64,000 bases of DNA from assembly GCF_029543125.1 (NCBI RefSeq), contig NZ_JARQWW010000001.1, forward strand, positions 310,001 to 374,000, written 5' to 3'. The DNA is from Caulobacter segnis (GTDB lineage: Bacteria > Pseudomonadota > Alphaproteobacteria > Caulobacterales > Caulobacteraceae). The position numbers were made by a program, and so were the translations under genes. The notes below the pieces were generated by a model. The model worked only from the letters and a program-made list of their open reading frames with translations. It ran no database searches and was not told the DNA's origin. Shown here one piece after another: positions 1 through 64,000 of this stretch (position 1 is its first letter; each line of letters starts with the position of its first letter).

Positions 1-382
1 CACGCACGCGCAACGCCTCGGGCCCGACGCCGTCGAGCGCCGACAGCAGGCCGCCAAGCACATGGTAGCGCCCGCGGAAAGCGCCGGCCCGCTCCATGGC
101 CCACAGGGCGCCCACATCCTCGACCACGCAGATCAGGGTCTGGTCCCGCGCGGTGTCGGCGCAGACGGCGCAGGGGTCCGTGGTGTCCAGCGCCCCGCAG
201 ACGCCGCAGGTCTTCACCCGATCGCGCGCGGCGGCCAGGGCGTCGGCCAGGGGAGCGAGCAGTTGGTCGCGCCGCTTCAACAGGGCCAGAGTGGCCCGCC
301 GGGCCGAACGCGGTCCCAGACCCGGCAGCTTGGACAGCAGGGCGATGAGGCGCTCGATCTCGGGTCCGGCGGAAGCGGCCAT
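1..382 (-). CDS. recR: Recombination mediator RecR (C-terminal part outside window)
   Basis: RecR acts with RecF/RecO to load RecA at single-stranded gaps. The translation begins [20 protein letters not shown] and continues with a helix-hairpin-helix region ([17 protein letters not shown]), then a four-cysteine zinc motif ([16 protein letters not shown], about residues 60-75) and the start of the Toprim domain ([18 protein letters not shown]). About 127 residues are visible and the rest lies beyond base 1. The ATG at 382 is the first one before the helix-hairpin-helix. It is the third gene of a leftward dnaX-ybaB-recR cluster, a widely conserved order, but a repeat-containing spacer of about 150 bp separates it from ybaB. 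Confidence 0.95.
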
Positions 383-390
383 CAGCGAGC

Positions 391-531
391 CCTCTCCTCC
401 CCCGTATGACGGGGGAAGGAGACCATGCGCAGCATGGTGGAGGGGGCGCGACTGGGCTTAGAGGAAGCGGTCGCCCCCTCCACCGCTTCGCGGTCCCCCT
501 CCCCCGCACGCTTCGCTACGGGGGAGGAGAA
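391..531. repeat. Intergenic palindromic repeat (REP-like) between ybaB and recR
   Basis: The ybaB-recR spacer is made of nested inverted repeats. GGTGGAGGGGGCG at 436-448 is the reverse complement of 472-484. CCCCCGT..ACGGGGG forms one hairpin near 399-415, and CCCTCCCCCG with CGGGGGAGG forms another near 498-527. This CCCTCCACC/GGTGGAGGG sequence resembles dispersed extragenic palindromes of alphaproteobacteria. It could serve as an mRNA-stabilising or attenuating hairpin between two genes of the same operon. Copy number elsewhere in the genome cannot be judged from this window. Confidence 0.6.
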
Positions 532-536
532 ACACA

Positions 537-866
537 TCAGAACTTCAGACCCGGGATGCCGCCCATCATGCCGGCCATGGGACCGGCGGCGGCGCGCATC
601 ATCTCGGCCTGCTGGGCGTCTAGGGTCTTCTTGGCGTTGGCATGGGCGGCGACGATCAGGTCGGACACGACCTCGCCTTCGCCCGGCGCCATCAGGCTCT
701 CGTCGATCTTGATGCCGACCAGTTCACCGCCGCCCTTCAGGGTGACCGTGACCATGCCGCCGCCCGAGGTCCCCTCGGCGGTCAGTTCGGCCATCTTCTC
801 CTGGGCTTCGGCCAGCTTGGCCTGCATCGCCTGGGCCTGCTTCATCAGGCCGCCAAGATCTTTCAC
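537..866 (-). CDS. YbaB/EbfC family nucleoid-associated protein
   Basis: A 109-residue protein of the usual family length. It starts MKDLGGLMKQAQAMQAKLAE, the characteristic long N-terminal helix, followed by the small beta/alpha core (GMVTVTLKGGGELVGIKID) and a C-terminal helix ending in GGIPGLKF. Family members are dimeric DNA-binding proteins that coat the nucleoid. The gene lies 3 bp downstream of dnaX and upstream of recR, the conserved dnaX-ybaB-recR order, so the three are probably co-transcribed leftward. Confidence 0.93.
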   Translation of the reverse strand: MKDLGGLMKQAQAMQAKLAEAQEKMAELTAEGTSGGGMVTVTLKGGGELVGIKIDESLMAPGEGEVVSDLIVAAHANAKKTLDAQQAEMMRAAAGPMAGMMGGIPGLKF

Positions 867-869
867 GCT

Positions 870-2687
870 CTACTCCTCGTCGTCTTCGATGGGGTCCGCG
901 GCCGGCAGGGCCTCGACCACAGGGGGCGCGACACGCACGCCGACAATCTCCGCTCCCGGGAACGCCTGCATGACGGCGCGCACAAAGGGATCGGCCTCGA
1001 TCTCCGCGCGGGTCTCCCGCTCCTCGCGCTTCTCCCGCTCCCAGGCGCTCTCGGCCCCGCCGCCGCCGTCGGTGGCGATCAGCCAGTGCTGGCCGGTCCA
1101 GTCCTTCATGGCGCGGGCCAGACGGCCGGCCAGGTTGGCCGGCGCGCCGGGGGCCGGTTCGTACTCGATGACGCCCGGGCGCACGTTGATGGGCCGCACG
1201 AACCGCTGGACGTCGAGCTTCAGCCCGATGTCGCGCTTGGCGTCGATCAGGCGGACCACATCCTCGAAGCTGGCGATGACCGGCGCCGCCTGCTGGGCGG
1301 ACTGAGGCATGGCGACGCCCTGGGCGACCACGCCGCCTCCGCCGCCGGCGGCCATGCCGCCCCCACCGCCGCCGCCGCCCGGCCCGCCGCCGATGGGCGA
1401 GCCCTCGCGAATGGCCTTCAGCGCCTCTTCAGGTCCTGGCAGCTCGGCGGCGTAGGTCAGGCGGATGATCGCCATCTCGGCGGCGGCCGGCGCGTCGGGC
1501 GCGCGGCGCACCTCGTCATGCGCCTTGAGCAGCATCTGCCACAGGCGCGACAGAACTCCGGCGGAGACGTTGGCCCCGATGGCGGCCAGGCGCGCGGCCT
1601 GCTCCTTGGGCAGGGACAGGGCGTCCGGCCCCAGGGCCTTGGCCACGGACGAGCCGTGGCAATGCTCCAGCAGGTCGAGCATGACCACCGCCGGATCGGC
1701 GCCGAAGCCCCACAGGGTGCGGAAGGTCTCCAGCGCCGGGCCGACCTCGCCGCGCATGACGTGTTCGAACAGGGCGATGGTCTGGGCGCGGTCCGCCAGA
1801 CCCAGCATATCGCGGACCACGGCGGCGGTGACCGTCTGGCCCCGCTCGGCCTGGACAATGGCTTGGTCCAGCAAGGACAGGCCGTCACGCACCGAACCCT
1901 CGGCGGCGCGGGAGATCAGGGCCAGGCCGTCAGCCTCGACCATCGCGCCTTCCTGCTTGGCGATGCGCGCGAAATGTGCGCTCAGCACGTCCGGCTCCAC
2001 GCGGCGCAGGTCGAAGCGCTGGCACCGCGACAGGATCGTCACCGGGACCTTGCGGATCTCGGTGGTGGCGAAAATGAACTTGGCGTGCGGCGGCGGCTCC
2101 TCAAGCGTCTTCAGCAGCGCGTTGAACGCCGCCGTCGACAGCATGTGGACTTCGTCGATGATGTAGACCTTGTACCGCGCCTCGACCGGAGCGTAGCGAA
2201 CCCCGTCGAGAAGCTCGCGCATCTCGTCGACCTTGGTGCGGCTGGCGGCGTCAAGCTCCAGCACGTCCATGTGCCGGCCTTCGATGATGGCGCGGCAATG
2301 GCGCCCCTCGACGCTCAGGTCGACCGAGGGGGCGTGGACGGTGTCGCTCTCGAAGTTCAGGGCGCGCGCCAGCAGGCGGGCGGTGGTCGTCTTGCCGACC
2401 CCCCGCACGCCGGTCAGCATGAAGGCGTGGGCGATCCGGCCGGTGGCGAAGGCGTTGGCCAGGGTGCGGACCATGGCCTCCTGGCCGATCAGGTCCTCGA
2501 AATTGCGCGGGCGGTACTTGCGCGCCAGCACGGTGTAGGCAGCCGACGGCTCTTCCGACACGGCCAAGGGCGCCTGCTCGGCGGCTGGAGCCGGCGCGGC
2601 GGCGGGCGCACCGCCGAAGATGTCGGCGGTGTTCTCGTCGCGCTCGGGAACCTCGTCCGGCTCGAAAGGCGTGTCGTCGTCGATCAA
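870..2687 (-). CDS. dnaX: DNA polymerase III subunit gamma/tau
   Basis: The clamp-loader ATPase of the replisome, 605 residues. An acidic N-terminal extension (about 50 residues) precedes YTVLARKYRPRNFEDLIGQE. Walker A is GVRGVGKTT and Walker B is YIIDEVHML, followed by the sensor region TILSRCQRFDLRR. The zinc-binding cysteines of enterobacterial DnaX are mostly gone; only GRHC remains, which is common in alphaproteobacteria. A long Gly run (about residues 425-450) links the ATPase to the C-terminal tau part. The start is TTG at 2687, with AGGA six bases upstream; no better ATG precedes the conserved region. I see no obvious slippery heptamer for the E. coli-type gamma frameshift. Confidence 0.96.
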   Translation of the reverse strand: MIDDDTPFEPDEVPERDENTADIFGGAPAAAPAPAAEQAPLAVSEEPSAAYTVLARKYRPRNFEDLIGQEAMVRTLANAFATGRIAHAFMLTGVRGVGKTTTARLLARALNFESDTVHAPSVDLSVEGRHCRAIIEGRHMDVLELDAASRTKVDEMRELLDGVRYAPVEARYKVYIIDEVHMLSTAAFNALLKTLEEPPPHAKFIFATTEIRKVPVTILSRCQRFDLRRVEPDVLSAHFARIAKQEGAMVEADGLALISRAAEGSVRDGLSLLDQAIVQAERGQTVTAAVVRDMLGLADRAQTIALFEHVMRGEVGPALETFRTLWGFGADPAVVMLDLLEHCHGSSVAKALGPDALSLPKEQAARLAAIGANVSAGVLSRLWQMLLKAHDEVRRAPDAPAAAEMAIIRLTYAAELPGPEEALKAIREGSPIGGGPGGGGGGGGMAAGGGGGVVAQGVAMPQSAQQAAPVIASFEDVVRLIDAKRDIGLKLDVQRFVRPINVRPGVIEYEPAPGAPANLAGRLARAMKDWTGQHWLIATDGGGGAESAWEREKREERETRAEIEADPFVRAVMQAFPGAEIVGVRVAPPVVEALPAADPIEDDEE

Positions 2688-2807
2688 AAGGCGTCCTCGA
2701 CTCAGGCGTGGCCCGAGTTAGTCGGAAATATCCAACGCAATCTAGGACATCACACCCCGCATCCGAAAGGATGGCGGCGTCCGTTAGCCAAACATTTTGG
2801 GGAAAGG

Positions 2808-2898
2808 TGAAGCCGGCGCGACCCGGAGCGAAACTCGTTGTGGCTGCTGCCTTCCGGCCCTGACCAGATTGGCGAGGCGTCCGCCCGCGCCGACTTCG
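2808..2898 (-). ncRNA. ffs: Signal recognition particle RNA, small (4.5S) type
   Basis: The minus strand carries the SRP RNA core GGTCAGGGCCGGAAGGCAGC at about 2833-2863, the apical tetraloop plus the internal loop that binds Ffh. Flanking segments pair to close a long hairpin: GGCGCGGGC near 2882-2891 with the CGCGCC segment near 2813-2820. The size is about 90 nt, as in bacterial small SRP RNAs. It lies just upstream of dnaX and on the same strand. Ends are estimated from the pairing and may be off by several bases. Confidence 0.88.
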
Positions 2899-2980
2899 AG
2901 CGCTATATCGCTCCGCCGAGCCGATTTCGCAAGCACGACCGCGCTTGACCGGCCAACGCGGGTCAGCGACGAAAGCCGTC

Positions 2981-3913
2981 ATGCCGCTTCCCACACCGAT
3001 CAACACCTTCGCCGGAAACCCTCTGGACCGCGCCAGCGAACGGCGCGGCGACGAAGCCTGGGTGGCCGAGAAACTGGCCGACCCGACCTCCCTGGGCCTG
3101 GCCCTGTGGAACGGCAAGCCGTTGGTTGAGGACATCGAAGGCGGCAAGGGCGTGCAGATCGCCTACTTCCCCGCCGATCTCGCCAAGGAGATGGCCGGCG
3201 GCGACGAACAATTGCTGTTCATGGGCCTGTGGAAGGAGACCGCCGTCTTCGCCGTCGATCTGGACGGCATCGGCGATCCCGCCACCAACAGCGGGCTTCA
3301 AGGCATCGGCCGGTTCGAGGAGCTGCGCGCGGTCGCGCCGCAACTGCCCGCCGCCGACGCCGGCATCCTGGCCACCGCGAAGGCCATGTTCGAATGGCGC
3401 CGCCGCCATCGCTGGTGCTCGGCCTGCGGCCAGCCGTCCAAGGTCGCCGACGGCGGCTGGAAGCGCATCTGCCCCGCCTGCGAGACCGAACACTTCCCGC
3501 GCACCGACCCGGTGGTGATCATGCTGGCGGTGCATGGCGACAAGTGCCTGCTGGGCCGTCAGTCCGGCTGGCCCAAGGGGATGCATTCGGCCCTCGCAGG
3601 CTTCCTGGAGCCCGGGGAGACGATCGAGGAGGCCTGCGCCCGGGAGCTGGACGAAGAGGCTGGGCTGAAGGCGACCTCGGTCCGCTATCACTCGACCCAG
3701 CCCTGGCCCTATCCGTCGTCGCTGATGATCGGCCTCATCGCGGAGGTCGACAGCGACCAAGCGGCCCCTGACCAGACAGAGTTGGAATCCGTCCGATGGT
3801 TCACCCGCGAGGAGGCCGGCGCCCTTATCCGGGGCGAGATCAAGGACGCGTTCGCGCCGCCGCCGCTCGCCATCGCGCATCAACTGCTGAAAGCGTGGTC
3901 GGAAGGCTTCTGA
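2981..3913 (+). CDS. nudC: NADH pyrophosphatase, Nudix family (NudC type)
   Basis: A 310-residue hydrolase that cleaves NADH to NMNH and AMP; in E. coli it also removes NAD caps from RNA. A four-cysteine zinc ribbon (WCSACG...ICPAC, about residues 145-170) precedes the Nudix box GFLEPGETIEEACARELDEEAG. This is followed by the NudC-specific motif STQPWPYPSSLMIG, which distinguishes the subfamily from other Nudix enzymes. The ATG at 2981 was chosen over an in-frame codon 36 bases upstream because the protein then begins with the usual short N-terminus, but no strong ribosome site is seen. It is divergent from the SRP RNA/dnaX unit. Confidence 0.93.
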   Translation: MPLPTPINTFAGNPLDRASERRGDEAWVAEKLADPTSLGLALWNGKPLVEDIEGGKGVQIAYFPADLAKEMAGGDEQLLFMGLWKETAVFAVDLDGIGDPATNSGLQGIGRFEELRAVAPQLPAADAGILATAKAMFEWRRRHRWCSACGQPSKVADGGWKRICPACETEHFPRTDPVVIMLAVHGDKCLLGRQSGWPKGMHSALAGFLEPGETIEEACARELDEEAGLKATSVRYHSTQPWPYPSSLMIGLIAEVDSDQAAPDQTELESVRWFTREEAGALIRGEIKDAFAPPPLAIAHQLLKAWSEGF

Positions 3914-3975
3914 GACGCAACGCCCTGTAGCGTAAACGACCACGAATCGCCGACCTTCGTTTCGACGCGGGGACG

Positions 3976-5259
3976 ATGGCGCACATGACGACGACTGGGG
4001 AAAACGGCGCGGCGCCAAAGGGGACGCCGGTCCGGCACGTGGCCGCCGTGGTGGCCGGCAACGCGCTCGAGTTCTACGACTTCCTGACCTACGCTTTCTT
4101 CGCGGCGCAGATCGGGCGGACCTTCTTTCCCTCCACCGATCCGACCAGCAGCCTGCTGGCGTCCCTGGCGACCTTCGGCGCGGGCTTCCTGACACGGCCG
4201 ATCGGCGCGCTGGTCATCGGCCGCCTGGCGGATCGCGCGGGACGCAAGCCCGCCATGCTGCTGACCTTCAGCCTCATGGGGGCGGCCATGGTGGGGATCG
4301 CCCTGACGCCGTCCTTCGCGGTGATCGGCGTCGCGGCTCCGGTCATCGTGATCGCTCTGCGCCTGCTGCAGGGGTTCGCCCTGGGCGGAGAGCTGGGATC
4401 GAGCACCGCCTATCTCGCCGAGGCCGCCCCGCCTCGTCGCCGCGGCCTCTACATATCGCTCCAGTACATGGGCCAGGACGTGGCCATCCTGATCGCCGGA
4501 TGCCTGGGCGTGGTCCTGTCGAACCTGATGACGCCGGCGGATCTGGACGCCTGGGGCTGGCGGGTCGCCTTCCTGGCCGGCGCGGTGATCGTCCCTCTTG
4601 GTCTGATCCTGCGCCGCTCGCTGGAGGAGACCCTCAATGCGCCAGAACAGGCGCCGACCGCCGTCACCACCGGCCGGGACTATCGCCGCGTCGCCGTGCT
4701 GGCCCTGGCGATCCTGTCCAGCGCCACGGTGGCCTCCTACCTGCTCAGCTACCTGACCACCTACGCCAACTCGACCCTAGGCATGCCCGCCAGCCTGGCC
4801 TTCGGGGCGACGGTGGCGACGGGCCTGGCCGGCACGGTGTTCGACCCGGTGGGCGGCGCCCTGTCCGACCGGTTCGGCCGCAAGCCGGTGATGGTCGGAT
4901 CCTGGACCATGCTGACCCTGCTGGTGCTGCCGGTGTTCTGGCTGGTGGAGCAGGCGCGTACGCCGTTGGTGCTCTATGGCGGCGGCGCCCTGCTGACCAT
5001 CGCCTTCGTGATCGGGGCCTCAGCCGCCCTGGCCGGCATCACCGAGGCCCTGCCCAAGCGCTCGCGCGCGGGCAGCCTGGCGATCATCTATGCGGTGTCG
5101 ACCGCCGTGTTCGGCGGCGTCACCCAGGTGTCGGCCGCCTGGCTCACCAAGCTGATCGGCAGCCCCATGGCCCCGGCCTGGCTGATGATGACCGCATCGG
5201 TGATCGCCCTGAGCGCCGCCCTCGGCCTGCGGGAGACGGCGCCCGCCAAGGCCGCCTAG
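3976..5259 (+). CDS. MFS metabolite:H+ symporter (citrate/shikimate-type)
   Basis: A 427-residue major facilitator protein with about 12 membrane segments. The N-terminal AVVAGNALEFYDFLTYAFFA and the loop 2 motif GRLADRAGRKPAM are typical of the metabolite:H+ symporter group. FALGGELGSSTAYLAE in the fifth helix region and GALSDRFGRKPVM in the second half support this. Transport of a small organic acid is likely from family knowledge, but the substrate cannot be read from sequence. GGGGACG lies just before the ATG. Its stop codon interlocks with that of the convergent MAPEG gene (CTAG at 5256-5259). Confidence 0.85.
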   Translation: MAHMTTTGENGAAPKGTPVRHVAAVVAGNALEFYDFLTYAFFAAQIGRTFFPSTDPTSSLLASLATFGAGFLTRPIGALVIGRLADRAGRKPAMLLTFSLMGAAMVGIALTPSFAVIGVAAPVIVIALRLLQGFALGGELGSSTAYLAEAAPPRRRGLYISLQYMGQDVAILIAGCLGVVLSNLMTPADLDAWGWRVAFLAGAVIVPLGLILRRSLEETLNAPEQAPTAVTTGRDYRRVAVLALAILSSATVASYLLSYLTTYANSTLGMPASLAFGATVATGLAGTVFDPVGGALSDRFGRKPVMVGSWTMLTLLVLPVFWLVEQARTPLVLYGGGALLTIAFVIGASAALAGITEALPKRSRAGSLAIIYAVSTAVFGGVTQVSAAWLTKLIGSPMAPAWLMMTASVIALSAALGLRETAPAKAA

Positions 5260-5669
5260 ACCAGGGCCAGGACTTCCCGCGCCGTGATCACGATCAGCGC
5301 GATGGTCGACAGCGAGAACAGGGCGAAACGGGCCATGACCAGATTGACCGTGCCCTGCACCAGGCTGTGCGCCACCCGCAGGCCCACATAGCTCCAAGCC
5401 AGACCGATGTTCAGGGCGTCGGCGTGACCGGCGAGATGCACATAGACCGCCAACGCATAGAAGATCGTCGGCTGCTCCATGAGGTGGTTGTAGTTATCGG
5501 CCACCTGCCGGACCCCGTCGGGCAACACCGACAGCGAGCCGGGGAAACGCGCGCTTTGCGGCTCGATCCGCGCCTTCTGCATGGCCGGAATACGTGTGGC
5601 GTACATCCACAGCCAGACGGCCAGCGACCAAGCCGTCAGAGCCAGTATCGGAGTCAGGATCGAATTCAT
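5256..5669 (-). CDS. MAPEG-family membrane protein
   Basis: A 137-residue protein with four predicted membrane helices. It carries DNYNHLMEQPTIFYALAVY and WSYVGLRVAHSLVQGTVN, the conserved E-Q-P and R-H motifs of MAPEG proteins (the glutathione S-transferase/eicosanoid metabolism superfamily). The bacterial function is unknown. The ATG at 5669 is preferred over an ATG 15 bases further upstream because GGGAGG sits about 8 bases before it. It converges on and overlaps the MFS gene by four bases. Confidence 0.85.
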   Translation of the reverse strand: MNSILTPILALTAWSLAVWLWMYATRIPAMQKARIEPQSARFPGSLSVLPDGVRQVADNYNHLMEQPTIFYALAVYVHLAGHADALNIGLAWSYVGLRVAHSLVQGTVNLVMARFALFSLSTIALIVITAREVLALV

Positions 5670-5734
5670 CGGACGCCCTCCCAAGCGTTGTTTTCAGCAA
5701 CCTTAGGAGAGAACGCCGCTCTGTAAAGCTTAGG

Positions 5735-6583
5735 TCAAACCCGGTCGCGGAAGGGGTCCGCCGGGAAGACACCCAGGATCTCGAACTTCTCGGAGAAGAA
5801 GCGCAGCTCCTCGAAGGCCAGGGCCAGGCCGCGATCTTCCGGACGGGCGTCCACCTCGGCGTAGAAGGTCGTGGCGGTGAAGGCCCCGTCCTCCATGTAG
5901 CTTTCCAGCTTGGTCATGTTGACGCCGTTGGTCGCGAAGCCGCCCATGGCCTTGTAGAGGGCTGCGGGCAGGTTGCGGACGCGGAACACGAAGCTGGTGA
6001 TGCAGCGGGTGGTGAACGGCGGCGCCGGCGGGTTCGCGTCGGCGGTCATCACCAGGAAGCGGGTGGTGTTGGTGCGCTCGTCCTCGATGTCCTTCATCAG
6101 GATGTCGAGGCCGTAGATCTCCGCCGCCAAGGCTGGGGCGATTGCGGCCCGGGTCGGATCGGGGTTCTGCGCGAGGGCGCGGGCGGCGCCGGCGGTGTCG
6201 CCGAAGCCTTCGGTGCTCACGCCCAGCTTCTTCAGGCTCTTTCGGCACTGGCTGAGGGCGATGGGCATGGAGACCACCGTCTTGATCTGCTCCAGCTTCA
6301 CGCCCTTGTTGGCCATCAGCTGGAAGCGGATCGGCTTGAACCGCTCGCCGATGATCTTCAGGCCCGAAGACGGCAGCAGGTGATGCACGTCGGCGACGCG
6401 GCCCGCGATCGAGTTCTCGACCGGGATCATGCCCAACTCGCAGGCGCCTGACTTGATGGCGTCGAAGGCTTCCTCGAACGTGGCGCAGGGCGAGGCCTCA
6501 TAGCCCGGAAAATAGGTGCGGCAGGCCTCGTGGCTGTTGGCTCCGGGTTCGCCCTGGAAGGCGATCTTGGGCATCACGCTCAT
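5735..6583 (-). CDS. pheA: Prephenate dehydratase
   Basis: Converts prephenate to phenylpyruvate in phenylalanine synthesis. The 282-residue, monofunctional form has a catalytic domain starting KIAFQGEPGANSHEA, with IPVENSIAGRVADVHHLL in the middle. A C-terminal ACT domain for phenylalanine feedback (about residues 195-280) includes TSFVFRVRNLPAALYKAMGG and the ESYMEDG region, close to the usual ESRP motif. Chorismate mutase is absent, as usual in alphaproteobacteria. AGGA precedes the ATG. The start overlaps the kdsB stop by four bases (ATGA), so the two are translationally coupled. Confidence 0.95.
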   Translation of the reverse strand: MSVMPKIAFQGEPGANSHEACRTYFPGYEASPCATFEEAFDAIKSGACELGMIPVENSIAGRVADVHHLLPSSGLKIIGERFKPIRFQLMANKGVKLEQIKTVVSMPIALSQCRKSLKKLGVSTEGFGDTAGAARALAQNPDPTRAAIAPALAAEIYGLDILMKDIEDERTNTTRFLVMTADANPPAPPFTTRCITSFVFRVRNLPAALYKAMGGFATNGVNMTKLESYMEDGAFTATTFYAEVDARPEDRGLALAFEELRFFSEKFEILGVFPADPFRDRV

Positions 6584-7320
6584 GAGTTTGTCCTGTCAGC
6601 GAAGGCTCGGGCCGCGGCCAGGTCGGCCGGGGTGTCGACGGAGATAGGCGCGTCATCGGCGACGGCGGCCCAGATGGAGAGACCCAGCTCCAGCGCGCGC
6701 AGCTGCTCCAGCTTCTCGCGCTGCTCCAGAGGCGAGGGCGCGGCGGCGTGGAAGGCCTTCAGCGCGGCGATCCGATAACCGTAGATGCCGATGTGCCGCC
6801 ACACAGGCGCGTCGCCATAGAGGGTGGAGCGGGTGAAATAGAGCGCTCGGCCACCCTGTCCGCCGGGGTTCATGGACAGCACCGCCTTGACCACGTCCGG
6901 ATTGGACCGATCGCCAGACGAGGCCTCCGGCGCGACCACTGTGGCGATGTCGCAGGCGGGCTGAGTCTCAAGCAGACGCGCGCACGCCCCGACCACCCCG
7001 GGTTCGACGAACGGCATGTCGCCCTGAAGGTTGATCACCACGTCATGGCGGCCTTCTGGATCGAGCTCCGCGAGGGCGGCGAGGATACGGTCCGAACCCG
7101 ACGGCAGAGCCGGATCGGTCAGCACCGCGCGGCCGCCCGCGGCGTCCACCGCCGCGACGATTTCAGGGTCGCCTGCGGCCACGGCCACGGGCCCCACGCC
7201 CGCCGCCTCGGCCTGGCGCAGCACGCGGACGATCATCGGCAAACCGCCGATATCGGCCAACGGCTTCCCCGGAAGCCGGGTGGCGGCGAGGCGCGCGGGG
7301 ATGAGAACGATGGGATTCAT
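6580..7320 (-). CDS. kdsB: 3-deoxy-manno-octulosonate cytidylyltransferase (CMP-KDO synthetase)
   Basis: Activates KDO with CTP for lipopolysaccharide core synthesis. The 246-residue protein opens IVLIPARLAATRLPGKPLADIGG, the nucleotide-binding signature, and has TDPALPSGSDRILAAL and VVINLQGDMPFVEP, which bind the sugar and the Mg-CTP. HIGIYGYRIAALKAF lies near the C-terminus. The ATG at 7320 is preferred to a GTG two codons upstream. It is the first gene of a kdsB-pheA pair with ATGA overlap; this pairing is known from other Caulobacterales and Rhizobiales. Confidence 0.94.
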   Translation of the reverse strand: MNPIVLIPARLAATRLPGKPLADIGGLPMIVRVLRQAEAAGVGPVAVAAGDPEIVAAVDAAGGRAVLTDPALPSGSDRILAALAELDPEGRHDVVINLQGDMPFVEPGVVGACARLLETQPACDIATVVAPEASSGDRSNPDVVKAVLSMNPGGQGGRALYFTRSTLYGDAPVWRHIGIYGYRIAALKAFHAAAPSPLEQREKLEQLRALELGLSIWAAVADDAPISVDTPADLAAARAFADRTNS

Positions 7321-7487
7321 GATCACATGTCAGCGGCGAAAGGGCGCGAAGTCGTGCTGCGGAAGCCGCTCCGTCTTGCGCATGGGCCGGTAGCGTGTAA
7401 GAGACGCCGACGCAATAAGGGGGCGCTTTTGCGCCGTGATGATGATCGCGCTCTGCGCGGTTCTGCGAGAGGCTGAGTTAGGCGGGC

Positions 7488-8159
7488 ATGAGCGATTTGA
7501 CGTTCAACAAGATCGCGGGCGCGGTTCTGGCGACCGGTCTGGCTATCTTCCTTCTGCGCGAGGCGTCGGACGTGGTGTTCCACAAGGAGCATCCCGAGAA
7601 GGCCGGTTACGCCATCGCCGTTCAGGAAGAGACCGAAGGCGGCGCGGCCGAGGCCGAAGTCGCTCCGGACTGGGGCACGGTGCTCCCGGCGGCCAATATC
7701 GAGGCGGGCAAGGCGATCACCGCCAAGTGCGCCTCGTGCCACACCTTCGAGCAAGGCGGCGCCAACGGCACGGGTCCGAATCTGTTCGGCACCCTGGGCA
7801 AGAAGCCCGGCACCCACGGCGGCTTCGCCTATTCGAGCGCCATGGTCGACTACGGCAACGCCAACCCGGTTTGGGACTACGACAAGATCGACGCCTTCCT
7901 GAAGGCGCCGCAGAAGGACATCGCAGGCACGAAGATGACCTTCGTCGGCCTGAAGAAGCAGGAAGACCGCATCGCGGTCATCGCCTACCTGCACAGCTTG
8001 GGTTCGACCCTGCCGATCCCGGCGCCGAAGCCGGCCGCTGCGGCGGAAGCTCCGGCCGCCGACGCGGCTCCGGCCGAAGGCGCGGCTCCCCCGGCAGGCG
8101 AGGCTCCGACCACGGAAGCCACGCCGACCGCGCCGGCCACGGCCGCCAACCCGCACTAA
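7488..8159 (+). CDS. Membrane-anchored cytochrome c (CycM/c552 type)
   Basis: A 223-residue protein. An uncleaved N-terminal anchor (IAGAVLATGLAIFLL, about residues 9-25) is followed by a class I cytochrome c domain with the haem motif CASCH near residue 83. The distal methionine is probably in GTKMTFVG near residue 149. The C-terminal 45 residues are an Ala/Pro-rich tail. Such cytochromes carry electrons from the bc1 complex to terminal oxidases at the periplasmic face. It is monocistronic, divergent from kdsB and followed by a strong terminator. Confidence 0.92.
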   Translation: MSDLTFNKIAGAVLATGLAIFLLREASDVVFHKEHPEKAGYAIAVQEETEGGAAEAEVAPDWGTVLPAANIEAGKAITAKCASCHTFEQGGANGTGPNLFGTLGKKPGTHGGFAYSSAMVDYGNANPVWDYDKIDAFLKAPQKDIAGTKMTFVGLKKQEDRIAVIAYLHSLGSTLPIPAPKPAAAAEAPAADAAPAEGAAPPAGEAPTTEATPTAPATAANPH

Positions 8160-8188
8160 GGCCCAGGCCGAAGTCGAAAATGTTTGAA

Positions 8189-8220
8189 GGCCGCGGGTCC
8201 GCAAGACCCGCGGCCTTTTT
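8189..8220 (+). terminator. Rho-independent terminator of the cytochrome c gene
   Basis: A perfect 11-bp stem, GGCCGCGGGTC / GACCCGCGGCC, with a 5-base loop is followed directly by five T residues. It starts 30 bases after the cytochrome c stop codon. Confidence 0.93.
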
Positions 8221-8242
8221 CTCATTCAGGCTCACCCAACAT

Positions 8243-8280
8243 TTTTACCCGGACATATTGATTCTGAAATTTTACCCGGA
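8243..8280 (+). promoter_or_regulatory. Tandem TTTTACCCGGA repeats upstream of the MATE gene
   Basis: TTTTACCCGGA occurs twice as an exact direct repeat, at 8243-8253 and 8270-8280, 27 bp apart. The second copy ends 27 bases before the MATE start codon. The core also resembles half of the TTACCCGGGTAA type of operator used by some TetR repressors. Binding of a repressor that controls the exporter is inferred from position and repetition only. Confidence 0.5.
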
Positions 8281-8307
8281 TAGAAGCGCGGCCAATCGGA
8301 GACCCGC

Positions 8308-9663
8308 ATGCAGCCGCCCACCCCCAAGCCGCTCTGGCGGATGTTCCTGACGTTCCTTTGGCCGATGATGCTCAGCAACGTGCTGCAGGCGCTGTCCGGC
8401 ACGCTGAACAACATCTTCCTGGGGCACATGATTGGTGTGAAGGCCCTGGCCTCCGCGTCCGTGGTCTTTCCGGTGGTCTTCTTCTGCATCGCCACGGTGA
8501 TGGGCCTGGCCAGCGGCGCCACCGTGCTGATCGGTCAGGCGTTCGGCGCGCGTGACGAAGAACGCCTGAAGTCCGTGGCCGCCGTCGCGGTCGGGGCCAC
8601 GGCGATCACCGGCGTGGCCATGGCCCTCGGGGGCCTCATCCTGGCGCCGGCGATGATGCGCGTGCTCGGCGCGCCGACCGACATCTACGCCGACGCCGTC
8701 GCCTATACGCGGGCCATCGCCTTCGCCATGCCGGCCTTGGTCGTGTTCCTGCTCTACACCGCCATGCTGCGGGGCGTGGGCGACACGCGGACGCCGCTGT
8801 GGGCCCTGGCCGTCTCCACCCTGGTCGGGCTGGTGGTGACTCCGCTGCTGATCAAGGGGTGGCTGGGCCTGCCGCCGCTGGGCCCTGCCAGCGCCGCCTG
8901 GGCCTCGGCCGTGTCCAGCGTGGCGGGCATGTCCTGGCTGGGCTGGACGCTGCATCGGCGCGGCCACGTCCTCGCCCCAAACAAGGCCTTCCTGGCGCAC
9001 ATGCGCATGGACCCGGCGATCCTGAAGCTGGTCCTGATCATCGGCGTCCCCGCCGCCCTGCAGATGGTGGCCATGTCCCTGGCCGAGATCGTCCTGCTGG
9101 GGCTGGTCAACAGCTTCGGCTCGGACGCCACGGCCGCCTATGGCGCGGTGAACCAAGTGATGGCCTATGTGCAGTTCCCGGCCCTCTCCATCGCCATCAC
9201 CGCCTCGATCCTCGGCGCCCAGGCGATCGGGGCCGGGCATGCCGAGCGCCTGCGGCCCATCGTGCGCACGGCGATGATGATGAACCTGATCATCACCGGC
9301 GGCGGCGTGCTGCTCTGCTACATCTTCGCCGAACCTATCGTGCGGGCCTTCATCAGCCGGGGCGAGGTGGTGGAGCTGACCCAGACCCTGCTGCACATCG
9401 TCCTGTGGAGCTGCGTGGTCATGGGCATGGGCTCGATCCTGTCGGCGATCATGCGCGCCAGCGGCGAGGTCTGGGTTCCGACCCTGATCAGCATCGCGAT
9501 CATCTTGGTTGTCGAGGCGCCGACCGGCTGGATTCTGAGTCATCGCTTCGGGGTGACCGGCGTGTGGTGGGCCTGGCCCGCCGCCTTCACGATGATCCTT
9601 CTGGCGCAGACGGCCTATTACAAGCTCGTCTGGAGCAAGAAGACCATCACACGGCTGATCTAG
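8308..9663 (+). CDS. MATE family efflux transporter
   Basis: A 451-residue protein with 12 predicted membrane helices in two homologous halves. The first half begins PMMLSNVLQALSGTLNNIFLGHMIG and contains GLASGATVLIGQAFGARDEE; the second has ALQMVAMSLAEIVLLGLVNSFG. These are typical of MATE Na+/H+-coupled drug exporters of the DinF/NorM group. The substrate is unknown. GGAGA precedes the ATG at 8308. Tandem repeats upstream suggest dedicated repression. Its stop abuts that of the convergent M56 gene. Confidence 0.9.
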   Translation: MQPPTPKPLWRMFLTFLWPMMLSNVLQALSGTLNNIFLGHMIGVKALASASVVFPVVFFCIATVMGLASGATVLIGQAFGARDEERLKSVAAVAVGATAITGVAMALGGLILAPAMMRVLGAPTDIYADAVAYTRAIAFAMPALVVFLLYTAMLRGVGDTRTPLWALAVSTLVGLVVTPLLIKGWLGLPPLGPASAAWASAVSSVAGMSWLGWTLHRRGHVLAPNKAFLAHMRMDPAILKLVLIIGVPAALQMVAMSLAEIVLLGLVNSFGSDATAAYGAVNQVMAYVQFPALSIAITASILGAQAIGAGHAERLRPIVRTAMMMNLIITGGGVLLCYIFAEPIVRAFISRGEVVELTQTLLHIVLWSCVVMGMGSILSAIMRASGEVWVPTLISIAIILVVEAPTGWILSHRFGVTGVWWAWPAAFTMILLAQTAYYKLVWSKKTITRLI

Positions 9664-9664
9664 C

Positions 9665-10552
9665 TCAGGGCGCCAGATTGACGAGCACGAGGATGGGCCG
9701 TTGGTGCGACCACTGAGGCCGGTCGTGCGGCGGGGCCGGCGGCTGAGTGAGCCAGGCCGTGAAGAGGCTGGCCAAGGCTAGGCCAGCGACCAGGGCCGGG
9801 CCGACGGCGGCGGCCTTAGGGCCGGCGACCATCTGGGTGACGCGCACCTCCAGCGGATGCGGCGCGGGCGCCGGCCAGGCGCAGCCCAGCGGCGGCGGGG
9901 CGGGTGAAAGCTGGGTCTTCAAGAGCGCCTCGGCGTAGGCGCGGCGCTGGCGCGGATAGCGGGCCATCACCGCCGCGTCGCAGGCCAGCTCCTGGTCCAG
10001 GCGCATCAGGCGCACGGCCATGAACACCAGGGGATTGAACCAGGACAGGCACTGAAGGACGGCAGCGAGCGCCACGGCGCGGTGATCGCCTCGCGCCAGG
10101 TGCGCCTGCTCATGGGCGCGGACCAGGCGACGCTCCTCGGCGCCGTAGCGCGCCTCGTCAGCGGGCATGATGATCTTGGGAGACAGCAGCCCGACCACCG
10201 CCGGCCCGGCTCGGCCCGCCTTCGCGGCCCTCAGAAACCGCAGTTGCATGACGCCGAACATCGCGGCCACGATCAGCGCTCCCGCCAGCCAGACAACCGT
10301 CAGGCCTGGCGCCAGCCCGGCCCCTTCCAGAAGACCCGGCAGGTCGGCGAGGAAACCACGCTCCCCCTGTGGTGCGGCGGTGAGCGGCGGCAACAGCGCG
10401 CCGAGCATGGCCAGCGGCGGGGTGAGCCAGAGACCGTAAAGCGTCTGCGGCGCCAGCCGGCCGCGCGCCAGCGGCCGGATCGCCAACACCAGCAGAACGG
10501 CGACGGATCCCGCCAGGTTGGCGCGGATCAGGGCGGCCAGCAGCTCAGCCAT
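9665..10552 (-). CDS. M56 family (BlaR1/MecR1-like) membrane metallopeptidase
   Basis: A 295-residue membrane protein with predicted helices near residues 8-25, 45-60, 85-105 and 240-260. It has the zinc protease motif HEQAH (about residue 148) and the downstream ELACDAAV glutamate typical of M56. The C-terminal penicillin-sensing domain of BlaR1 is absent; the protein ends shortly after the last membrane helix. The likely role is signal-dependent cleavage of the BlaI-like repressor encoded just upstream, with which it overlaps by 8 bases. The signal is unknown. A start one codon earlier (10555) is possible. Confidence 0.88.
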   Translation of the reverse strand: MAELLAALIRANLAGSVAVLLVLAIRPLARGRLAPQTLYGLWLTPPLAMLGALLPPLTAAPQGERGFLADLPGLLEGAGLAPGLTVVWLAGALIVAAMFGVMQLRFLRAAKAGRAGPAVVGLLSPKIIMPADEARYGAEERRLVRAHEQAHLARGDHRAVALAAVLQCLSWFNPLVFMAVRLMRLDQELACDAAVMARYPRQRRAYAEALLKTQLSPAPPPLGCAWPAPAPHPLEVRVTQMVAGPKAAAVGPALVAGLALASLFTAWLTQPPAPPHDRPQWSHQRPILVLVNLAP

Positions 10553-10916
10553 CATCCTCCAACTCCGCGATCAGGCGCTTGAGGCGGGCGATCTCGTCCG
10601 GCGACAGGTCCCGGTGCTTGGCGAAGTGCGCCACCAGAGGCGACAGCTCGCCCCCGAAAAGCCGGTCGAGCAGACCCTGGCTCTCGACCGTCAGATAGTC
10701 GGTGCGGCTGACCAGGGGCCGATAGCGCACGCGCCCGTCCGCACGCTCGGACACCAGGGCATTCTTCTTGAGCAGGCGGTTGATCAGCGTCTTCACCGTC
10801 GCCTCGCCCCAATTCTGGGACTCGCCGGTTTCGCGCACGAGCTCTTCAGCGGTCGAGGGACCGTTCGTCCAGAGCGCCTCCATGATGCAGCTCTCGGCCG
10901 CGGAGATCTTGATCAT
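10545..10916 (-). CDS. BlaI/MecI/CopY family transcriptional repressor
   Basis: A 123-residue winged-helix repressor. ISAAESCIMEALWTNGPSTAEELV and WGEATVKTLINRLLKKNALVSERADGRVRYRPLVS are the family DNA-binding region. The C-terminal helices (about 80-123) form the dimer, where BlaR-type proteases cut. It lies upstream of and overlaps the M56 peptidase gene, the classical repressor-protease pair. No beta-lactamase or other obvious target lies next to it, so the regulated gene is elsewhere or the pair controls itself. Confidence 0.93.
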   Translation of the reverse strand: MIKISAAESCIMEALWTNGPSTAEELVRETGESQNWGEATVKTLINRLLKKNALVSERADGRVRYRPLVSRTDYLTVESQGLLDRLFGGELSPLVAHFAKHRDLSPDEIARLKRLIAELEDDG

Positions 10917-10959
10917 GCGAGGAGCTTACGCCCCTGCGCGCCGATGTACAGCCGTAAAC

Positions 10960-11634
10960 CTAAGGCCGCTTCGCCAGCCAGATCATGTGCTTGGCGCCGC
11001 GCCCCGTGCGGCTGGCGCGCACGCGGGCTTCCTCGACCTGAAAGCCGGCGCGCTTCAAGCGGCGGGTGAAGGCGTCGTCGGGCGCCGAGGACCAGACCGC
11101 CAGGACGCCGCCGGGCCGCAGAGCCGCCCGCGCAGCATCGAGACCCGCAGGGCTGTAAAGGCCGTCATTGGCCGCGCGGGTCAGGCCGTCGGGCCCATTG
11201 TCCACGTCCAGGAGGATGGCGTCCCAGGCGCCCTGCCCGCCCCGGATCAGGTCACGGACATCGCCCACATGGATGCTGACGCGCGGATCGTCGAGGCAGC
11301 CGTCGAACACGCCGGCGAGCGGCCCACGCGCCCAGGCGACAACCTCGGGCACAAGCTCGGCTACGGTGATCCTGGCGTCCGCGCCCCAGGCCGCCAGCGC
11401 CGCGCGCAGCGTGAAGCCCATGCCGAGCCCGCCGATCATCACGGTCGGTTTCGCGCGGTCAGCCAGGCGTTCGTGAACGAGGGTGGCGAGCGCCTCCTCC
11501 GACCCGCTGAGGCGACTGTTCATCAGCTCGATGGCGCCGGCCATGATCGAGAATTCATGGCCCCGCTGCATGAGGCGCAGCTCACCGCCCTGGTCAGGGA
11601 CGACGGCGGTGTCGAGGTGCTTCCACGGGATCAT
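10960..11634 (-). CDS. Spermidine synthase-like SAM-dependent methyltransferase
   Basis: A 224-residue Rossmann-fold protein. The nucleotide-binding motif VMIGGLGMGFTLRAAL (about residue 68) and the acidic strand end VAELVPEVVAWA match the spermine/spermidine synthase-like group, followed by ILLDVDNGPDGL and LRPGGVLAVWSSAPD. It lacks the N-terminal beta domain of true spermidine synthases and is shorter than them. The substrate is unknown. Such proteins are often misnamed spermidine synthase. Confidence 0.82.
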   Translation of the reverse strand: MIPWKHLDTAVVPDQGGELRLMQRGHEFSIMAGAIELMNSRLSGSEEALATLVHERLADRAKPTVMIGGLGMGFTLRAALAAWGADARITVAELVPEVVAWARGPLAGVFDGCLDDPRVSIHVGDVRDLIRGGQGAWDAILLDVDNGPDGLTRAANDGLYSPAGLDAARAALRPGGVLAVWSSAPDDAFTRRLKRAGFQVEEARVRASRTGRGAKHMIWLAKRP

Positions 11635-11761
11635 GGGCGACCCATAGCGGAGGCTTCGCGCGAGGCCTAGACGGGGTGCGTTTTTAACAAAATGGGCACT
11701 GGCGAAGACGGTAATCCGCCATATATGCAGTTACAGTTCGCGTAGAAGGAACGCCTCTCTC

Positions 11762-12322
11762 ATGACCCAAGCCCGCACCGTCGCCGTCATCGTCGGCAGC
11801 CTCCGCAAGGCGTCGCTGAGCCGCAAGATCGCCCACACCCTGGCCGCACTCGCGCCCGACAACCTGACCCTCAAGATCGTCGAGATCGGCGACCTGCCCC
11901 ACTACAATCAGGACCTGGAAGAGGAAGGCCCTCTTCCCGCTGCCTGGACTGAATTCCGCCAGCAGATCGCCGCCGCCGACGCGGTGCTGTTCGTGACGCC
12001 GGAGTTCAACCGCTCCGTCCCCGGGGCGCTGAAGAACGCGATCGACGTGGGCTCACGCCCCTATGGCAAGAGCGCCTTCAGCGGCAAGCCGGCCGCCATC
12101 GTCAGCCAGTCGCCGGGCGCCCTGGCGGCCTTCGGCGCCAACCATCACCTGCGTCAGTCCCTTGTGTTCCTGAATATGCCGGTCCTGCAGCAGCCCGAAG
12201 CCTATGTGGGCGGCTCCGCCACCCTGTTCGACGAGAGCGGCGAACTGGTGAAGGACGACACCCGCGCCTTCTTCACCAGCTTCATGGCCGCCTTCGCCGC
12301 CTGGATCGAGAAGACGGCTTAA
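11762..12322 (+). CDS. NADPH-dependent FMN reductase family protein
   Basis: A 186-residue flavodoxin-fold protein. VAVIVGSLRKASLSRKIAHTL binds the FMN phosphate, TPEFNRSVPGALKNAIDVGSRP is the conserved FMN-binding loop of the ChrR/YieF group, and PAAIVSQSPGALAAFGANHHLR follows. Family members reduce FMN, quinones or chromate and may protect against oxidative stress. AGAAGGA lies about 10 bases before the ATG. Its TTAA stop region interlocks with that of the convergent NlpC/P60 gene. Confidence 0.9.
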   Translation: MTQARTVAVIVGSLRKASLSRKIAHTLAALAPDNLTLKIVEIGDLPHYNQDLEEEGPLPAAWTEFRQQIAAADAVLFVTPEFNRSVPGALKNAIDVGSRPYGKSAFSGKPAAIVSQSPGALAAFGANHHLRQSLVFLNMPVLQQPEAYVGGSATLFDESGELVKDDTRAFFTSFMAAFAAWIEKTA

Positions 12323-13152
12323 GGCCTGCGGAACGCCGTCGGCGGGCCATAGATCGCGCCAATGCGTGAAAGCGCATCGGCCAGCGGCTCGATGGTCACG
12401 TCCATGAAGTGGGCGTTGGCGTGGATGATGCGGGTCTCGTCCAGCATCATCACCACGTGGCCCTTCCAGAAGACGAGGTCGCCGCGGCGCAGTTGGTCCT
12501 GGGTGATCGGCTCGCCAAGGCCCGCCGCCTGCATGTCGGTGTCGCGCGGACAGCTGCGGCCGCAGGCGTAGAGCGCCTGCTGCACCAGACCCGAGCAATC
12601 GAGCCCCAGGCTTTCGCGGCCGCCCCACTGATACGGCGCGCCGATGAAGCGCTCGGCCACGGCCGCCGGATCGCTGTCGAACTCGCCCAGCGGCGCAAGG
12701 TGCGCCTCCACGAACCAGCCCGCGTCGGCCGCCCTGGCGAAGCGGCCCTCCCGCGCCTCAATGGTCACGAGAGCGTTGAGAGAGAACAGCCCCAGAGGCT
12801 TGCTCTTGATGTCTGGCTTGCTGAACGCATAGGTTCGGATGGCTGAGACGCGATGGGTCGCCGGCTCTCCGACCGGCCCCAGCGCCGCGCTCTCCACGAA
12901 CCCTACATAGCCGTCGCGCGCCGCCTGGCCCCAGCAGAAGCCGCCGGCCTCCTCCAGCACATCGAAGGCCTCGCCGAACAGAAGCTGGTCCCACTGCTCG
13001 GCGTCGTTGGCCGGCGCCTTGCGCAGGGCGGCGGAGGCCTTGGTCACCACCATGCGGCGCGGCTCGGCGAACAGGTCGGCGCGCACCAGGCCTTCCAGGC
13101 CGATGGCGGCGAGGTCGGAGCGGGCCAGGGTCAGGCGCGGATCGAAGGTCAT
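12319..13152 (-). CDS. NlpC/P60 family cell-wall hydrolase
   Basis: A 277-residue protein. An N-terminal SH3-like region (about residues 30-140) leads to an NlpC/P60 domain. The catalytic cysteine lies in GLDCSGLVQQALYACG (about residue 186), with the histidines in FWKGHVVMMLDET and IIHANAHFM. Members are gamma-D-glutamyl-diamino acid endopeptidases acting on peptidoglycan peptides. No signal peptide is evident, so it may recycle muropeptides in the cytoplasm. Its ATG overlaps the stop of the M17 aminopeptidase gene (ATGA at 13149-13152), coupling two peptide-degrading enzymes. Confidence 0.9.
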   Translation of the reverse strand: MTFDPRLTLARSDLAAIGLEGLVRADLFAEPRRMVVTKASAALRKAPANDAEQWDQLLFGEAFDVLEEAGGFCWGQAARDGYVGFVESAALGPVGEPATHRVSAIRTYAFSKPDIKSKPLGLFSLNALVTIEAREGRFARAADAGWFVEAHLAPLGEFDSDPAAVAERFIGAPYQWGGRESLGLDCSGLVQQALYACGRSCPRDTDMQAAGLGEPITQDQLRRGDLVFWKGHVVMMLDETRIIHANAHFMDVTIEPLADALSRIGAIYGPPTAFRRP

Positions 13153-14531
13153 GCGTAACGCCCCTTGAGAACGGCGTAGAGGGCGCGGACCGCCTGGGCG
13201 GCGGCGCCCGACGGATGGCCCGGCCGCGCCTTCGGATTCCAGGCGAAGATGTCGAAGTGGACCCAGCTTCCCTCCGCCGGGGCGAAGCGCTGCAGGAACA
13301 GGGCCGCGGTCACCGAGCCCGCCTGAGCCCAGGCGTCGGGGTCGTTCTTCAGGTCGGCGATGTCGCCGTCCAGGGCGTCCTCGTAGCCGGCCCACAGAGG
13401 CATGCGCCACAGCGGATCATCCACGGCCCTGGCGGCGGCGGCGAGGTCACCCGCCAGATCATCATCGGCCGTGTAGAACGGGATCACCTGCGGCCCCAGG
13501 GCCACGCGCGCGGCGCCGGTCAGGGTGGCCATGTCGATGGTCAGAACGGGCGACAGCTCCTCCGCCCGGGTCAGGGCGTCGGCCAGGATCAGGCGTCCTT
13601 CCGCGTCGGTGTTGCCGACCTCCACCGTCAGGCCCTTGCGGGTCTGCAGCACGTCGCCGGGGCGCATGGCGTCGCCGCTGATGGCGTTCTCCACCACCGG
13701 CAGCAGGACGTGCAGCCGCACCTTCAGGCCCGCCGCCATGACCATGCGGCCCAGCGCCAGGGCGTGGGCGGCGCCGCCCATGTCCTTCTTCATCAGGCGC
13801 ATGCCGCCAGACGGCTTGATGTCGAGGCCGCCAGTGTCGAACACCACGCCCTTGCCGACGATGGCGACCACGGGATGCTTTGGATCGCCCCAGGCCAGCT
13901 CGATCATGCGGGGGGCGCGGTCGGGATGGGCCGCGCGGCCGACCGCATGGACCGCCGGATAGTTCTGGGCCAGCAGGTCGTCGCCGACCACCACGGTGAA
14001 CTGCGCGCCGTGCTTCTCGGCGATCTCGCGGGCGATGGTCTCGATCTGCAGCGGGCCCATGTCGTTGGCCGGCGTGTTGACCATGTCGCGGGCCAGGGCG
14101 CAGGCGTGCGCCACGGCATGTAGCTCATCCAGATCAACGCCCTCCGTCACCAGCCGGGGGCCGGCTTCGCGCGCTTTGCGATAACGGTCGAAGCGGTAGG
14201 TCCCCAAGGCGAAGGCCAGGGCCGCCTGCGGATGATCCAGGTCCGTCGGCGCCGTCTCCACACGATAGTCGCCGGCAGGCAGAGCGGCGCCGAGAGCGCG
14301 GAAGCTCGATGCGCCGCCAGTCTCGCCGAGACCCAGCAGGGCGATGGCCAGGGCGCCGTCCTGCCCCGGCACGGTCAGGACCTGTCCGGCCTTGGCCTTG
14401 AACTCCTTCAGGGCGGCGTAGCCTGCCACGAAGGGCGGCGCGCCTTTCAGGAAGCTCTCAAGCTGCGCGGGGCGCAGGGCGTGGACCGGGAGGACGGTCC
14501 CTTCGGCGGCGGCGATCAGGCTTTCAGACAT
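13149..14531 (-). CDS. M17 leucyl aminopeptidase family protein
   Basis: A cytosolic di-zinc or manganese aminopeptidase of about 460 residues. The signature NTDAEGRLILADAL (about residues 312-325) is intact, as are VGKGVVFDTGGLDIKP and MKKDMGGAAHALA, which supply metal ligands and the catalytic lysine. The N-terminal domain is divergent and shorter than in PepA. The ATG at 14531 is preferred; an in-frame GTG three codons upstream is an alternative. It is coupled to the NlpC/P60 gene downstream, which suggests joint turnover of peptides, perhaps from cell wall. Confidence 0.93.
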   Translation of the reverse strand: MSESLIAAAEGTVLPVHALRPAQLESFLKGAPPFVAGYAALKEFKAKAGQVLTVPGQDGALAIALLGLGETGGASSFRALGAALPAGDYRVETAPTDLDHPQAALAFALGTYRFDRYRKAREAGPRLVTEGVDLDELHAVAHACALARDMVNTPANDMGPLQIETIAREIAEKHGAQFTVVVGDDLLAQNYPAVHAVGRAAHPDRAPRMIELAWGDPKHPVVAIVGKGVVFDTGGLDIKPSGGMRLMKKDMGGAAHALALGRMVMAAGLKVRLHVLLPVVENAISGDAMRPGDVLQTRKGLTVEVGNTDAEGRLILADALTRAEELSPVLTIDMATLTGAARVALGPQVIPFYTADDDLAGDLAAAARAVDDPLWRMPLWAGYEDALDGDIADLKNDPDAWAQAGSVTAALFLQRFAPAEGSWVHFDIFAWNPKARPGHPSGAAAQAVRALYAVLKGRYA

Positions 14532-14852
14532 GCGGCTCACACCACGGATTTATGCTTAACGCGTCGTTGAAGCCGGGCGCGCGAGGAACGAACAAGATGT
14601 GTCGCGGGAACTTCCGCCGCAACCATCCGCGACCGGACGTGAAATCGCCATGGTGCTGTTATTTCAACGGCGACGCTGAACGAAGCTTCACCGCAGGAAT
14701 TGTGTCCGTCAGCGGCCAGGGGATCATCAGGTTGAAACAACCCTGAAATCCCGTTGCAACGTCAGCCCCGCATCAGGAAGCCGATCAGGCTCGCCTGGCT
14801 TTCTCCCCGCGCTCCCGGGCGCACGCACCAACGCTCCAAGGAGCATCGAAAC
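14532..14852. other. Divergent intergenic region, no gene seen
   Basis: This 321-bp stretch lies between the leftward M17 aminopeptidase and the rightward TonB-dependent receptor. I see no convincing open frame on either strand with a plausible codon pattern. The right end carries the receptor's ribosome site (CCAAGGAG at about 14836-14843). It presumably holds both promoters, but no clear -35/-10 pair or operator could be assigned. Confidence 0.5.
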
Positions 14853-17375
14853 TTGTCTCGTACTCGTCAGCGCCTCGTCACCGGCGCTTCCGTCCTGACC
14901 CTGCTCAGCCTCACCAGCCCCGCCTGGGCGCAGACGGCTGAACCCGCCCCACCCGCGCAATCGGCGGCCGCGGCGCAGGCCGCCCCTGACGAGTACGCCG
15001 ACGAGACCGAAGTCGAAGCCCTGGTGGTCACCTCCAGCCGCAAGGAGCCCGGCGCGGTGGTCGGCGACATCCCGCCCGAGCTGCAGCTCACCCCGCGCGA
15101 CATCCGCGCCTATGGGGTCAGCAACGTCTCCGAGCTGATCACCGCCCTGTCGCCCCAGACCACCAGCGGGCGCGGCAGCGGCCGGCCGATCATCCTGGTC
15201 AACGGCCAGCGCATCGCCAGCTTCCAGGAAATCCGCGATTTCCCCACCGAAGCCATCATGCGGGTCGATATCCTGCCGGAAGAGGTGTCGCTGAAGTACG
15301 GCTATCGGGCCGACCAGCGGGTCATCAACATGGTTCTGCGCAACCGCTTCCGTGCGCTCACCGTCGAGGGCGCGGTGAAGACCCCGACCCAGGGCGAAGG
15401 CGAGGTGTTTGAAGCCAAGGCCAACCGCCTGCAGATCCAGCGCGAGCGGCGTCTGATGGTGGACGCCAAGGTGTCCAAGACCAACGACATCCTCGAAAGC
15501 GACCGCGACATCGCCAACACCGAAGGCGACGCGAACTACCGCACCCTGCAGCCCGATTCCGAGAGCGTGACCCTGACCGCCGTGCTGGCGCGCCCGCTGA
15601 AGGAGGGCCTGTCCGCCAGCCTGAACGGCTCGCTCGACGCCAGCCGCAATGTCAGCCTGCTGGGCCTGGCGGACGGCGGCAACCTGAACCCGGTCGATCC
15701 TTTCGCCTTGGCCGATCCCCGCGCTCTTCGCAGGACGGCGGACGGCTTCGCAGCCCATGCCGGCGGCTCGCTCACCGGAGCCTACAAGGGCTGGATGTGG
15801 TCGCTGACCGGCAACGCCGACCACAACGACAATCTCAACAAGACCGACCGCGAAGTGGCCGGCGTCAGCTATCGCGACAAGTCCCGCTCGGTGACCCTGT
15901 CGGCCGACGCGGAGCTGACGGCCAACGGCGTCTTGATGGACCTGGACGCCGGGGCGGTGTCGACCACCCTGAAGGCCGGGCTCGCCACCTCGAACGTCGA
16001 GACGCGCGCGCTGCGCGCCGGCGTGCTGTCCACCGGCGACCTCGGTCGCGACACGGGCAGCTTCCAGGCCAATATCGATGTGCCCCTGGCCAGCCGGAAC
16101 AAGGAGGTCCGCGCGGCCCTCGGCGACCTGTCGGCCAACTTCAACTTCGCCGCCGACGAGTTGTCAGACTTCGGCACCCTGACCGCCATCGGCTACGGCC
16201 TGAACTGGTCGCCCATCAAGCCCCTGCGGGTGATTGCCTCGGTCACCGACGAAGAGAACGCACCGTCGATTGAACAGTTGGGCGCGCCCGTCCTGGTCAC
16301 CCCCGGCGCGCGGGTCTTCGACTTCGTGCGGGGCGAGACGGTGGAAGTCACGCGGATCGAGGGCGGCGCCCCCGGTCTCGACGCCGCCAACCGCAACATC
16401 ATCAAGCTCGGCCTCACCCTGAAGCCTTTCACCGAGACCGATCTGACGATCAACGCCAACTGGGTGCGGACCGAGACCAAGGACCTGGTGGCGTCCTTCC
16501 CGTCAGCCAGCAACCAGATCGAGGCCGCCTTCCCCGAGCGCTTCATCCGTGACGCCGAAGGCCGGCTGCTGCAGATCGACAGCCGCCCGATCAACTTCGA
16601 CCGGCGCGAGACCGAGGAGCTCCGCTGGGGCTTCACCTGGCGCAAGGCCCTGACCAACAACAACGCCGCCAACGCAGCGGGCGGAGCCAATCGCGGCCAG
16701 GGCGCCGGACAGCGCCAGGGCGGCGACCAACCACCGCAGCCCCCGCAGGATGGACCGCGTCCCGAAGGCGGCGGACCTCGCTTTGGTCCAGGCGGCGGCT
16801 TCGGCGGCCCTGGCGGCTTCGGCCCGCGCGGCGGCGGCGGCAACCTGCAGCTCGGCGTGTTCCACACCCTGCGCCTGCAGGACGAGATCTTCATCCGCCC
16901 CGGCGCCCCGACGCTCGATCTGCTGGATGGGGACGCCCTGGGCAACAGCGGCGGCCAGCCGCGTCACCAGATCGACCTGCAGGCCAACGCCTCGCGCAAT
17001 GGCCTGGGCGTGGCGATGAACGCCCGCTGGCAGAGCGGCACGACGGTGGAGGGTTCGCGCCTCGGCGACCTGGAGTTCGAGGACCTGACGACGTTCAACG
17101 TGCGCGTCTTCGCGGACCTCGGGGCCCAGCCGTGGGCGCGTCAGAACCCCTGGCTGCGCGGCGCGCGCGTGTCGCTGTCGGTGGACAACGTCTTCGACGC
17201 CCGCCAGCAGGTGCAGACCGCCAGCGGCGAGACGCCGATCAACTTCCAGCCGGACTATCAGGATCCCCTGGGCCGTCAGGTGCGCATCAGCTTCCGCAAG
17301 CTGTTCTTCACCCCGCCGCCGCCGGCTCCGCGCCTGCCGGGCGCCACGGGCCAGCAGCGTATGCCGAGGCCCTAG
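14853..17375 (+). CDS. TonB-dependent outer-membrane receptor with Gly/Pro-rich insertion
   Basis: An 840-residue receptor. The start is taken as TTG at 14853 because GGAG lies 9 bases upstream and it yields a proper signal peptide (RLVTGASVLTLLSLTSPAWA, then Q). A TonB-box-like EVEALVVTSSRKEPG follows, then a plug domain (IRAYGVSNVSELITALSPQT, GRPIILVNGQR). The remainder is beta-barrel. Residues about 603-666 are a low-complexity Gly/Pro/Gln/Arg insertion, probably a surface loop. The end, VRISFRKLFF plus about 20 residues, is unusual because barrels normally finish on an aromatic residue. The ligand is unknown. Confidence 0.85.
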   Translation: MSRTRQRLVTGASVLTLLSLTSPAWAQTAEPAPPAQSAAAAQAAPDEYADETEVEALVVTSSRKEPGAVVGDIPPELQLTPRDIRAYGVSNVSELITALSPQTTSGRGSGRPIILVNGQRIASFQEIRDFPTEAIMRVDILPEEVSLKYGYRADQRVINMVLRNRFRALTVEGAVKTPTQGEGEVFEAKANRLQIQRERRLMVDAKVSKTNDILESDRDIANTEGDANYRTLQPDSESVTLTAVLARPLKEGLSASLNGSLDASRNVSLLGLADGGNLNPVDPFALADPRALRRTADGFAAHAGGSLTGAYKGWMWSLTGNADHNDNLNKTDREVAGVSYRDKSRSVTLSADAELTANGVLMDLDAGAVSTTLKAGLATSNVETRALRAGVLSTGDLGRDTGSFQANIDVPLASRNKEVRAALGDLSANFNFAADELSDFGTLTAIGYGLNWSPIKPLRVIASVTDEENAPSIEQLGAPVLVTPGARVFDFVRGETVEVTRIEGGAPGLDAANRNIIKLGLTLKPFTETDLTINANWVRTETKDLVASFPSASNQIEAAFPERFIRDAEGRLLQIDSRPINFDRRETEELRWGFTWRKALTNNNAANAAGGANRGQGAGQRQGGDQPPQPPQDGPRPEGGGPRFGPGGGFGGPGGFGPRGGGGNLQLGVFHTLRLQDEIFIRPGAPTLDLLDGDALGNSGGQPRHQIDLQANASRNGLGVAMNARWQSGTTVEGSRLGDLEFEDLTTFNVRVFADLGAQPWARQNPWLRGARVSLSVDNVFDARQQVQTASGETPINFQPDYQDPLGRQVRISFRKLFFTPPPPAPRLPGATGQQRMPRP

Positions 17376-18328
17376 GCCTGCCAGGGAAGATGATCGAGAT
17401 CGACATTGCCGCCGGTGAGGATGACGCCGGCGGAGGCCCCCTGCAGGTTCAGCTTGCGCTCCAGCAGGGCCGCGACCGGCACGGCGCTGCTCGGCTCGAT
17501 GACGATCTTCAGCACTTCCCAGACCAGACGCATGGCGTCCTTGATGCCGTCCTCGCTGACCGTGACGAAATCGTCGAGCAGGGCGTTCAGGATCACGAAC
17601 CCGCGCTGGCCCAGGGTCGTGCGCAGACCGTCGGCGATGGTGTTCGCCGGGTCGCCGACCGTCCATTCCCTGGCCGTCCAGGAGCGCCAGGCGTCGTCGG
17701 CCTGAGCCGGCTCGGTGGCGACGATGCGGATCGAAGGCTTGACCGCCCGGGCGGTGATCGCTGTGCCGGACATCAGGCCGCCCCCGCCCACGGGCGCGGT
17801 GATGACATCCAGATCGGGGCATTCCGCCAGCAGCTCCAGAGCCGCCGTCCCCTGCCCGGCGATCACGCGGGAGTCGTCATAGGGATGAACCAGCTCGGCG
17901 CCGGTCTCATCCATGATCTTGCCACACGCGGCCTCGCGCGCGGCCACGGTCGGCTCGCAGAAGACGATCTGGCCGCCGAGACGCTTCACCGACTCCACCT
18001 TCGCCTTAGGAGCATTGCTGGGCATGACGATGTGGGCGGCGATCCCGCGATTGCGCGCCGCCAGGGCCAGAGCCGCGGCGTGGTTGCCGGAGGAGTGGGT
18101 CACCACGCCCTTGGCCGCCTCGGCGTCGCTGAGCGAGAAAACCGCGTTGTGCGCCCCGCGCGCCTTGAAGGCGCCGATGCGCTGGAGGTTCTCGCACTTG
18201 AAGAACACCCGCCCGCCCAGAATCTCGTCCAGCCGATGCGAATGCAGGACCGGCGTGCGATGGACGAAGGGCGCGATGCGGTCGGCCGCCGCGCGGATAT
18301 CGTCGAACGAGACGGGAAGGTCGGTCAT
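17372..18328 (-). CDS. PLP-dependent threonine/serine dehydratase-like enzyme
   Basis: A 318-residue fold-type II PLP enzyme. The Schiff-base lysine is in GAFKARGAHNAVF (about residue 54), the substrate/phosphate loop is SSGNHAAALALAA, and the PLP phosphate-binding glycines are APVGGGGLMSG. It lacks the C-terminal regulatory ACT-like domains of biosynthetic IlvA, so it is nearer to catabolic threonine dehydratase or serine racemase. AFK replaces the more usual SFK. Its stop interlocks with the TonB receptor stop (CTAG). Confidence 0.88.
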   Translation of the reverse strand: MTDLPVSFDDIRAAADRIAPFVHRTPVLHSHRLDEILGGRVFFKCENLQRIGAFKARGAHNAVFSLSDAEAAKGVVTHSSGNHAAALALAARNRGIAAHIVMPSNAPKAKVESVKRLGGQIVFCEPTVAAREAACGKIMDETGAELVHPYDDSRVIAGQGTAALELLAECPDLDVITAPVGGGGLMSGTAITARAVKPSIRIVATEPAQADDAWRSWTAREWTVGDPANTIADGLRTTLGQRGFVILNALLDDFVTVSEDGIKDAMRLVWEVLKIVIEPSSAVPVAALLERKLNLQGASAGVILTGGNVDLDHLPWQA

Positions 18329-18490
18329 GCAGCGGCCCTAAACAGAGTGATGCATCTTGCTAGCCTTGGCCGCGCCGGTCGTCTCCTCAGATTTTGCGCA
18401 CAACGGCGCCGTGCAGGCGCACAGCCCCCTACCCCAACCGGCGTTTTGCTGGTTCGATAACAGCCCCAGATGCAGAAGGACTTTCCCCCG

Positions 18491-19102
18491 ATGATCCGAG
18501 CCGCCTCTTTCGCTCTCGCCGCCGCCATCCTCGTCGCGACGCCGGCCCTGGCCGCGCCTGACAAGAACCCGGCCGCCGCCCCCACCGGCGACTACAAGCT
18601 CGACGCCCGCCACGCCGCCCTGATCGCGCGCGTCGGCCATATGGGCGGCGTGTCCAAGAGCGTCTTCCGCTTCGACAAGCTGGAAGGGACCCTGAAGTGG
18701 AACGCCCAGGACCCGACCAAGTCGGCCCTGTCGGTGACGATCGATCCGAAGTCCATCACCACCAACGTCGCCGGCTTCGCCGAGGAGCTGAGCGGCGAGA
18801 AGTTCATGAAGACGGCCCAGTTCCCGACCATCACCTTCGTCTCCAAGTCGATCACCATGGACGACGCCGACGAAGGCAAGGTGACTGGCGACCTGACCTT
18901 CATGGGCGTGACCAAGCCGGTGACGCTGGATGTGGACTTCGGCGGTTCGGTGCAGTCGCGCGGCGCGGCCAAACTGGGCTTCGAGGCCGAAACCACCATC
19001 AAGCGCAGCGACTTTGGCTTCACCGCCCTGCAAGGGCCGATCGGCGACGAGGTCGAGATTCAAATCGACATCGAGTTCGATCAGATCAAGCCGGCGGCCT
19101 GA
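18491..19102 (+). CDS. YceI-like periplasmic lipid-binding protein
   Basis: A 203-residue secreted protein. The signal peptide MIRAASFALAAAILVATPALA is followed by a single YceI lipocalin-like beta-barrel. Typical motifs are YKLDARHAALIARVGHMGG, TIDPKSITTN, FPTITFVSKSI, GDLTFMGVTKPVTLDV and KRSDFGFT. Members bind polyisoprenoids in the periplasm. The ATG at 18491 is chosen because GAAGGA lies about 10 bases upstream and the signal peptide then begins correctly. TGA and the opposing cpaE stop abut as TGATCA. Confidence 0.93.
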   Translation: MIRAASFALAAAILVATPALAAPDKNPAAAPTGDYKLDARHAALIARVGHMGGVSKSVFRFDKLEGTLKWNAQDPTKSALSVTIDPKSITTNVAGFAEELSGEKFMKTAQFPTITFVSKSITMDDADEGKVTGDLTFMGVTKPVTLDVDFGGSVQSRGAAKLGFEAETTIKRSDFGFTALQGPIGDEVEIQIDIEFDQIKPAA

Positions 19103-20740
19103 TCATCGCCGCTTGAGCAAGGACGCCAGGAAGGCGGGCTTCTGGGCCGGCGGGGGTTCTCGCCGGCTCAGGGTCCAGGCCAGTTGCTCGATGCCTCGCG
19201 CCGCCTTCGAGTCCGGCGCGATCTGGCTGACCATCCGGCTGTGATTGGCCGCGTCACCGAACAGGCGCGGCTCGAACGGCAGGACCAGCGAGGCTTTCAC
19301 GCCCAGGGCCTCGCAGAAGTCCTTGACCGGTATCTCCGGCCGCCCCGGGACACCCACCTGATTGAGCACCAAGCGCGGCTGCATGGCGCGGGGGCGTGAC
19401 TGCCGCAGCAGGTCCAGCAGGTTCTTGGCGTTGCGCAGGGCGGTGAGATCGGGGGTCGCCACCAGCACCACCTCGTCCGCCCCGATCAGGGCCTGACGCT
19501 TCCAGGCGCTCCAGGCCGTCGGCATGTCGAGCACGATAGTCGAGGCGGCGGTCTTCACCTTGTCCAGGACAGCGCTAAAAGCGTCGGCCGCGATCTCGTA
19601 GTCCTGATCCAGGCGAGCGGGCGCGCCGAACAGGGACAGCCGCTCTGAGCACTTCACCAGCATCTGGTCGAGCGTGTCGGCGTCGAGCTTGTCCGGCGAC
19701 GACAGCGCGTCCGCCACGCTCTTGAGCGGATCCTTGTCGAAGTCCAGGCCAGCGGTGCCGAAGGCCAGGTCGAAGTCCGCCAGCAGGGCGTCCGACTGCA
19801 GGCGTTCAGCCAGCACGTAGGCGAAGTTGTGCGCCAGGGTGGAGGCGCCAACCCCGCCGCGAGCCCCGATGAAAGCGATCTGACGGCCAGCCTTGGCCAG
19901 AGCGCGGTCGAGGCGCAGGTCGGCGATCGCGTCCGCGAGCGCGGCCTCTTCGGCGATGCTGGGCAGATAGTCATCCGCGCCGGCGCGCTTCAGTTGACGG
20001 AACAGGCCGATGTCATTGGCCTCGCCGAGCACGATCAGCTTCACGGCTGAACCGCACAGGCGGCGCAGCTCCTCGACCATCGACAGAAGGCGTGCGGGCG
20101 CCTCGCTGCTTTCGACCAGGATGAGCGGCGGCGGCGGATGAACGGCGTAGTGCTCCAGCGCGGCCGCCAGACCACCTATCCGGACATCGGCGGCCAGTCC
20201 GTTCAGACGCCGATCCGCCGTCGCCGCTTCGATCAGGCCGCCCGTGCGCGGCAACAGATAGAAGGCGTGGATCGCCGCCTTGGCGGGCGGCGCCAGCTCC
20301 ACCGGCGCGGCCATGACCTGCTCTACATCGGCGATGAGGTCGCCGACGGGATTGGCCGAGTCATAGGGGTCGAAATCATCGTCCCAGGCGCTTTCCGCCG
20401 CTTCCGCCGGAGGCGCGTCGAACGCCCAGTCCGCATCCGCTTCAGCAGTCCATTGACCGAGGTCTTCATCCCGCTCGGCGGCAGGGAAGTCCGCGAAGGG
20501 CTCCTCCGCTTGCGGCGCTTCGACCGGCTCCGCGGCTTGCACCTGCGGGTCCGGCGACGGCTTGTGGTCGAAAGCGTCGTCCCACGGCGCGGCGGGCGGC
20601 GGCGTGAACTCGTCGTCGAACAGATTGGAGTCGGCCGAGCGCGACGTCATCGGAGTATGAAGCTCGCCCCTTGCGCGATCCGCCGGCCCGCCCCGACGGT
20701 TCCAGCGCATTCCGCCGGATAGCTCGAACACTTTGGCCAT
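19103..20740 (-). CDS. cpaE: CpaE/TadZ-type pilus assembly ATPase
   Basis: A 545-residue protein. A long acidic, Pro-rich N-terminal segment (about 1-140) is followed by a receiver-like domain (about 150-280, AAIHAFYLLPRTGG to GADDYLPSIAEEAAL). A MinD/ParA-like domain then begins QIAFIGARGGVGASTLAHN, where the deviant Walker A lysine is arginine, as in CpaE/TadZ. DFDLAFGTAGLDFD and VVLVATPDLTALRNAKN follow. In Caulobacter, CpaE localises the Tad pilus machine to the pole. No other cpa/tad gene lies in this window, so this copy is isolated. A second possible start is at 20650. Confidence 0.88.
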   Translation of the reverse strand: MAKVFELSGGMRWNRRGGPADRARGELHTPMTSRSADSNLFDDEFTPPPAAPWDDAFDHKPSPDPQVQAAEPVEAPQAEEPFADFPAAERDEDLGQWTAEADADWAFDAPPAEAAESAWDDDFDPYDSANPVGDLIADVEQVMAAPVELAPPAKAAIHAFYLLPRTGGLIEAATADRRLNGLAADVRIGGLAAALEHYAVHPPPPLILVESSEAPARLLSMVEELRRLCGSAVKLIVLGEANDIGLFRQLKRAGADDYLPSIAEEAALADAIADLRLDRALAKAGRQIAFIGARGGVGASTLAHNFAYVLAERLQSDALLADFDLAFGTAGLDFDKDPLKSVADALSSPDKLDADTLDQMLVKCSERLSLFGAPARLDQDYEIAADAFSAVLDKVKTAASTIVLDMPTAWSAWKRQALIGADEVVLVATPDLTALRNAKNLLDLLRQSRPRAMQPRLVLNQVGVPGRPEIPVKDFCEALGVKASLVLPFEPRLFGDAANHSRMVSQIAPDSKAARGIEQLAWTLSRREPPPAQKPAFLASLLKRR

Positions 20741-20798
20741 TATGATTAACGACCTCTGAACGGCGCCGCGCCAAGCCTTGCGCGAAACGTCGCATCCG

Positions 20799-21293
20799 TC
20801 AGCTCGCGGGCACGACGCGGCCCTTTCGGTCGCTGCTCCAGCCCGCCCGCCAGCCTTCTGGGCAATCCCCGATCAGGCGATAGCGGCGCGTCTGCTCGCG
20901 CACGATCTCGCCGCCGTCGAGGCTGCGCATCCGCATATAGACCGAGAAATCCTTGTCCCGATCTCCGGCCGTGAAATTCTCCACCAGCATAGGGCGGTTG
21001 TCGGCGATGCAGCGGATCTTCACGCGGTTGGGCAGGAACTCCGGCTGATCATTGAGGGCGCAGGCCTTGCCTTCGTGCATCGGAACCATGCGCTCGAAGC
21101 CCTCTTTCATCTCGGCGCTGGCGCACAGAGTGACCTTGGCGGCCTCCTCCCCGTTCTTCATCACGGCGACGGACCAAAGCCTGGGCGGATTTTGCGCGTC
21201 GGCGTCGCGGCTCAGCCGCTCGATGGCGGTCTCCTGGCGGCAACCGCCAAGCAGGGCGAACGCGCAGGACGCCAGGACCCAAAGCCGCGACAT
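20799..21293 (-). CDS. Secreted lipoprotein, DUF3617-like
   Basis: A 164-residue protein with a lipoprotein signal: MSRLWVLASCAFALLGGC, with lipobox LLGGC and the acylated cysteine at residue 18. The mature part has four further cysteines and the pattern RYRLIGDCPEGW near the end, which resembles DUF3617 proteins. No function is known. The start at 21293 is preferred to an upstream in-frame codon because it yields the lipobox signal and has GGGAGAG just before it. It lies between the ferritin-like gene and cpaE on the same strand. Confidence 0.75.
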   Translation of the reverse strand: MSRLWVLASCAFALLGGCRQETAIERLSRDADAQNPPRLWSVAVMKNGEEAAKVTLCASAEMKEGFERMVPMHEGKACALNDQPEFLPNRVKIRCIADNRPMLVENFTAGDRDKDFSVYMRMRSLDGGEIVREQTRRYRLIGDCPEGWRAGWSSDRKGRVVPAS

Positions 21294-21355
21294 GATCTCT
21301 CCCGCCAAGCCACGAACGCAGCCTGGCGGAATTGATTACATCTGTAAAATAGAAA

Positions 21356-21667
21356 TCAGCCTTCGACCTCTTCCTCGTGCTCCGTGATGGAGCCCTCGAC
21401 GAACAGGTACTCGCGAAGCTGGGCGTCGAATTCGGCGTCGTTGCGACGGATCCATTCCAGAGCCATGGCCGCGTGCTCGATCTCCTCCCGCGCATTGTGC
21501 AGGAGGATCTTCTTCAGCTCTTCATCGTCGGTGTCGTCCGCACGCTGGCGGTACCAGTCGACCGCCTCCAGCTCCTCCATGAGGGAGGCGATGGCGTAAT
21601 GCAGGTGCAGGGTCTTCTTCTGCAGGCTCTCGCGCGGCACGTGCAGGTCGGTGGAATTGTCAGGCAT
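21356..21667 (-). CDS. Encapsulated-ferritin-type (EncFtn) ferritin-like protein, no cargo tag
   Basis: A 103-residue, two-helix ferritin-like protein. It contains MEELEAVDWYRQR and REEIEHAAMALEWIRRNDAE, followed by LREYLFVEGSITEHEEE. The residues fall at E31, E32, E34, W38, Y39, E61, E62 and H65. As I recall, E32, E62 and H65 are the ferroxidase ligands of Rhodospirillum rubrum EncFtn at the same numbers. The protein ends right after the conserved YLFxEGxIT region, so the C-terminal encapsulin-targeting tail is missing, and no encapsulin gene is adjacent. GGAG lies 6 bases before the ATG. It probably oxidises ferrous iron; its partner is unknown. Confidence 0.87.
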   Translation of the reverse strand: MPDNSTDLHVPRESLQKKTLHLHYAIASLMEELEAVDWYRQRADDTDDEELKKILLHNAREEIEHAAMALEWIRRNDAEFDAQLREYLFVEGSITEHEEEVEG

Positions 21668-22468
21668 CGGGGTCTCCGTCTTGGACCACCACAACGCCCG
21701 ACACGCCTCACGGCTCCGCTTGGACAAGTTCGGATCGACATTCCAGAGGGGACAGGCGGCGAATTATCCGCCCCCATCTTTCCTCCCGTACTCTTCATCC
21801 GTTCCCATCACGGGAAGGGCGCGCGGCCAGCGCTGTGTCGTGGAGGGGATGCGGTCGAGCGGGAAGCGCGACCGTCGGTGGTGAGAACGCGGGAGCAATC
21901 CCTGTCCGGACACTGCTCTTGCCCCAAAGCGGCAAGACATCGGCGGCGCGCAACAGGCGTGAGGGGGTTACTCACGCGGTCCGGGGCTGGGAACGCTGAT
22001 CCCACCCGCCCGTCGGAGGCTTCGTCGGCTAAGCGCTAAGAGCGCTGCCTACCGACAGCTCCCGGATAATGACCGTGCGAGCGGAACGACCTGCGTCGAA
22101 CCCGGCACTCCAAAAACTTCACCGCCTGACAAAGGTCAGGCCGCTCCGCCGCCCTTCCAACCTTGCGGGTTCTCGCCCGTGGGGGTGTTTCCGCGCGCCT
22201 CCCTCTCCCTTGATGGGAGAGGGATCGAGGGTGAGGGTGATTGCTGAAGCTCAGCCACACAGAACCCAACCGTCGCATCACCCCCATCCCTGCCCTTCCC
22301 CCATTGAGGGGGAAGGGAAAGACAAGAGCCCATCACGCGAAGCTCAAACCCCGACGCACCTACGGCTGCAGACGATACCCGCGGCCCCGTCACCAGAATC
22401 CGAGCCGCGTCCGGATCCCCGCCGCACGGACGAGGAGGTGGAGTAAAAAGACCGAATATCGATCCGGA
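21668..22468. other. Gene-free stretch of 0.8 kb
   Basis: Between the ferritin-like gene and pyk I find no credible coding frame. Translations from both strands are rich in Pro, Arg and Gly and include peptides typical of translated REP elements (for example SPLMGEGSRVRV), not of proteins. The right half holds paired palindromes, described separately. I considered a tRNA near 22080-22150 but could not fold a cloverleaf. The promoter of the ferritin-like gene must lie at the left end. Confidence 0.6.
22201..22317. repeat. Pair of REP-like palindromes facing each other
   Basis: Two near-perfect hairpins lie about 70 bp apart: CCCTCTCCC-ttgat-GGGAGAGGG at 22201-22223 and CCCTTCCCCC-attga-GGGGGAAGGG at 22293-22317. 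The sequences inside them, GGGTGAGGGTGA and TCACCCCCATCCC, are also largely complementary, so the whole unit could form one long stem. This organisation is like bacterial interspersed mosaic (BIME) units. It lies downstream of pyk and could end or stabilise that transcript. Confidence 0.65.
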
Positions 22469-23935
22469 CTAGTCCTCTTCGCGGATCGCCCGTGCGCCGA
22501 CCTTGGCGACACGCAAGGCGTTGGTGCCGCCCGCGGTGCCGAAGGGCACGCCGGCGACCACGACGATCTCATCATGCAGGGCCGCCAGGCCTTGGCGGCG
22601 GGCGGTTTCGCAAGCCTGCACCACCGCGTCGGTCATGCGCTCGACCGGCGGCACATCCACCGCCTCGACACCCCAGGCCAGGGCCAGACGGCGGCCGGTG
22701 TTGATCACCGGCGAGACGGCGACCACAGGACGCAACGGACGCTCACGCGAGATGCGCAGGGCCGAGCCGCCGGTCTGGGTGTAGGCGACGATGGCGGCGG
22801 CCTCGATGGCCTCGGCCACCTGGCGGGCGGCGGCCGCGATGGCGTCGCTGGAGCTGCGCTCGGGCTTGGAGCGGCGGCGGTCGGTCAGGGTCCGCCACCC
22901 TTCGTCACGCTCCACGCGCGCCAGGATGCGGCTCATGACGCTGACGGCTTCGATGGGGAACTGACCTGCGGCGGTCTCGGCTGAAAGCATCACGGCGTCC
23001 GTGCCGTCGAATACGGCGCCAGCCACGTCGGAGGCCTCGGCGCGGGTCGGGGTCGGGGCGGAGATCATGCTCTCCAGCATCTGGGTCGCGACGATCACCG
23101 GCTTGCCCAGGCGGGTGGACACCGAGACGATGCGCTTCTGGGCCAGCGGCACTTCTTCCGGCGGCAACTCCACGCCCAGATCGCCGCGGGCGACCATGAC
23201 GCCGTCCGACAGTTCGACGATGGCCTCCAGGTCAGCGAGGGCCTGCGGCTTTTCGATCTTGGAGACGATCCAGGCGCGGTCGCCGATGATCTCGCGCGCC
23301 TCGATCACGTCGCGCGCGCTCTGCACGAAGGACAGGCCCACGAAATCGACGCCGGCCTCCAGGGCGAAGGCCAGGTCGGCGCGGTCCTTCTGGGTCAGGG
23401 CGGCGATGTCGAGGGCCACGTCAGGCACGTTGACGCCCTTGCGATCCGAAAGGCGGCCGCCGACGATCACCTCGGTCTGCAGGTGATCGGGAGCCACGCG
23501 GGTGACCCGCAGCTGGACCTTGCCGTCATCCAACAGCAGACGCATGCCGATCTGTGCGGCGGAGATGATCTCCGGGTGGGGCAGGTTCACCCGGTCGAGG
23601 TTGCCCGGCGTCGGGTCGAAGTCGAGGCGGAACGGGCGGCCGTTGGCCAGGACCACATGCCCTGCCTGGAAGCGCCCGATGCGCAGCTTCGGGCCCTGGA
23701 TGTCGGCCAGCACGCCGATGGGGCGGCGATAACGCGCCTCCAGCGCCCGGATGGTCTCAAGCCGCGCGGCGTGGTCTGCGTGGTCGCCGTGGCTGAAGTT
23801 CAGGCGGAAGACGTCGACGCCCGCCTTGAACAAGCTCTCGATCACCTTCGGATCGGCGCTGGCCGGGCCCAATGTGGCGACGATCTTGGTCCGGCGGTCG
23901 CGGGAGATGCGGGGCGAGCGGACGGATCGAGTCAT
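22469..23935 (-). CDS. pyk: Pyruvate kinase
   Basis: Catalyses phosphoenolpyruvate plus ADP to pyruvate plus ATP in glycolysis. The 488-residue protein has TKIVATLGPASADPKVIESL at the N-terminus and FRLNFSHGDHADH after it. The catalytic lysine motif IVSKIEKPQALADLEAIVELSDG is followed by MVARGDLGVELP and by TQMLESMISAPTPTRAEASDVAGAV. A C-terminal allosteric domain (about 360-488) is present. It is a single gene, flanked by the REP-like region and by a 110-bp gap before pabC. Confidence 0.97.
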   Translation of the reverse strand: MTRSVRSPRISRDRRTKIVATLGPASADPKVIESLFKAGVDVFRLNFSHGDHADHAARLETIRALEARYRRPIGVLADIQGPKLRIGRFQAGHVVLANGRPFRLDFDPTPGNLDRVNLPHPEIISAAQIGMRLLLDDGKVQLRVTRVAPDHLQTEVIVGGRLSDRKGVNVPDVALDIAALTQKDRADLAFALEAGVDFVGLSFVQSARDVIEAREIIGDRAWIVSKIEKPQALADLEAIVELSDGVMVARGDLGVELPPEEVPLAQKRIVSVSTRLGKPVIVATQMLESMISAPTPTRAEASDVAGAVFDGTDAVMLSAETAAGQFPIEAVSVMSRILARVERDEGWRTLTDRRRSKPERSSSDAIAAAARQVAEAIEAAAIVAYTQTGGSALRISRERPLRPVVAVSPVINTGRRLALAWGVEAVDVPPVERMTDAVVQACETARRQGLAALHDEIVVVAGVPFGTAGGTNALRVAKVGARAIREED

Positions 23936-24046
23936 GAGGCTCTTCGGCTTTCAGAAGGTGGGAGGCCCGGTTGATCGACCAGCCGTCACGCTACGTCAAG
24001 CACGACAAGATGACAGCCCAATCCTGTTGCAGCGCAACATGTTGCG

Positions 24047-24814
24047 TCAAAGCGCGGCTGCGATCGCGCCGAAAAGCCGGTGAGCCGGGAGCGATGCGCC
24101 ATCGAGGCGTGAGATCGCGCGCAGACCGATCAAACTATTTGTGATGAAAGCCCCATCGCAGCCGCGCAAAGCCTCCGGCGTGAAACGCCCCTCGACCACC
24201 TCTGTCCCGATCCGTCCGGCCTGCTCGATGACCCGCGCCCGGGTTGTGCCGGCAAGCACGCCGCACTCCAGGGCCGGGGTGACCAGCTTGCCGCCGATGA
24301 TCCAGAAGATGTTCGCCGCCGAGGCGCAGGCCGGCTCACCGCGATTGTTCAGCATCAACGCCTCGTCGCCGCCGGCGGCCAGGGCCTCCCGACGTGCAAG
24401 GACGTTGTCGAGATAGGCGAGGGACTTCAGGCGGGAGGCCGGCGAGCCTTCGTTCCGGCGCACATGGCTGGTGACCAGCTTGGCCGGCGCCAGCACCGCG
24501 TCCGGCGCGGAGGCGACAGTGACGAAGACTCGCGCCGTGATCGCCGCCGGACGCTCCAGCCCCCGCCCGCCCGAGCCCGCGGTGAGCGTGAGGCGCACAG
24601 CCGCCCGCCCCTTGTTCAGAAGCGCCGTCGCCAAGGCGTTGGTGCAGGCCACCCGGGTCTGGAACTCGTCGGGAAGCGGCAAGCCCAGGGTGGCGCAGCC
24701 CGCAGACAATCGGGCCCAGTGCGCGGCCCAGTGCTCCATCCGTCCATCGACGGCGAGCATCGTCTCGAAAAGACCGTCGCCGAGCAGAAGCCCCCGGTCG
24801 TCGACGGGGATCAT
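24047..24814 (-). CDS. pabC: Aminotransferase class IV, probable aminodeoxychorismate lyase
   Basis: A 255-residue fold-type IV PLP enzyme. It opens IPVDDRGLLLGDGLFETMLA, the family signature. KSLAYLDNVLARREALAAGGDEALMLNNRGEPACASAANIFW contains the cofactor lysine and the conserved ExxxxNIF region, and CGVLAGTTRARVIE follows. It should release pyruvate from aminodeoxychorismate to give p-aminobenzoate for folate. The assignment is strengthened by its four-base ATGA overlap with pabB. A D-amino-acid or branched-chain aminotransferase activity is the alternative. Confidence 0.87.
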   Translation of the reverse strand: MIPVDDRGLLLGDGLFETMLAVDGRMEHWAAHWARLSAGCATLGLPLPDEFQTRVACTNALATALLNKGRAAVRLTLTAGSGGRGLERPAAITARVFVTVASAPDAVLAPAKLVTSHVRRNEGSPASRLKSLAYLDNVLARREALAAGGDEALMLNNRGEPACASAANIFWIIGGKLVTPALECGVLAGTTRARVIEQAGRIGTEVVEGRFTPEALRGCDGAFITNSLIGLRAISRLDGASLPAHRLFGAIAAAL

Positions 24815-26160
24815 GCGGACGTCTCCGTGAGGGCCCGGCGCAGGGCGCTGATCTTGTCTTCGGTCTCCTGCCGCTCCGCAGCGGGATCGCTGTCGGCCAC
24901 GATGCCAGCGCCCGCCCGCGCCTCGAAACGCCAGCCGGCGTCATCCTCGACGAAGGCCAGGGTGCGGATCAGCACGCTGGAATCCAGCGCCCCGTCGAAG
25001 CCGGCCCAGAACATCGAGCCGCAATAGGGCCCGCGCGGCGCTTCCAGTCCCGAGATCACCCTCATGGCCTGCACCTTAGGCGCACCGGTGATCGACCCCG
25101 GCGGGAAGGCGGCGCGCAGCAGGTCTATGGCGGTCAGGCCCTGCGCCAAGCGGCCCGTCACGGTGGAGACCAGATGATGGACGTTGGCGAAGCTCTCGAT
25201 GCGGAACAGCTCCGGCGCCGCGACCGCGCCCGGCGCGCAGACCCGCGCCAGATCGTTGCGCATCAGGTCGACGATCATCAGGTTTTCGGCGCGGTCCTTG
25301 GCGCTGCCGCGCAGGTCCTCGATCAGCGCCTCATCCTCATCCGGCGTGCGGCCGCGCGGACGGGTGCCCTTGATAGGCCGCGTCTCGACGCGATAGCCGC
25401 CGGCGCTGGAGGCCAGGAAGCGTTCCGGCGAGTTGGACACCACAGCCGCCCCCGGCAAGCGCAGATAGGCCGCGAACGGCGCGGGGCTGTCACTCGACAG
25501 CCGGCGGATGACGTCGAACGGCCGGACCCTGGCCGCCAGACGCCCGCTCCAGCCGCGTGCGATATTCGCCTGAAAGAGCTCGCCCTCGACGATACGGCCG
25601 ACCACCTCCGCCACCGCATGCTCGTAGGCCTGCGGCGCCTGCAAGGGTGTGAAATCCTCGGCCAAGGCGCCCGTGACCGGCGCATGCTCCACACCGTTCA
25701 GCCAGTCGCCGGCCTGTTGGGCGCAGGCCTCCGCGCGGGCGGCGTTCTCGCCCCGCCCCACCGCCAGCACACGTTTGGCGGCGTGATCGAAAGCCAGAAA
25801 CGCCGGATAGCGGCCGACAGACAGATCCGGCCAGTGGCGATCCCGAGGCAGATCTACCGGCTCGAAACGCGCACCCAGCTCATAGGCGGCGAGTCCCGCC
25901 ACCCCGCCCTGGAACGGCGGCCCGGACGGATCGTGCGGCAACGCCTCGCCAAGCAGATTCCGCAGGATGGCGGCGGCATCCCCTTCGTCCCCGGCGTGGA
26001 GGACGGCGGTGCGATCCGGCTGACGCAGGACATAGGACCACCGGCCATGCGCGCCGCCGCCGCCCGACAGCAGTCCCATGGCGAACGGCTCCTCGGCGAA
26101 GGCGCACAGCACAGCCGCCGGCTCGCGCCAGGGGAACGCCAGGATCGAAATGGCCTGCAT
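24811..26160 (-). CDS. pabB: Aminodeoxychorismate synthase component I
   Basis: Uses chorismate and ammonia to make 4-amino-4-deoxychorismate for folate. The 449-residue protein carries the chorismate-binding signatures ETRPIKGTRPRGRTPDEDEAL, KDRAENLMIVDLMRNDLARVC, FANVHHLVSTVTGRL, and AAFPPGSITGAPKVQAM. The ATG at 26160 is chosen because AAGGGAAGG lies just upstream and the protein then starts MQAISILAFPWREP. The glutamine amidotransferase subunit PabA is not in the window. It forms an operon with pabC. Confidence 0.93.
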   Translation of the reverse strand: MQAISILAFPWREPAAVLCAFAEEPFAMGLLSGGGGAHGRWSYVLRQPDRTAVLHAGDEGDAAAILRNLLGEALPHDPSGPPFQGGVAGLAAYELGARFEPVDLPRDRHWPDLSVGRYPAFLAFDHAAKRVLAVGRGENAARAEACAQQAGDWLNGVEHAPVTGALAEDFTPLQAPQAYEHAVAEVVGRIVEGELFQANIARGWSGRLAARVRPFDVIRRLSSDSPAPFAAYLRLPGAAVVSNSPERFLASSAGGYRVETRPIKGTRPRGRTPDEDEALIEDLRGSAKDRAENLMIVDLMRNDLARVCAPGAVAAPELFRIESFANVHHLVSTVTGRLAQGLTAIDLLRAAFPPGSITGAPKVQAMRVISGLEAPRGPYCGSMFWAGFDGALDSSVLIRTLAFVEDDAGWRFEARAGAGIVADSDPAAERQETEDKISALRRALTETSA

Positions 26161-26251
26161 CGCGCCTTCCCTTAAGGTTACCGACCGGGCCGCGCACAAA
26201 GCTTCGCCTTGGACGGCAAGGCAAGAGCCCTCTTTTGACTCTCATCACGTT

Positions 26252-27682
26252 TCACGCGTCGCGCCGCTCCAGCGGGCCGCCGCCGCGTATGAAGGCGGTG
26301 CCCGCCAGTCCGGCGAGCAGTAACAGCGCGATAGGCATGAATCCCGCGCGCTGGCTGTCGAAAGCCGCCGTGGCGAACTTCACCAGCATGGAGCCCAACC
26401 ACATGGTGACCGTGCCGGACAAGGCGTAGAGACCGAAAAAGGCCGCCGCCCGCTCCGGCGGCGCCAAGCGGACCATCAGGGTCCGGCTGGAGGCGTAGGA
26501 GCCGGTGACGAAAACCGCCACGCCGCAGCCCAGGGCGAGATAAATCACCTCCGGCAGAGTCCGGAACATCGGACCATTCCAAAGGGCCGGCGAAGCCGTG
26601 TCGAACGGCAGGACGAACAGCAGGCGGTCCCGCGCCATGCCGAGCTGCGCGGTCAGGCAAATCACCGCGCCTAGGATCTCAACCTGCACCGCCCGCTTGG
26701 GCCCGAAAAGAGTGTCGAACCATCCGGCCAGGATGCCCCCCGCCGCGCCGAAGAGGCTGAGGCAGATGCCGAAAGCCAGCATCTCCAACACGCCCCACCG
26801 CATGACGCCCGCCGCATAGACGCCGCCGAACAGCAGCAAGGCGGTCATGCCGTCGGTATAGATCATGCGCGCGGCCAGGAAGACGGCGGCGTCGCGATGC
26901 GCGCGCAGTCCCCGCACCGTGGCGATCACCTCACGCAAGCTGCTGCGCAGCGCCCGCAATGGATGAACATCCGTGGCCGCCACGTCGCGCGTAAAGAAGA
27001 ATAGGGGCAGCGAGGCGAGCGCCATGAACGCAGCCACGAGCGGTCCCACGATGCGATCCGGCTCGTGCGCTCCGGGATCGAGACCGAACAGCGGCGCCGC
27101 CGGAATGAAGCTCCAGTCCACGCGCCCCGGCAGAGCGAAGGCCCACAGCACGAAGAGCAACATGGCCACCGAGCAGGCGCTGCCCAGCGCCAGGGCGAGA
27201 CCGGAGGCGTGCGCCGCCTGCCGCGGACCAGCAGCCTGACCGAGCAGGGCGTTGTGCAGCACCTCGTTCCAGGCGAACAGGACACCCACGGCGATGAGGA
27301 TCATCGCCACGCCGGCGATCGGCAGAGCTGAACCGTCCGGCGCGGCGAACCACAGACAGGCGATCAGCGGAACCATCAGTCCGACCATCAGCGCCAGCAG
27401 CGGCTTTCGCGCACCAGATCGGTCGACGGCCGCGCCGAGCAGCGGCCCCGTGATTGCGGCGATCAGGCCGTAGGTCATCCCGATATCGGCGACCATCGCC
27501 TGCCCCCGCACCGGATCGCCGACCATGACGTTCGCGAAGTATGGGCTGAAAATGTAGATGGTGACGAGGATCACATACGGATCCCGCGCGCCCTGGAACA
27601 GGGCCCAGCTCAAGGCTCCGCGCGACAGTCCTCGGCCATCCACGGTCGATCCCGCCGCCAACGCGGCGCGGCTGTCGCTCAT
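26252..27682 (-). CDS. MFS transporter, UMF1/Atg22-like family
   Basis: A 476-residue membrane protein with about 12 helices. ALFQGARDPYVILVTIYIFSPYFA near the N-terminus, ITGPLLGAAVDRSGARKPLL in loop 2, and AAHASGLALALGSACSV are typical of the UMF1 family related to yeast vacuolar effluxer Atg22. RTLMVRLAPPERAAAFFGLYALSG is the family's C-terminal signature. Amino-acid or small-metabolite export is plausible from the eukaryotic homologues, but unproven in bacteria. The gene stands alone. Confidence 0.85.
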   Translation of the reverse strand: MSDSRAALAAGSTVDGRGLSRGALSWALFQGARDPYVILVTIYIFSPYFANVMVGDPVRGQAMVADIGMTYGLIAAITGPLLGAAVDRSGARKPLLALMVGLMVPLIACLWFAAPDGSALPIAGVAMILIAVGVLFAWNEVLHNALLGQAAGPRQAAHASGLALALGSACSVAMLLFVLWAFALPGRVDWSFIPAAPLFGLDPGAHEPDRIVGPLVAAFMALASLPLFFFTRDVAATDVHPLRALRSSLREVIATVRGLRAHRDAAVFLAARMIYTDGMTALLLFGGVYAAGVMRWGVLEMLAFGICLSLFGAAGGILAGWFDTLFGPKRAVQVEILGAVICLTAQLGMARDRLLFVLPFDTASPALWNGPMFRTLPEVIYLALGCGVAVFVTGSYASSRTLMVRLAPPERAAAFFGLYALSGTVTMWLGSMLVKFATAAFDSQRAGFMPIALLLLAGLAGTAFIRGGGPLERRDA

Positions 27683-27800
27683 CGTTCCCTCTCCCCTTGC
27701 GCTCCGTCTACGTGCGGATCGTCAAGGCGCGTGAAGCTACGCCAGATCGCCGGGTTGTCACTCGCAAAAGGCGACCGACCTCCCAGATTTCAGAATTATG

Positions 27801-28256
27801 TCAACGGTCTCCGATTTGGGCTGTCGGCGGCACAGCCCTGGCGCTCCACCGCTTGAAGACCCCCCAGAAGATGGCGATCACGACCACCCAGTAGGTCAGC
27901 TGCAGCGCCGTCAGATAGGTTGGCGGCCAAAGCGAGCCAGCGGAGAACGCGAAGACCACATGGATGGCGACCGCGACCAACTGAGCTCCAGCGGCGACGA
28001 CCAGCCAGTGCTTGTGGGTGCGGAGCCACAACGCCGTCAGCAGAACCATCAGAAGGGCGTCGGTGACAGCCGTGGCGTACTGCGGCGCGGACCAGCTTCG
28101 ACTGTAGACAAGCAGGGATACGGCCCAGGCCGTAAAGGCGCCGAGGGTGGCGCCGCGTTCGGCCAACCCGCCCCGTCGCGCCGAAAGCCCGCAGGCGATC
28201 AGCAGCAGCACGATCCATAGGATCGACGAAATCAAAGCAATCAAAGCAGCCCCCAT
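27801..28256 (-). CDS. Hypothetical four-helix membrane protein
   Basis: A 151-residue protein I do not recognise. Hydrophobic stretches lie near residues 4-24, 38-56, 65-80, 84-105 and 118-137, so four or five membrane helices are likely, with a short basic C-terminal tail. The codons are strongly G/C at third positions, which supports coding. It is the last gene of a leftward run of small unknown genes that starts with the LuxR-type HTH frame at 29470. No strong ribosome site precedes the ATG at 28256. Confidence 0.65.
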   Translation of the reverse strand: MGAALIALISSILWIVLLLIACGLSARRGGLAERGATLGAFTAWAVSLLVYSRSWSAPQYATAVTDALLMVLLTALWLRTHKHWLVVAAGAQLVAVAIHVVFAFSAGSLWPPTYLTALQLTYWVVVIAIFWGVFKRWSARAVPPTAQIGDR

Positions 28257-28298
28257 GTGTCGGGACCAGGATGGCCCGGCCCCGACAATTGGGGAAGA

Positions 28299-28649
28299 TC
28301 AGGCCGCCTGCTCTTCGCCTCGCGCTTGAACCGGCACTTGACCGAAGTCAGGCTTCTCGGTCGGCCCGAACGCCACGTGTCCAAGGCCGACTTGGCGCTG
28401 GGTCGCCTCGAGCTTCTTATGCAGGGTCCAAAGCTTGGCGCGAGCCTCGGTGAGCAGGACGGTCACTTCACCAGCCGCTTCCAGCATCTGCTGTCCGTGA
28501 GCGATGCTCAGCCCCGCGCGAGACCTCGTGGCGGGAAAACGCGACATGACCGCAGCCACGCTGGCCAGCGAATTGTCGAGCGCTTCTTCGCCAGCGAAGA
28601 GGGCGGCGGCGATCTCAAGAGCCGCAGCCTCACGAATATCCATGCTCAT
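28299..28649 (-). CDS. Hypothetical helical protein
   Basis: A 116-residue protein of unknown family. The sequence is mostly helical: MSMDIREAAALEIAAALFAG, LDNSLASVAAVMSRFP, and AAGEVTVLLTEARAKLWTLHKKLEATQ. It ends in a polar, charged tail. AAGGA lies 8 bases before the ATG at 28649; a second ATG two codons later is also possible. It follows the membrane-helix end of the upstream frame by 35 bases and probably belongs to the same operon. It has no signal peptide or membrane segment. Confidence 0.7.
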   Translation of the reverse strand: MSMDIREAAALEIAAALFAGEEALDNSLASVAAVMSRFPATRSRAGLSIAHGQQMLEAAGEVTVLLTEARAKLWTLHKKLEATQRQVGLGHVAFGPTEKPDFGQVPVQARGEEQAA

Positions 28650-28684
28650 ATTGTGTGTCCTTGGGCGCCGGTCCGGCGCGGGAG

Positions 28685-29470
28685 TTAGGGTCGAGCGGGC
28701 CACTCGCAGACGGACGTGGCGACGCAGAGTCGATTGAGGATGTTCAAGGCGCCTGAGGTCGCCGCCAGCAGAAGCACCAGCGCGATCGCCGCGGCCGCCA
28801 AGACGCCGAGCTTGGCGATGAGGCTCAGGTCATCGGCGCCTCCGGTCCGTCCTCGAGCCCCGCCGCGAAGTCCTGATCCAAGGCGCTGTGCGCCACGACC
28901 AGAATGTTCTGCAGGAGAAGCTCGGGGGTCATGAACGGCGCTTGCTTCAGCACCGCCGCCAAGGCTCCCCTGACCACCATCTCGTGGACCGGCGTATGGG
29001 TATGATCGAGCAGGACCTCCTTCAGAGCCTCCCAGTCGAAGACCGGAAGCGGCGGAGCCTGGGTGACCAGACCGCTCCACTCCTCCCGCAGCCTCTGAAG
29101 TTCGCTGCGAAGATACGTCTCCATGGGATTTTCCAGACCCGTCCGATTCGGCATGCGCCCTCACGTCGCCACCCGGCGATGGGAAATGGGCGAGACCGGA
29201 TTGGGCCAGTGCCATCGGGTTGGATTGCAATTCGATTGCACCGTCCGGCGCACCTTCCGCAGCAGCGAGAAACCGCGCCGCCTCAAAACGGTCGGCGGCG
29301 CCGAGCACCTGCTTGGCCCGCACCAGACGCTTGTCGATGGTCGATTTCGACAGGTCCAGCCGACGGGCGATCTGCTTGGAGCTGTAGTGCTGATAGACGA
29401 GCCGGAGGCATGCGCGCTCGCCTTCGGTCAGCCGAGCGATGCGTTCAAGATCGGGGCGCGTTGACGCCAT
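28685..29470 (-). CDS. LuxR-type HTH frame with C-terminal membrane helix (central part overlapped)
   Basis: The open frame is 261 codons. Residues 1-70 form a LuxR/FixJ-type helix-turn-helix (LTEGERACLRLVYQHYSSKQ, then IARRLDLSKSTIDKRLVRAK, then QVLGAADRFEAARFL). The last 45 residues contain a membrane helix (LGVLAAAAIALVLLLAATSG) with good codon use. HTH-linker-TM proteins of this kind are known in Caulobacterales and sphingomonads. However, the middle (about 105-215) is Gly/Ser/Arg low complexity and overlaps a better-looking frame at 28825-29124. The real products could be one protein, or an HTH protein plus separate peptides. GGAG sits 6 bases before the ATG at 29470. Confidence 0.6.
   Translation of the reverse strand: MASTRPDLERIARLTEGERACLRLVYQHYSSKQIARRLDLSKSTIDKRLVRAKQVLGAADRFEAARFLAAAEGAPDGAIELQSNPMALAQSGLAHFPSPGGDVRAHAESDGSGKSHGDVSSQRTSEAAGGVERSGHPGSAASGLRLGGSEGGPARSYPYAGPRDGGQGSLGGGAEASAVHDPRASPAEHSGRGAQRLGSGLRGGARGRTGGADDLSLIAKLGVLAAAAIALVLLLAATSGALNILNRLCVATSVCEWPARP
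28825..29124 (-). CDS. Hypothetical 99-residue protein in a frame overlapping the HTH gene
   Basis: The frame starting METYLRSELQRLREEWSGLV has a natural amino-acid mix, amphipathic helices and G/C-rich third codon positions, unlike the overlapping frame. It ends ...EAPMT. Segments VFDWEALKEVLLDHTHTPVH and MTPELLLQNILVVAHSALD look like a compact helical domain. I do not recognise the family. An alternative ATG at 29154 is preceded by GAGG. Its TGA overlaps the point where the other frame resumes good coding (CTGA), so translation of the three segments may be coupled. Confidence 0.6.
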   Translation of the reverse strand: METYLRSELQRLREEWSGLVTQAPPLPVFDWEALKEVLLDHTHTPVHEMVVRGALAAVLKQAPFMTPELLLQNILVVAHSALDQDFAAGLEDGPEAPMT

Positions 29471-29494
29471 CGCCATCTCCGATTGTGAAGCTTG

Positions 29495-29508
29495 TTGATC
29501 TCAATCAA
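29495..29508. promoter_or_regulatory. Consensus FNR/FixK box
   Basis: TTGATCTCAATCAA matches the TTGAT-N4-ATCAA consensus of FNR/FixK proteins in all ten defined positions. It lies between the leftward HTH frame (start 29470) and the rightward XRE gene (start 29620). The centre is only 31 bp from the HTH start but about 118 bp from the XRE start. Activation at -41.5 therefore fits the XRE side better, while on the HTH side it would overlap the promoter. FixK is encoded in this window. Confidence 0.72.
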
Positions 29509-29549
29509 GCAATCAGAAGGAGGCGCGGCTGCCTAGGGGAAAGGCGATG

Positions 29550-29579
29550 CAGTTGTTGTAAACGCACACTCAGTTGTTG
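29550..29579 (+). promoter_or_regulatory. Tandem CAGTTGTTG repeats upstream of the XRE gene
   Basis: CAGTTGTTG occurs at 29550-29558 and 29571-29579, 21 bp apart (two helical turns), so the copies lie on the same DNA face. They lie 41-70 bases before the XRE start. Autoregulation by the XRE protein is a reasonable guess from position. Confidence 0.5.
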
Positions 29580-29619
29580 AACTTGCATTGCACACTTTTG
29601 ACGCGTATCTCCGAAGACC

Positions 29620-30048
29620 ATGCACGAGACCGCGCACAAGGATGATCGGACGACCGCCGACCCCGTCGACGGACATGTAGGCGCCCGCATCCGGCAGGTG
29701 CGGCGGGCCCGAGGCGTGAACCAGGAGCAGCTCGCGGAATCGCTCGGCCTCACCTATCAGCAGGTGCAGAAGTACGAGCGGGCAGCCAATCGGGTCAGCG
29801 CGTCCAAGCTCTATCAGATCGCCCGCCTGCTCGAGACGCCGGTCAGCGCCTTCTTCGAAGGCCTCGAGGCGACAGACGCCAAGTCGCCAGACGTGCCGCC
29901 CGCGCCTGACCTGACCGCCTTCCTGCAGACCGCGGAAAGCAGCGACATCGCGCTGTGGTTTCCGCAGATCCGCACGGCTCGCCAACGCAAGCGCGTGGCC
30001 GAGCTGATCCGCTCCATGGTCGAGGACGAGCCGGAGCCCCGCGCTTAG
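29620..30048 (+). CDS. XRE family transcriptional regulator
   Basis: A 142-residue protein. A Cro/CI-type helix-turn-helix spans about residues 20-78 (VGARIRQVRRARGVNQEQLA, ESLGLTYQQVQKYERAANRV, SASKLYQIARLLETPVSAFF). The C-terminal segment ends with RQRKRVAELIRSMVEDE, a pattern common to alphaproteobacterial regulators of this size. It may read the tandem repeats in its own upstream region. Its stop interlocks with that of the convergent amn gene (TTAG). The target genes are unknown, but the divergent small-gene operon is a candidate. Confidence 0.88.
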   Translation: MHETAHKDDRTTADPVDGHVGARIRQVRRARGVNQEQLAESLGLTYQQVQKYERAANRVSASKLYQIARLLETPVSAFFEGLEATDAKSPDVPPAPDLTAFLQTAESSDIALWFPQIRTARQRKRVAELIRSMVEDEPEPRA

Positions 30049-31502
30049 CGGAAAGGCGGCTCGTCGAAGGCCCGCAGCTTGCGCGAGTGCAGGTTCGTCC
30101 CCTCGGCCTTCAACAGCTCGATGGTTGCCAGGCCGATCTGCAGATGCTGGCCGATGGCGCGCTCATAAAAAGCGTTGGCCTGGCCGGGCAGCTTGATCTC
30201 CCCGTGCAGCGGCTTGTCCGACACGCAGAGCAGCGTCCCGTAGGGCACGCGGAAACGATAGCCCTGGGCGGCGATGGTCGCCGACTCCATGTCGATGGCG
30301 ACCGCTCGGCTCTGGTTGAAGCGCAGGGCGCTGAGCGTGTAGCGCAGCTCCCAGTTCCGGTCGTCCGTGGTGACCACTGTGCCGGTGCGCAGGCGGCGCT
30401 TCAGGTCCGCGCCACTCTCGCCGGTCACCTGCTTGGCTGCGTCGTAGAGCGCGCGCTGCACCTCGGCCAGGGCCGGGATCGGCACCTCCGGCGGCAGCAC
30501 GTCGTCCAGCACATGGTCGTCGCGCAGATAGGCGTGGGCCAGGACGTAGTCGCCGATGGTCTGGCTGGGACGCAGGCCGCCGCAGTGGCCGATCATCAGC
30601 CAGGCTTCGGGACGCAGCACCGCCAGGTGGTCGGTGATGGTCTTGGCGTTGGACGGGCCGACGCCGATGTTGACCAGCGACACACCGCGGCCGTCCTCGG
30701 CGATCAGGTGATAGGCCGGCATCTGGTGGCGGCGCCAGGCGCTGGCGGCGATCACCTGATCGGGGTCCTTGGTCTCCTTGGTGACATAGACGCCGCCGGC
30801 CCCCGACAGGGCGATGTACGGGCTGCCTTCGCGGGCCAGTTCGTCCAGGCCCCAGCGCACGAACTCGTCGACGTAGCGATGGTAGTTCGTGAACAGGATG
30901 TAGCGCTGGGTGTGCTCCGGCGGAGCGCCCGTATAGTGCTTCAGCCGCGCCAGGGAGTAGTCGGTCCGCAGGCCGTCGAAGAGGGCCAGAGGCCGCGGCT
31001 CGTCGAACAACGGCTCGAACATGCCGTCCACCACCTCGTCGCCGATGAAGGCGAGCTCCGTGGTCGGGAAGTGCCGGGCCAGCGCCTGGGCGGTGACGTC
31101 CGCCAGGGCCATGTCCGCGGCGCCGTCCAGCACATAGGGGAACGGGATCTCCTGCGTCGAACGCGCCACGTCGACCCGCACGCCGTAGTCGGCGATCAGC
31201 AGGGCGAGCTGCTCGGTCAGGTACTCGGCGTAGAGGTCCGGACGCGTCACCGTCACCGCATAGGTTCCCGGGCGCGACAGACGCGCATAGGCGCGGGTCA
31301 GCCGAGGATGGGCGTCGGCCTCGCCATAGGTGATGCGCAGTTCGGGATAGGTGAAGGCGCCGTCGGCGCGCAGCTCGGCGTCGGGCGTCACGCCTTCGCG
31401 CAGATAGGCCCGCAAGGCCCCGCGCAGGGATTCAACCGATTGCTGGTAGGTCTGGGAAAGCCGCTCTACGATGGCGGCTGCGATTTTTTCATGCTCAGTC
31501 AT
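30045..31502 (-). CDS. amn: AMP nucleosidase
   Basis: Hydrolyses AMP to adenine and ribose 5-phosphate and so adjusts the adenylate pool. The 485-residue length matches the family. The N-terminal domain (about 1-170) has GAFTYPELRITY and SRPGTYAVTVTRPDLYAEYL. The C-terminal phosphorylase-like domain includes VSLVNIGVGPSNAKTITDHLA, WLMIGHCGGLRPSQTIGDYVLAHAYLRDDHVLD and AVAIDMESATIAAQGYRFRVPYGTLLCVSDKPLHGEIKLPG, with the conserved substrate-binding ME-S and SDKPLHGE. It is divergent from htpX. Confidence 0.96.
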   Translation of the reverse strand: MTEHEKIAAAIVERLSQTYQQSVESLRGALRAYLREGVTPDAELRADGAFTYPELRITYGEADAHPRLTRAYARLSRPGTYAVTVTRPDLYAEYLTEQLALLIADYGVRVDVARSTQEIPFPYVLDGAADMALADVTAQALARHFPTTELAFIGDEVVDGMFEPLFDEPRPLALFDGLRTDYSLARLKHYTGAPPEHTQRYILFTNYHRYVDEFVRWGLDELAREGSPYIALSGAGGVYVTKETKDPDQVIAASAWRRHQMPAYHLIAEDGRGVSLVNIGVGPSNAKTITDHLAVLRPEAWLMIGHCGGLRPSQTIGDYVLAHAYLRDDHVLDDVLPPEVPIPALAEVQRALYDAAKQVTGESGADLKRRLRTGTVVTTDDRNWELRYTLSALRFNQSRAVAIDMESATIAAQGYRFRVPYGTLLCVSDKPLHGEIKLPGQANAFYERAIGQHLQIGLATIELLKAEGTNLHSRKLRAFDEPPFR

Positions 31503-31578
31503 GGCGTCTTATAGCGGCGCCGCGCGACACAAGCGAGACGGCCTTGCGCGCCTGCTGGGCGAGGCCACATAACACCTC

Positions 31579-32523
31579 ATGCGCAACACTCTTCGCACCT
31601 TCATGCTTCTGGCGGCCATGACCGCCATCTTCGTGGTCGCCGGCTACATGATCGGCGGAGCGGCCGGCATGCTGATCGCCCTGGCGCTTGGCGGCGCCAT
31701 GAACCTGATCAGCTATTGGAACGCCGACAAGATCGTCCTGCGCATGTACGGCGCGCGGGAGGTCGATGCGCACGATCCCGATCCGATGGTTCGCAACTAC
31801 GTCCTCGACACCCTGGCCATGGCCGACCAAGCCGGCATGCCGCGCCCGAAGGTCTATGTGATCGCCCAGGAGCAGCCGAACGCCTTCGCCACTGGCCGCA
31901 ACCCCGAGAACGCCGCCGTGGCCGCCACGGTGGGTTTGCTGCGCCTGCTGGACCGCCGGGAGATCCGGGGCGTGATGGCGCACGAGCTGGCGCACGTGAA
32001 GCATCGCGACACCCTGACCATGACGGTCACCGCGACCATCGCCGGCGCCATCTCGGCCCTGGCCAACATCGCCTTTTTCTTCGGCGGCGACCGCGACCGC
32101 CCCATGGGCATGATCGGCTCGATCCTGCTCGCCATCCTGGCGCCCATCGCCGCCGCCCTGGTGCAGATGGCGATCAGCCGAGGCCGCGAATACGAGGCCG
32201 ACCGCGGCGGCGCCGAGATCAGCGGAGACCCGCAGGCTCTTGCCGACGCCCTGAGCAAGATCGAGGCTTATGCCCGCGGCGGCATGGTCAACGAGACGGC
32301 GGAGCGCAATCCCGCCACGGGCCAAATGTTCATCATCAACCCGCTGGCTGGCGAAGGCGCCGACAACCTGTTCTCCACCCACCCGGCGACCCACAACCGC
32401 GTGGCCGCCCTGATGGAGCTGGCCGGGCGCTCCGGCCCGCCGCGCCGCCCGGCGGCGACCGCTGTCCCGAGGACGTCGGGCACGGCTGTGCCGGTGACCC
32501 GCAAGGACCCTTGGGGCTCGTAA
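31579..32523 (+). CDS. htpX: Membrane zinc metalloprotease HtpX
   Basis: A quality-control protease of the inner membrane, 314 residues. Two N-terminal membrane helices lie at about 6-22 and 28-46. The zinc motif [10 protein letters not shown] is near residue 135, two more hydrophobic segments follow (about 150-200), and the third zinc ligand is in [34 protein letters not shown] is also conserved. The C-terminal 35 residues are a Pro/Arg-rich tail. Its stop abuts the opposing DUF6880-like gene (TAACTA). Confidence 0.95.
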
Positions 32524-33900
32524 CTACCAGCGGCGCATCCTGGCGACGCGTTCGGCGAATTCCTCGTGGCTCTCGTATCCGCCGTCATCCGTGAGGACGA
32601 CGGACAGCGACGCCGCCTCCAGCATCCATCGCTTGGCCTGGGCGTAGCGCTCGGTGTCGGCATGGCGGACCACGTCCCAGATCATGGCGCGCAGCAGAAG
32701 CGTGGCGGCGAGCGGGTAGCGTCCTTCCAGGGCGCGAGCCCCGCGCTCCAACAGCTCCCACTTAGCGCCTGAAAGGCTGTCGCCCCGCTCGGCCACCAAC
32801 CGCGCCGCAAGGTCGAACTTGGGCCAGTCGAGCAGGAAGCCCAGGGCGGCGTGGACATCGCGATGATCCAGCGCCAGGTCCATGGCGCGGTCCTCGGCCT
32901 CAACGTCGTCGAACTCGGGCAGCCGGCGCAGATAGGCGCGCAGCACCCCGGCGTCGAGATCGCGTTCGAAACTGGCCCACCGCGCGGCCTGCGCGCCCTC
33001 GGCGTCGCCCAGCCCCTCAAGCACCTCGATGCGGACCTGGGTCCAGTCCATGGCTCCGGGATCACCGGCGGCGGAGCGTTCGGGGGTCGAACGATCCAAG
33101 GCTTTGCGGGCCTCGCCCAGACGACCGGCGCCTAGCAGCCGGCGCGCGATCTGCGCTCCGACGGGGGGCAACACAGCCTCTGTCGGCGAGAACAGGGCGA
33201 TGAAGCCGTCCACGTCGCCCTGCGCGTCGGCGAGAATCTGGGCGGCCGAACGCCACGCGCGCGTGGCGCCGCGCCCGCGCGCCACCGTCTCCAACCGTCC
33301 GCGCAGATCGGCCAGTGCCGCGCCGTGCAGGGCGGGCGCCGTGGCTCGAAGCAGCGGCAAGGCCATTCCGGCCGGCGCGTGATGCACGATATCGAACAGC
33401 CGGTCGGCCAATAGGCCCGCATCGGCGAGCGTCGCCTTGGGCGCGATCTCGGCCGCGTCGGTCACGGCCTCGGAGAACACCTCGGCCAGCTCACCCTTGG
33501 TGTCCTTGATGCGCGTGGCGAGACTGGCTGAAAGACCGATCAGCCGGACAATCAGATCAAGCGCAAGGTCCGGATCAAGCTCAGCCAGACGGCCGGCGAT
33601 CGCCTGACGATGAGCGTCCAGGTCCCGGACGAATTCCTTATACTTGCGCCAATTGATGCGCGCCCGGCTGTCGTCGATCGCATCGATGCGCCGTGCGATC
33701 TCGGCGGCCAAGACCCCGGCGCCGGCTTCGCCGGCAAGCTCCAGCTTCAAGCGGCGCTTGATGGATGCTCCGCCTTCCGCGACCTCCATGAGCAGGACGG
33801 CGAGGCGCTCGGGCCCCAGCTTGGCGAGATTGGCGGCGTTCAGCGCCTTGCGTGCACCGGCCTTCTTCACCGCCACGGCGGCCTTTTGCGCGTTGCTCAA
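32524..33900 (-). CDS. DUF6880-like helical-repeat protein
   Basis: A 458-residue cytoplasmic protein with helical repeats. The beginning, KALNAANLAKLGPERLAVLL, then MEVAEGGASIKRRLKLELAG and RINWRKYKEFVRDLDAHRQAI, matches the pattern I associate with DUF6880. The rest is a solenoid of helix pairs (for example LDHRDVHAALGFLLDWPKFD). No function is known. The start is taken as TTG at 33900, with GAGAGG 6 bases upstream; the frame stays open 52 codons further upstream to an ATG at 34056, but that extension has an odd, cysteine-containing composition and no ribosome site. Confidence 0.72.
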   Translation of the reverse strand: MSNAQKAAVAVKKAGARKALNAANLAKLGPERLAVLLMEVAEGGASIKRRLKLELAGEAGAGVLAAEIARRIDAIDDSRARINWRKYKEFVRDLDAHRQAIAGRLAELDPDLALDLIVRLIGLSASLATRIKDTKGELAEVFSEAVTDAAEIAPKATLADAGLLADRLFDIVHHAPAGMALPLLRATAPALHGAALADLRGRLETVARGRGATRAWRSAAQILADAQGDVDGFIALFSPTEAVLPPVGAQIARRLLGAGRLGEARKALDRSTPERSAAGDPGAMDWTQVRIEVLEGLGDAEGAQAARWASFERDLDAGVLRAYLRRLPEFDDVEAEDRAMDLALDHRDVHAALGFLLDWPKFDLAARLVAERGDSLSGAKWELLERGARALEGRYPLAATLLLRAMIWDVVRHADTERYAQAKRWMLEAASLSVVLTDDGGYESHEEFAERVARMRRW

Positions 33901-34054
33901 AACCGGCCTCTCGTCACGCTTTCCAATACAGCCATAAGCTGGGCAGCCTTCCCCGGCAACCTTCGTAATCCCTTGTTCCAACAGGGACTTTTGCTCCTTG
34001 ATGAGACGTTCTGTCGCAGCGCCCTCAAGGTCAAGCTTGTGACACAAGCGAATC

Positions 34055-34246
34055 ATGCTTCAGCGCACCACGCTCCTACTGATTCTCTGTGGGATCGTCA
34101 GCCTCTCCCTTCTCGGCGGAGGCGGGACGCTTGTCTTTCGTGGCGAGAAGATCTGGATGCTCGCCGCCGGCGTCGGGATGATCATCATCGGCCTGATCGC
34201 CGGCGTGGTGGCCGTTCTTGGCGCGATCGGCGACGAGCAGGCTTAG
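34055..34246 (+). CDS. Small two-helix membrane protein
   Basis: A 63-residue peptide with two hydrophobic segments, TTLLLILCGIVSLSLLGGGGTLVF and MLAAGVGMIIIGLIAGVVAVLGAI, joined by a short charged loop RGEKIW. There are no known motifs. It is divergent from the DUF6880-like gene and its stop interlocks with the convergent secreted protein gene. The composition and G/C third positions support coding, but the family and function are unknown. Confidence 0.65.
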   Translation: MLQRTTLLLILCGIVSLSLLGGGGTLVFRGEKIWMLAAGVGMIIIGLIAGVVAVLGAIGDEQA

Positions 34247-34680
34247 CGCCAGTCGAGCCCCGCGGCCTTGACCGCCCGCGTGCGGGTCAGACGCCCGACA
34301 TTCTCGCCATCCAGCGCGCAGGCGGCGATCACGCCTTCCTGGGCGCGGCGCAAGGTCCGGCAGGTGATATTGCGCGCGAAGCTGGCAGCCATCAGGTCCC
34401 CGCGCGTCTCGGCGCGCTGACCACGCGGCAGCCGCACCTGAACCCACTGGGACGGATCGGTCCCCAAGGCCACGCAAAGAGTCTGCGCGTCGACGACCTG
34501 AAGCACCGGACCCGAGAACTCGGAACCGACCACCGGCTTGGCGGCCAGGCACGGCGCGATGATCGAGTGACGGGCTTCGGAGATGGACACGGCCTGACGC
34601 GCGGCGTCATCGACACTGACCGCTTGCACAGGGGCGGCGGCGGAAAGGCTTGCTGCGAGAAGCCAACTGATCGAGATCAT
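34243..34680 (-). CDS. Secreted protein, possibly nuclease-fold (SNase-like)
   Basis: A 145-residue protein. The signal peptide is MISISWLLAASLSAAAPVQA; GGAGGGGGCG directly precedes the ATG at 34680. The mature part contains GPVLQVVDAQTLCVALGTDPSQWVQVRLP, then ETRGDLMAASFARNITCRTL and GVIAACALDGENVGRLTRTRAV. The strand order and the DAQTLCVAL...VRLP...RNITCRTL...CALDGENV arrangement recall staphylococcal-nuclease-fold proteins (GDTLxV...RLxGIDAPE...). However, the catalytic Arg/Glu residues are not conserved, so activity is doubtful. It is a periplasmic protein of unknown role. Confidence 0.65.
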   Translation of the reverse strand: MISISWLLAASLSAAAPVQAVSVDDAARQAVSISEARHSIIAPCLAAKPVVGSEFSGPVLQVVDAQTLCVALGTDPSQWVQVRLPRGQRAETRGDLMAASFARNITCRTLRRAQEGVIAACALDGENVGRLTRTRAVKAAGLDWR

Positions 34681-34781
34681 CGCCCCCTCCAGAAGGTCAT
34701 GACCCGGACTCAATTCTTAACGCGCCGGTTCGATCCCTGATCGCTGAACGATCGTCTGGCGTCTTGAACGAAAGCCGCCCC

Positions 34782-35717
34782 TCAATCCAAGTGACTCAAC
34801 TCGAAGTGGGAGCGCAGGGCCTGCAGCACCTCATCAGCCATGGCTTGGCGCCCCTCGCGTGTCGCGCTGCCGCGATGGGGCTGGAGCACCACGTTGTCGA
34901 GCGCAAGCAGGTCCGCCGGCACATTCGGCTCGTCGGCGAAGACATCAAGGCCGGCCCCGCCTAGTCGCCCGAACTTCAACGCCTCGACCAAGGCCGGCTC
35001 ATCCACCACCGCCCCGCGGGCGACATTGATCAGCAGGGCGTCTGGGCCGAGCGCCTTCAGCACTGGACCGTCGATCAATGGACGACTGCCAGGTGCGTTG
35101 CTGGCGGCGACGAACAGCACTTCCGACCAGGACGCGAGTTCGATCAGGGTCGGCATGGCCTGCTCGTCCCGCCCCGGCACGGCTGAGCGGTTGAAGTAGC
35201 GCACCTCGCTGGCGAACACCCGGGCTCGATCAGCGATGGCCTTGCCTATCCGGCCAAAGCCCAGGACACCCACCCGCCGTCCTGACGCCCGCACCGACAG
35301 GGCCGGCGCCGGCGTGGAGGGCCAGGCCCTCGCGCGGATATAACGCTCGCCCTCTCCCATCCGCCGCGACGCCGCCAGCCAGAGGCCGATGGCCAGGTCG
35401 GCGACGTCATCTGTAAGCGCGTCGGGCGTGGTGGCGATCCGCACGCCCAAAGCCTCGGCTCGCGGGACATCGACCCGATCCAGGCCGACCCCATGCACCG
35501 CGACGAGCCCTAGATTGGGCAGCAATGACCACAGGGCGTCGGGGACGCCGTATGAACCGGTGGTGACGAGGGCGGTCACATGGCTGGCGGCCCGGATGAC
35601 CGCGTCCGGGTCCGCCGCGAGATAGGGACGCAGGCAGTGGAATTCCCGATCAAGCGCCGGATCCAAGAACTCCGAACTCGGGCGCAAGACCAGGATCTCT
35701 TGGAGCGCGTCGGCCAT
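34782..35717 (-). CDS. D-2-hydroxyacid dehydrogenase (glyoxylate/hydroxypyruvate reductase-like)
   Basis: A 311-residue NAD(P)-dependent enzyme. The cofactor motif RVGVLGFGRIGKAIADRARVF lies near residue 148. The substrate Arg is in LLINVARGAVVDEPALVEAL, the Glu in LDVFADEPNVP and the catalytic His in VVLQPHRGSATREGRQAM. The N-terminal LVAVHGVGLDRVDV is the usual hinge region. AGAGGA lies 7 bases before the ATG at 35717. Members reduce glyoxylate or hydroxypyruvate; the exact substrate is unknown. Confidence 0.9.
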   Translation of the reverse strand: MADALQEILVLRPSSEFLDPALDREFHCLRPYLAADPDAVIRAASHVTALVTTGSYGVPDALWSLLPNLGLVAVHGVGLDRVDVPRAEALGVRIATTPDALTDDVADLAIGLWLAASRRMGEGERYIRARAWPSTPAPALSVRASGRRVGVLGFGRIGKAIADRARVFASEVRYFNRSAVPGRDEQAMPTLIELASWSEVLFVAASNAPGSRPLIDGPVLKALGPDALLINVARGAVVDEPALVEALKFGRLGGAGLDVFADEPNVPADLLALDNVVLQPHRGSATREGRQAMADEVLQALRSHFELSHLD

Positions 35718-35740
35718 CGGTGTTCCTCTCACGAAAGCAA

Positions 35741-35766
35741 GGAGCCCGGCGCATGCGCCGGGCTCC
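35741..35766 (-). terminator. Hairpin after the chemoreceptor gene
   Basis: A perfect palindrome with arms GGAGCCCGGCGCA and TGCGCCGGGCTCC lies 29 bases downstream of the MCP stop. Read on the minus strand it is followed by TTGCTTTC, a weak T tract. It separates MCP from the dehydrogenase gene. Confidence 0.7.
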
Positions 35767-35795
35767 ATGACCTTCGCAAGGAATGGCGCGCCTTG

Positions 35796-37259
35796 TCAGC
35801 CCGCCGCGCGGCCGGCGTCGCCGACGAAGACCCGCAGGCGGCTGCGGGCGTCGGCCACCGGGTTGAGCCCCGCCTCTTCGTGTCCCCAGCCACCGGTTTC
35901 ACCGCCGGTGCGGAACTGGCCGACAAGGCGGGCGAGTTCGCGGGATTCCATGGTGAGGTTGGAGGCCGCGGCGGTCGCCTGCTCCACCATAGCGGCGTTC
36001 TGCTGGGTGACCTGGTCCATCTGGTTCACGGCGGTGTTCACCTGCTGCAGGCCTGTGGCCTGCTCCTGGGCGGAACGGGCGATGTCGGACAGCAGGCTGT
36101 CGATCTCGGCGACCTTGGCGACGATGCCTGACAGGGCGCTGCCCGTCTCGCCCACCAGCTTCACCCCGTGCTCCACCTGATCAGTGGAGGTGTTGATGAG
36201 CGCCTTGATCTCCTTGGCCGCTTCGGCGGAGCGCTGAGCCAGAGCCCGCACTTCGGAGGCGACGACGGCGAAGCCCTTGCCGGCTTCACCGGCGCGCGCC
36301 GCTTCGACGCCGGCGTTCAGAGCCAGCAGGTTGGTCTGGAAGGCGATCTCGTCGATCACGCCGATGATCTGGGCGATCTCACGGGAAGAGCTCTCGATCT
36401 GGCCCATGGCGTTGACGGCTTCGCGCACCACCTGGCCCGAACGCTCACCGTCGGCGCGGGCGTCGGAGGCGCGGCTGGAGGCCATGCGGGCGCCCTCTGC
36501 GCTGCGGTTGACGGTGGCGGCGATCTCGTCGAGGGCGGCGGCGGTCTCCTCCAGCGAGGCGGCCTGCTGCTCGGTGCGGCGGGACAGATCGTCCGAGGCC
36601 CGAGAGATTTCATCCGCTCCGGTGCGCAGGGAGCCCGCGGCGTCGGAGATCGAGGCCAGGGTCTGGCGGACGCTTTCAACCGCTCGGTTGTAGTCGTCCT
36701 TCAGCTTGCGGTAGGAGCCGTTGAACTCCGCCTCCACCGAAGCGGTGAGGTCGCGTTCCGCCAAGCGGCGCAGACTGTCGGCCAGCACCTCGACCACCCG
36801 GGCCTGTTCGGCCTCCGCCTGTTGGCGCGCCGCTTCGTTGCGGGCGAAGGTCTGCTCGGCCTCGGTGATGTCCACCGCCAGCTTGATGACCTTGTACGGA
36901 CGCCCCTCGGTGTCGAGCACCGGATTGTAGGAGGCCTGGATCCAGACCTCTCGCCCGCCCTTGGCGATGCGGCGGTATTTCCGCGCCGAGAAGTCGCCCC
37001 GGTTCAGGGTGCGCCAGAACTCGGCATAGTCGGCGCCGGCCGCCTCGACGCGGTCGACGAACATGCTGTGATGCTGTCCCTGGATTTCGTCCAGGCTGTA
37101 GCCCAGAGCCCCAAGGAAGTTCTCATTGGCGGTGATGATCGTGCCGTCGAGGTTGAACTCGATGACGGCCTGGGAGCGACTGATCGCCTCCATAATCCCA
37201 GCCAGATTCTGCTCGTTCTTCCTGTCGCCGCTGGCGTTGCGGGTCCCGAACAGCTTCAT
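35796..37259 (-). CDS. Soluble PAS-domain methyl-accepting chemotaxis protein
   Basis: A 487-residue chemoreceptor without membrane segments. A PAS domain (about 25-135: [37 protein letters not shown]) leads to a HAMP-like linker and the MCP signalling domain. The hairpin tip is [37 protein letters not shown]. Methylation-type helices with [16 protein letters not shown] and [20 protein letters not shown] flank it. Such cytoplasmic PAS receptors often sense oxygen or redox through haem or flavin. It is the only chemotaxis gene here and lies near the oxygen-response cluster. The ATG at 37259 begins [11 protein letters not shown], with AAGGGTGG just before. Confidence 0.93.
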
Positions 37260-37374
37260 CCATCCACCCTTTGGCGTCACGGTTTCGATCTGGCGGCCCC
37301 TCGTCGCCAAACATCGCCCCGTGATTGCAACCATAAGGTGAGCTAAACTTAGTTACGCACCCGTTAACCGCGAA

Positions 37375-37394
37375 AATGTCGGAAATCCGACATT
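37375..37394. promoter_or_regulatory. 20-bp dyad AATGTCGGA-aa-TCCGACATT
   Basis: Perfect 9-bp arms with a 2-bp centre lie between the end of the 42-residue gene and the MCP start. Read on the minus strand it is followed by TTTTCG, so it could be a weak terminator for the small gene. The tight centre also fits an operator for the MCP promoter. The two uses cannot be separated from sequence. Confidence 0.5.
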
Positions 37395-37440
37395 CTCGAC
37401 AGGCGCAGCTACACTCGGTGGTTGAGCTTAGAACCCCTTG

Positions 37441-37569
37441 TCAGTGCTTGGGTCGCTTGCGGTTCGCCGGATCGGTCGCGGTGTAGACGACCACCCCGCC
37501 GAGCACGGCGGCGAAGCCGGTGAAGGCGAACACGACAAGGGCGAGATAGGCGGTTTCGATGACGGACAT
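37441..37569 (-). CDS. 42-residue single-helix membrane peptide
   Basis: The peptide has one membrane helix (about residues 7-30, LALVVFAFTGFAAVLGGVVV) and a basic tail ending ANRKRPKH. A strong ribosome site, GGAGGAGACGTC, precedes the ATG at 37569, and nearly all third positions are G or C. The start lies 60 bp from the centre of a FixK-type box shared with ompW. Size and topology recall small subunits such as CcoQ or CydX, but I see no family signature. A role in low-oxygen respiration is an inference from the promoter only. Confidence 0.72.
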   Translation of the reverse strand: MSVIETAYLALVVFAFTGFAAVLGGVVVYTATDPANRKRPKH

Positions 37570-37622
37570 GACGTCTCCTCCAGATGAGACGTCCAGCGTG
37601 ACTTGACCGACCGACAAGGACC

Positions 37623-37636
37623 TTGACCTTGATCAA
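37623..37636. promoter_or_regulatory. FNR/FixK box between the 42-residue gene and ompW
   Basis: TTGACCTTGATCAA differs from TTGAT-N4-ATCAA at one position. Its centre is 60 bp from the small gene's ATG and 108 bp from the ompW ATG, suitable spacing for activation at -41.5 in either direction. ompW is an FNR target in enterobacteria, which supports function. Confidence 0.7.
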
Positions 37637-37737
37637 GCAGGGTTCGCCCCGGCTTTGCGCCGCATCAAGGCCGAGCCTCGCCCCAAGCGCGATTGTCCCT
37701 TCGCCGGCTGCGACCGGCCCTCATAGGGGATAAAGAA

Positions 37738-38385
37738 ATGAAGACCACGACCCTCCTCCTCGCCGGCCTCGCCGCGAGCGCGCTGGCCGCGCCCGCCATC
37801 GCCCAGGAGTTCACGCCCAAGACCGCCGGCGCCTTCGTCGTCACCGCCCGCGCCACCGGCGTCATGACCAAGGCCGATGACGCCATCACCACCGCCGCCG
37901 GCGCCGCCAGCGGCCTGAACGTCGACGTCAAGGATGACGTCATGCCGACGCTGGGCTTCACCTACTTCTTCACCGACAAGATCGCCGTCGAGGCGATCCT
38001 CGGCACCACCCAGCACGAGATCCGCGCCAAGGGCGGCGCCACCGATGTCGAGGTTCACAAGACCTGGGTGCTGCCGCCGGTCGTGACCGTGCAGTACCAC
38101 CCCATGCCGGCCGCCAAGTTCAGCCCCTATGTGGGCGCTGGGATCAACGCCATGATCTTCTACAGCGGCAAGAACAAGAACGGCTTCGACGTCGATCTGG
38201 ACAACGGCATCGGCTGGGCCCTGCAGGCCGGCGCCGACGTGGCCCTGTCGGGCCCCTGGTCGCTGAACCTGGACGCCAAGAAGGTGTTCTTCGACACCGA
38301 TGCCGACATCAACAACGGCGCCCTGAAGAGCGATGTGAAGCTGGATCCGTGGGTCCTGTCAGCCGGCATCAGCCGCCGTTTCTAG
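37738..38385 (+). CDS. ompW: OmpW family outer-membrane protein
   Basis: A 215-residue, eight-stranded outer-membrane barrel. The signal peptide MKTTTLLLAGLAASALAAPAIA is followed by the family pattern: MPTLGFTYFFTDKIAVEAILGTT, WVLPPVVTVQYHPMPAAKFSPYVGAGINAMIFY, and WSLNLDAKKVFFDTD. It ends WVLSAGISRRF with the terminal phenylalanine needed for barrel assembly. OmpW proteins pass small hydrophobic molecules. AGGGGATAAAGAA precedes the ATG at 37738. A FixK-type box upstream suggests low-oxygen induction. A strong terminator follows. Confidence 0.93.
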   Translation: MKTTTLLLAGLAASALAAPAIAQEFTPKTAGAFVVTARATGVMTKADDAITTAAGAASGLNVDVKDDVMPTLGFTYFFTDKIAVEAILGTTQHEIRAKGGATDVEVHKTWVLPPVVTVQYHPMPAAKFSPYVGAGINAMIFYSGKNKNGFDVDLDNGIGWALQAGADVALSGPWSLNLDAKKVFFDTDADINNGALKSDVKLDPWVLSAGISRRF

Positions 38386-38411
38386 TCCTCCCCCAGGATC
38401 GGAAAATGCAG

Positions 38412-38440
38412 AACCCGGCCGCCGACGCGGCCGGGTTTTT
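38412..38440 (+). terminator. Rho-independent terminator of ompW
   Basis: AACCCGGCCGC and GCGGCCGGGTT form a perfect 11-bp stem with a 4-base loop, followed by a T run ending at 38440. It directly abuts the stop codon of the convergent cydC gene. Confidence 0.93.
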
Positions 38441-40086
38441 CATGCCTGGTGCTCAGGAACCCGCGCGGCGAACAGCACCCGCCCGTCTTCCGCCAGACCT
38501 TTGACCGCAAGCACCTGGCCGCACAGCGCCAGGGGCGCGGGCCGATGCGAAACGACGATCAAGCCCTGACCGCTGGCGGCCAGGCGATGGTCGAGACGCT
38601 CCAGAACCAGAGCTTCGGTGGCGGCGTCGAGCCCCTCGGTTGGCTCGTCCAACAACAGCCAGTCCGCCGGACGCAGCAGAGCACGCGCCAGGGTCAGGCG
38701 ACGGCGTTCGCCGCCGGACAATTGCCCCGCCCCCTCTCCCAGCCAGGTGTCGAGACCGGACGGCATCCGCCGGACGCGTTCATCCAGCCCGGCGGCGAAC
38801 AAGGCTGACCAAAGGGCCGCGTCGTCCGCCTTCGGCGCCGCCAGGCGCAGGTTCTCGCGGACTGTGCCGGTCAGCAGGACGGGCTCCTGGCCGGCATAGG
38901 CGAAGCTGGCCCGCAGAAGTTGCGGATCGAGGTCCGCGACCTCCAGATCACCGAGACGGATCGCGCCGCGTGGAGCGGACCTCATCGCCATCAGCTGTTC
39001 CAGCAAAGTGGTCTTGCCGACGCCTGACGGACCGCTGACGCCCAAGCGTTCTCCCGCCTTCAGCCGCACGCGCGCCTCGCTGAGCTCTATGCTCGGCGCC
39101 GTCAGACGCAAGTGGGTAAGCGGCGAAGGCGCGTGGCTCAAAACCGGCTCCAACCGTGCGGCGGCGGCTCTGGCGTCGCTGTCCTGCTCAAGGGATTTCA
39201 CCAAGGCCTGGACGCCCTCCATGGTCATGGCGGCGGCCAGAACCGCGAGCGCGGCGACAGGCGGCGACGCATTGCGTGCAACCAGCAGGACGCTCGCCGC
39301 CGCCAGACCCGTGAGCGCCGCCTGGATAACCGCTGACGCGCCGAGGACGCGCGCGAGCCCAAGACGGCTGTGAGCTTGGCGTTCGTCTTCCGCCGCCACG
39401 CGATCAGCCGCCCATTTCTCCAGGCCGTAACAACGCAGTTCCGGGGCCGAGGCCGCCATATGCGCCACCACATCCTTCAACCGCCCTACGGCCTGCCTCA
39501 CCTCGGCGGCGGGTGCGGCCATGGCGCGCCGGTTGGTCCACCAAGCCCAGCCCGCCGCCAGGCCCGCGAACAGGGCCAGCGCGAACGCGGCCCGCCACCC
39601 GGCGAAGGCGGTCAGAATCAGGCCGGCGATCAGGCTCGCCACCGCGCCGGCATGCGCGGACAGCCGGATGAACATGCCTTCAATCGCGTCCACGTCCTGA
39701 ATGAAGCGCGCCGAAACCTCGCCCGCCGAATAGCGCAGCGCGGTGCGCGGCGGCGAGGCAGCCAGGCTTGCGAACAGACGGGGCCGGATGGCCGCCAGGG
39801 CGCCGAGCGCCGCCTGATGGCCTTGCAGCCGCTCCAGATAGCGGAAAGCGGTGCGGAGGATGGCCAGCAGACGGATCATGGCGCTGGGCAAAAGGAAGTT
39901 GAACGTATGGGAGGCGGCCGGGCCCGCCACGCCGGCCAAGGCCGCGGCGGTGATGAACCAACCCGAGATGCCGAGCAGGACCACGGCGGCGACAGCGGCG
40001 ATCACGGCGCTGAGCCCGGCGAACCATAGGCGCCCGGCCTGGCGGCGCCTCTCGCCGGCGATCAGTTGATCAAGGGCGGTCTTCAC
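38440..40086 (-). CDS. cydC: Glutathione/cysteine ABC exporter subunit CydC
   Basis: The second half-transporter of the CydDC complex, which exports thiols and haem-related reductant and is needed to assemble cytochrome bd. The 548-residue protein has a six-helix membrane domain (about 1-300; GISGWFITAAALAGVAGPAASHTFNFLLPSAMIRLLAILRT is strongly CydC-like). The ATPase domain has Walker A GPSGVGKTT, signature LSGGERRRLTLARAL and Walker B WLLLDEPTEGLD. The start is GTG at 40086, overlapping the cydD stop as GTGA. Confidence 0.94.
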   Translation of the reverse strand: MKTALDQLIAGERRRQAGRLWFAGLSAVIAAVAAVVLLGISGWFITAAALAGVAGPAASHTFNFLLPSAMIRLLAILRTAFRYLERLQGHQAALGALAAIRPRLFASLAASPPRTALRYSAGEVSARFIQDVDAIEGMFIRLSAHAGAVASLIAGLILTAFAGWRAAFALALFAGLAAGWAWWTNRRAMAAPAAEVRQAVGRLKDVVAHMAASAPELRCYGLEKWAADRVAAEDERQAHSRLGLARVLGASAVIQAALTGLAAASVLLVARNASPPVAALAVLAAAMTMEGVQALVKSLEQDSDARAAAARLEPVLSHAPSPLTHLRLTAPSIELSEARVRLKAGERLGVSGPSGVGKTTLLEQLMAMRSAPRGAIRLGDLEVADLDPQLLRASFAYAGQEPVLLTGTVRENLRLAAPKADDAALWSALFAAGLDERVRRMPSGLDTWLGEGAGQLSGGERRRLTLARALLRPADWLLLDEPTEGLDAATEALVLERLDHRLAASGQGLIVVSHRPAPLALCGQVLAVKGLAEDGRVLFAARVPEHQA

Positions 40087-41732
40087 AGGGTCAGGACCTG
40101 CGGGGCCATGCGGACCAGGCGTTCGTCATGCGTGGCGATGATCGTGGTCCGTCCCCGCGCCGCCTCCAGGATGAGCGGCAACAGGGCCTCCGCGCTCTTG
40201 TCGTCGAGGTTCGCGGTTGGTTCATCCAGCAGCAGGACCGGCGCGGGCTTCAGAAAGGCGCGCGCCAGGGCGAGCTTGCGCCGCTCCCCGCCTGACAGGC
40301 CGCCCCCACGCTCATCGAGCAAGCTGTCCATCCCCTCTGGCCGGGTGTCGATCAGCATCCCCAGACCCGCCCGCCGCGCGGCGGCCTCGATCTCGTCACG
40401 GGTCGCCTGCGGCCAGGCCAGGCCGATATTGTCGGCGAGAGAACCGGCGATGATCAGCGGCGATTGCCCCGCCCAGGCGGAGGAGGCGGCCAACGACGTC
40501 CCGATCTCCAGGGGCCGACCGTCCACCACGATCTTGCCGCCGCTCAAAGGCGCAAGGCCGAGAAGAAGATGAAGCAGGCTGCTCTTGCCCGCGCCGCTCG
40601 GGCCGACGATCGCCGTCAGGCCGCCGGCCGGCACATCGAGAAACAGGCCGTCGAGTACGGGTCGATCTCCGCCGGGATAGGCCAGGGTCACGTCATGCAG
40701 GCTGATCGCCGGCGCCTTCCGCAAGGGCTGCGACACAGCCCGAAGCTCGGTCGGGGGTGTAAGACGGGCGACCGCCGGCATGGCCGCCTCCGCCGCCTGT
40801 CGGTCATGATAGGCGGCGGCCAGACGGCGGAGGGGGGCATAGACCTCCGGAGCAAGGGCGAGGACGAAGAAGGCCCTAGCCAGATCCAGCTTCTCCGGCA
40901 CAGGAAACGGCAGCAGCCCCAGAAGATTGAACCCGCAGTAGACGGCGACAAGCGCCACCGACAACGCGGCGAAGAACTCCAGGACCGCCGAAGACAGAAA
41001 CGCTTTCTGCAGCACCCGCCCGGTGCGGCGCTCAAGCTCCCGCGAGCGGATGGCGAGGTCGTCGGTCGTGCGCCCCTCGGCCTGGAACGCCAGCACGGCG
41101 GGCAGAGCGCGTACGCGGTCGAGGAACAGCCCCGACAGCCGCTCCAGCGCCGCGAACTGTCGACGCGACTCCTCGGCCGCCGCCATGCCGGCGAGCGCCA
41201 TGCCTATGATGAAGGGCAGCAAGGTGAAGAGCATGATCCCCGCGGCCACGGGACTGGCGAAGGCGGCGACCGCGATGAGCAGAAGCGGCGTCGCGCCGGC
41301 GGCCAAACGCGACGGCGCGAAGCGGGAGACATAGCCGTCCAGCGCCTCGACCCCCTCGACCAATGTGGTGACGGCGGCGTCTCCGACGCGGCGAGCCGGG
41401 ACGAAGAGACCTGCCATGGCCTGCCGTCGGAGGTTCGCCTTCACCAGACCCGCGGCGTGGGCGCCGGCCGTCAGCACGCCCCGGGCCAGCAATCCGCGCA
41501 GAGCCGCGCCGAGGACGAGCAGAAGCAGCCACGGCCAGATCGCGGCCAGGCCGCCCTCCAGCCGCGCGACCGACATGGCGACCCCGCCGGCGAAGGCGGC
41601 TGCCGCCACGGCGTCACCAATCAGAAGCAGCGAGCCGCGGCGGCTGGACTTTCCGCCCGCGCGCGTCGCGTGGCGAAGCAGGACCTGGGGAGTCATGCTC
41701 CGGTCAGCGAGAGCGTTCTGTGCGGCGTCCAT
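40083..41732 (-). CDS. cydD: Glutathione/cysteine ABC exporter subunit CydD
   Basis: The first half-transporter of CydDC, about 549 residues. The membrane domain (about 25-320) includes RGLLARGVLTAGAHAAGLVKANLRRQ and RYVSRFAP-like ALDGYVSRFAPSRLAAGATP. The nucleotide-binding domain has Walker A GPSGAGKSS, Q-loop region SSAWAGQSPLI, signature LSGGERRKLALARAF and Walker B VLLLDEPTANLD. The ATG at 41732 is chosen because GGAG precedes it by 5 bases; a longer frame upstream would run through the shared regulatory region. It is divergent from cydA with a perfect FixK box between them. Confidence 0.94.
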   Translation of the reverse strand: MDAAQNALADRSMTPQVLLRHATRAGGKSSRRGSLLLIGDAVAAAAFAGGVAMSVARLEGGLAAIWPWLLLLVLGAALRGLLARGVLTAGAHAAGLVKANLRRQAMAGLFVPARRVGDAAVTTLVEGVEALDGYVSRFAPSRLAAGATPLLLIAVAAFASPVAAGIMLFTLLPFIIGMALAGMAAAEESRRQFAALERLSGLFLDRVRALPAVLAFQAEGRTTDDLAIRSRELERRTGRVLQKAFLSSAVLEFFAALSVALVAVYCGFNLLGLLPFPVPEKLDLARAFFVLALAPEVYAPLRRLAAAYHDRQAAEAAMPAVARLTPPTELRAVSQPLRKAPAISLHDVTLAYPGGDRPVLDGLFLDVPAGGLTAIVGPSGAGKSSLLHLLLGLAPLSGGKIVVDGRPLEIGTSLAASSAWAGQSPLIIAGSLADNIGLAWPQATRDEIEAAARRAGLGMLIDTRPEGMDSLLDERGGGLSGGERRKLALARAFLKPAPVLLLDEPTANLDDKSAEALLPLILEAARGRTTIIATHDERLVRMAPQVLTL

Positions 41733-41765
41733 ACAATCTCCTACCGCCGCAAACATGGCTTCAAC

Positions 41766-41779
41766 TTGATCCGGATCAA
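41766..41779. promoter_or_regulatory. Perfect FNR/FixK box between cydD and cydA
   Basis: TTGATCCGGATCAA is a full match to TTGAT-N4-ATCAA and a perfect palindrome. The centre is 81 bp before the cydA ATG and 40 bp before the cydD ATG. For cydA an activator at -41.5 would give a 5' leader of about 40 bases. FixK, encoded 5 kb downstream, is the likely protein. Confidence 0.85.
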
Positions 41780-41853
41780 AGAAGCGGATTCCCTTCGCCC
41801 ATAAGGAAACATCGACGCGGTCGTCGCTGACGGCCGTTCCAGCGGAGCCGACC

Positions 41854-43416
41854 ATGGACTTAGCCGTCGTAGACCTATCGCGCCTGCAGTTCGCCCTCAC
41901 GGCGCTCTACCACTTCCTATTCGTGCCCCTGACCCTGGGCTTGTCCTTCATGCTGGTGATCATGGAGGCCATCTACGTGATGACCAACCGCCCGATCTGG
42001 CGGACGGTCACGCGGTTCTGGGGGACGCTGTTCGGGATCAACTTCGTCCTTGGCGTGGCAACCGGCATCACCATGGAATTCCAGTTCGGCATGAACTGGT
42101 CCTATTACTCCCACTATGTCGGCGACATCTTCGGCGCCCCGCTGGCCATCGAAGGCCTGATGGCCTTCTTCCTGGAAGCGACCTTCGTGGGCCTGATGTT
42201 CTTCGGCTGGGACAAGCTGTCCAAGGTCGGCCACCTGTTCGTCACCTTCCTGGTGGCGCTGGGCACCAACCTGTCGGCCCTGTGGATCCTGATCGCCAAC
42301 GGCTGGATGCAGAACCCGGTGGGCGCGGCCTTCAACCCCGACACCATGCGCATGGAGGTCGTCGATTTCGGCGCCGTGCTGTTCAACCCCGTCGCCCAGG
42401 CCAAGTTCGTCCATACCGTCAGCGCCGGCTACGTGATCGCCTCGGTCTTCGTGCTGGGCGTCTCGGCCTTCTACTTGCTGAAGGGCAAGTGGACGGGTTT
42501 CGCCAAGCGGTCGATGACCGTGGCGGCGGCCTTCGGCCTGGCCTCATCCCTGTCGGTGGTCGTGCTGGGCGACGAGAGCGGCTACGCCCTGACCGACAAC
42601 CAGAAAATGAAGCTCGCGGCCTTGGAGGCCATGTGGGAGACCGAGCCGGCCCCGGCGGGTCTGGCGGCCTTCGGCATCCCGAGCATGGCCGACCGCGAAA
42701 CCCACGCCGAGATCAAGATTCCCTACGTGCTGGGCCTGATCGCCACACGCAGCATCGACCGTCCGGTCGAGGGCATTTTCGAGCTCGTCGCCCAGGCCCA
42801 TGACCGCATCGAATCCGGCGTCGTCGCCTATGGCGCGTTGGAGACGCTCAAGGCCAATCCGCAGGATGTCGCCGCGCGCGCCGTCTTCGAGGAACACCGC
42901 CGCGACCTGGGCTATGGCCTGCTGCTTAAGCGCTACGTGGCCGATCCGCGCCAGGCCGACGCCGCGCTGATCGAGAAGGCCGCCTGGGACACCGTGCCCA
43001 ACGTGCCGCTGATGTTCTGGGCCTTCCGCATCATGGCGGGCGTCGGCCTGCTGATGATCGCCCTGTTCGCCACGGCGTTCGTGCTTTGCACCCTGCGCAA
43101 GCATGACACCCGATGGTTCCTGCGCATAGCCGTGCTGGCCATCCCCCTGCCCTGGATCGCCACGGAGCTGGGCTGGGTCCTGGCCGAGGTGGGCCGTCAG
43201 CCCTGGGCGGTCGAGGGTGTCCTTCCGACCTTCCTCGGCGCCTCGTCGCTGACCGTGGCGCAGCTGTGGAGCACGATCATCGGCTTCACGGTGTTCTACG
43301 GCGCCCTGGCGGTCGTGGAGGTCGGGCTGATCCTGCACACGATCAAGAAGGGGCCGTTCGCCCAGCAAGAAGAGTTCGATCCGCAACGCGCCCCCGGCGC
43401 CGAAGCCGTCGCCTGA
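41854..43416 (+). CDS. cydA: Cytochrome bd ubiquinol oxidase subunit I
   Basis: The haem-bearing subunit of the high-affinity quinol oxidase, 520 residues and closely similar to E. coli CydA. The haem ligands are visible: H20 in LTALYHFLFVPLTLG (b595), H187 in KFVHTVSAGY and M394 in FRIMAG (b558). EFQFGMNWSYYSHYVGDIFGAPLAIEG is the conserved core. The long Q-loop (about 255-330; WETEPAPAGLAAFGIP, ATRSIDRPVEGI) is of the E. coli type, and GRQPWAVEGVLPT is intact. It is the first gene of cydABX-hemN, under the FixK box. Confidence 0.97.
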   Translation: MDLAVVDLSRLQFALTALYHFLFVPLTLGLSFMLVIMEAIYVMTNRPIWRTVTRFWGTLFGINFVLGVATGITMEFQFGMNWSYYSHYVGDIFGAPLAIEGLMAFFLEATFVGLMFFGWDKLSKVGHLFVTFLVALGTNLSALWILIANGWMQNPVGAAFNPDTMRMEVVDFGAVLFNPVAQAKFVHTVSAGYVIASVFVLGVSAFYLLKGKWTGFAKRSMTVAAAFGLASSLSVVVLGDESGYALTDNQKMKLAALEAMWETEPAPAGLAAFGIPSMADRETHAEIKIPYVLGLIATRSIDRPVEGIFELVAQAHDRIESGVVAYGALETLKANPQDVAARAVFEEHRRDLGYGLLLKRYVADPRQADAALIEKAAWDTVPNVPLMFWAFRIMAGVGLLMIALFATAFVLCTLRKHDTRWFLRIAVLAIPLPWIATELGWVLAEVGRQPWAVEGVLPTFLGASSLTVAQLWSTIIGFTVFYGALAVVEVGLILHTIKKGPFAQQEEFDPQRAPGAEAVA

Positions 43417-43440
43417 CGCGCGAAGCAAGGAGAACGAGTC

Positions 43441-44589
43441 ATGGAACTTCCTCTCGACTACGCCACCCTGCGCATCCTGTGGTGGGCTCTGGTCGGCATC
43501 CTGCTGATCGCCTTCGCCCTCACTGACGGGTTCGACATGGGCGTCGGCGCCCTGCTCCCCTTCGTCGCCCGCAAGGACGAGGAGCGGCGCATGGTGATCA
43601 ACACCATCGGCGCGACCTGGGAAGGCAACCAGGTGTGGTTCATCCTGGGCGGCGGCGCGATCTTCGCGGCCTGGCCGTTCGTCTATGCCGTCAGCTTCTC
43701 CGGTTTCTACCTGGCCATGTTCCTGGTGTTGTCGGCCCTGATCCTGCGGCCGGTGGCCTTCAAGTACCGCTCCAAGCGGCAGGACCCGCGCTGGCGCGCG
43801 TTCTGGGACTGGGCGCTATTCGTGGGCGGCTTCGTCCCGGCCGTGGTGTTCGGGGTGGCCATGGGCAACGTCCTGCAAGGCGCGCCCTTCCGTCTCGACG
43901 GTGACATGCGCGCCTTCTACGAGGGGCCATTCCTGGGCCTGTTCACGCCCTTCACCCTGGTCTGCGGCCTGCTTTCGGTGGCCATGCTGGTGCTGCACGG
44001 CGCGGCCTGGCTGGGCGTGAAGGCGGAGCGGGGCCCGATCCTCGACCGCGCCCGCGCCTACGGCACGATCGCGGCCATCACCAGCGTGGCGCTGTTCGCC
44101 GTCGGCGGCCTGTTCATCGCCTTCGGCCCGCTAGGCTTCCGCATCGAGGGCGCTGCCGATCCCTTTGGGCCGTCCAACCCGCTGCGCACGGCCGTGGCGG
44201 CCGCTCCCGGCGCCTGGCTCGACAACTACGGCCGCTATCCCTGGATGCTCATCGCTCCGGCCTTGGGCTTCCTCGGCGCCGCGGCGGCTCTGGCCGGCCT
44301 GTGGAAGCGGTCGGAGCCCCTGGCCTTCGCCGGTTCGTCGGCGTCGACGGTGGGCATCATCTCCACCGTGGGCCTGTCGATGTTCCCGTTCATCCTGCCC
44401 AGCACGATCGATCCGCGCTCGAGCCTGACGGTGTGGAACGCATCGTCCAGCCACGGGACGCTGTTCATCATGCTGCTGGTGACCGCCGTCTTCCTGCCGC
44501 TGATCCTGATCTACACCTCGTGGGTCTACAAAGTGCTGTGGGGCCGGACGAGCACCGAAGCCCTGACCACCAACCCCGACCTCTACTGA
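43441..44589 (+). CDS. cydB: Cytochrome bd ubiquinol oxidase subunit II
   Basis: The 382-residue structural partner of CydA with eight or nine membrane helices. It shows LDYATLRILWWALVGILLIAFALTDGFDMGVGALLPF, TIGATWEGNQVWFILGGGAIFAAWP and FALMFLVLSALILRP-like AMFLVLSALILRPVAFKYR. The C-terminal SSHGTLFIMLLVTAVFLPLILIYTSWVY is typical. AAGGAG lies about 8 bases before the ATG. It follows cydA by 24 bp and precedes cydX by 19 bp, in one operon. Confidence 0.97.
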   Translation: MELPLDYATLRILWWALVGILLIAFALTDGFDMGVGALLPFVARKDEERRMVINTIGATWEGNQVWFILGGGAIFAAWPFVYAVSFSGFYLAMFLVLSALILRPVAFKYRSKRQDPRWRAFWDWALFVGGFVPAVVFGVAMGNVLQGAPFRLDGDMRAFYEGPFLGLFTPFTLVCGLLSVAMLVLHGAAWLGVKAERGPILDRARAYGTIAAITSVALFAVGGLFIAFGPLGFRIEGAADPFGPSNPLRTAVAAAPGAWLDNYGRYPWMLIAPALGFLGAAAALAGLWKRSEPLAFAGSSASTVGIISTVGLSMFPFILPSTIDPRSSLTVWNASSSHGTLFIMLLVTAVFLPLILIYTSWVYKVLWGRTSTEALTTNPDLY

Positions 44590-44608
44590 GCCTCAAGGAG
44601 AAACCGTC

Positions 44609-44728
44609 ATGTGGTACTTCGCCTGGATCCTGGGGCTCGGCCTCGCGGTGGCGTTCGGCATCCTGAACGGCATCTGGCACGAGTTTCATCTCTTCGACGG
44701 CGGCGACGAAGGTCTGTCGGAGCCATGA
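44609..44728 (+). CDS. cydX: Cytochrome bd small subunit CydX
   Basis: A 39-residue single-helix subunit required for stable cytochrome bd. It begins MWYFAWILGLGLAVAFGILN, the clear CydX/CbdX signature, and ends with an acidic tail (DGGDEGLSEP). AAGGAG lies 8 bases before the ATG. Its TGA overlaps the hemN ATG (ATGA at 44725-44728), coupling the two. Confidence 0.95.
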   Translation: MWYFAWILGLGLAVAFGILNGIWHEFHLFDGGDEGLSEP

Positions 44729-46110
44729 ACGCCATCGTCCCGCGCCCCTGCGCCGCCGCCGCGCCGAGCGAGCTGATCGCCCGCCACGACGGCCGCGCTC
44801 CGCGCTACACCAGCTATCCCACCGCGGCGCAGTTCACGTCGGATGTGGACGCCGAGGTTCATCAGCAGTGGCTGGCCGCCCTGCCGACCGACGAGGGGGT
44901 GTCGCTCTACCTGCACATCCCGTTCTGCGAGCGCTTGTGCTGGTACTGCGGCTGCAACACCCGGGCGGTGACGCGCCGGGAGACGATCTCCGGCTATGTG
45001 GACCTGCTGGAGACCGAGCTTGCCCTCGCGGAAAGCGTCCTGCCCGGCAAGCTGCGCGCCAAGTCGATCCACTTCGGCGGCGGCACGCCCAACATGCTGT
45101 CGCCGGACGATCTGACCCAGCTGTTCGGCGTTCTGCGTCATGTGTTCGACGTGACGCCCGGCGCGCAGATCGCCGCCGAGCTGGATCCGGCGGTCCTGAC
45201 CCGCGAGTGGGTTCAGGCCGCCGCCTTCCACGGGCTGACGCGCGCCAGCCTGGGCGTGCAGGATCTTTCGCCTGAGGTGCAGGCGGCGGTGAACCGGATC
45301 GAAAGCTTCGAGGTCATCGAAAACGCGGTCGGCTGGCTGCGTGAGGCGAACGTCGGCTCGATCAACCTCGATCTGATGTACGGCCTGCCGCGCCAGACCA
45401 CGGACTCGGTGATCAACACCCTCGACCAGGTTCTGTCTCTGCGGCCGGAGCGCATCGCCCTGTTCGGCTACGCCCACGTGCCGTGGATGAAGAGCCACCA
45501 GCGCCTGATCGACGAAGGCGCCCTGCCCGGCTCCGAGGAGCGGTTCGTGCAGTCCGAAGCCGCCGCCGCCTATCTGTTCGCGGCGGGCTACGTGCGCATC
45601 GGGCTGGACCACTACGCCCTGCCGGAGGACGGCCTGGCCGTCGCCCAGGCCGAGGGCCGCCTGCGCCGGAACTTCCAGGGCTATACCGACGATCCGGCAC
45701 ACACAGTGCTGGGCTTCGGCGCCTCGGCGATCAGCCAGTTGCCGCAGGGCTTCGTCCAGAACCTGACCACCGAGCGCGACTGGCGCACGGCGGTTTCGGC
45801 GGGCCATCTGCCCACCGCGCGCGGCGTCGAACTGACCGATGAAGACCGCTTCCGCGGCGACATCATCGGGCAGCTCATGTGCCGCTTCCGCGTCGATCTG
45901 GACGCTGTCTGCGCCGATCATGGCCGGAGCCGGGATGAACTGGCCTTCGCCCTGTCGCATCTGACGCCTCTCGAGGCCGACGGACTGGCCGAATTGTCAG
46001 GCTCCATCCTGACCGTGACCGAGAACGGCCGCCCGTTCGTCCGCACGGTCTGCGCCCTGTTCGACACCCATCTCGACCGCGCCGCACAGCGACACGCGCG
46101 GGTCGTCTGA
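44725..46110 (+). CDS. hemN: Oxygen-independent coproporphyrinogen III dehydrogenase
   Basis: A radical-SAM enzyme that converts coproporphyrinogen III to protoporphyrinogen IX without O2, 461 residues. APRYTSYPTAAQF at the N-terminus is the true HemN signature. The cluster motif is HIPFCERLCWYCGCNT (C-x3-C-x2-C plus the extra C). FGGGTPNMLSPDDL, SLGVQDLSPEVQAAVNRI, NLDLMYGLPRQT and GLDHYALPEDGLAVAQAEGRLRRNFQGYTDDPAHTVLGFGASAIS all match. Placement in the cyd operon supplies haem when oxygen is low. Confidence 0.97.
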   Translation: MNAIVPRPCAAAAPSELIARHDGRAPRYTSYPTAAQFTSDVDAEVHQQWLAALPTDEGVSLYLHIPFCERLCWYCGCNTRAVTRRETISGYVDLLETELALAESVLPGKLRAKSIHFGGGTPNMLSPDDLTQLFGVLRHVFDVTPGAQIAAELDPAVLTREWVQAAAFHGLTRASLGVQDLSPEVQAAVNRIESFEVIENAVGWLREANVGSINLDLMYGLPRQTTDSVINTLDQVLSLRPERIALFGYAHVPWMKSHQRLIDEGALPGSEERFVQSEAAAAYLFAAGYVRIGLDHYALPEDGLAVAQAEGRLRRNFQGYTDDPAHTVLGFGASAISQLPQGFVQNLTTERDWRTAVSAGHLPTARGVELTDEDRFRGDIIGQLMCRFRVDLDAVCADHGRSRDELAFALSHLTPLEADGLAELSGSILTVTENGRPFVRTVCALFDTHLDRAAQRHARVV

Positions 46111-46120
46111 GGAAGACTTC

Positions 46121-46819
46121 ATGAGTGACAAGTCCCTGCGCCTGAAGATCATCAAGGCGCTGGATGCAGAACGGCTGATCCGCAGCGAGCGCATCGGCGT
46201 CGCGGCGGAGCACGCCGAGGTCATCCTGTTCGGCAAGGTGGCCAGCGAGCGCGAGCGGCAGCTTGCGGTCGGCCTGGCCAGCGCGGTGAAGCAGGCGCGG
46301 TCGATCCGCGACCTGCTGGAGATCGCGCCGCCGGCCCCCGCGCCCAGCACGCTCTACGATCACGACAAGACCTATCAGCCGCCGTTTGCGCCGCTGCATA
46401 TGGAGATCAAGGACGCCATCAGCCGCTACGAAACGGCTGAGCCGAAGGGCGAACCCGAAACGTGGTTCGAGGCCTTCTCCGAAAGCCTGATCCTGCCGAT
46501 CTTCGCGGATGTGCTGAACACCGCACGGCGTGCGGGCCATGACGGCCAGGTCCTGCATCGCAAGGACCGTGACGCCCATGTCTATCGTCTGGAGCTGGTG
46601 CGGGCGGACCATCCTGCCAACCAGCCCGCGCCGTATCTGGAGCTGTCGTCCGCCGAAAGCGGCCACAGGGTCACCGTGGCCCGCGGCGGCGCCTATCCCG
46701 GGCCGGCCGACCACAATTTCGTCGACACCGAGATGACCTGGGACGACGTGGAGCCCCGCGCCGTCCAGAAGGAAGTCGTGCGCTGGGTGAAGCGGGTCTT
46801 CCGCAAATACGGCGAATAG
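46121..46819 (+). CDS. BON-domain protein of unknown function
   Basis: A 232-residue protein. Residues about 5-68 (LKIIKALDAERLIRSERIGV, then EVILFGKVASERERQLAVGLASAVKQARSIRDLL) look like a BON phospholipid-binding-type domain. The rest, with WFEAFSESLILPIFADVLN and ELVRADHPANQPAPYLELSS, is not recognised. There is no signal peptide, which is unusual for BON proteins. It lies 10 bp after hemN, so it should share the FixK-driven cyd operon; a role in low-oxygen growth is inferred from that. Confidence 0.75.
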   Translation: MSDKSLRLKIIKALDAERLIRSERIGVAAEHAEVILFGKVASERERQLAVGLASAVKQARSIRDLLEIAPPAPAPSTLYDHDKTYQPPFAPLHMEIKDAISRYETAEPKGEPETWFEAFSESLILPIFADVLNTARRAGHDGQVLHRKDRDAHVYRLELVRADHPANQPAPYLELSSAESGHRVTVARGGAYPGPADHNFVDTEMTWDDVEPRAVQKEVVRWVKRVFRKYGE

Positions 46820-46824
46820 AAAAG

Positions 46825-46853
46825 AGGCGCGGATCCGGGAGAGATCCGCGCCT
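46825..46853 (-). terminator. Terminator hairpin between the BON gene and fixK
   Basis: AGGCGCGGATC and GATCCGCGCCT form an 11-bp stem with a 7-base loop. Read leftward it is followed by CTTTTCTATT, so it best terminates fixK. In the other direction the T tract is poor. Confidence 0.8.
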
Positions 46854-46887
46854 TATCAGGAACAGGTCCAGACGGACCGGGGGTTCT

Positions 46888-47541
46888 TCAGGCTGCAGCC
46901 TGAAGCAGGCGGCGGTCGCAAAGGACCACATGGCGGGAGGTGGCGCGGTTGATGCGGTTCTCACGCTCCATCTGGGACAGGATCCGCGAGACCGTCTCGA
47001 TGGTCAGGCCCAGGTAATCGGCGATGTCGGTGCGCGACATGGGCAGGTCCACGCCGTCGCAGGCGGGGGCGCGCTCGGCCATGTCGGCCAGGAAGGCTTC
47101 GACCCGCTCGGCGGCGGTGCGGCGGCCCAGCAGCATCATGTGCGCCTGGGTGCATTGCAAATGCTGGTCGGTCAGGGCCCACAGGCCGGCGCCGACGGCA
47201 GGATCGCAAGCCGCAGCCTTCTGAAGGGCGACGCGGCGGACCAGCATCACCTCGCACGCGCCGACGGCTTCGGCGGACGTGCGGTGCGTCGGGCATAGCT
47301 CCATGCCGAACACTTCGCCCGGCATGTGAAAACCCACCACGAGGCGACGGCCGTCGTCCAGGAAACGAAGGGTGCGGACCACGCCCGAGACCACCTTGTA
47401 GGCGAACTCGGCCGGCTCATCTTCGCCGAAGATTTCCTCGTTGCGCGAGAAGGTCATGCAGAAACCCGCGACATCGACGCCGGCCGCGAAAAGCGCCGGG
47501 GTTTGCGGCGGGACGGCGTGGACGACTTCCAGAGAACGCAT
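46888..47541 (-). CDS. fixK: Crp/Fnr family regulator FixK
   Basis: A 217-residue CRP/FNR-fold regulator. A cyclic-nucleotide-binding-like beta-roll (about 25-135) is followed by a C-terminal helix-turn-helix, DLPMSRTDIADYLGLTIETVSRILSQME. The recognition helix has the E-x2-SR pattern that reads TTGAT. The N-terminal cysteine cluster of FNR is absent, so oxygen sensing must come from FixLJ, as for FixK. The gene faces away from fixL across a 169-bp spacer. Likely targets in this window are the boxes at 29495, 37623, 41766 and 49812. Confidence 0.92.
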   Translation of the reverse strand: MRSLEVVHAVPPQTPALFAAGVDVAGFCMTFSRNEEIFGEDEPAEFAYKVVSGVVRTLRFLDDGRRLVVGFHMPGEVFGMELCPTHRTSAEAVGACEVMLVRRVALQKAAACDPAVGAGLWALTDQHLQCTQAHMMLLGRRTAAERVEAFLADMAERAPACDGVDLPMSRTDIADYLGLTIETVSRILSQMERENRINRATSRHVVLCDRRLLQAAA

Positions 47542-47616
47542 GGCTTTCTAAGCTCCCCTCGTTGATGGGGAGGGTTTAGGTCCGGCCATGACCACACGAA
47601 ATTCAGGGATATCGCC

Positions 47617-47659
47617 TACGTAGAATCCACAGGGTGCGCGCAAATCCCTTGCACGTAAG
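47617..47659. promoter_or_regulatory. Two ACGTA elements in the fixK-fixL spacer, possible FixJ sites
   Basis: TACGTAG at 47617-47623 and ACGTAAG at 47653-47659 lie 76-118 bases from the fixK ATG. FixJ is reported to bind ACGTA-containing elements at fixK promoters in rhizobia, so these are candidates. The exact consensus in this lineage is not something I can verify here. Confidence 0.4.
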
Positions 47660-47710
47660 ACTTCGCGGCTTCTTCTCATCCCATGCCGCCCGCGCTACAG
47701 CGGTCGTCGC

Positions 47711-49207
47711 ATGCGGCAGCTCTGGCGCAAAATGGACGATCAAGCACGCCCGCTCACCGAAGGGATCGGTCACGCGTGCACATTCGCGTCGGTCGTCATC
47801 TGTCTGGTGATCTGGGCGGCCTTCGCACCCTTTCTGCCGCTCGGCTCCCAGGTCCTGATCTTCATTCCCGCCGTCCTCGTCGGCGCGGGCCTAAGCGGGA
47901 TCGCCGGCGGCCTGGCGGCTGGCGCGGCGGGCCTGGCCGCCGGCGGCTGGGCGGCGTCCCAGGGCGGCTGGACCTGGGACGAGATGTTCCCCTTCGCCGT
48001 CTTCGCGATCGCCGGCCTGTCGATCACCGCCACCGGCGCGGCGGCCCGCCGCTGGCGCTGGCGCCACATAGAGGCCAACCGCCACCTGGCTGAGCGCGAG
48101 GCGCACCTGCGCTCCATCCTCGACACCGTGCCGGACGCGATGATCGTCATTTCCGAGGAGGGGCGGATTCAATCGTTCAGCCCGGCCGCCGAGCGGTTGT
48201 TCGGCTGGTCTGCCGCCGAAGTGCTGGGGAAGAACGTCAGCATGCTGATGCCGAACCCCTATCGGGATGCGCACGACGGCTACATGGCGCGCTATCACAC
48301 CACGGGCGAGCGCCGCATCATCGGCCGCGGACGCGTGGTGGTGGGCGAGCGTAAGGACGGCTCGACCTTCCCCATCGAACTCTCCGTGGGAGAGATGAAG
48401 CCGGGCGAGCGCCGCTTCTACACCGGCTTCATCCGTGACCTCAGCGAGCGCCAGGAGACAGAAGCGCGGCTGCAGGAGCTGCAGTCCGAGCTGGTCCATA
48501 TCTCCCGCGCAACCGCCATGGGCGAGATGGCTTCAGCCTTGGCGCATGAACTGAATCAGCCGCTGGCGGCGATCGCCAACTACCTGCGCGGCGCCAAACG
48601 CCTGATGGAGGCGGCGCCCGCGGCCGACGCGCGCGTGGGCCAAGCGCTGGACAAGGCGTCCGACCAGGCTCTGCGGGCTGGCCAGATCATCCGGCGCCTG
48701 CGCGACTTCCTGGCGCGCGGCGACACGGACCGCCGCGTGGAGAGCCTCAGCAAACTGGTCGAGGAGGCCAGCGCCCTGGCCCTGGTGGGCGCCAAGGAGC
48801 TGGGCGTTCGGGTGCGGTTCGACCTCGATCCGTCCGCCGATCTCGTGGTCGCTGACCGTGTGCAGATTCAACAGGTGGTTCTGAATCTCATCCGCAACAG
48901 CATGGACGCCATGGAGCAGTCTCCGCGCCGCCGGCTTGTGGTCGAAAGCCGCGCCGCCGAGGACAACATGGTGACGCTGTCCGTGTCGGATACCGGCTCG
49001 GGCCTGGCGGACGAAGTGCGCGACCACCTTTTCCAGGCTTTCATCACCACCAAGCCGACGGGTATGGGAGTGGGGCTTTCGATCTGCCGCACCATCGTTG
49101 AGGCGCATGGCGGCAAGATCTTCGCTCAGAACAACGCCGACGGCGGGGCGACCTTCGCGTTCACCCTGCCGCGCGCCGTGGAGGAGGAGCCCGCTGATGA
49201 CCGCTGA
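47711..49207 (+). CDS. fixL: Haem-PAS oxygen sensor histidine kinase FixL
   Basis: A 498-residue kinase. Four hydrophobic segments (about 25-115) anchor it, then a haem PAS domain (about 130-255) with the proximal histidine H188 in [15 protein letters not shown] and the distal arginine R208 in [17 protein letters not shown]. This 20-residue spacing equals that of H200/R220 in Bradyrhizobium FixL. The kinase core has the phospho-His in [20 protein letters not shown], the N box [11 protein letters not shown] and the G boxes DTGSGL and GMGVGLSI. It is co-transcribed with fixJ (11-bp overlap). Oxygen binding to haem should switch off autophosphorylation. Confidence 0.94.
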
Positions 49208-49805
49208 AGGACAGGTTCACGTCATCGACGACGACGACGCCATGCGCGACAGCCTGTGCTTCCTGCTGGAGACTTCGGGGCTGACGGCCCGCAGCTTCAC
49301 CTCCGCCTCGGCGTTTCTGGAAGCGCTGCCAACAGTCGGTGGAGGCTGCGTGGTGACCGACATCCGCATGCCGGGCATGTCGGGGCTGGAGTTGGTGCGC
49401 GTGCTGCGGGGCATGCGGCCCGACCTTCCGGTCGTGGTGATGACCGGCCATGGCGATATCCCCATGGCGGTCGAGGCCATGAAAAGCGGCGTGGTCGATT
49501 TCCTGGAGAAGCCCTTCCACGAGGACGCCATGATCGGCGCCGTGCGCAAGGCTCTGGAAGGCGGCCGCAACCCTGTCCGCGCCGCTGTCGACAGCGGTCC
49601 GATCCTCGCCCGGATGGAGACGCTGGCGCCGCGCGAACGTCAGGTGCTGGACGGGCTGGTGGCCGGCAAGCCCAACAAGATCATCGCCTTCGACCTGGAT
49701 ATCAGCGTGCGGACCGTGGAGGTCTATCGCGCCAACGTCATGACCAAGATGCAGGCTCACAGCCTGTCGGAACTGGTGCGGATGGTGCTTCTGGCCGGCG
49801 GCTGA
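49197..49805 (+). CDS. fixJ: Response regulator FixJ
   Basis: A 202-residue two-domain regulator. The receiver (about 5-120) has [20 protein letters not shown], the phospho-Asp in [42 protein letters not shown]. The LuxR-type HTH is [50 protein letters not shown] precedes the ATG at 49197, which lies inside the end of fixL. It should activate fixK when FixL is deoxygenated. Confidence 0.95.
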
Positions 49806-49811
49806 ACCGTG

Positions 49812-49825
49812 TTGCGCCAGATCAA
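49812..49825 (+). promoter_or_regulatory. Degenerate FNR/FixK box upstream of the fixT-like gene
   Basis: TTGCGCCAGATCAA keeps one perfect half (ATCAA) and three of five bases in the other. Its centre is about 62 bp before the fixT-like ATG, right for an activator at -41.5. FixK control of fixT is known in Caulobacter, which supports the call. Confidence 0.5.
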
Positions 49826-49880
49826 GGACGCCTGCCCCGCCCCGCCGCAGGATGACGCGTGACTCCAGGGGAGACGCGCC

Positions 49881-50309
49881 ATGTACCGAAATTCCTACTG
49901 CGCGATCGTCGTCGATGACGATGCCGCCGTCCTAGCCTCCATCCGCTTCGTTCTCGAAACTGAGGGCCTGTACGTCCAGACCTATGACAGCGTCGCCGCC
50001 GTGCTGGAGGCCGACCTTCCGGAACAAGGCTGCCTGATCCTCGACCAGGTGATGCCCGGCGCGACCGGCCTTGAGGTTCTGGCCCAGCTTCGCCGCCGCG
50101 GGGTCGATCTGCCCGCGCTGCTGCTGACCAGCAGCGCAACCCCAGCGGTGCGCCGCATCGCGGAGGCCGCCGGCGCCCCCGTCCTCGAAAAGCCGGTCTT
50201 CGGCGAGACCTTGGTCAAGGCCTTCATGGACACGCTCGCGATCGGATCGCCCACGCGACGTAGTATCTATCCGAGAACCGCCGCCAACGATCATTCGCCC
50301 CTGGTCTAG
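49881..50309 (+). CDS. fixT: Single-domain receiver, probable FixL inhibitor FixT
   Basis: A 142-residue receiver-only protein. It has YCAIVVDDDAAVLASIRFVL, the phospho-Asp D55 in GCLILDQVMPG, LLTSSATP and the lysine in VLEKPVFGE, so the receiver is intact. There is no output domain. Position after fixLJ and the FixK half-palindrome upstream point to FixT, the feedback inhibitor of FixL in Caulobacter. That FixT is reported, as I recall, to hold an iron-sulfur cluster; only two cysteines (C7, C51) are present here, so a cluster would need another arrangement. Confidence 0.75.
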   Translation: MYRNSYCAIVVDDDAAVLASIRFVLETEGLYVQTYDSVAAVLEADLPEQGCLILDQVMPGATGLEVLAQLRRRGVDLPALLLTSSATPAVRRIAEAAGAPVLEKPVFGETLVKAFMDTLAIGSPTRRSIYPRTAANDHSPLV

Positions 50310-50422
50310 AAACGTTCGGCGAGTCTCGTCCGACCAGAAGTCCGCCGCCTAGCGTTGCCGTTGCGGCAGCCATGCCCTACGATTCCTGACACCGGTTACC
50401 ATAAGCCGGACGGGAGAACGCC

Positions 50423-53400
50423 ATGAGCAAGACCGCCCTGCTGCTGGGCTGCGCCAGCATCAGCCTATTGACGGCCAACCATGCCTTCGCCGCTGAACAC
50501 GGCCTGCTGTTCCACCTGTCTGGCGACAAGGGCGCGACCGCCGACTTTGCGGCCGGCGATCCCGTTCCGAACTTTATCGACAAGGTCCGCCCCATCGCAA
50601 AAGGCAAGGCCGGACCCGGTCTGCACGCCGAGGACGACGGCATCCTGGCCTGGAACGCGCCGGGCAACATCCAGGCCCAGCGCGGAACCCTGTCGTTCTT
50701 CTGGCGCTCCGGTTACCCGGTCGGCGTCGCGCCGTTCGTGATCTTCCGCGTCGGCTATGCGGACCACACCAGCTGGGACATGGCGTTCCTGCGCATCGAC
50801 TGGAACGGTCACGGCTTCGACGCCTTTGTCACCGACAACGGCCTGGCCCGCAGCCGCGTGTCCTTCCGCCTGGACCAACCGCCCAAGGCCGACGCCTGGA
50901 CCCACCTCGCCTTCACCTGGGACGAGACGACCGGCGTGCAGCTGTTCGTTGACGGCAAGCTGGCCGCCTCCAAGTCCGTGAAGGCGGTTTACGATTCCGG
51001 CCTCGACCAGTTCGGCATCGCCGGCCGCGTCATCGCCCCGCACCAGGTGCAGAGCCGCTACAACTTCCTGCGCGGCGGCGAGATGGACGAGATCCGCGTC
51101 TATGATCACGCCTTGGAAGGGGCCGCCGTCGCGGCCCTGGCCCGCAACGAGACCCCCGCGCCCAAGGCTTCGGTCGACAGTCTGGATGATCCGGCGACGC
51201 GCGCTGCGTGGAACCTGCGCTACGGCTGGAACAAGGGCCTGCCGCCCTATCTCGACGCGCCTTCAACCCGGGTCCGCAAGGTGGAGTTCACCGACGCCAA
51301 GGACATGAAGCAGTGGATGTGGCGGGCGCTGGACGGCATCTCCGAAACCACCTGGCCTGGCGTCTACAACCGCTCGCGCCTGGAAGGACGGGACGACTAC
51401 TTCCCGCTGCCCGATTGGAACGTCTATGTGGAGGGCGGCAAGACCCTGCGCCTGACCCTGCCGGACGAGCCGGTGAACCGCATCGAGATCCAGGGCCCGG
51501 CTTTCGGCGACCTGACCTGGGCCAAGACTGACGGTGCGGACGGCGCAAAGGTCGCCGCGCGCCCGAAGGGTCAGGCCCGCACGATCACGACCCTCGACAA
51601 GCCGCTGACCGGCGGGGTGCTGAGCTTCACCAACACCCTGCAGGAAACCCCGATCCAGGAGATCTGGGCCTATGACGTGGGCGCGGGCGCCGAGCCAAAG
51701 GGCGCCTTCACCATGAACTACACGGTGAAGTCGGAGGTCGCTCCCGACTACACCAACCTGACCGCCCTGAACGCCTATGTGGCGGGCCGTCACCCGGCCG
51801 GCGAGCGGGCGGTCGTCACCGCCGTTCCGGACGGCGCGCCAACGCGCAAGCGGCCGGCGGCCGAGCTGGACGCCAAGAGCCTGCCCATCGTTCATGTGAT
51901 GATCCCGTCGGGCTTCGGCGCGGCTCCGGCGGCTCAGCCCCTGGCTCGCAACTGGGCCTATGGCTGGGAGAACGCCCGTGATGGTCTCGATGGCATCGCC
52001 GTCGACCTGCCGGCGCTGAAGGCGGCTGATCCGAACGCCAAGCTGATCGCCCTGAACATCCAGGTGAAGGACCCGATCTGGCCGGGCCGCAACATGATCG
52101 ACGTCAGCGTCTCGGTGAAGCCCGGCGAGGCGCGGACCCTGTGGCTGGACCTGCGCGACCGCATCCTCACCGACGACAGCCTGTACCTGACCGTGGCCTC
52201 CAACGACGCCGCCTTCGGCCCTCGCGCCCTGGACGGCGCCAAAATCCGGCTGGTGTTTAAGGACCGCGAGGCGGCCAAGGCCGAACACATCGCCGACCGC
52301 TTCAACCAGGTGAAGGACAACTGGGCCTTCCTGGTGGAGGAGCACACCACCTCCCAGCGGCAAGGCCTTTATCGCCGCATCTATGCCGACATCACCGACC
52401 TGCTGCGCGTCGATCCTGACCACAAGCACGGCCGCGAATACTGGGGCGACATCACCTTCGGCAGCCAGGGCTGGCCTGCCTATGAGCAGCCGAAGGCGCC
52501 GGACGGCGTTCCGCTGTGGGCGTTCCGTCAGACCGAGGACCTCAAGCGGGTCTCCAAGTTCATCAACTGGTGGATCGACGAGCGCCAGGTTCCCTATGGC
52601 GACTTCGGCGGCGGCATCTCTGACGACTCCGACCTCAGCCAGCAATGGCCGGGCCTGGCGATGATGGGCGTGCAGCCGGACAAGATCCGCAACTCCGTCA
52701 ATGCCCTGGCCGACGCCGCCTACAAGAACGGCATGTTCACAAACGGCCTGGCGACCATCGCCACTGACGAACTGCACGCCTACGAGGAAGGCATCAACAC
52801 CAACAGCCTGGCCCTGGTCTCCGACTATGGCGACCCGCTGGCGGTGGAGCGGCTGTTCACCACGGTGAAGGCCCTGCCCCGGATCATCGACCGCAATCCG
52901 GCTGGCCATGTGCATTTCAACAGCAACTGGTTCAGCGGTTCGATGTCGTACCGCGAGGGTCCCTGGGAGTGGCAGAAGCCCTACTCCTTCGGGATCGTGC
53001 ATCCCGCCATCGCCATCGGCGACTACAACGGCGACAAGGCGGCCCGCGATCTGGTGATCGGCCTGGCCGACGGCTATCTGGCCCACGGCAAGCCGGGTCC
53101 CGACGGCCAGATGAGCTATCCCAACGAGATCAATTGGCGCACCGACGCGGAGCGGGGCGGCACGGTGCTGCAGGGGTCCGGCGCGGGCGGACCGTTCCAG
53201 CTCTTCTGGACCGCCTGGCGCTGGACCGGCGACGACAAGTATCTGGCGCCTATCCGCTGGCGCATCGGCCGCAACGGCTGGCGCTCGCTGAACGACATCA
53301 ACGAGAACGCCTGGACGCAGCTCGGCCTGGATGACGCCGGTCGGGCGGCGATCCTGAAAGCCGCCGAACGCGGCGGCGGTTTCGAGCGCTACGTGGCCTG

Positions 53401-54217
53401 GAGCCTGACGGGTGACAAGAAGCACCTGGAGGACCTGTACGCCGCCGAGCTGCAGTGGGCCGACCAGCACATGTACATGCACACCGAGGGCCACTGGTGG
53501 TCCGACCGTGTGGAAATCCCCAGCGACCTTCTGCAACGCTCGCGCCTCGGCGGCATCGCCAACAAGCGCGGCCAGATGCTGGCCAGCCACCGGGTCAGCT
53601 GGACCTTCGGCGACGCCTCCGGCGAGGACGTGGCGGTCCTGATCAAGGACGGCTCGACGAGCGGCTTCAAGGTCATCGCCTACAACCTCACGGACAAGCC
53701 GGTGACCGCGGTCATGACCGGCTGGGACGTTAAGGAAGGCCAATGGAGCCTGACGCAGGGCGTCGACGCCGATGGCGATGACGCCATCGACGGCGAAGGC
53801 CGGAAGCAGTCCATCGCCTTCGGACGCACCGGCCAGGTCAGCGTGGTCCTGCCGCCGCGTCGCACGGCGATCCTCGACATGGCCCTGACCTCCCCGGGCG
53901 ACGCACCGGAGCGCCGCGCCGACCTCGGTATCGGGCGCGGCGACGTGACTGTGAAGGGCAGGACTGTGACCGCCGTGGTCCACAGCCTCGGCGCCGCCGA
54001 CACCAATCCGGCGATGGTCGAACTGGTCGATGCTCAAGGGGCGGTCTTGGCGAAGGGTGCGATACCAGCGCTCAAGGCGCCGGCGGATCTCGAACCCCGC
54101 ACCCATTCGGTCGGATTGACCGTGCCGGGCGGGATCAAGGCTTCCGGTCTGCGCGTCCGCCTCGTCACCGACCAGCCGCAGATCACCCGCCTGAACGACG
54201 AAACGACGGTCCCCTGA
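50423..54217 (+). CDS. Large secreted LamG-domain protein, possible polysaccharide-active enzyme
   Basis: A 1264-residue exported protein. The signal peptide is MSKTALLLGCASISLLTANHAFA. A LamG/concanavalin-like jelly roll spans about 25-230 (TLSFFWRSGY, WTHLAFTWDETTGVQLFVDGKLAAS, MDEIRVYDHAL). Beta-sandwich-like regions follow (about 280-600). A helix-rich part (about 640-1030) with FINWWIDERQVPYGDFGGG, WPGLAMMGV and MYMHTEGHWWSDRVEIP resembles alpha/alpha-barrel glycoside hydrolases or polysaccharide lyases. The end (about 1150-1264) looks like an Ig-like CARDB domain. No CAZy family or catalytic residues can be named. GGGAGAACGCC precedes the ATG. It stands alone. Confidence 0.75.
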   Translation: MSKTALLLGCASISLLTANHAFAAEHGLLFHLSGDKGATADFAAGDPVPNFIDKVRPIAKGKAGPGLHAEDDGILAWNAPGNIQAQRGTLSFFWRSGYPVGVAPFVIFRVGYADHTSWDMAFLRIDWNGHGFDAFVTDNGLARSRVSFRLDQPPKADAWTHLAFTWDETTGVQLFVDGKLAASKSVKAVYDSGLDQFGIAGRVIAPHQVQSRYNFLRGGEMDEIRVYDHALEGAAVAALARNETPAPKASVDSLDDPATRAAWNLRYGWNKGLPPYLDAPSTRVRKVEFTDAKDMKQWMWRALDGISETTWPGVYNRSRLEGRDDYFPLPDWNVYVEGGKTLRLTLPDEPVNRIEIQGPAFGDLTWAKTDGADGAKVAARPKGQARTITTLDKPLTGGVLSFTNTLQETPIQEIWAYDVGAGAEPKGAFTMNYTVKSEVAPDYTNLTALNAYVAGRHPAGERAVVTAVPDGAPTRKRPAAELDAKSLPIVHVMIPSGFGAAPAAQPLARNWAYGWENARDGLDGIAVDLPALKAADPNAKLIALNIQVKDPIWPGRNMIDVSVSVKPGEARTLWLDLRDRILTDDSLYLTVASNDAAFGPRALDGAKIRLVFKDREAAKAEHIADRFNQVKDNWAFLVEEHTTSQRQGLYRRIYADITDLLRVDPDHKHGREYWGDITFGSQGWPAYEQPKAPDGVPLWAFRQTEDLKRVSKFINWWIDERQVPYGDFGGGISDDSDLSQQWPGLAMMGVQPDKIRNSVNALADAAYKNGMFTNGLATIATDELHAYEEGINTNSLALVSDYGDPLAVERLFTTVKALPRIIDRNPAGHVHFNSNWFSGSMSYREGPWEWQKPYSFGIVHPAIAIGDYNGDKAARDLVIGLADGYLAHGKPGPDGQMSYPNEINWRTDAERGGTVLQGSGAGGPFQLFWTAWRWTGDDKYLAPIRWRIGRNGWRSLNDINENAWTQLGLDDAGRAAILKAAERGGGFERYVAWSLTGDKKHLEDLYAAELQWADQHMYMHTEGHWWSDRVEIPSDLLQRSRLGGIANKRGQMLASHRVSWTFGDASGEDVAVLIKDGSTSGFKVIAYNLTDKPVTAVMTGWDVKEGQWSLTQGVDADGDDAIDGEGRKQSIAFGRTGQVSVVLPPRRTAILDMALTSPGDAPERRADLGIGRGDVTVKGRTVTAVVHSLGAADTNPAMVELVDAQGAVLAKGAIPALKAPADLEPRTHSVGLTVPGGIKASGLRVRLVTDQPQITRLNDETTVP

Positions 54218-54308
54218 ACGGGGCCGTCGCCCGGCCGGAACCTTCAGCTTTACGTATTGTTAAGACAAAACTTCGGAACCGGCCGCCTCGTTGAACGCTC
54301 AACACGGC

Positions 54309-54668
54309 ATGCAAACGGCCGCCCCCATTTTGATCGTCGAGGATGATGTCCTCGTACGAATGGTGGCGGCGGCGGCTTTGGAAGACGCCGGCTATCGCGT
54401 GATCGAGGCCGATTGCGCCGCCGAGGCGCTGGAATTGCTGGCGGCGGAAGAAAGCGTCTCGGTCCTTTTCACCGACATCAACATGCCCGGCATGGATGGC
54501 ATCCAACTGGCTCGCCTGGCCAGCGAACGGCGCCCCGGACTGACTGTCGTGCTCACCTCCGGCTACGAACAACCCTCTCCGGACGAACTGCCGGCGCGTG
54601 GTCGCTTCCTGCCCAAGCCGTATCTCCCCGAAGAGATGATGGCGGTCATCACCTCCATCGCCGCCTGA
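54309..54668 (+). CDS. Single-domain response regulator (CheY-like)
   Basis: A receiver of about 119 residues with no output domain. PILIVEDDVLVRMVAAAALEDAGY gives the acidic pocket, the phospho-Asp is in VLFTDINMPGMDGIQLA, and TSGY and FLPKPYLPEEM carry the conserved Thr/Ser and Lys. Receivers of this pattern are often encoded apart from their kinases in Caulobacterales. The start is uncertain: ATG at 54309, or TTG at 54291. Confidence 0.85.
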   Translation: MQTAAPILIVEDDVLVRMVAAAALEDAGYRVIEADCAAEALELLAAEESVSVLFTDINMPGMDGIQLARLASERRPGLTVVLTSGYEQPSPDELPARGRFLPKPYLPEEMMAVITSIAA

Positions 54669-54747
54669 GCCGCCGTGGCGGGACGTCGGGCCATGGCCAG
54701 TTCAAGGTCGGGACGGAGCGGCGGCTCCGCCAGGGCTGCCTGAGGCG

Positions 54748-54936
54748 CTAGGCGGCGCTCAACGGCTGGTCTCGCCAAACCGTCCAGCTTCGCTCTTCGC
54801 GCTCGATCCGGTCCGCATCGCGATCCATCTCGCGCGCCATGACCTCCAGCACGCCGCGAGCGGGTCCGTCAGGCATGAGCGCCGCCTTGCGACGGGACTG
54901 TTCGGCGATGGCGCGGAGTTCGAGACTGTCGGTCAT
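54748..54936 (-). CDS. Small charged hypothetical protein
   Basis: A 62-residue, highly charged helical peptide: LELRAIAEQSRRKAALMPDG, then ARGVLEVMAREMDRDADRIEREER. No known motif, signal or membrane segment. The codon pattern is G/C-rich in third positions and the amino-acid pattern is helical, so it is likely real. Another ATG lies three codons upstream. It may form a coiled coil. Confidence 0.6.
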   Translation of the reverse strand: MTDSLELRAIAEQSRRKAALMPDGPARGVLEVMAREMDRDADRIEREERSWTVWRDQPLSAA

Positions 54937-54972
54937 GGGCCGCATTAAGCGGCGCTGAAGCCGTTTGGTTCC

Positions 54973-56175
54973 TCAGCCTGCCTGAGACTGGTCCGGCCGA
55001 ACCGCCATCCAGCGTGCGTACAGACCTTCAAGCGAGGTCCCCGCCGCCCGGGCCGCCGCCTTGGCGTCGCGTCGAGGGTCGGCCGGGCCCTCGATCCATG
55101 GGGCGCCCGCCGCTCTGGCGCGCGCCGCGACGGCGCGATCACCGCCGCCAGGAATGATCACGTCCGGCGTCACCGTTTGAGCCGCGTCGACGACCGCGCG
55201 CAGCGTCTCGGCGGGCCCTTCGGCCCCGGGGGCCTGAAGCTTGACGATCCGGGCGCCGGCGCGGCGCGCCTGATCCAGGGTGAGCTCGACGCCGACCCCC
55301 TGCAGGGCGCATCGCACCCCCAGTCCCTGCACCTCTTCGATGAACACCTTCGCATCGGCGACCATGTCCCGGGCGATAGGACGCATTTCCAGCACCAACC
55401 GCCGCGCCACATCAGGCTCTGCGACGAGTTCGGCGAGAATGCCGATCCACCATTCATCCAGCCGCGCGCTGGCCGCGGAAATGGGGCAGCCGAGCTGCAG
55501 GTCAGGAACGCACCGCAGGAAGGCGATGGCGTGACGCACCAGCCGCCAATCGAGATAACGGGTCAGGCCGAGCCCCTCGATTCCCGGTCTGAAGGTCTCC
55601 AGGTCCGTCCGCTCTCCGTCTGCGCCGACAACGAAGACGACCCAAGGCTCATACAGAATGGTCGCGCCGTCCGCCGAGCGAACGGCCTGGAAGCGAAACT
55701 CCAGCCGCTCCTGAACCACAGCAGCGTGCAAGGCCGCCGCCGACGCCATGTCCTCCACCCACCCAGCGCCGGGCGACTTGCGCGCACGAGCCGCTGGCGT
55801 CGCGGTCTGTGCATAGTGCGCGTCGAGAATTTCAGCCGCCGGCATGACGACGGCGGAGCCGACCTCCACCGGTTCGGCGCAGACGGCGCGCAGCACTTCT
55901 TCACGCCAGGCAGGACCAGGATCGGCATCCAATGTGGCCAGCCGGAAAACGACCCCGTCGGCCTCCATTCCGCCTTGGGCCATTCGCGCCCAAGACAAAG
56001 ACGCGACGCGGCTCCAGGCGGCCCACAGAACGCGCACGAGGCCGCCTTCGCCGTAGGCTGCGCTGATGTCTCCGAGATTAGTGATGCGCAGGAAGAAGGC
56101 CTGGGGCTTGCCAGCCGGCGGCGCGGCCGAGCTCGACCGCGGAAATCCAACCACTGAACTTGTCTTGCGAGCCAT
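54973..56175 (-). CDS. Degenerate EAL-domain protein
   Basis: A 400-residue cytoplasmic protein. An N-terminal region (about 20-130) resembles a vestigial GGDEF-like fold. The C-terminal region (about 145-385) has the EAL scaffold: LEFRFQAVRSADGATILYEPWV, VARRLVLEMRP, GVRCALQGVGVELTLDQARRAGARIVKLQAPG. The EAL motif itself is EPW, the DDFG loop is LQGVG, and the following metal-site Asp is replaced. It therefore should not hydrolyse cyclic di-GMP and may act as a binding or scaffold protein. GGAGGGCGGT precedes the ATG at 56175. Confidence 0.78.
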   Translation of the reverse strand: MARKTSSVVGFPRSSSAAPPAGKPQAFFLRITNLGDISAAYGEGGLVRVLWAAWSRVASLSWARMAQGGMEADGVVFRLATLDADPGPAWREEVLRAVCAEPVEVGSAVVMPAAEILDAHYAQTATPAARARKSPGAGWVEDMASAAALHAAVVQERLEFRFQAVRSADGATILYEPWVVFVVGADGERTDLETFRPGIEGLGLTRYLDWRLVRHAIAFLRCVPDLQLGCPISAASARLDEWWIGILAELVAEPDVARRLVLEMRPIARDMVADAKVFIEEVQGLGVRCALQGVGVELTLDQARRAGARIVKLQAPGAEGPAETLRAVVDAAQTVTPDVIIPGGGDRAVAARARAAGAPWIEGPADPRRDAKAAARAAGTSLEGLYARWMAVRPDQSQAG

Positions 56176-56525
56176 ACCGCCCTCCAAGATCACAACCCTG
56201 GCGCGTTCCACAGTGCGCCAACAATCCAACGCCCGCTAGTCCCAACCGTTGCTTTAATCCGCGAACATTGGATACAAAATTGGCATAACGCGGGTGTACA
56301 ACGAAGTCATCAGCGCGCCTTTATCCCAGCATCTGCGACTAAAATGGCCTAGCCAAGTCGATCTTTATGCCAATTATTCGTCGCTTTCTGCCAAACCATA
56401 CGGACAGCACCTCAGTCCCTTGAACCGGGGACACTCCTCGATAGTTTGCACCTGCGACAGAACGCCCCAGCATTTACTGGCTCAAACAGCCGGCAAAACT
56501 CAATTTCGAGGTCAGATCCGCGTCT
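56176..56525. other. Divergent intergenic region, 350 bp, no gene seen
   Basis: It lies between the leftward EAL-like gene and the rightward GlxA-type gene. It is less G+C-rich than its surroundings, for example around 56240-56400. I see no convincing coding frame, RNA fold or repeat. It must hold both promoters; none could be assigned with confidence. Confidence 0.5.
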
Positions 56526-57506
56526 ATGGCTGCGCTGAACCGCAAGGTCGTCCTTCTGGCGTTCGATGGGGTGGAGATCCTCGACGTCAGCGGACCGGCC
56601 GGAGCCTTCGGCGCGGCCAACCAGGAACTGCTCAATCCCGCCTATGCCGTGATCGTGGCCTCCGCCATGGGCGGGGCGATCCGCAGCAGCTGCGGCATGC
56701 AGATCAGCACCACTCCTCTCTCGGACATCGGGGACATGTCGGCCGGCACTTTCCTGGCGGCCGGGGCGCCTGATCTTGAGTCCTTGCTGGCGACCGGCGC
56801 CGACCCGGAGGTGAAGGCGCCCGCGCTATCGATGCTGCAGGGCTGCGAACGCTATGGCGCGGTTTCCTCGGGCGCGATGATCCTGGCGCAATGGAACCTG
56901 TTGAAGGGCCGCAAGATAGCCACCCACTGGGAGTTCCTGGAGGTCTTTGACCGCCTTCACCCCGAGGTGGACGTCGAGACCGGCGCCACCTTCATCAACC
57001 AAGGGCGGCTATGGACGTCCGCGGGCATGACCGCCGGCATCGACATGGCTCTGGCGATGATCGAGGCCGACCTGGGGGCCGAGGTGGGTCGCGCCGTGGC
57101 GCGACGCATGGTGTACCAGCCACGCCCTGGCGGCCGGGCTCCCGCCCCGCCGCTCGATGCCGGGGCGAGCCATGGCTACGGCGACCTCATCCGCTGGATG
57201 CTCGGCAACCTGGATTCGCCGCTGGACGTGGAGACTCTCAGCCGCCGAGCGGGGCAGTCGGTGCGAAGCTTTCATCGCAAGTTCTCCGCCGCCACCGGCA
57301 AGACGCCCGCCGCCTTCGTCGAAGCGCTACGGCTGCAACAGGCCCAGATTCTGCTCTCCCAGGGCCTGCCGATCAAACAGGTGGCCACGGCGGTCGGCCT
57401 CGCTGACGCCAACAAGTTCTCACGCGCCTTCCGCCGCAGCCACGGCATGACGCCCTCGTCGTTCCGATCGTTGAAGGACCATCCCCACGGCCCGCGCCGC
57501 AGCTAG
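56526..57506 (+). CDS. GlxA family AraC-type transcriptional regulator
   Basis: A 326-residue regulator. The N-terminal DJ-1/PfpI-like domain (about 8-180) starts VVLLAFDGVEILDVSGPAGAFGAAN. The C-terminal AraC/XylS pair of helix-turn-helices (about 215-318) has LDVETLSRRAGQSVRSFHRKFSAATGKTPAAFVEALRLQQAQILLSQGLPIKQVATAVGLADANKFSRAFRRSHGMTP-type features. The nucleophile elbow reads AVSSGAMIL, so the cysteine often seen in DJ-1 folds is serine. Family members control amine, arginine or stress genes through a ligand bound in this domain. The target is unknown. Confidence 0.9.
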   Translation: MAALNRKVVLLAFDGVEILDVSGPAGAFGAANQELLNPAYAVIVASAMGGAIRSSCGMQISTTPLSDIGDMSAGTFLAAGAPDLESLLATGADPEVKAPALSMLQGCERYGAVSSGAMILAQWNLLKGRKIATHWEFLEVFDRLHPEVDVETGATFINQGRLWTSAGMTAGIDMALAMIEADLGAEVGRAVARRMVYQPRPGGRAPAPPLDAGASHGYGDLIRWMLGNLDSPLDVETLSRRAGQSVRSFHRKFSAATGKTPAAFVEALRLQQAQILLSQGLPIKQVATAVGLADANKFSRAFRRSHGMTPSSFRSLKDHPHGPRRS

Positions 57507-57586
57507 ATCGAGCTTACCGTACTTCTACCGGATGGGGTCCGGACCGTCTCACGCCTATCAAGACAGGCGAGAGTGATGAGGCGGCC

Positions 57587-57817
57587 ATGTATCAATTGCA
57601 GGTCTTCATGCCGGGCGAACATGCCCCGATCGAGATGACCACCCTGCCGCGCGGCGGTGAGGTGCTGGAGACGGTCAGCCTGCTGCTGCGCCAGTTTCCC
57701 GGTTGTGATCGGATCGAAGTTTTCGCCGGGGCGCTTCGCCTGTTCAGCGTCGAAGGCGACAGCGCCGAAGCGCGCGAGACGATCAGCAGCCATCCGGTCG
57801 TCGCCCGTTACCACTGA
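57587..57817 (+). CDS. Small hypothetical protein
   Basis: A 76-residue protein I do not recognise: MYQLQVFMPGEHAPIEMTTL, then a helix VLETVSLLLRQFPGCDRIEVF and strands GALRLFSVEGD. The alternation suggests a small alpha/beta fold. GAGGCGG lies just before the ATG. It lies 80 bp after the GlxA-type gene and is followed by convergent small genes. Confidence 0.65.
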   Translation: MYQLQVFMPGEHAPIEMTTLPRGGEVLETVSLLLRQFPGCDRIEVFAGALRLFSVEGDSAEARETISSHPVVARYH

Positions 57818-57836
57818 TCTGTTGCGCGGCGGCGCT

Positions 57837-58088
57837 TCAGGACGCGCTGCGTGACAGCTGCGGCACCACGGCCACGTGATAATCTCCGCCCGCGGACAGG
57901 ACGATCCAGTCCCCCGGCGCGGCGACGGCCAAGCCGCCAGGCGTGGCGACCTCCACAAGTCCATGGGAATTCTTGAGACGGCCGGCGCAACCCAGCCAAG
58001 TTAGGAGACGGCTCCACCCCAGGCCATCGGCGGGGGCGGGAACGCGCAAGGCGGCTCCGTGATCAAAGGCGGGACTGAACGCTGACAT
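57837..58088 (-). CDS. Small hypothetical protein
   Basis: An 83-residue protein of unknown family. VEVATPGGLAVAAPGDWIVL and SAGGDYHVAVVPQL resemble small beta-rich proteins with a PGDWIV motif seen in many alphaproteobacterial and phage hypothetical proteins. No signal peptide. It is convergent with the 76-residue gene. Confidence 0.6.
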   Translation of the reverse strand: MSAFSPAFDHGAALRVPAPADGLGWSRLLTWLGCAGRLKNSHGLVEVATPGGLAVAAPGDWIVLSAGGDYHVAVVPQLSRSAS

Positions 58089-58182
58089 GTCGATCCGAAC
58101 GTTGACGTGCGGATGACAGTCTTCGGTGCGTCGGTGACCGGAGCCTTAACGGCGGAAAGACATCCGCCGAACGTCGTCGACC

Positions 58183-58305
58183 TCAGGTGACGGAGGTGAT
58201 CACCGCGGCGGCGAAGGCCACGAACAGCGACAGGGTGACCAGATCGGCCATGGCGTCTGAGACGATGGCGGGGTCGATCTTCAGGGTTTTGGCGATCGTT
58301 TGCAT
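58183..58305 (-). CDS. 40-residue putative membrane peptide
   Basis: An open frame of 41 codons: MQTIAKTLKIDPAIVSDAMA, then the hydrophobic LVTLSLFVAFAAAVITSV to the end. Nearly every third position is G or C, in contrast to the neighbouring frames, which supports coding. The ribosome site is weak. The helix is at the C-terminus, so it could be a tail-anchored peptide. It lies downstream of the hybrid kinase gene on the same strand. Confidence 0.5.
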   Translation of the reverse strand: MQTIAKTLKIDPAIVSDAMADLVTLSLFVAFAAAVITSVT

Positions 58306-58373
58306 GCCCGAAGCACATCACGCTAAGCGGCTCACACGCTATTCACGGTTTCGCCAGCGGTTCGTGTGATCGA

Positions 58374-60257
58374 TCACGCCTTCGGGAGCACCTTCGCGAT
58401 CGCCCGAGTGAAGCTCGCCGCATCGATCGGCTTGTTGATCCAACCATCGAACGCCCGCTCCTGGCTGGCCGGGCCGCCGTCAGCGGAAAAGCCCAGGATC
58501 GGCGTGGCTTTGTTGGGCCCCGGCGCAGTGCGAATGGCGTCGAAAGCCTCAACGCCCGCCATATCCGGCAGGCGCATGTCGAGCAATACGACGTCAAAGT
58601 CCGCCCAGGCGGCTTCATCCACGCCGGCCTGGCCGCTGGCCGCCTCGACCACCTCCGCGCCGCAGGCCTCAAGCAGGGTCCGAGCCAATTCGCGGTTCAC
58701 CGCATGGTCGTCGATCACGAGAACGCGAGCCGCGGTCAGGTCGGCATAACCCTTCTCGACATCCGCTTCAGCGGCGCCGAGCGCGGGAGGAGCGGGCAGG
58801 CGCAGTCGAAAGGTCGAACCGACTCCCGGCGTACTCTCCACGGAGATCGCGCCGCCCATGGCCTCGGCCAACTCTTTACAGATCGCCAGGCCCAACCCCG
58901 TCCCGGCATGCCGGCGGGTCGAAGAGGCGTCGACCTGGGAGAACCGCTGAAACAGTTTGGCGGCGTCTTCGGGCGCCATGCCGGGGCCTGTGTCCGAAAC
59001 GTCGATGCCCAGCATCTGGCCGGCTTCGTCGTGCGAGACAGTGACCGTGACGCCGCCGACGTCCGTGAACTTCACGGCGTTGCCGACGAGATTGAGCAAC
59101 ATCTGGCGGACATGCTCGACATCGATCAGCAGCCGCTCGGACACGGGGCCCGCGAGACGCACCTCCAAGGTCAGCCCCTTGGCCGCGGCCTGCGGCCACA
59201 GGAGATCGGCGGTGTCGCGAACCAACGTCTCGGCCGAAGCCGGACGGCGATAAATCTTGGTCTCACCCGCCTCCAGCTTCGACAGATCCAGCACGTTGTT
59301 GACCAGACCCAGCAGCACCTGACTGGCATGGGCGATCCGATCTACCCAGTGGCTTGCTTGAGGAGGCAGGTCTTCGCGCGCCTTCATCAGGCTTGAGAAG
59401 CCGATCACGGCCGTAAGGGGCGTGCGGATCTCGTGGCTCATATTGGCCAGGAACTGGGATCTGGCGGCGGCGGCCTGCTCGGCCACGGCCCGGGCGGCGG
59501 CCAGGGCCTCGTTCTGCGCCACCCGTTCGGTGACGTCCCAGTTGCAGCCCACACGGGCGAACGGCACGCCCTGGGCGTCGCGGCGGATCATGCCGAAGGC
59601 GCGGATGACCCGTGTCTCTCCATCCGGCCGAATGATGCGGAACTCGGATTCCAACGGCCCCGGACGGTCGAAGGAGCCCTCCACGGCGTTGACCAGCCGC
59701 TCCAAGTCCTCCGGATGGAGACAGCGGGTGAAGACCTCCATGGCCGGCGCAGCATCGTTGGGCAGGCCGTAAAGAGCGAACATCCGCTCGTCCCACCGCA
59801 GCTCCTCGCTGGCGAAATCCCATTCCCAGACACCGATCTGCCCGGCCTCCGCGGCGAGCAGCACGCGCTCCAGGTCACTCCGCTGCATCTGGGCGGCCGT
59901 CATGCGGGCCAGCAGGCGCAGCTGCTCCAGAACCTCTTCGTCAGGCCGTCCCCGGGGTTGGGCATCTTCTACGATCAGAGCGCCGAGCGCCTGGCCGCCG
60001 GCGACCAGGGCCGCGCCGACCAGAAGGCCAGGTTCGCCTTCGAGCCGGTCATCCTCGGCGATGACCAGCAGTTCGCCCTCGGCCAGATCCAGCACCCGCG
60101 CCGCCGTCTCTTCCAGCGCCTCCGGCGAACCCGCCAGGACGAGACGGGCGTCCGGCGCGTCGAGCAAACGCGCGGCCATGGCGGCGACACGGTCAAGCTC
60201 GGCGCGGGTCAGGCCGTTGGCTAGAGCCCGCGAGGTGCGGGGAAGCGGCAGATTCAT
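58374..60257 (-). CDS. Hybrid sensor histidine kinase (GAF-PAS-HisKA-HATPase-receiver)
   Basis: A 627-residue cytoplasmic kinase. A GAF-like region (about 15-125) precedes a PAS/PAC domain (about 130-250: VWEWDFASEELRWDERMFALYGLP, FRIIRPDGETRVIRAFG). The phospho-His is in FLANMSHEIRTPLTAVIGFSSLM. ATP-binding boxes are NLVGNAVKFTD, DTGPGMAPED, FQRFSQVD and GTGLGLAI. A C-terminal receiver (about 505-625) has VLVIDDHAVNRELARTLLEA, LLDMRLPDM and NKPID. There is no membrane segment. The signal and partners are unknown; a separate phosphotransfer protein would be expected. Confidence 0.92.
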   Translation of the reverse strand: MNLPLPRTSRALANGLTRAELDRVAAMAARLLDAPDARLVLAGSPEALEETAARVLDLAEGELLVIAEDDRLEGEPGLLVGAALVAGGQALGALIVEDAQPRGRPDEEVLEQLRLLARMTAAQMQRSDLERVLLAAEAGQIGVWEWDFASEELRWDERMFALYGLPNDAAPAMEVFTRCLHPEDLERLVNAVEGSFDRPGPLESEFRIIRPDGETRVIRAFGMIRRDAQGVPFARVGCNWDVTERVAQNEALAAARAVAEQAAAARSQFLANMSHEIRTPLTAVIGFSSLMKAREDLPPQASHWVDRIAHASQVLLGLVNNVLDLSKLEAGETKIYRRPASAETLVRDTADLLWPQAAAKGLTLEVRLAGPVSERLLIDVEHVRQMLLNLVGNAVKFTDVGGVTVTVSHDEAGQMLGIDVSDTGPGMAPEDAAKLFQRFSQVDASSTRRHAGTGLGLAICKELAEAMGGAISVESTPGVGSTFRLRLPAPPALGAAEADVEKGYADLTAARVLVIDDHAVNRELARTLLEACGAEVVEAASGQAGVDEAAWADFDVVLLDMRLPDMAGVEAFDAIRTAPGPNKATPILGFSADGGPASQERAFDGWINKPIDAASFTRAIAKVLPKA

Positions 60258-60425
60258 GGCGCGCCTTCATGCCTCAAGACGAACAGTGCAGGAACACAGA
60301 AAAAAGCGCCTGACGCTGCTTCAGTTCTCGCGTTCCAACGCACAGCGATGGCGGAACGGTGATCGGCCATTGCGGCTTCATCAGGGCCGGGCGGAGCCGC
60401 CGCCCCACCATTAAAGAAAGCCTCA

Positions 60426-60844
60426 ATGGCCAAGTTGGGCCTGACCGACGTCGGCGAGAAGATGCGCGACATCGACTTCACCCACGCTCCGGGCGGCAGC
60501 TGGCGGGCCGACCGATGATCAACAATCGCGACGTGGCTTATGAGAGCGACAACTGGTTCTTCGCTCTGGAATCGACCAGCGCGGTGCGGGAGATAGCGGC
60601 CGATCCCAACGTCGCCCTGTCGTTCGCCGGCTCCAAAGGCCTGCTGGGCAAGCCGCCGATCTTCATCTCCGTCAGGGGCGCGGCGAGCTGATCCGTGACA
60701 AGGTCCACTTCGCCGAGCACCGACAAAAGGACTGGAGCGCTGGTTCGAGCAGGGTGTCGATACGCCGGCCTGGTGCTGATCAAGGTGCATGCCTCCCGCA
60801 TCGCCTATGGGGATGGCGATGACGATGGCGAGATCGCGGTCTAG
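60426..60844 (+). pseudogene. Broken pyridoxamine 5'-phosphate oxidase-like general stress protein
   Basis: Three frames together spell a general stress protein of the PNPOx-like (GSP26) family. The first reads MAKLGLTDVGEKMRDIDF; a second reads QLAGRPMINNRDVAYESDNW and continues through GLLGKPPIFISV. The third reads GELIRDKVHFAEH, then, after another shift, LIKVHASRIAYGDGDDDGEI and ends AV-stop. At least three frame changes and a short deletion after MRDIDF break it. The family binds flavin and is stress-induced. The final TAG still interlocks with the opposing sigma-factor stop (CTAG), so decay seems recent. Confidence 0.82.
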
Positions 60845-61413
60845 GGCGTCAGGCCGAACGCCTTGGCGAGAATGGCGCGCGCCCTGTAGAGCCGCATCTC
60901 CACAGCCTTTGGGGAGGCCCCGAGCACTTCGGCGGCTTCACGGACAGTGATCTCACCGAAGCCCGCGATCACGAACGCCTGCTTCAAAGGCTCGGGCAGC
61001 TTACGAATCTCCTGATCAAGATGCCGAAGCCGATCATTTTCGAGAGCGACTCGTTCTGGCGACGGCGCCGGATCCGGGTGAGCCTCGGCGGCGTCAAAGT
61101 CGTTTGCGCCCTCGACGAACACGGCGCGCCGCGTCTTCGCGCGACGACCGAAATCCCGGCATTTGTTGAAAGCGATCGCCCGCAGCCAAACCAGGAAGGG
61201 CCGGTTGGGATCGAATCGCTTGAGCGCCAGCCAGGCCGAGACGAAGCTCTCCTGGACGATCTCGTAGGCGGCGTCCTCGTCGCCTACGTAACGCATCACG
61301 AAACGGAAAAGCGCCTGCTTGTGGCGGCGCATGAGTTCGGTGAACGCCCGCTCGTCACCGTCGACGGCCGAGCGTGCGAGACGACCGTCCTCGACGTCGT
61401 CGCGGCCGCTCAC
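60841..61413 (-). CDS. ECF sigma factor (CnrH-like)
   Basis: A 190-residue sigma-70 family factor with regions 2 and 4 only. Region 2 has FTELMRRHKQALFRFVMRYVGDEDAAYEIVQESFVSAW; region 4 has EIRKLPEPLKQAFVIAGFGEITVREAAEVLGASPKAVEMRLYRAR. The start is GTG at 61413, overlapping the sensor gene as GTGA. It is the third gene of a three-gene operon whose first two products look like CnrY (anti-sigma) and CnrX (metal sensor). It should be released when the sensor binds metal. Targets are unknown. Confidence 0.93.
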   Translation of the reverse strand: MSGRDDVEDGRLARSAVDGDERAFTELMRRHKQALFRFVMRYVGDEDAAYEIVQESFVSAWLALKRFDPNRPFLVWLRAIAFNKCRDFGRRAKTRRAVFVEGANDFDAAEAHPDPAPSPERVALENDRLRHLDQEIRKLPEPLKQAFVIAGFGEITVREAAEVLGASPKAVEMRLYRARAILAKAFGLTP

Positions 61414-61850
61414 GGCTCTTGCGTTGTCAGGGCTTCGGAGACCCGCTTGTCCAGGCGCGCGGCCTGTTCGGGATTGAGAACGGCGCGCATTTCCAGAACG
61501 TGGACGATGGTCTCCTTCTGGAACTCGCCCATCGCATGGTGGAAACGCTCGACGGCGGCCTGAACCTCCGGCGTGTAGGCGTGCCCCTTGAGGATTGCGG
61601 CGGCGAGCTCGGCGTTAGCCATTCTGAGCTCCGCCTCCCGGCGTTTCCGCAGGCTCTCGTATTCGCCTTCCAGAACCTTCAGGCGCTCATCCTGCTCAGG
61701 CGTGGTCTTGATGTCCTGCAAGAGGAGATTGTGGACGGTCGCCGAGTGACGCCGCTCGCTGACCTTGGAGGCGCCCAGCCAGCCGCCGAAGCCGGCGGCC
61801 AGGATCGCGGCGATGAAGGTGAGGACGAAGCCGAGCGAAATCGGCCTCAC
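61410..61850 (-). CDS. Periplasmic heavy-metal sensor (CnrX/NccX-like)
   Basis: A 146-residue protein anchored by one N-terminal helix (about 7-27), with a long helical periplasmic domain. The CnrX metal site of Cupriavidus uses H42, H46, E63, H119 and M123. Here H35 and H40, E61 or E63, and H117/M121 in ETIVHVLEM have nearly the same layout, including the H-x3-M spacing. This supports Ni/Co or similar divalent-metal sensing. The start is GTG at 61850, overlapping the upstream gene as GTGA. Confidence 0.84.
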   Translation of the reverse strand: MRPISLGFVLTFIAAILAAGFGGWLGASKVSERRHSATVHNLLLQDIKTTPEQDERLKVLEGEYESLRKRREAELRMANAELAAAILKGHAYTPEVQAAVERFHHAMGEFQKETIVHVLEMRAVLNPEQAARLDKRVSEALTTQEP

Positions 61851-62140
61851 CCGATCCCCTCCAAAAGGGTGGAGGGTGCAAGGTTGATGCGCGTGCCGAA
61901 GGCGGACATCTCACCGCCGACCTGGCCGGCCGCGGCGGCCGTCGCGCCGCCCACCGCCAGGCCCAGAGCCAGGGCGCCCGACACCATGGCCGCCTTCAAT
62001 CGCCAGCTGGCGGCGTTGGTGTTCGCCGGCGCATGACGCCGGATCCGCGCCCACACCTGATCTTCCAGGCCGTCGAGCTCCGCGGGTTGCTGGTTGTCGG
62101 CTTCGGCCAGGAGTTGATCGAGGGTCGAGGTCAAGGACAT
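61847..62140 (-). CDS. CnrY-like anti-sigma membrane protein
   Basis: A 97-residue protein. A cytoplasmic N-terminal part (about 1-45: LDQLLAEADNQQPAELDGLE, DQVWARIRRHA) precedes one membrane helix (AAMVSGALALGLAVGGATAAAA) and a short periplasmic end. This fits CnrY, which holds the sigma factor by its N-terminal peptide and contacts CnrX in the periplasm. ATG at 62140 follows GGAG immediately; a TTG two codons upstream (62146) may be the true start. It is the first gene of the operon. Confidence 0.75.
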   Translation of the reverse strand: MSLTSTLDQLLAEADNQQPAELDGLEDQVWARIRRHAPANTNAASWRLKAAMVSGALALGLAVGGATAAAAGQVGGEMSAFGTRINLAPSTLLEGIG

Positions 62141-62258
62141 CTCCAAAGTCGTCGACCCACTATACGCGCCAAACGGGCCGATCCCTCAACCTCACCATCC
62201 AGGCGGGTCACAGACCAAGTTCGGGGAGACGGCGGAAGCGTCTCCCCGGCGCGGCGCA

Positions 62259-64000
62259 TCAGAACTGATAGCTCACGCGGACATAGCCGCGGCGGCCCAT
62301 CAGGTCGTAGGTCATCGTGTCGGTATTGGCGTCGGTATAGGACGGGATGTACGGCGCCTTCTTGTCCCAGATGTTGTCGCCCCCGACCGCCACGATGGCC
62401 TTGTCCGTCAGGCGGTAGGAGAACTGGGCGTTGTGGTAGAAGACGTTGGGCGTGCGGTAGCCGATGGCCGTGGGCGCGGCGTTGAAGTCGGTGGCCCGGC
62501 CGATCCACTGGATCGAGTAGGTCGCCGACCACTTCGGGTCATCCACGGTGAAGCTGGTCAGGCCGCGCCACTTGGGATAGCCGCCGTTGCCGCCGCCGAT
62601 ATGGCCGCGATACAGGATCGGCGCACCGCCCGGATAGGGAACGATCGTGTAGTCGTCCAGATAGGTGACGCCCGCATCGAACATGGCCGAGCGACCGGCC
62701 AGATCGAAGCTGTAGCGCGCGGCCGCATCGACGCCCTTCATGGTCTCGGAGCCGACATTGACCTGTTGCGAGGACAGGAAGTTGACCTCGCCGGTGACCG
62801 TGCTGCGGGTGAAGTTTTGCGCCGAGCAGAACGGGTGGTTCATGCCTGGCGTGTTGTAGCAGACCGACAGCTTGGTCGAGCCGGTGATCGAGCGGATGGC
62901 GTCGTCGATCTTGATGTCGAAATAGTCGACGGTCAGCGACAGGCCGCGCGCGAAGGTCGGCTCATAAACCAGACCCACGGTCAGGGTTTCAGCCGATTCC
63001 GGGGTCAAGTTCAGGTTGCCGCCCGTAGTGGTCAGGATGGAGTTGTTCGGCTGGATGTAGGCGGCCGGCACGCCGCTGGCGCGGCAGTTGGCGGCGACGA
63101 CGGCGTTGGTGGTGCTGGCGTAGCGGCTGCACGGGTCAGTCGTGGTCAGCTGGCCTTGCGAGAGGCCGCCGAACAGTTCGGCCACGCTGGGCACGCGGAA
63201 GGCGGTGCCCCAGGTGGCGCGGGCGCGCAGGCCCCAGCCCATGGTCCAGTCCAGGCCGAGCTTGTAGTTCGTGTCGCTGCCGAAGCGCGTGTAGTCGGAA
63301 TAGCGCACCGCGCCGTCCAGACGCAACATCTCCAGGAACGGCAGATCCTTCAGCAGCGGCGCGCTGAGCTCCGCATAAGCCTCGGTCGCCTCGACCTCGC
63401 CGTCGATGGGGCTTTGCTGGTTGGAGTTGGCGATGCCCAGGACGATCAGGTTGTCCGGATTACGCCAGCCATGATCCTTGCGGTACGCCACGCCGACCGC
63501 AGCCTGAAGCGCGCCGGCCGGCAGGGTGAAGAGCGAGCCGGTGGCGTCGAAGTTGGCGTTGACCGTCTCGTTGCCGCCGTAGTCGCGGGTGGTGGTCATG
63601 ATGTAGCGCAGCACATCGGGGGTCAGGTCGCCGGCGCCCAGATAGTCGCCGCAAGGAATAGCGGCGCCGGCAGCGGGGCTGCAGATCGCCGTGTTCAGCG
63701 TGTTGGTGACGTGCTGCTTGTTGGCGATGTTGGTGAAGCCGTCGACGCCGGTGTTGCGGCCGTAGTTGACCGCCGCCTCCCAGGTCCAGTCACGCACGAG
63801 GCTGCCGCCGGCGCCCAGGGTGAACTGGTAGGTGTTCGTCTCTTGGAACGCGTTGCGCGGACCGCCTTCAACAAGGCGGCGCTGGATGATGTTGATGGCG
63901 CCGCCCGTGGGGTTGGTCGGGTTGTTGGCCGCGACCGGGAACCCGGCGAGCGTGCCTGGCGCGGACAGCTGGGTGGTCTCGCGGTGGGTGTAGAGGAACT
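62259..64000 (-). CDS. TonB-dependent outer-membrane receptor (N-terminal part outside window)
   Basis: The C-terminal 580 residues of a TonB-dependent receptor; the signal peptide and plug lie beyond base 64000. The barrel is recognisable by LDWTMGWGLRARATWGTAFR, VPSVAELFGGL, ETLTVGLVYEP, LSLTVDYFDIKIDDAI and the end GRRGYVRVSYQF, with the terminal phenylalanine. A pair of conserved cysteine-bearing loops (ICSPAAGAAIPCGDYL; DPCSR...NCRASG) fits the group common in Caulobacterales and Xanthomonas. It lies 118 bp upstream of the CnrYXH-like operon on the same strand. The ligand is unknown. Confidence 0.9.
   Translation of the reverse strand, partial: FLYTHRETTQLSAPGTLAGFPVAANNPTNPTGGAINIIQRRLVEGGPRNAFQETNTYQFTLGAGGSLVRDWTWEAAVNYGRNTGVDGFTNIANKQHVTNTLNTAICSPAAGAAIPCGDYLGAGDLTPDVLRYIMTTTRDYGGNETVNANFDATGSLFTLPAGALQAAVGVAYRKDHGWRNPDNLIVLGIANSNQQSPIDGEVEATEAYAELSAPLLKDLPFLEMLRLDGAVRYSDYTRFGSDTNYKLGLDWTMGWGLRARATWGTAFRVPSVAELFGGLSQGQLTTTDPCSRYASTTNAVVAANCRASGVPAAYIQPNNSILTTTGGNLNLTPESAETLTVGLVYEPTFARGLSLTVDYFDIKIDDAIRSITGSTKLSVCYNTPGMNHPFCSAQNFTRSTVTGEVNFLSSQQVNVGSETMKGVDAAARYSFDLAGRSAMFDAGVTYLDDYTIVPYPGGAPILYRGHIGGGNGGYPKWRGLTSFTVDDPKWSATYSIQWIGRATDFNAAPTAIGYRTPNVFYHNAQFSYRLTDKAIVAVGGDNIWDKKAPYIPSYTDANTDTMTYDLMGRRGYVRVSYQF

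Follow-up and report, generated by a model that had tools for sequence, protein, structure and literature searches.

Two coding signals within one open frame

The locus described here raises the question of why the coding signal of a putative regulator gene leaves its reading frame partway through and later returns to it, although that frame is nowhere closed. The locus lies on the minus strand of the window, the 64,000-nucleotide stretch of Caulobacter segnis DNA that was analysed, and all positions below are those of the window. The outer frame, A, begins with an ATG at 29476 (a second in-frame ATG is at 29470), remains open throughout and stops at 28685; as the preliminary description had it, this one frame extends from an N-terminal LuxR-type helix-turn-helix, which Pfam recognises, to a C-terminal membrane helix, which AF2 predicts. 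A second frame, B, is nested within it, and two small genes, D and E, follow. The features are:

28685..29476, minus strand: frame A, the outer gene, 263 aa, with helix-turn-helix, tether and C-terminal membrane helix
29255..29449, minus strand: N-terminal helix-turn-helix of A, residues 10-74 (Pfam; AF2)
29125..29254, minus strand: part of the A tether ahead of the METYL start of B, containing the alternative B start ATG 29154
28825..29124, minus strand: frame B, the nested gene, from its METYL start ATG 29124, 99 aa, in the +1 frame relative to A
28825-29154, minus strand: frame B with the alternative start ATG 29154, 109 aa
28825..29124, minus strand: the bases of B as read in frame A, a sequence-neutral tether predicted to be disordered
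28825..28827, minus strand: TGA stop codon of B, within the juxtamembrane D-D-L of A
28706..28822, minus strand: membrane helix region at the C terminus of A (residues 219-257 form a helix in AF2)
28299..28649, minus strand: D, a small downstream gene, found behind A/B in 124/125 main-set loci
27801..28256, minus strand: E, a small membrane protein downstream of D (read by eye)

Along the minus strand of the locus, codon-position G+C tracks A at first, B next and A once more. From 29461, in the windows over the helix-turn-helix, G+C at position 3 of the A phase is 0.75-0.88; it falls to 0.33-0.38 from about 29101 to 28847, where position 1 of A (position 3 of B) has a G+C of 0.78-0.88, and it is back to 0.78-0.90 in the windows at and past the TGA of B. 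This plot, which had been proposed as a check, gives the A to B to A shift as first described, with the signal moving to the other frame at about 29124 to 28825 and returning at the TGA; the original coordinates and description of the locus are correct.

Four explanations had been listed for such a pattern: overlapping genes, coupled reinitiation, programmed frameshifting, and two compensating indels. Long cellular overlapping genes are hard to prove from a single genome. Indeed, when the codons of B were shuffled synonymously in this window alone, frame A stayed open in about 34% of trials, and thus one genome proves little. The 172 distinct loci assembled below allow a comparative test of both frames, and dual coding is the only one of the four possibilities to survive it, both frames being kept across relatives. 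We consider it highly probable that the locus is a same-strand nested gene pair, in which A encodes a helix-turn-helix, a tether and a membrane helix, and B a separate folded protein.

Collection of related loci

Relatives were sought with the sequence of B alone, so that the state of frame A had no influence on the choice of loci. B was found in 52 of 101 genomes (its own included), all 52 belonging to the genus of the window, of which 61 genomes were examined. A profile built from 22 B sequences gave matches in 55 of 398 genomes of the Caulobacter order, confined to 3 of 59 genera and to a single family (Caulobacter, Phenylobacterium and one third genus of Caulobacteraceae), with up to three matches per genome. 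The genome of the window itself carries a second A/B copy on contig 4 (locus L002).

The first set comprised 64 loci, the second 80 of 89 confirmed relatives, and the third 40 loci in which B is strongly diverged; the remaining 15 places were also analysed, eight of them being duplicates and seven new. Counting loci with the same last 250 nt of A as duplicates reduced the 144 loci of the first two sets to 126 distinct loci, the main set, on which alone most controls were computed. Because L226 duplicates a main-set locus, the third set holds 39 distinct loci, and the total is 172 distinct loci (126, 39 and 7), which are related to one another.

Frame A is kept open through B

Frame A was open through B in 64/64 loci of the first set, 80/80 of the second, 39/40 of the third and 15/15 of the remaining places, while the third frame was open in 0/64 and in 1 locus of the first and second sets, respectively. 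This amounts to 126/126 distinct loci in the main set and 171/172 overall, L190 being the exception. The comparison of homologous loci for indels had been suggested as a way to expose a sequencing error, and this count argues that there is none. A codon-position signal that switches and returns could also come from a pair of compensating indels in this genome or from faulty assembly. The same architecture, however, recurs with the same open frame in the relatives, the second copy L002 included, which excludes such errors as an explanation and leaves this reading with a vanishingly small probability.

Since side frames are frequently open in high-G+C genes, we used matched controls from the same loci. 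The -1 frame of D, trimmed to the length of B, was open in 58/124 loci; over the helix-turn-helix region, the same side frame was open in 17/123 (L018, L025 and L059 were omitted from the helix-turn-helix controls because they have no motif in frame A). Synonymous shuffling of B leads one to expect 15.8 to 17.7 open loci in the first set of 64. The joint chance of finding A open is about 10^-14 to 10^-16 with 24 greedy representatives at 80% amino-acid identity, and 10^-3.3 to 10^-3.8 with 7 greedy representatives at 50% identity.

The wobble positions of B bear on the same point, as a T at a B wobble position before GA, AA or AG creates a stop in A. Such a stop-making T occurred at 0/2078 places in B in the main set, compared to wobble T at 749/6480 of the other places in B, and to stop-making T at 106/1613 places in D and 238/2302 in the helix-turn-helix region. 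It was likewise absent from the third set (0/494; L190 was left out of this count because its frames are broken) and from the 7 further loci (0/103). Judged by these sequence comparisons, the openness of frame A across relatives decisively exceeds chance.

The two ends of A accompany the open frame. A helix-turn-helix was found in the same open frame A in 123/126 loci of the main set, 39/40 of the third set and 14/15 of the remaining places, and a membrane helix near the end of A in 163/165 distinct loci of the main and third sets and 15/15 of the remaining places, or 170/172 distinct loci with L190 and L193 as exceptions.

A few loci depart from this arrangement. L018 (the same as L068), L025, L059 and L239 keep A open through B yet have no helix-turn-helix in that frame; two of them, L018 and L059, have it cut off ahead of the start of B. 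These four may reflect errors in sequencing, or else genuine recent truncations by which the helix-turn-helix is released from its membrane anchor. In L190 the frames are broken past B and the membrane helix falls in the third frame, and this break too may be a sequencing error or a real truncation. L193 has a B-like stretch, and its frame A has no recognisable helix-turn-helix or membrane helix.

Protein selection acts on B in the overlap

We sorted the changes in 43 disjoint close pairs by their effects on B and on A. B is under strong protein selection, with dNN/dSN of 0.30 and dNS/dSS of 0.26 over the 43 pairs. For the overlapped segment of A, dSN/dSS was 1.17 (bootstrap 0.84-1.76) and dNN/dNS 1.34 (1.11-1.65), so that no amino-acid selection was detected; the class of changes synonymous in both frames was small (18 changes). 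At the B-synonymous rate, 59.9 B-synonymous changes that stop A were expected, and one was counted; we read this single case as a codon with multiple changes because neither member of the pair has a stop in A there.

These ratios also bear on the reading in which A alone has a function and B happens to be open by accident. Both ends of A are well conserved, as this reading would have it; but selection in the overlap is seen on B and is not detectable on A, and AF2 gives a confident fold for B and none for the same part of A, which makes an incidental B extremely improbable.

The wobble rate was 0.150 in the overlap and 0.229 and 0.224 in the flanks. We considered amino-acid constraint on A as the cause of the lower rate, and the 43-pair analysis does not support it. 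Since the rate lies under that of the flanks with no amino-acid selection detected on A, some further constraint may be at work. Gly makes up 22% of the overlapped part of A, Ala 16%, Arg 11% and Pro 10%.

Frame A crosses the stop codon of B

The A codon that spans the stop of B encodes Leu in 125/126 loci, and the base preceding this stop is C in 121/126 loci, compared to 35% at B wobble positions. The commonest end of B is ATG ACC TGA, which in A reads as an N/D-D-L juxtamembrane motif. This Leu and the exclusion of stops are the basis on which we find that the outer frame appears to be selected for translation through the overlap.

Reinitiation had been among the proposals for the locus; one form of it would be a membrane helix translated separately from what precedes it. 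From 30 nt ahead of the stop of B to the membrane helix, frame A has no ATG, GTG or TTG in 116/126 loci; separate reinitiation is thus unlikely, and the membrane helix is most readily understood as belonging to A. The same count weighs on a reading with three separate genes, namely the helix-turn-helix, B, and a small membrane peptide with its own start, in which the open frame A would be a by-product of high G+C. A -1 frame that is open by chance over 100 codons is indeed common at high G+C, as in D, and a start codon for the membrane segment is present in 10/126 loci. In the rest it is absent, however, and neither the missing stop-making wobble bases in B nor the Leu kept across its stop codon fits three independent genes, which we therefore regard as very unlikely.

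Programmed frameshifting, also proposed at the outset, would have ribosomes leave the helix-turn-helix frame for B and then return, or pass over from B to the membrane helix, giving a fused protein. The three coding segments do abut, and B stops exactly where the membrane segment starts. On this reading, though, A need not remain open through B, yet it does, and frameshifting gives no reason for the exclusion of stops from A within B. Moreover, phased slippery heptamers of the form X XXY YYZ are scarce and not enriched near the end of B (3/126 loci, compared to 1/126 in mid-B), and a possible start for B with a ribosome-binding-like run of at least 4 bases ahead of it is found in 106/126 loci by a loose test with no control. 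Frameshifting is thus highly improbable.

According to Schrader et al. (2014; PMC4117421), no more than roughly one in four C. crescentus genes has a ribosome-binding site of this kind. B may be initiated by coupling, from its own ribosome-binding site or on its own internal transcript. A sigma-70 promoter scan, which does not cover all Caulobacter promoters, found 0 internal promoters, and Rfam gave no match around the locus at the gathering threshold. Ahead of B, the A tether (window about 29200-29250; alignment columns about 120-145) carries a short stretch conserved as PPPIASGSD, VLIxSGQD or a related sequence; it may be a motif of the protein or a DNA element serving the expression of B.

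Domains and predicted structures of A and B

A, whose helix-turn-helix is of the LuxR/sigma-region-4 kind, matches PF08281 (38.7 bits) and PF00196 (33.2 bits), both above cut-off; the latter is the GerE domain, the LuxR/GerE helix-turn-helix, with a cut-off of 23.5. Two familiar classes were considered for A and rejected. It is not a classical LuxR or NarL regulator: its helix-turn-helix is N-terminal, with matches in residues 7-70 and none to a sensor or receiver. Nor is it an ECF sigma factor, as region 4 alone among the sigma models matches in Pfam and region 2 gives no match there; the sigma70-ECF model scores 24.5 bits, below its cut-off of 42.9, and covers model positions 115-161 of 165.

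The AF2 model of A, made with 39 A sequences, has a mean pLDDT of 96-98 for residues 11-70 and of 80 for residues 71-80. Residues 81-210 have a pLDDT of 46-52 and nearly no secondary structure, and are predicted to form a disordered tether, which is followed by a helix at 219-257 with a pLDDT of 77-91 along most of its length. From the domain to the membrane helix, the tether spans 140-191 residues in the 123 Caulobacteraceae loci that were measured. On the basis of these domains, A is probably a membrane-tethered transcription regulator.

B, modelled in its 109-aa version with 63 B sequences, has five helices, a mean pLDDT of 88.4 and a pTM of 0.62. No Pfam family matched B at E 1, and nothing in Pfam, NCBIfam, PHROGs or the PDB sequences was better than E 0.02. 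With the model as query, Foldseek gave no match down to the E 0.001 threshold; the highest Z from VIA-align, 6.0, lies inside the helical background. A search of plasmids and phages with the B sequence of one relative (L031) found none.

Downstream genes and a related arrangement in another order

D lies behind A/B in all but one of the 125 main-set loci that extend far enough past A to show it, one further locus being too short downstream to count. E-like genes were seen by eye after D in L165, L168 and L227. Several other arrangements were observed around these genes. In L166 and L167, from two genomes of the third genus of the family, D-like genes stand in tandem and the regulator is not directly adjacent. 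On contig 11 of the genome of the window (G000; L173), a third D-like gene is followed by an E-like membrane gene, with no A/B in the stretch that was fetched. Upstream of A, at 29620-30048 of the window, lies a divergent gene that by eye encodes an XRE-like regulator, and the start of a gene resembling it is found at the end of L002, downstream of the second A/B copy.

D was also found in 14/118 genomes of another alphaproteobacterial order, which we take to be Sphingomonadales. At 12 of the 14 D loci there, a regulator like A, with a helix-turn-helix and a C-terminal membrane helix, has D downstream, the pattern seen in the window locus and its relatives; in one (L168), the E-like gene is past D as in the window. 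These regulators, however, are encoded in a single frame, and their linkers have 54-94 residues, compared to 140-191 in Caulobacteraceae by a slightly different measure. The B profile that matches 55 genomes in the Caulobacter order matched 0/118 genomes of the other order at E 0.01. Some side frames of these regulator genes are open for up to 448 nt, so that B is excluded there and not every nested frame.

Taken most simply, these sequences point to the regulator with D as the older arrangement, B having been acquired later, inside the regulator's linker, in Caulobacteraceae. The gain may have come by insertion or by overprinting, and B may also have been lost outside Caulobacteraceae.

A model for the nested pair

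The sequence comparisons show that the pair is conserved, that stops are excluded from A and that B is selected at the protein level; where A is overlapped, no selection on its amino acids can be detected. In the model that we favour, the nested pair, frame A would be translated into one continuous protein with a cytosolic helix-turn-helix, a flexible tether and a C-terminal anchor in the inner membrane, whereas frame B, translated from its own start codon, would give a separate protein of about 100 residues with a helical fold. B would occupy the tether region and end where the juxtamembrane motif of A begins. The overlapped DNA would be shaped by B, with A demanding only that no stop arise and that its final codons in the overlap spell the juxtamembrane motif with Leu at its end. 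Both proteins are probably made in this strain. Given that B and A occur nearly inseparably, with the doubtful L193 as the sole exception among 172 loci, we infer that B works with A, D and E; in the simplest case it would bind to the regulator and modulate it.

A fuller account, to which we would give an even chance, is that in Caulobacteraceae an existing helix-turn-helix-linker-membrane regulator gained B nested in its linker, so that the same DNA would serve as a new gene for a folded protein and as an entropic tether of indifferent sequence. B would be the regulator's own partner, one locus would encode a membrane switch complete in itself, with two products linked through the bases they share, and the overlap would be older than the split of Caulobacter, Phenylobacterium and the third genus.

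Such a division of labour, in which one frame specifies a folded protein and the other a tether that needs only to be open, suggests a route by which a gene can, with little conflict, be born or housed inside a linker that is disordered. Why a gene remains nested also becomes a testable question, by relocating B outside A. It also exposes an uncharacterised protein family and a regulator system in the genus of the model organism Caulobacter.

Comparison with known overlapping genes

The pop gene, antisense to ompA in E. coli, is reported as an overlapping gene in bacteria (PMC7103648). As in A/B, one stretch of DNA gives two proteins; pop and ompA are antisense, whereas A and B are on the same strand, and the outer frame here is a tether with no detectable amino-acid selection.

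A closer parallel is CCNA_00832 of C. crescentus, for which the relevant passages of Schrader et al. (2014; PMC4117421) report a full CDS of 804 nt and an inner CDS of 360 nt in the +2 frame, the latter from an internal transcript start, with peptides shown for both frames. In a related Caulobacter with a 4.0-Mb genome (G317), A and B have 804 and 363 nt with their stops, resembling the 804 and 360 nt given there, and in a 26-kb stretch of that genome, A/B is the only open reading frame of 801-807 nt that holds a nested one of 357-363 nt. The gene order does not match in the same way: CCNA_00832 sits between beta-galactosidase (00830) and the flagellin FljN (CCNA_00835), while A/B of G317 is about 15 kb from flagellin genes, and by counting genes we would expect the tag of A/B to be near 00822-00824. 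Because length and frame agree and gene order does not, we consider it probable, though unproven, that CCNA_00832 is A/B of this family.

In PMC4551563, the hypothetical gene CCNA_00822 (CC_0781) is among the genes affected in a cspC mutant, with a value of 0.10; its tag is near the place expected for A/B and D, and it might be part of this operon.

CCNA_00832 was absent from the other open-licence PMC papers that were searched, and among the open-licence PMC matches listed, we recognised no prior description of the conserved A/B pair besides the C. crescentus case. The passages on CCNA_00832 give no domain, conservation or function for it.
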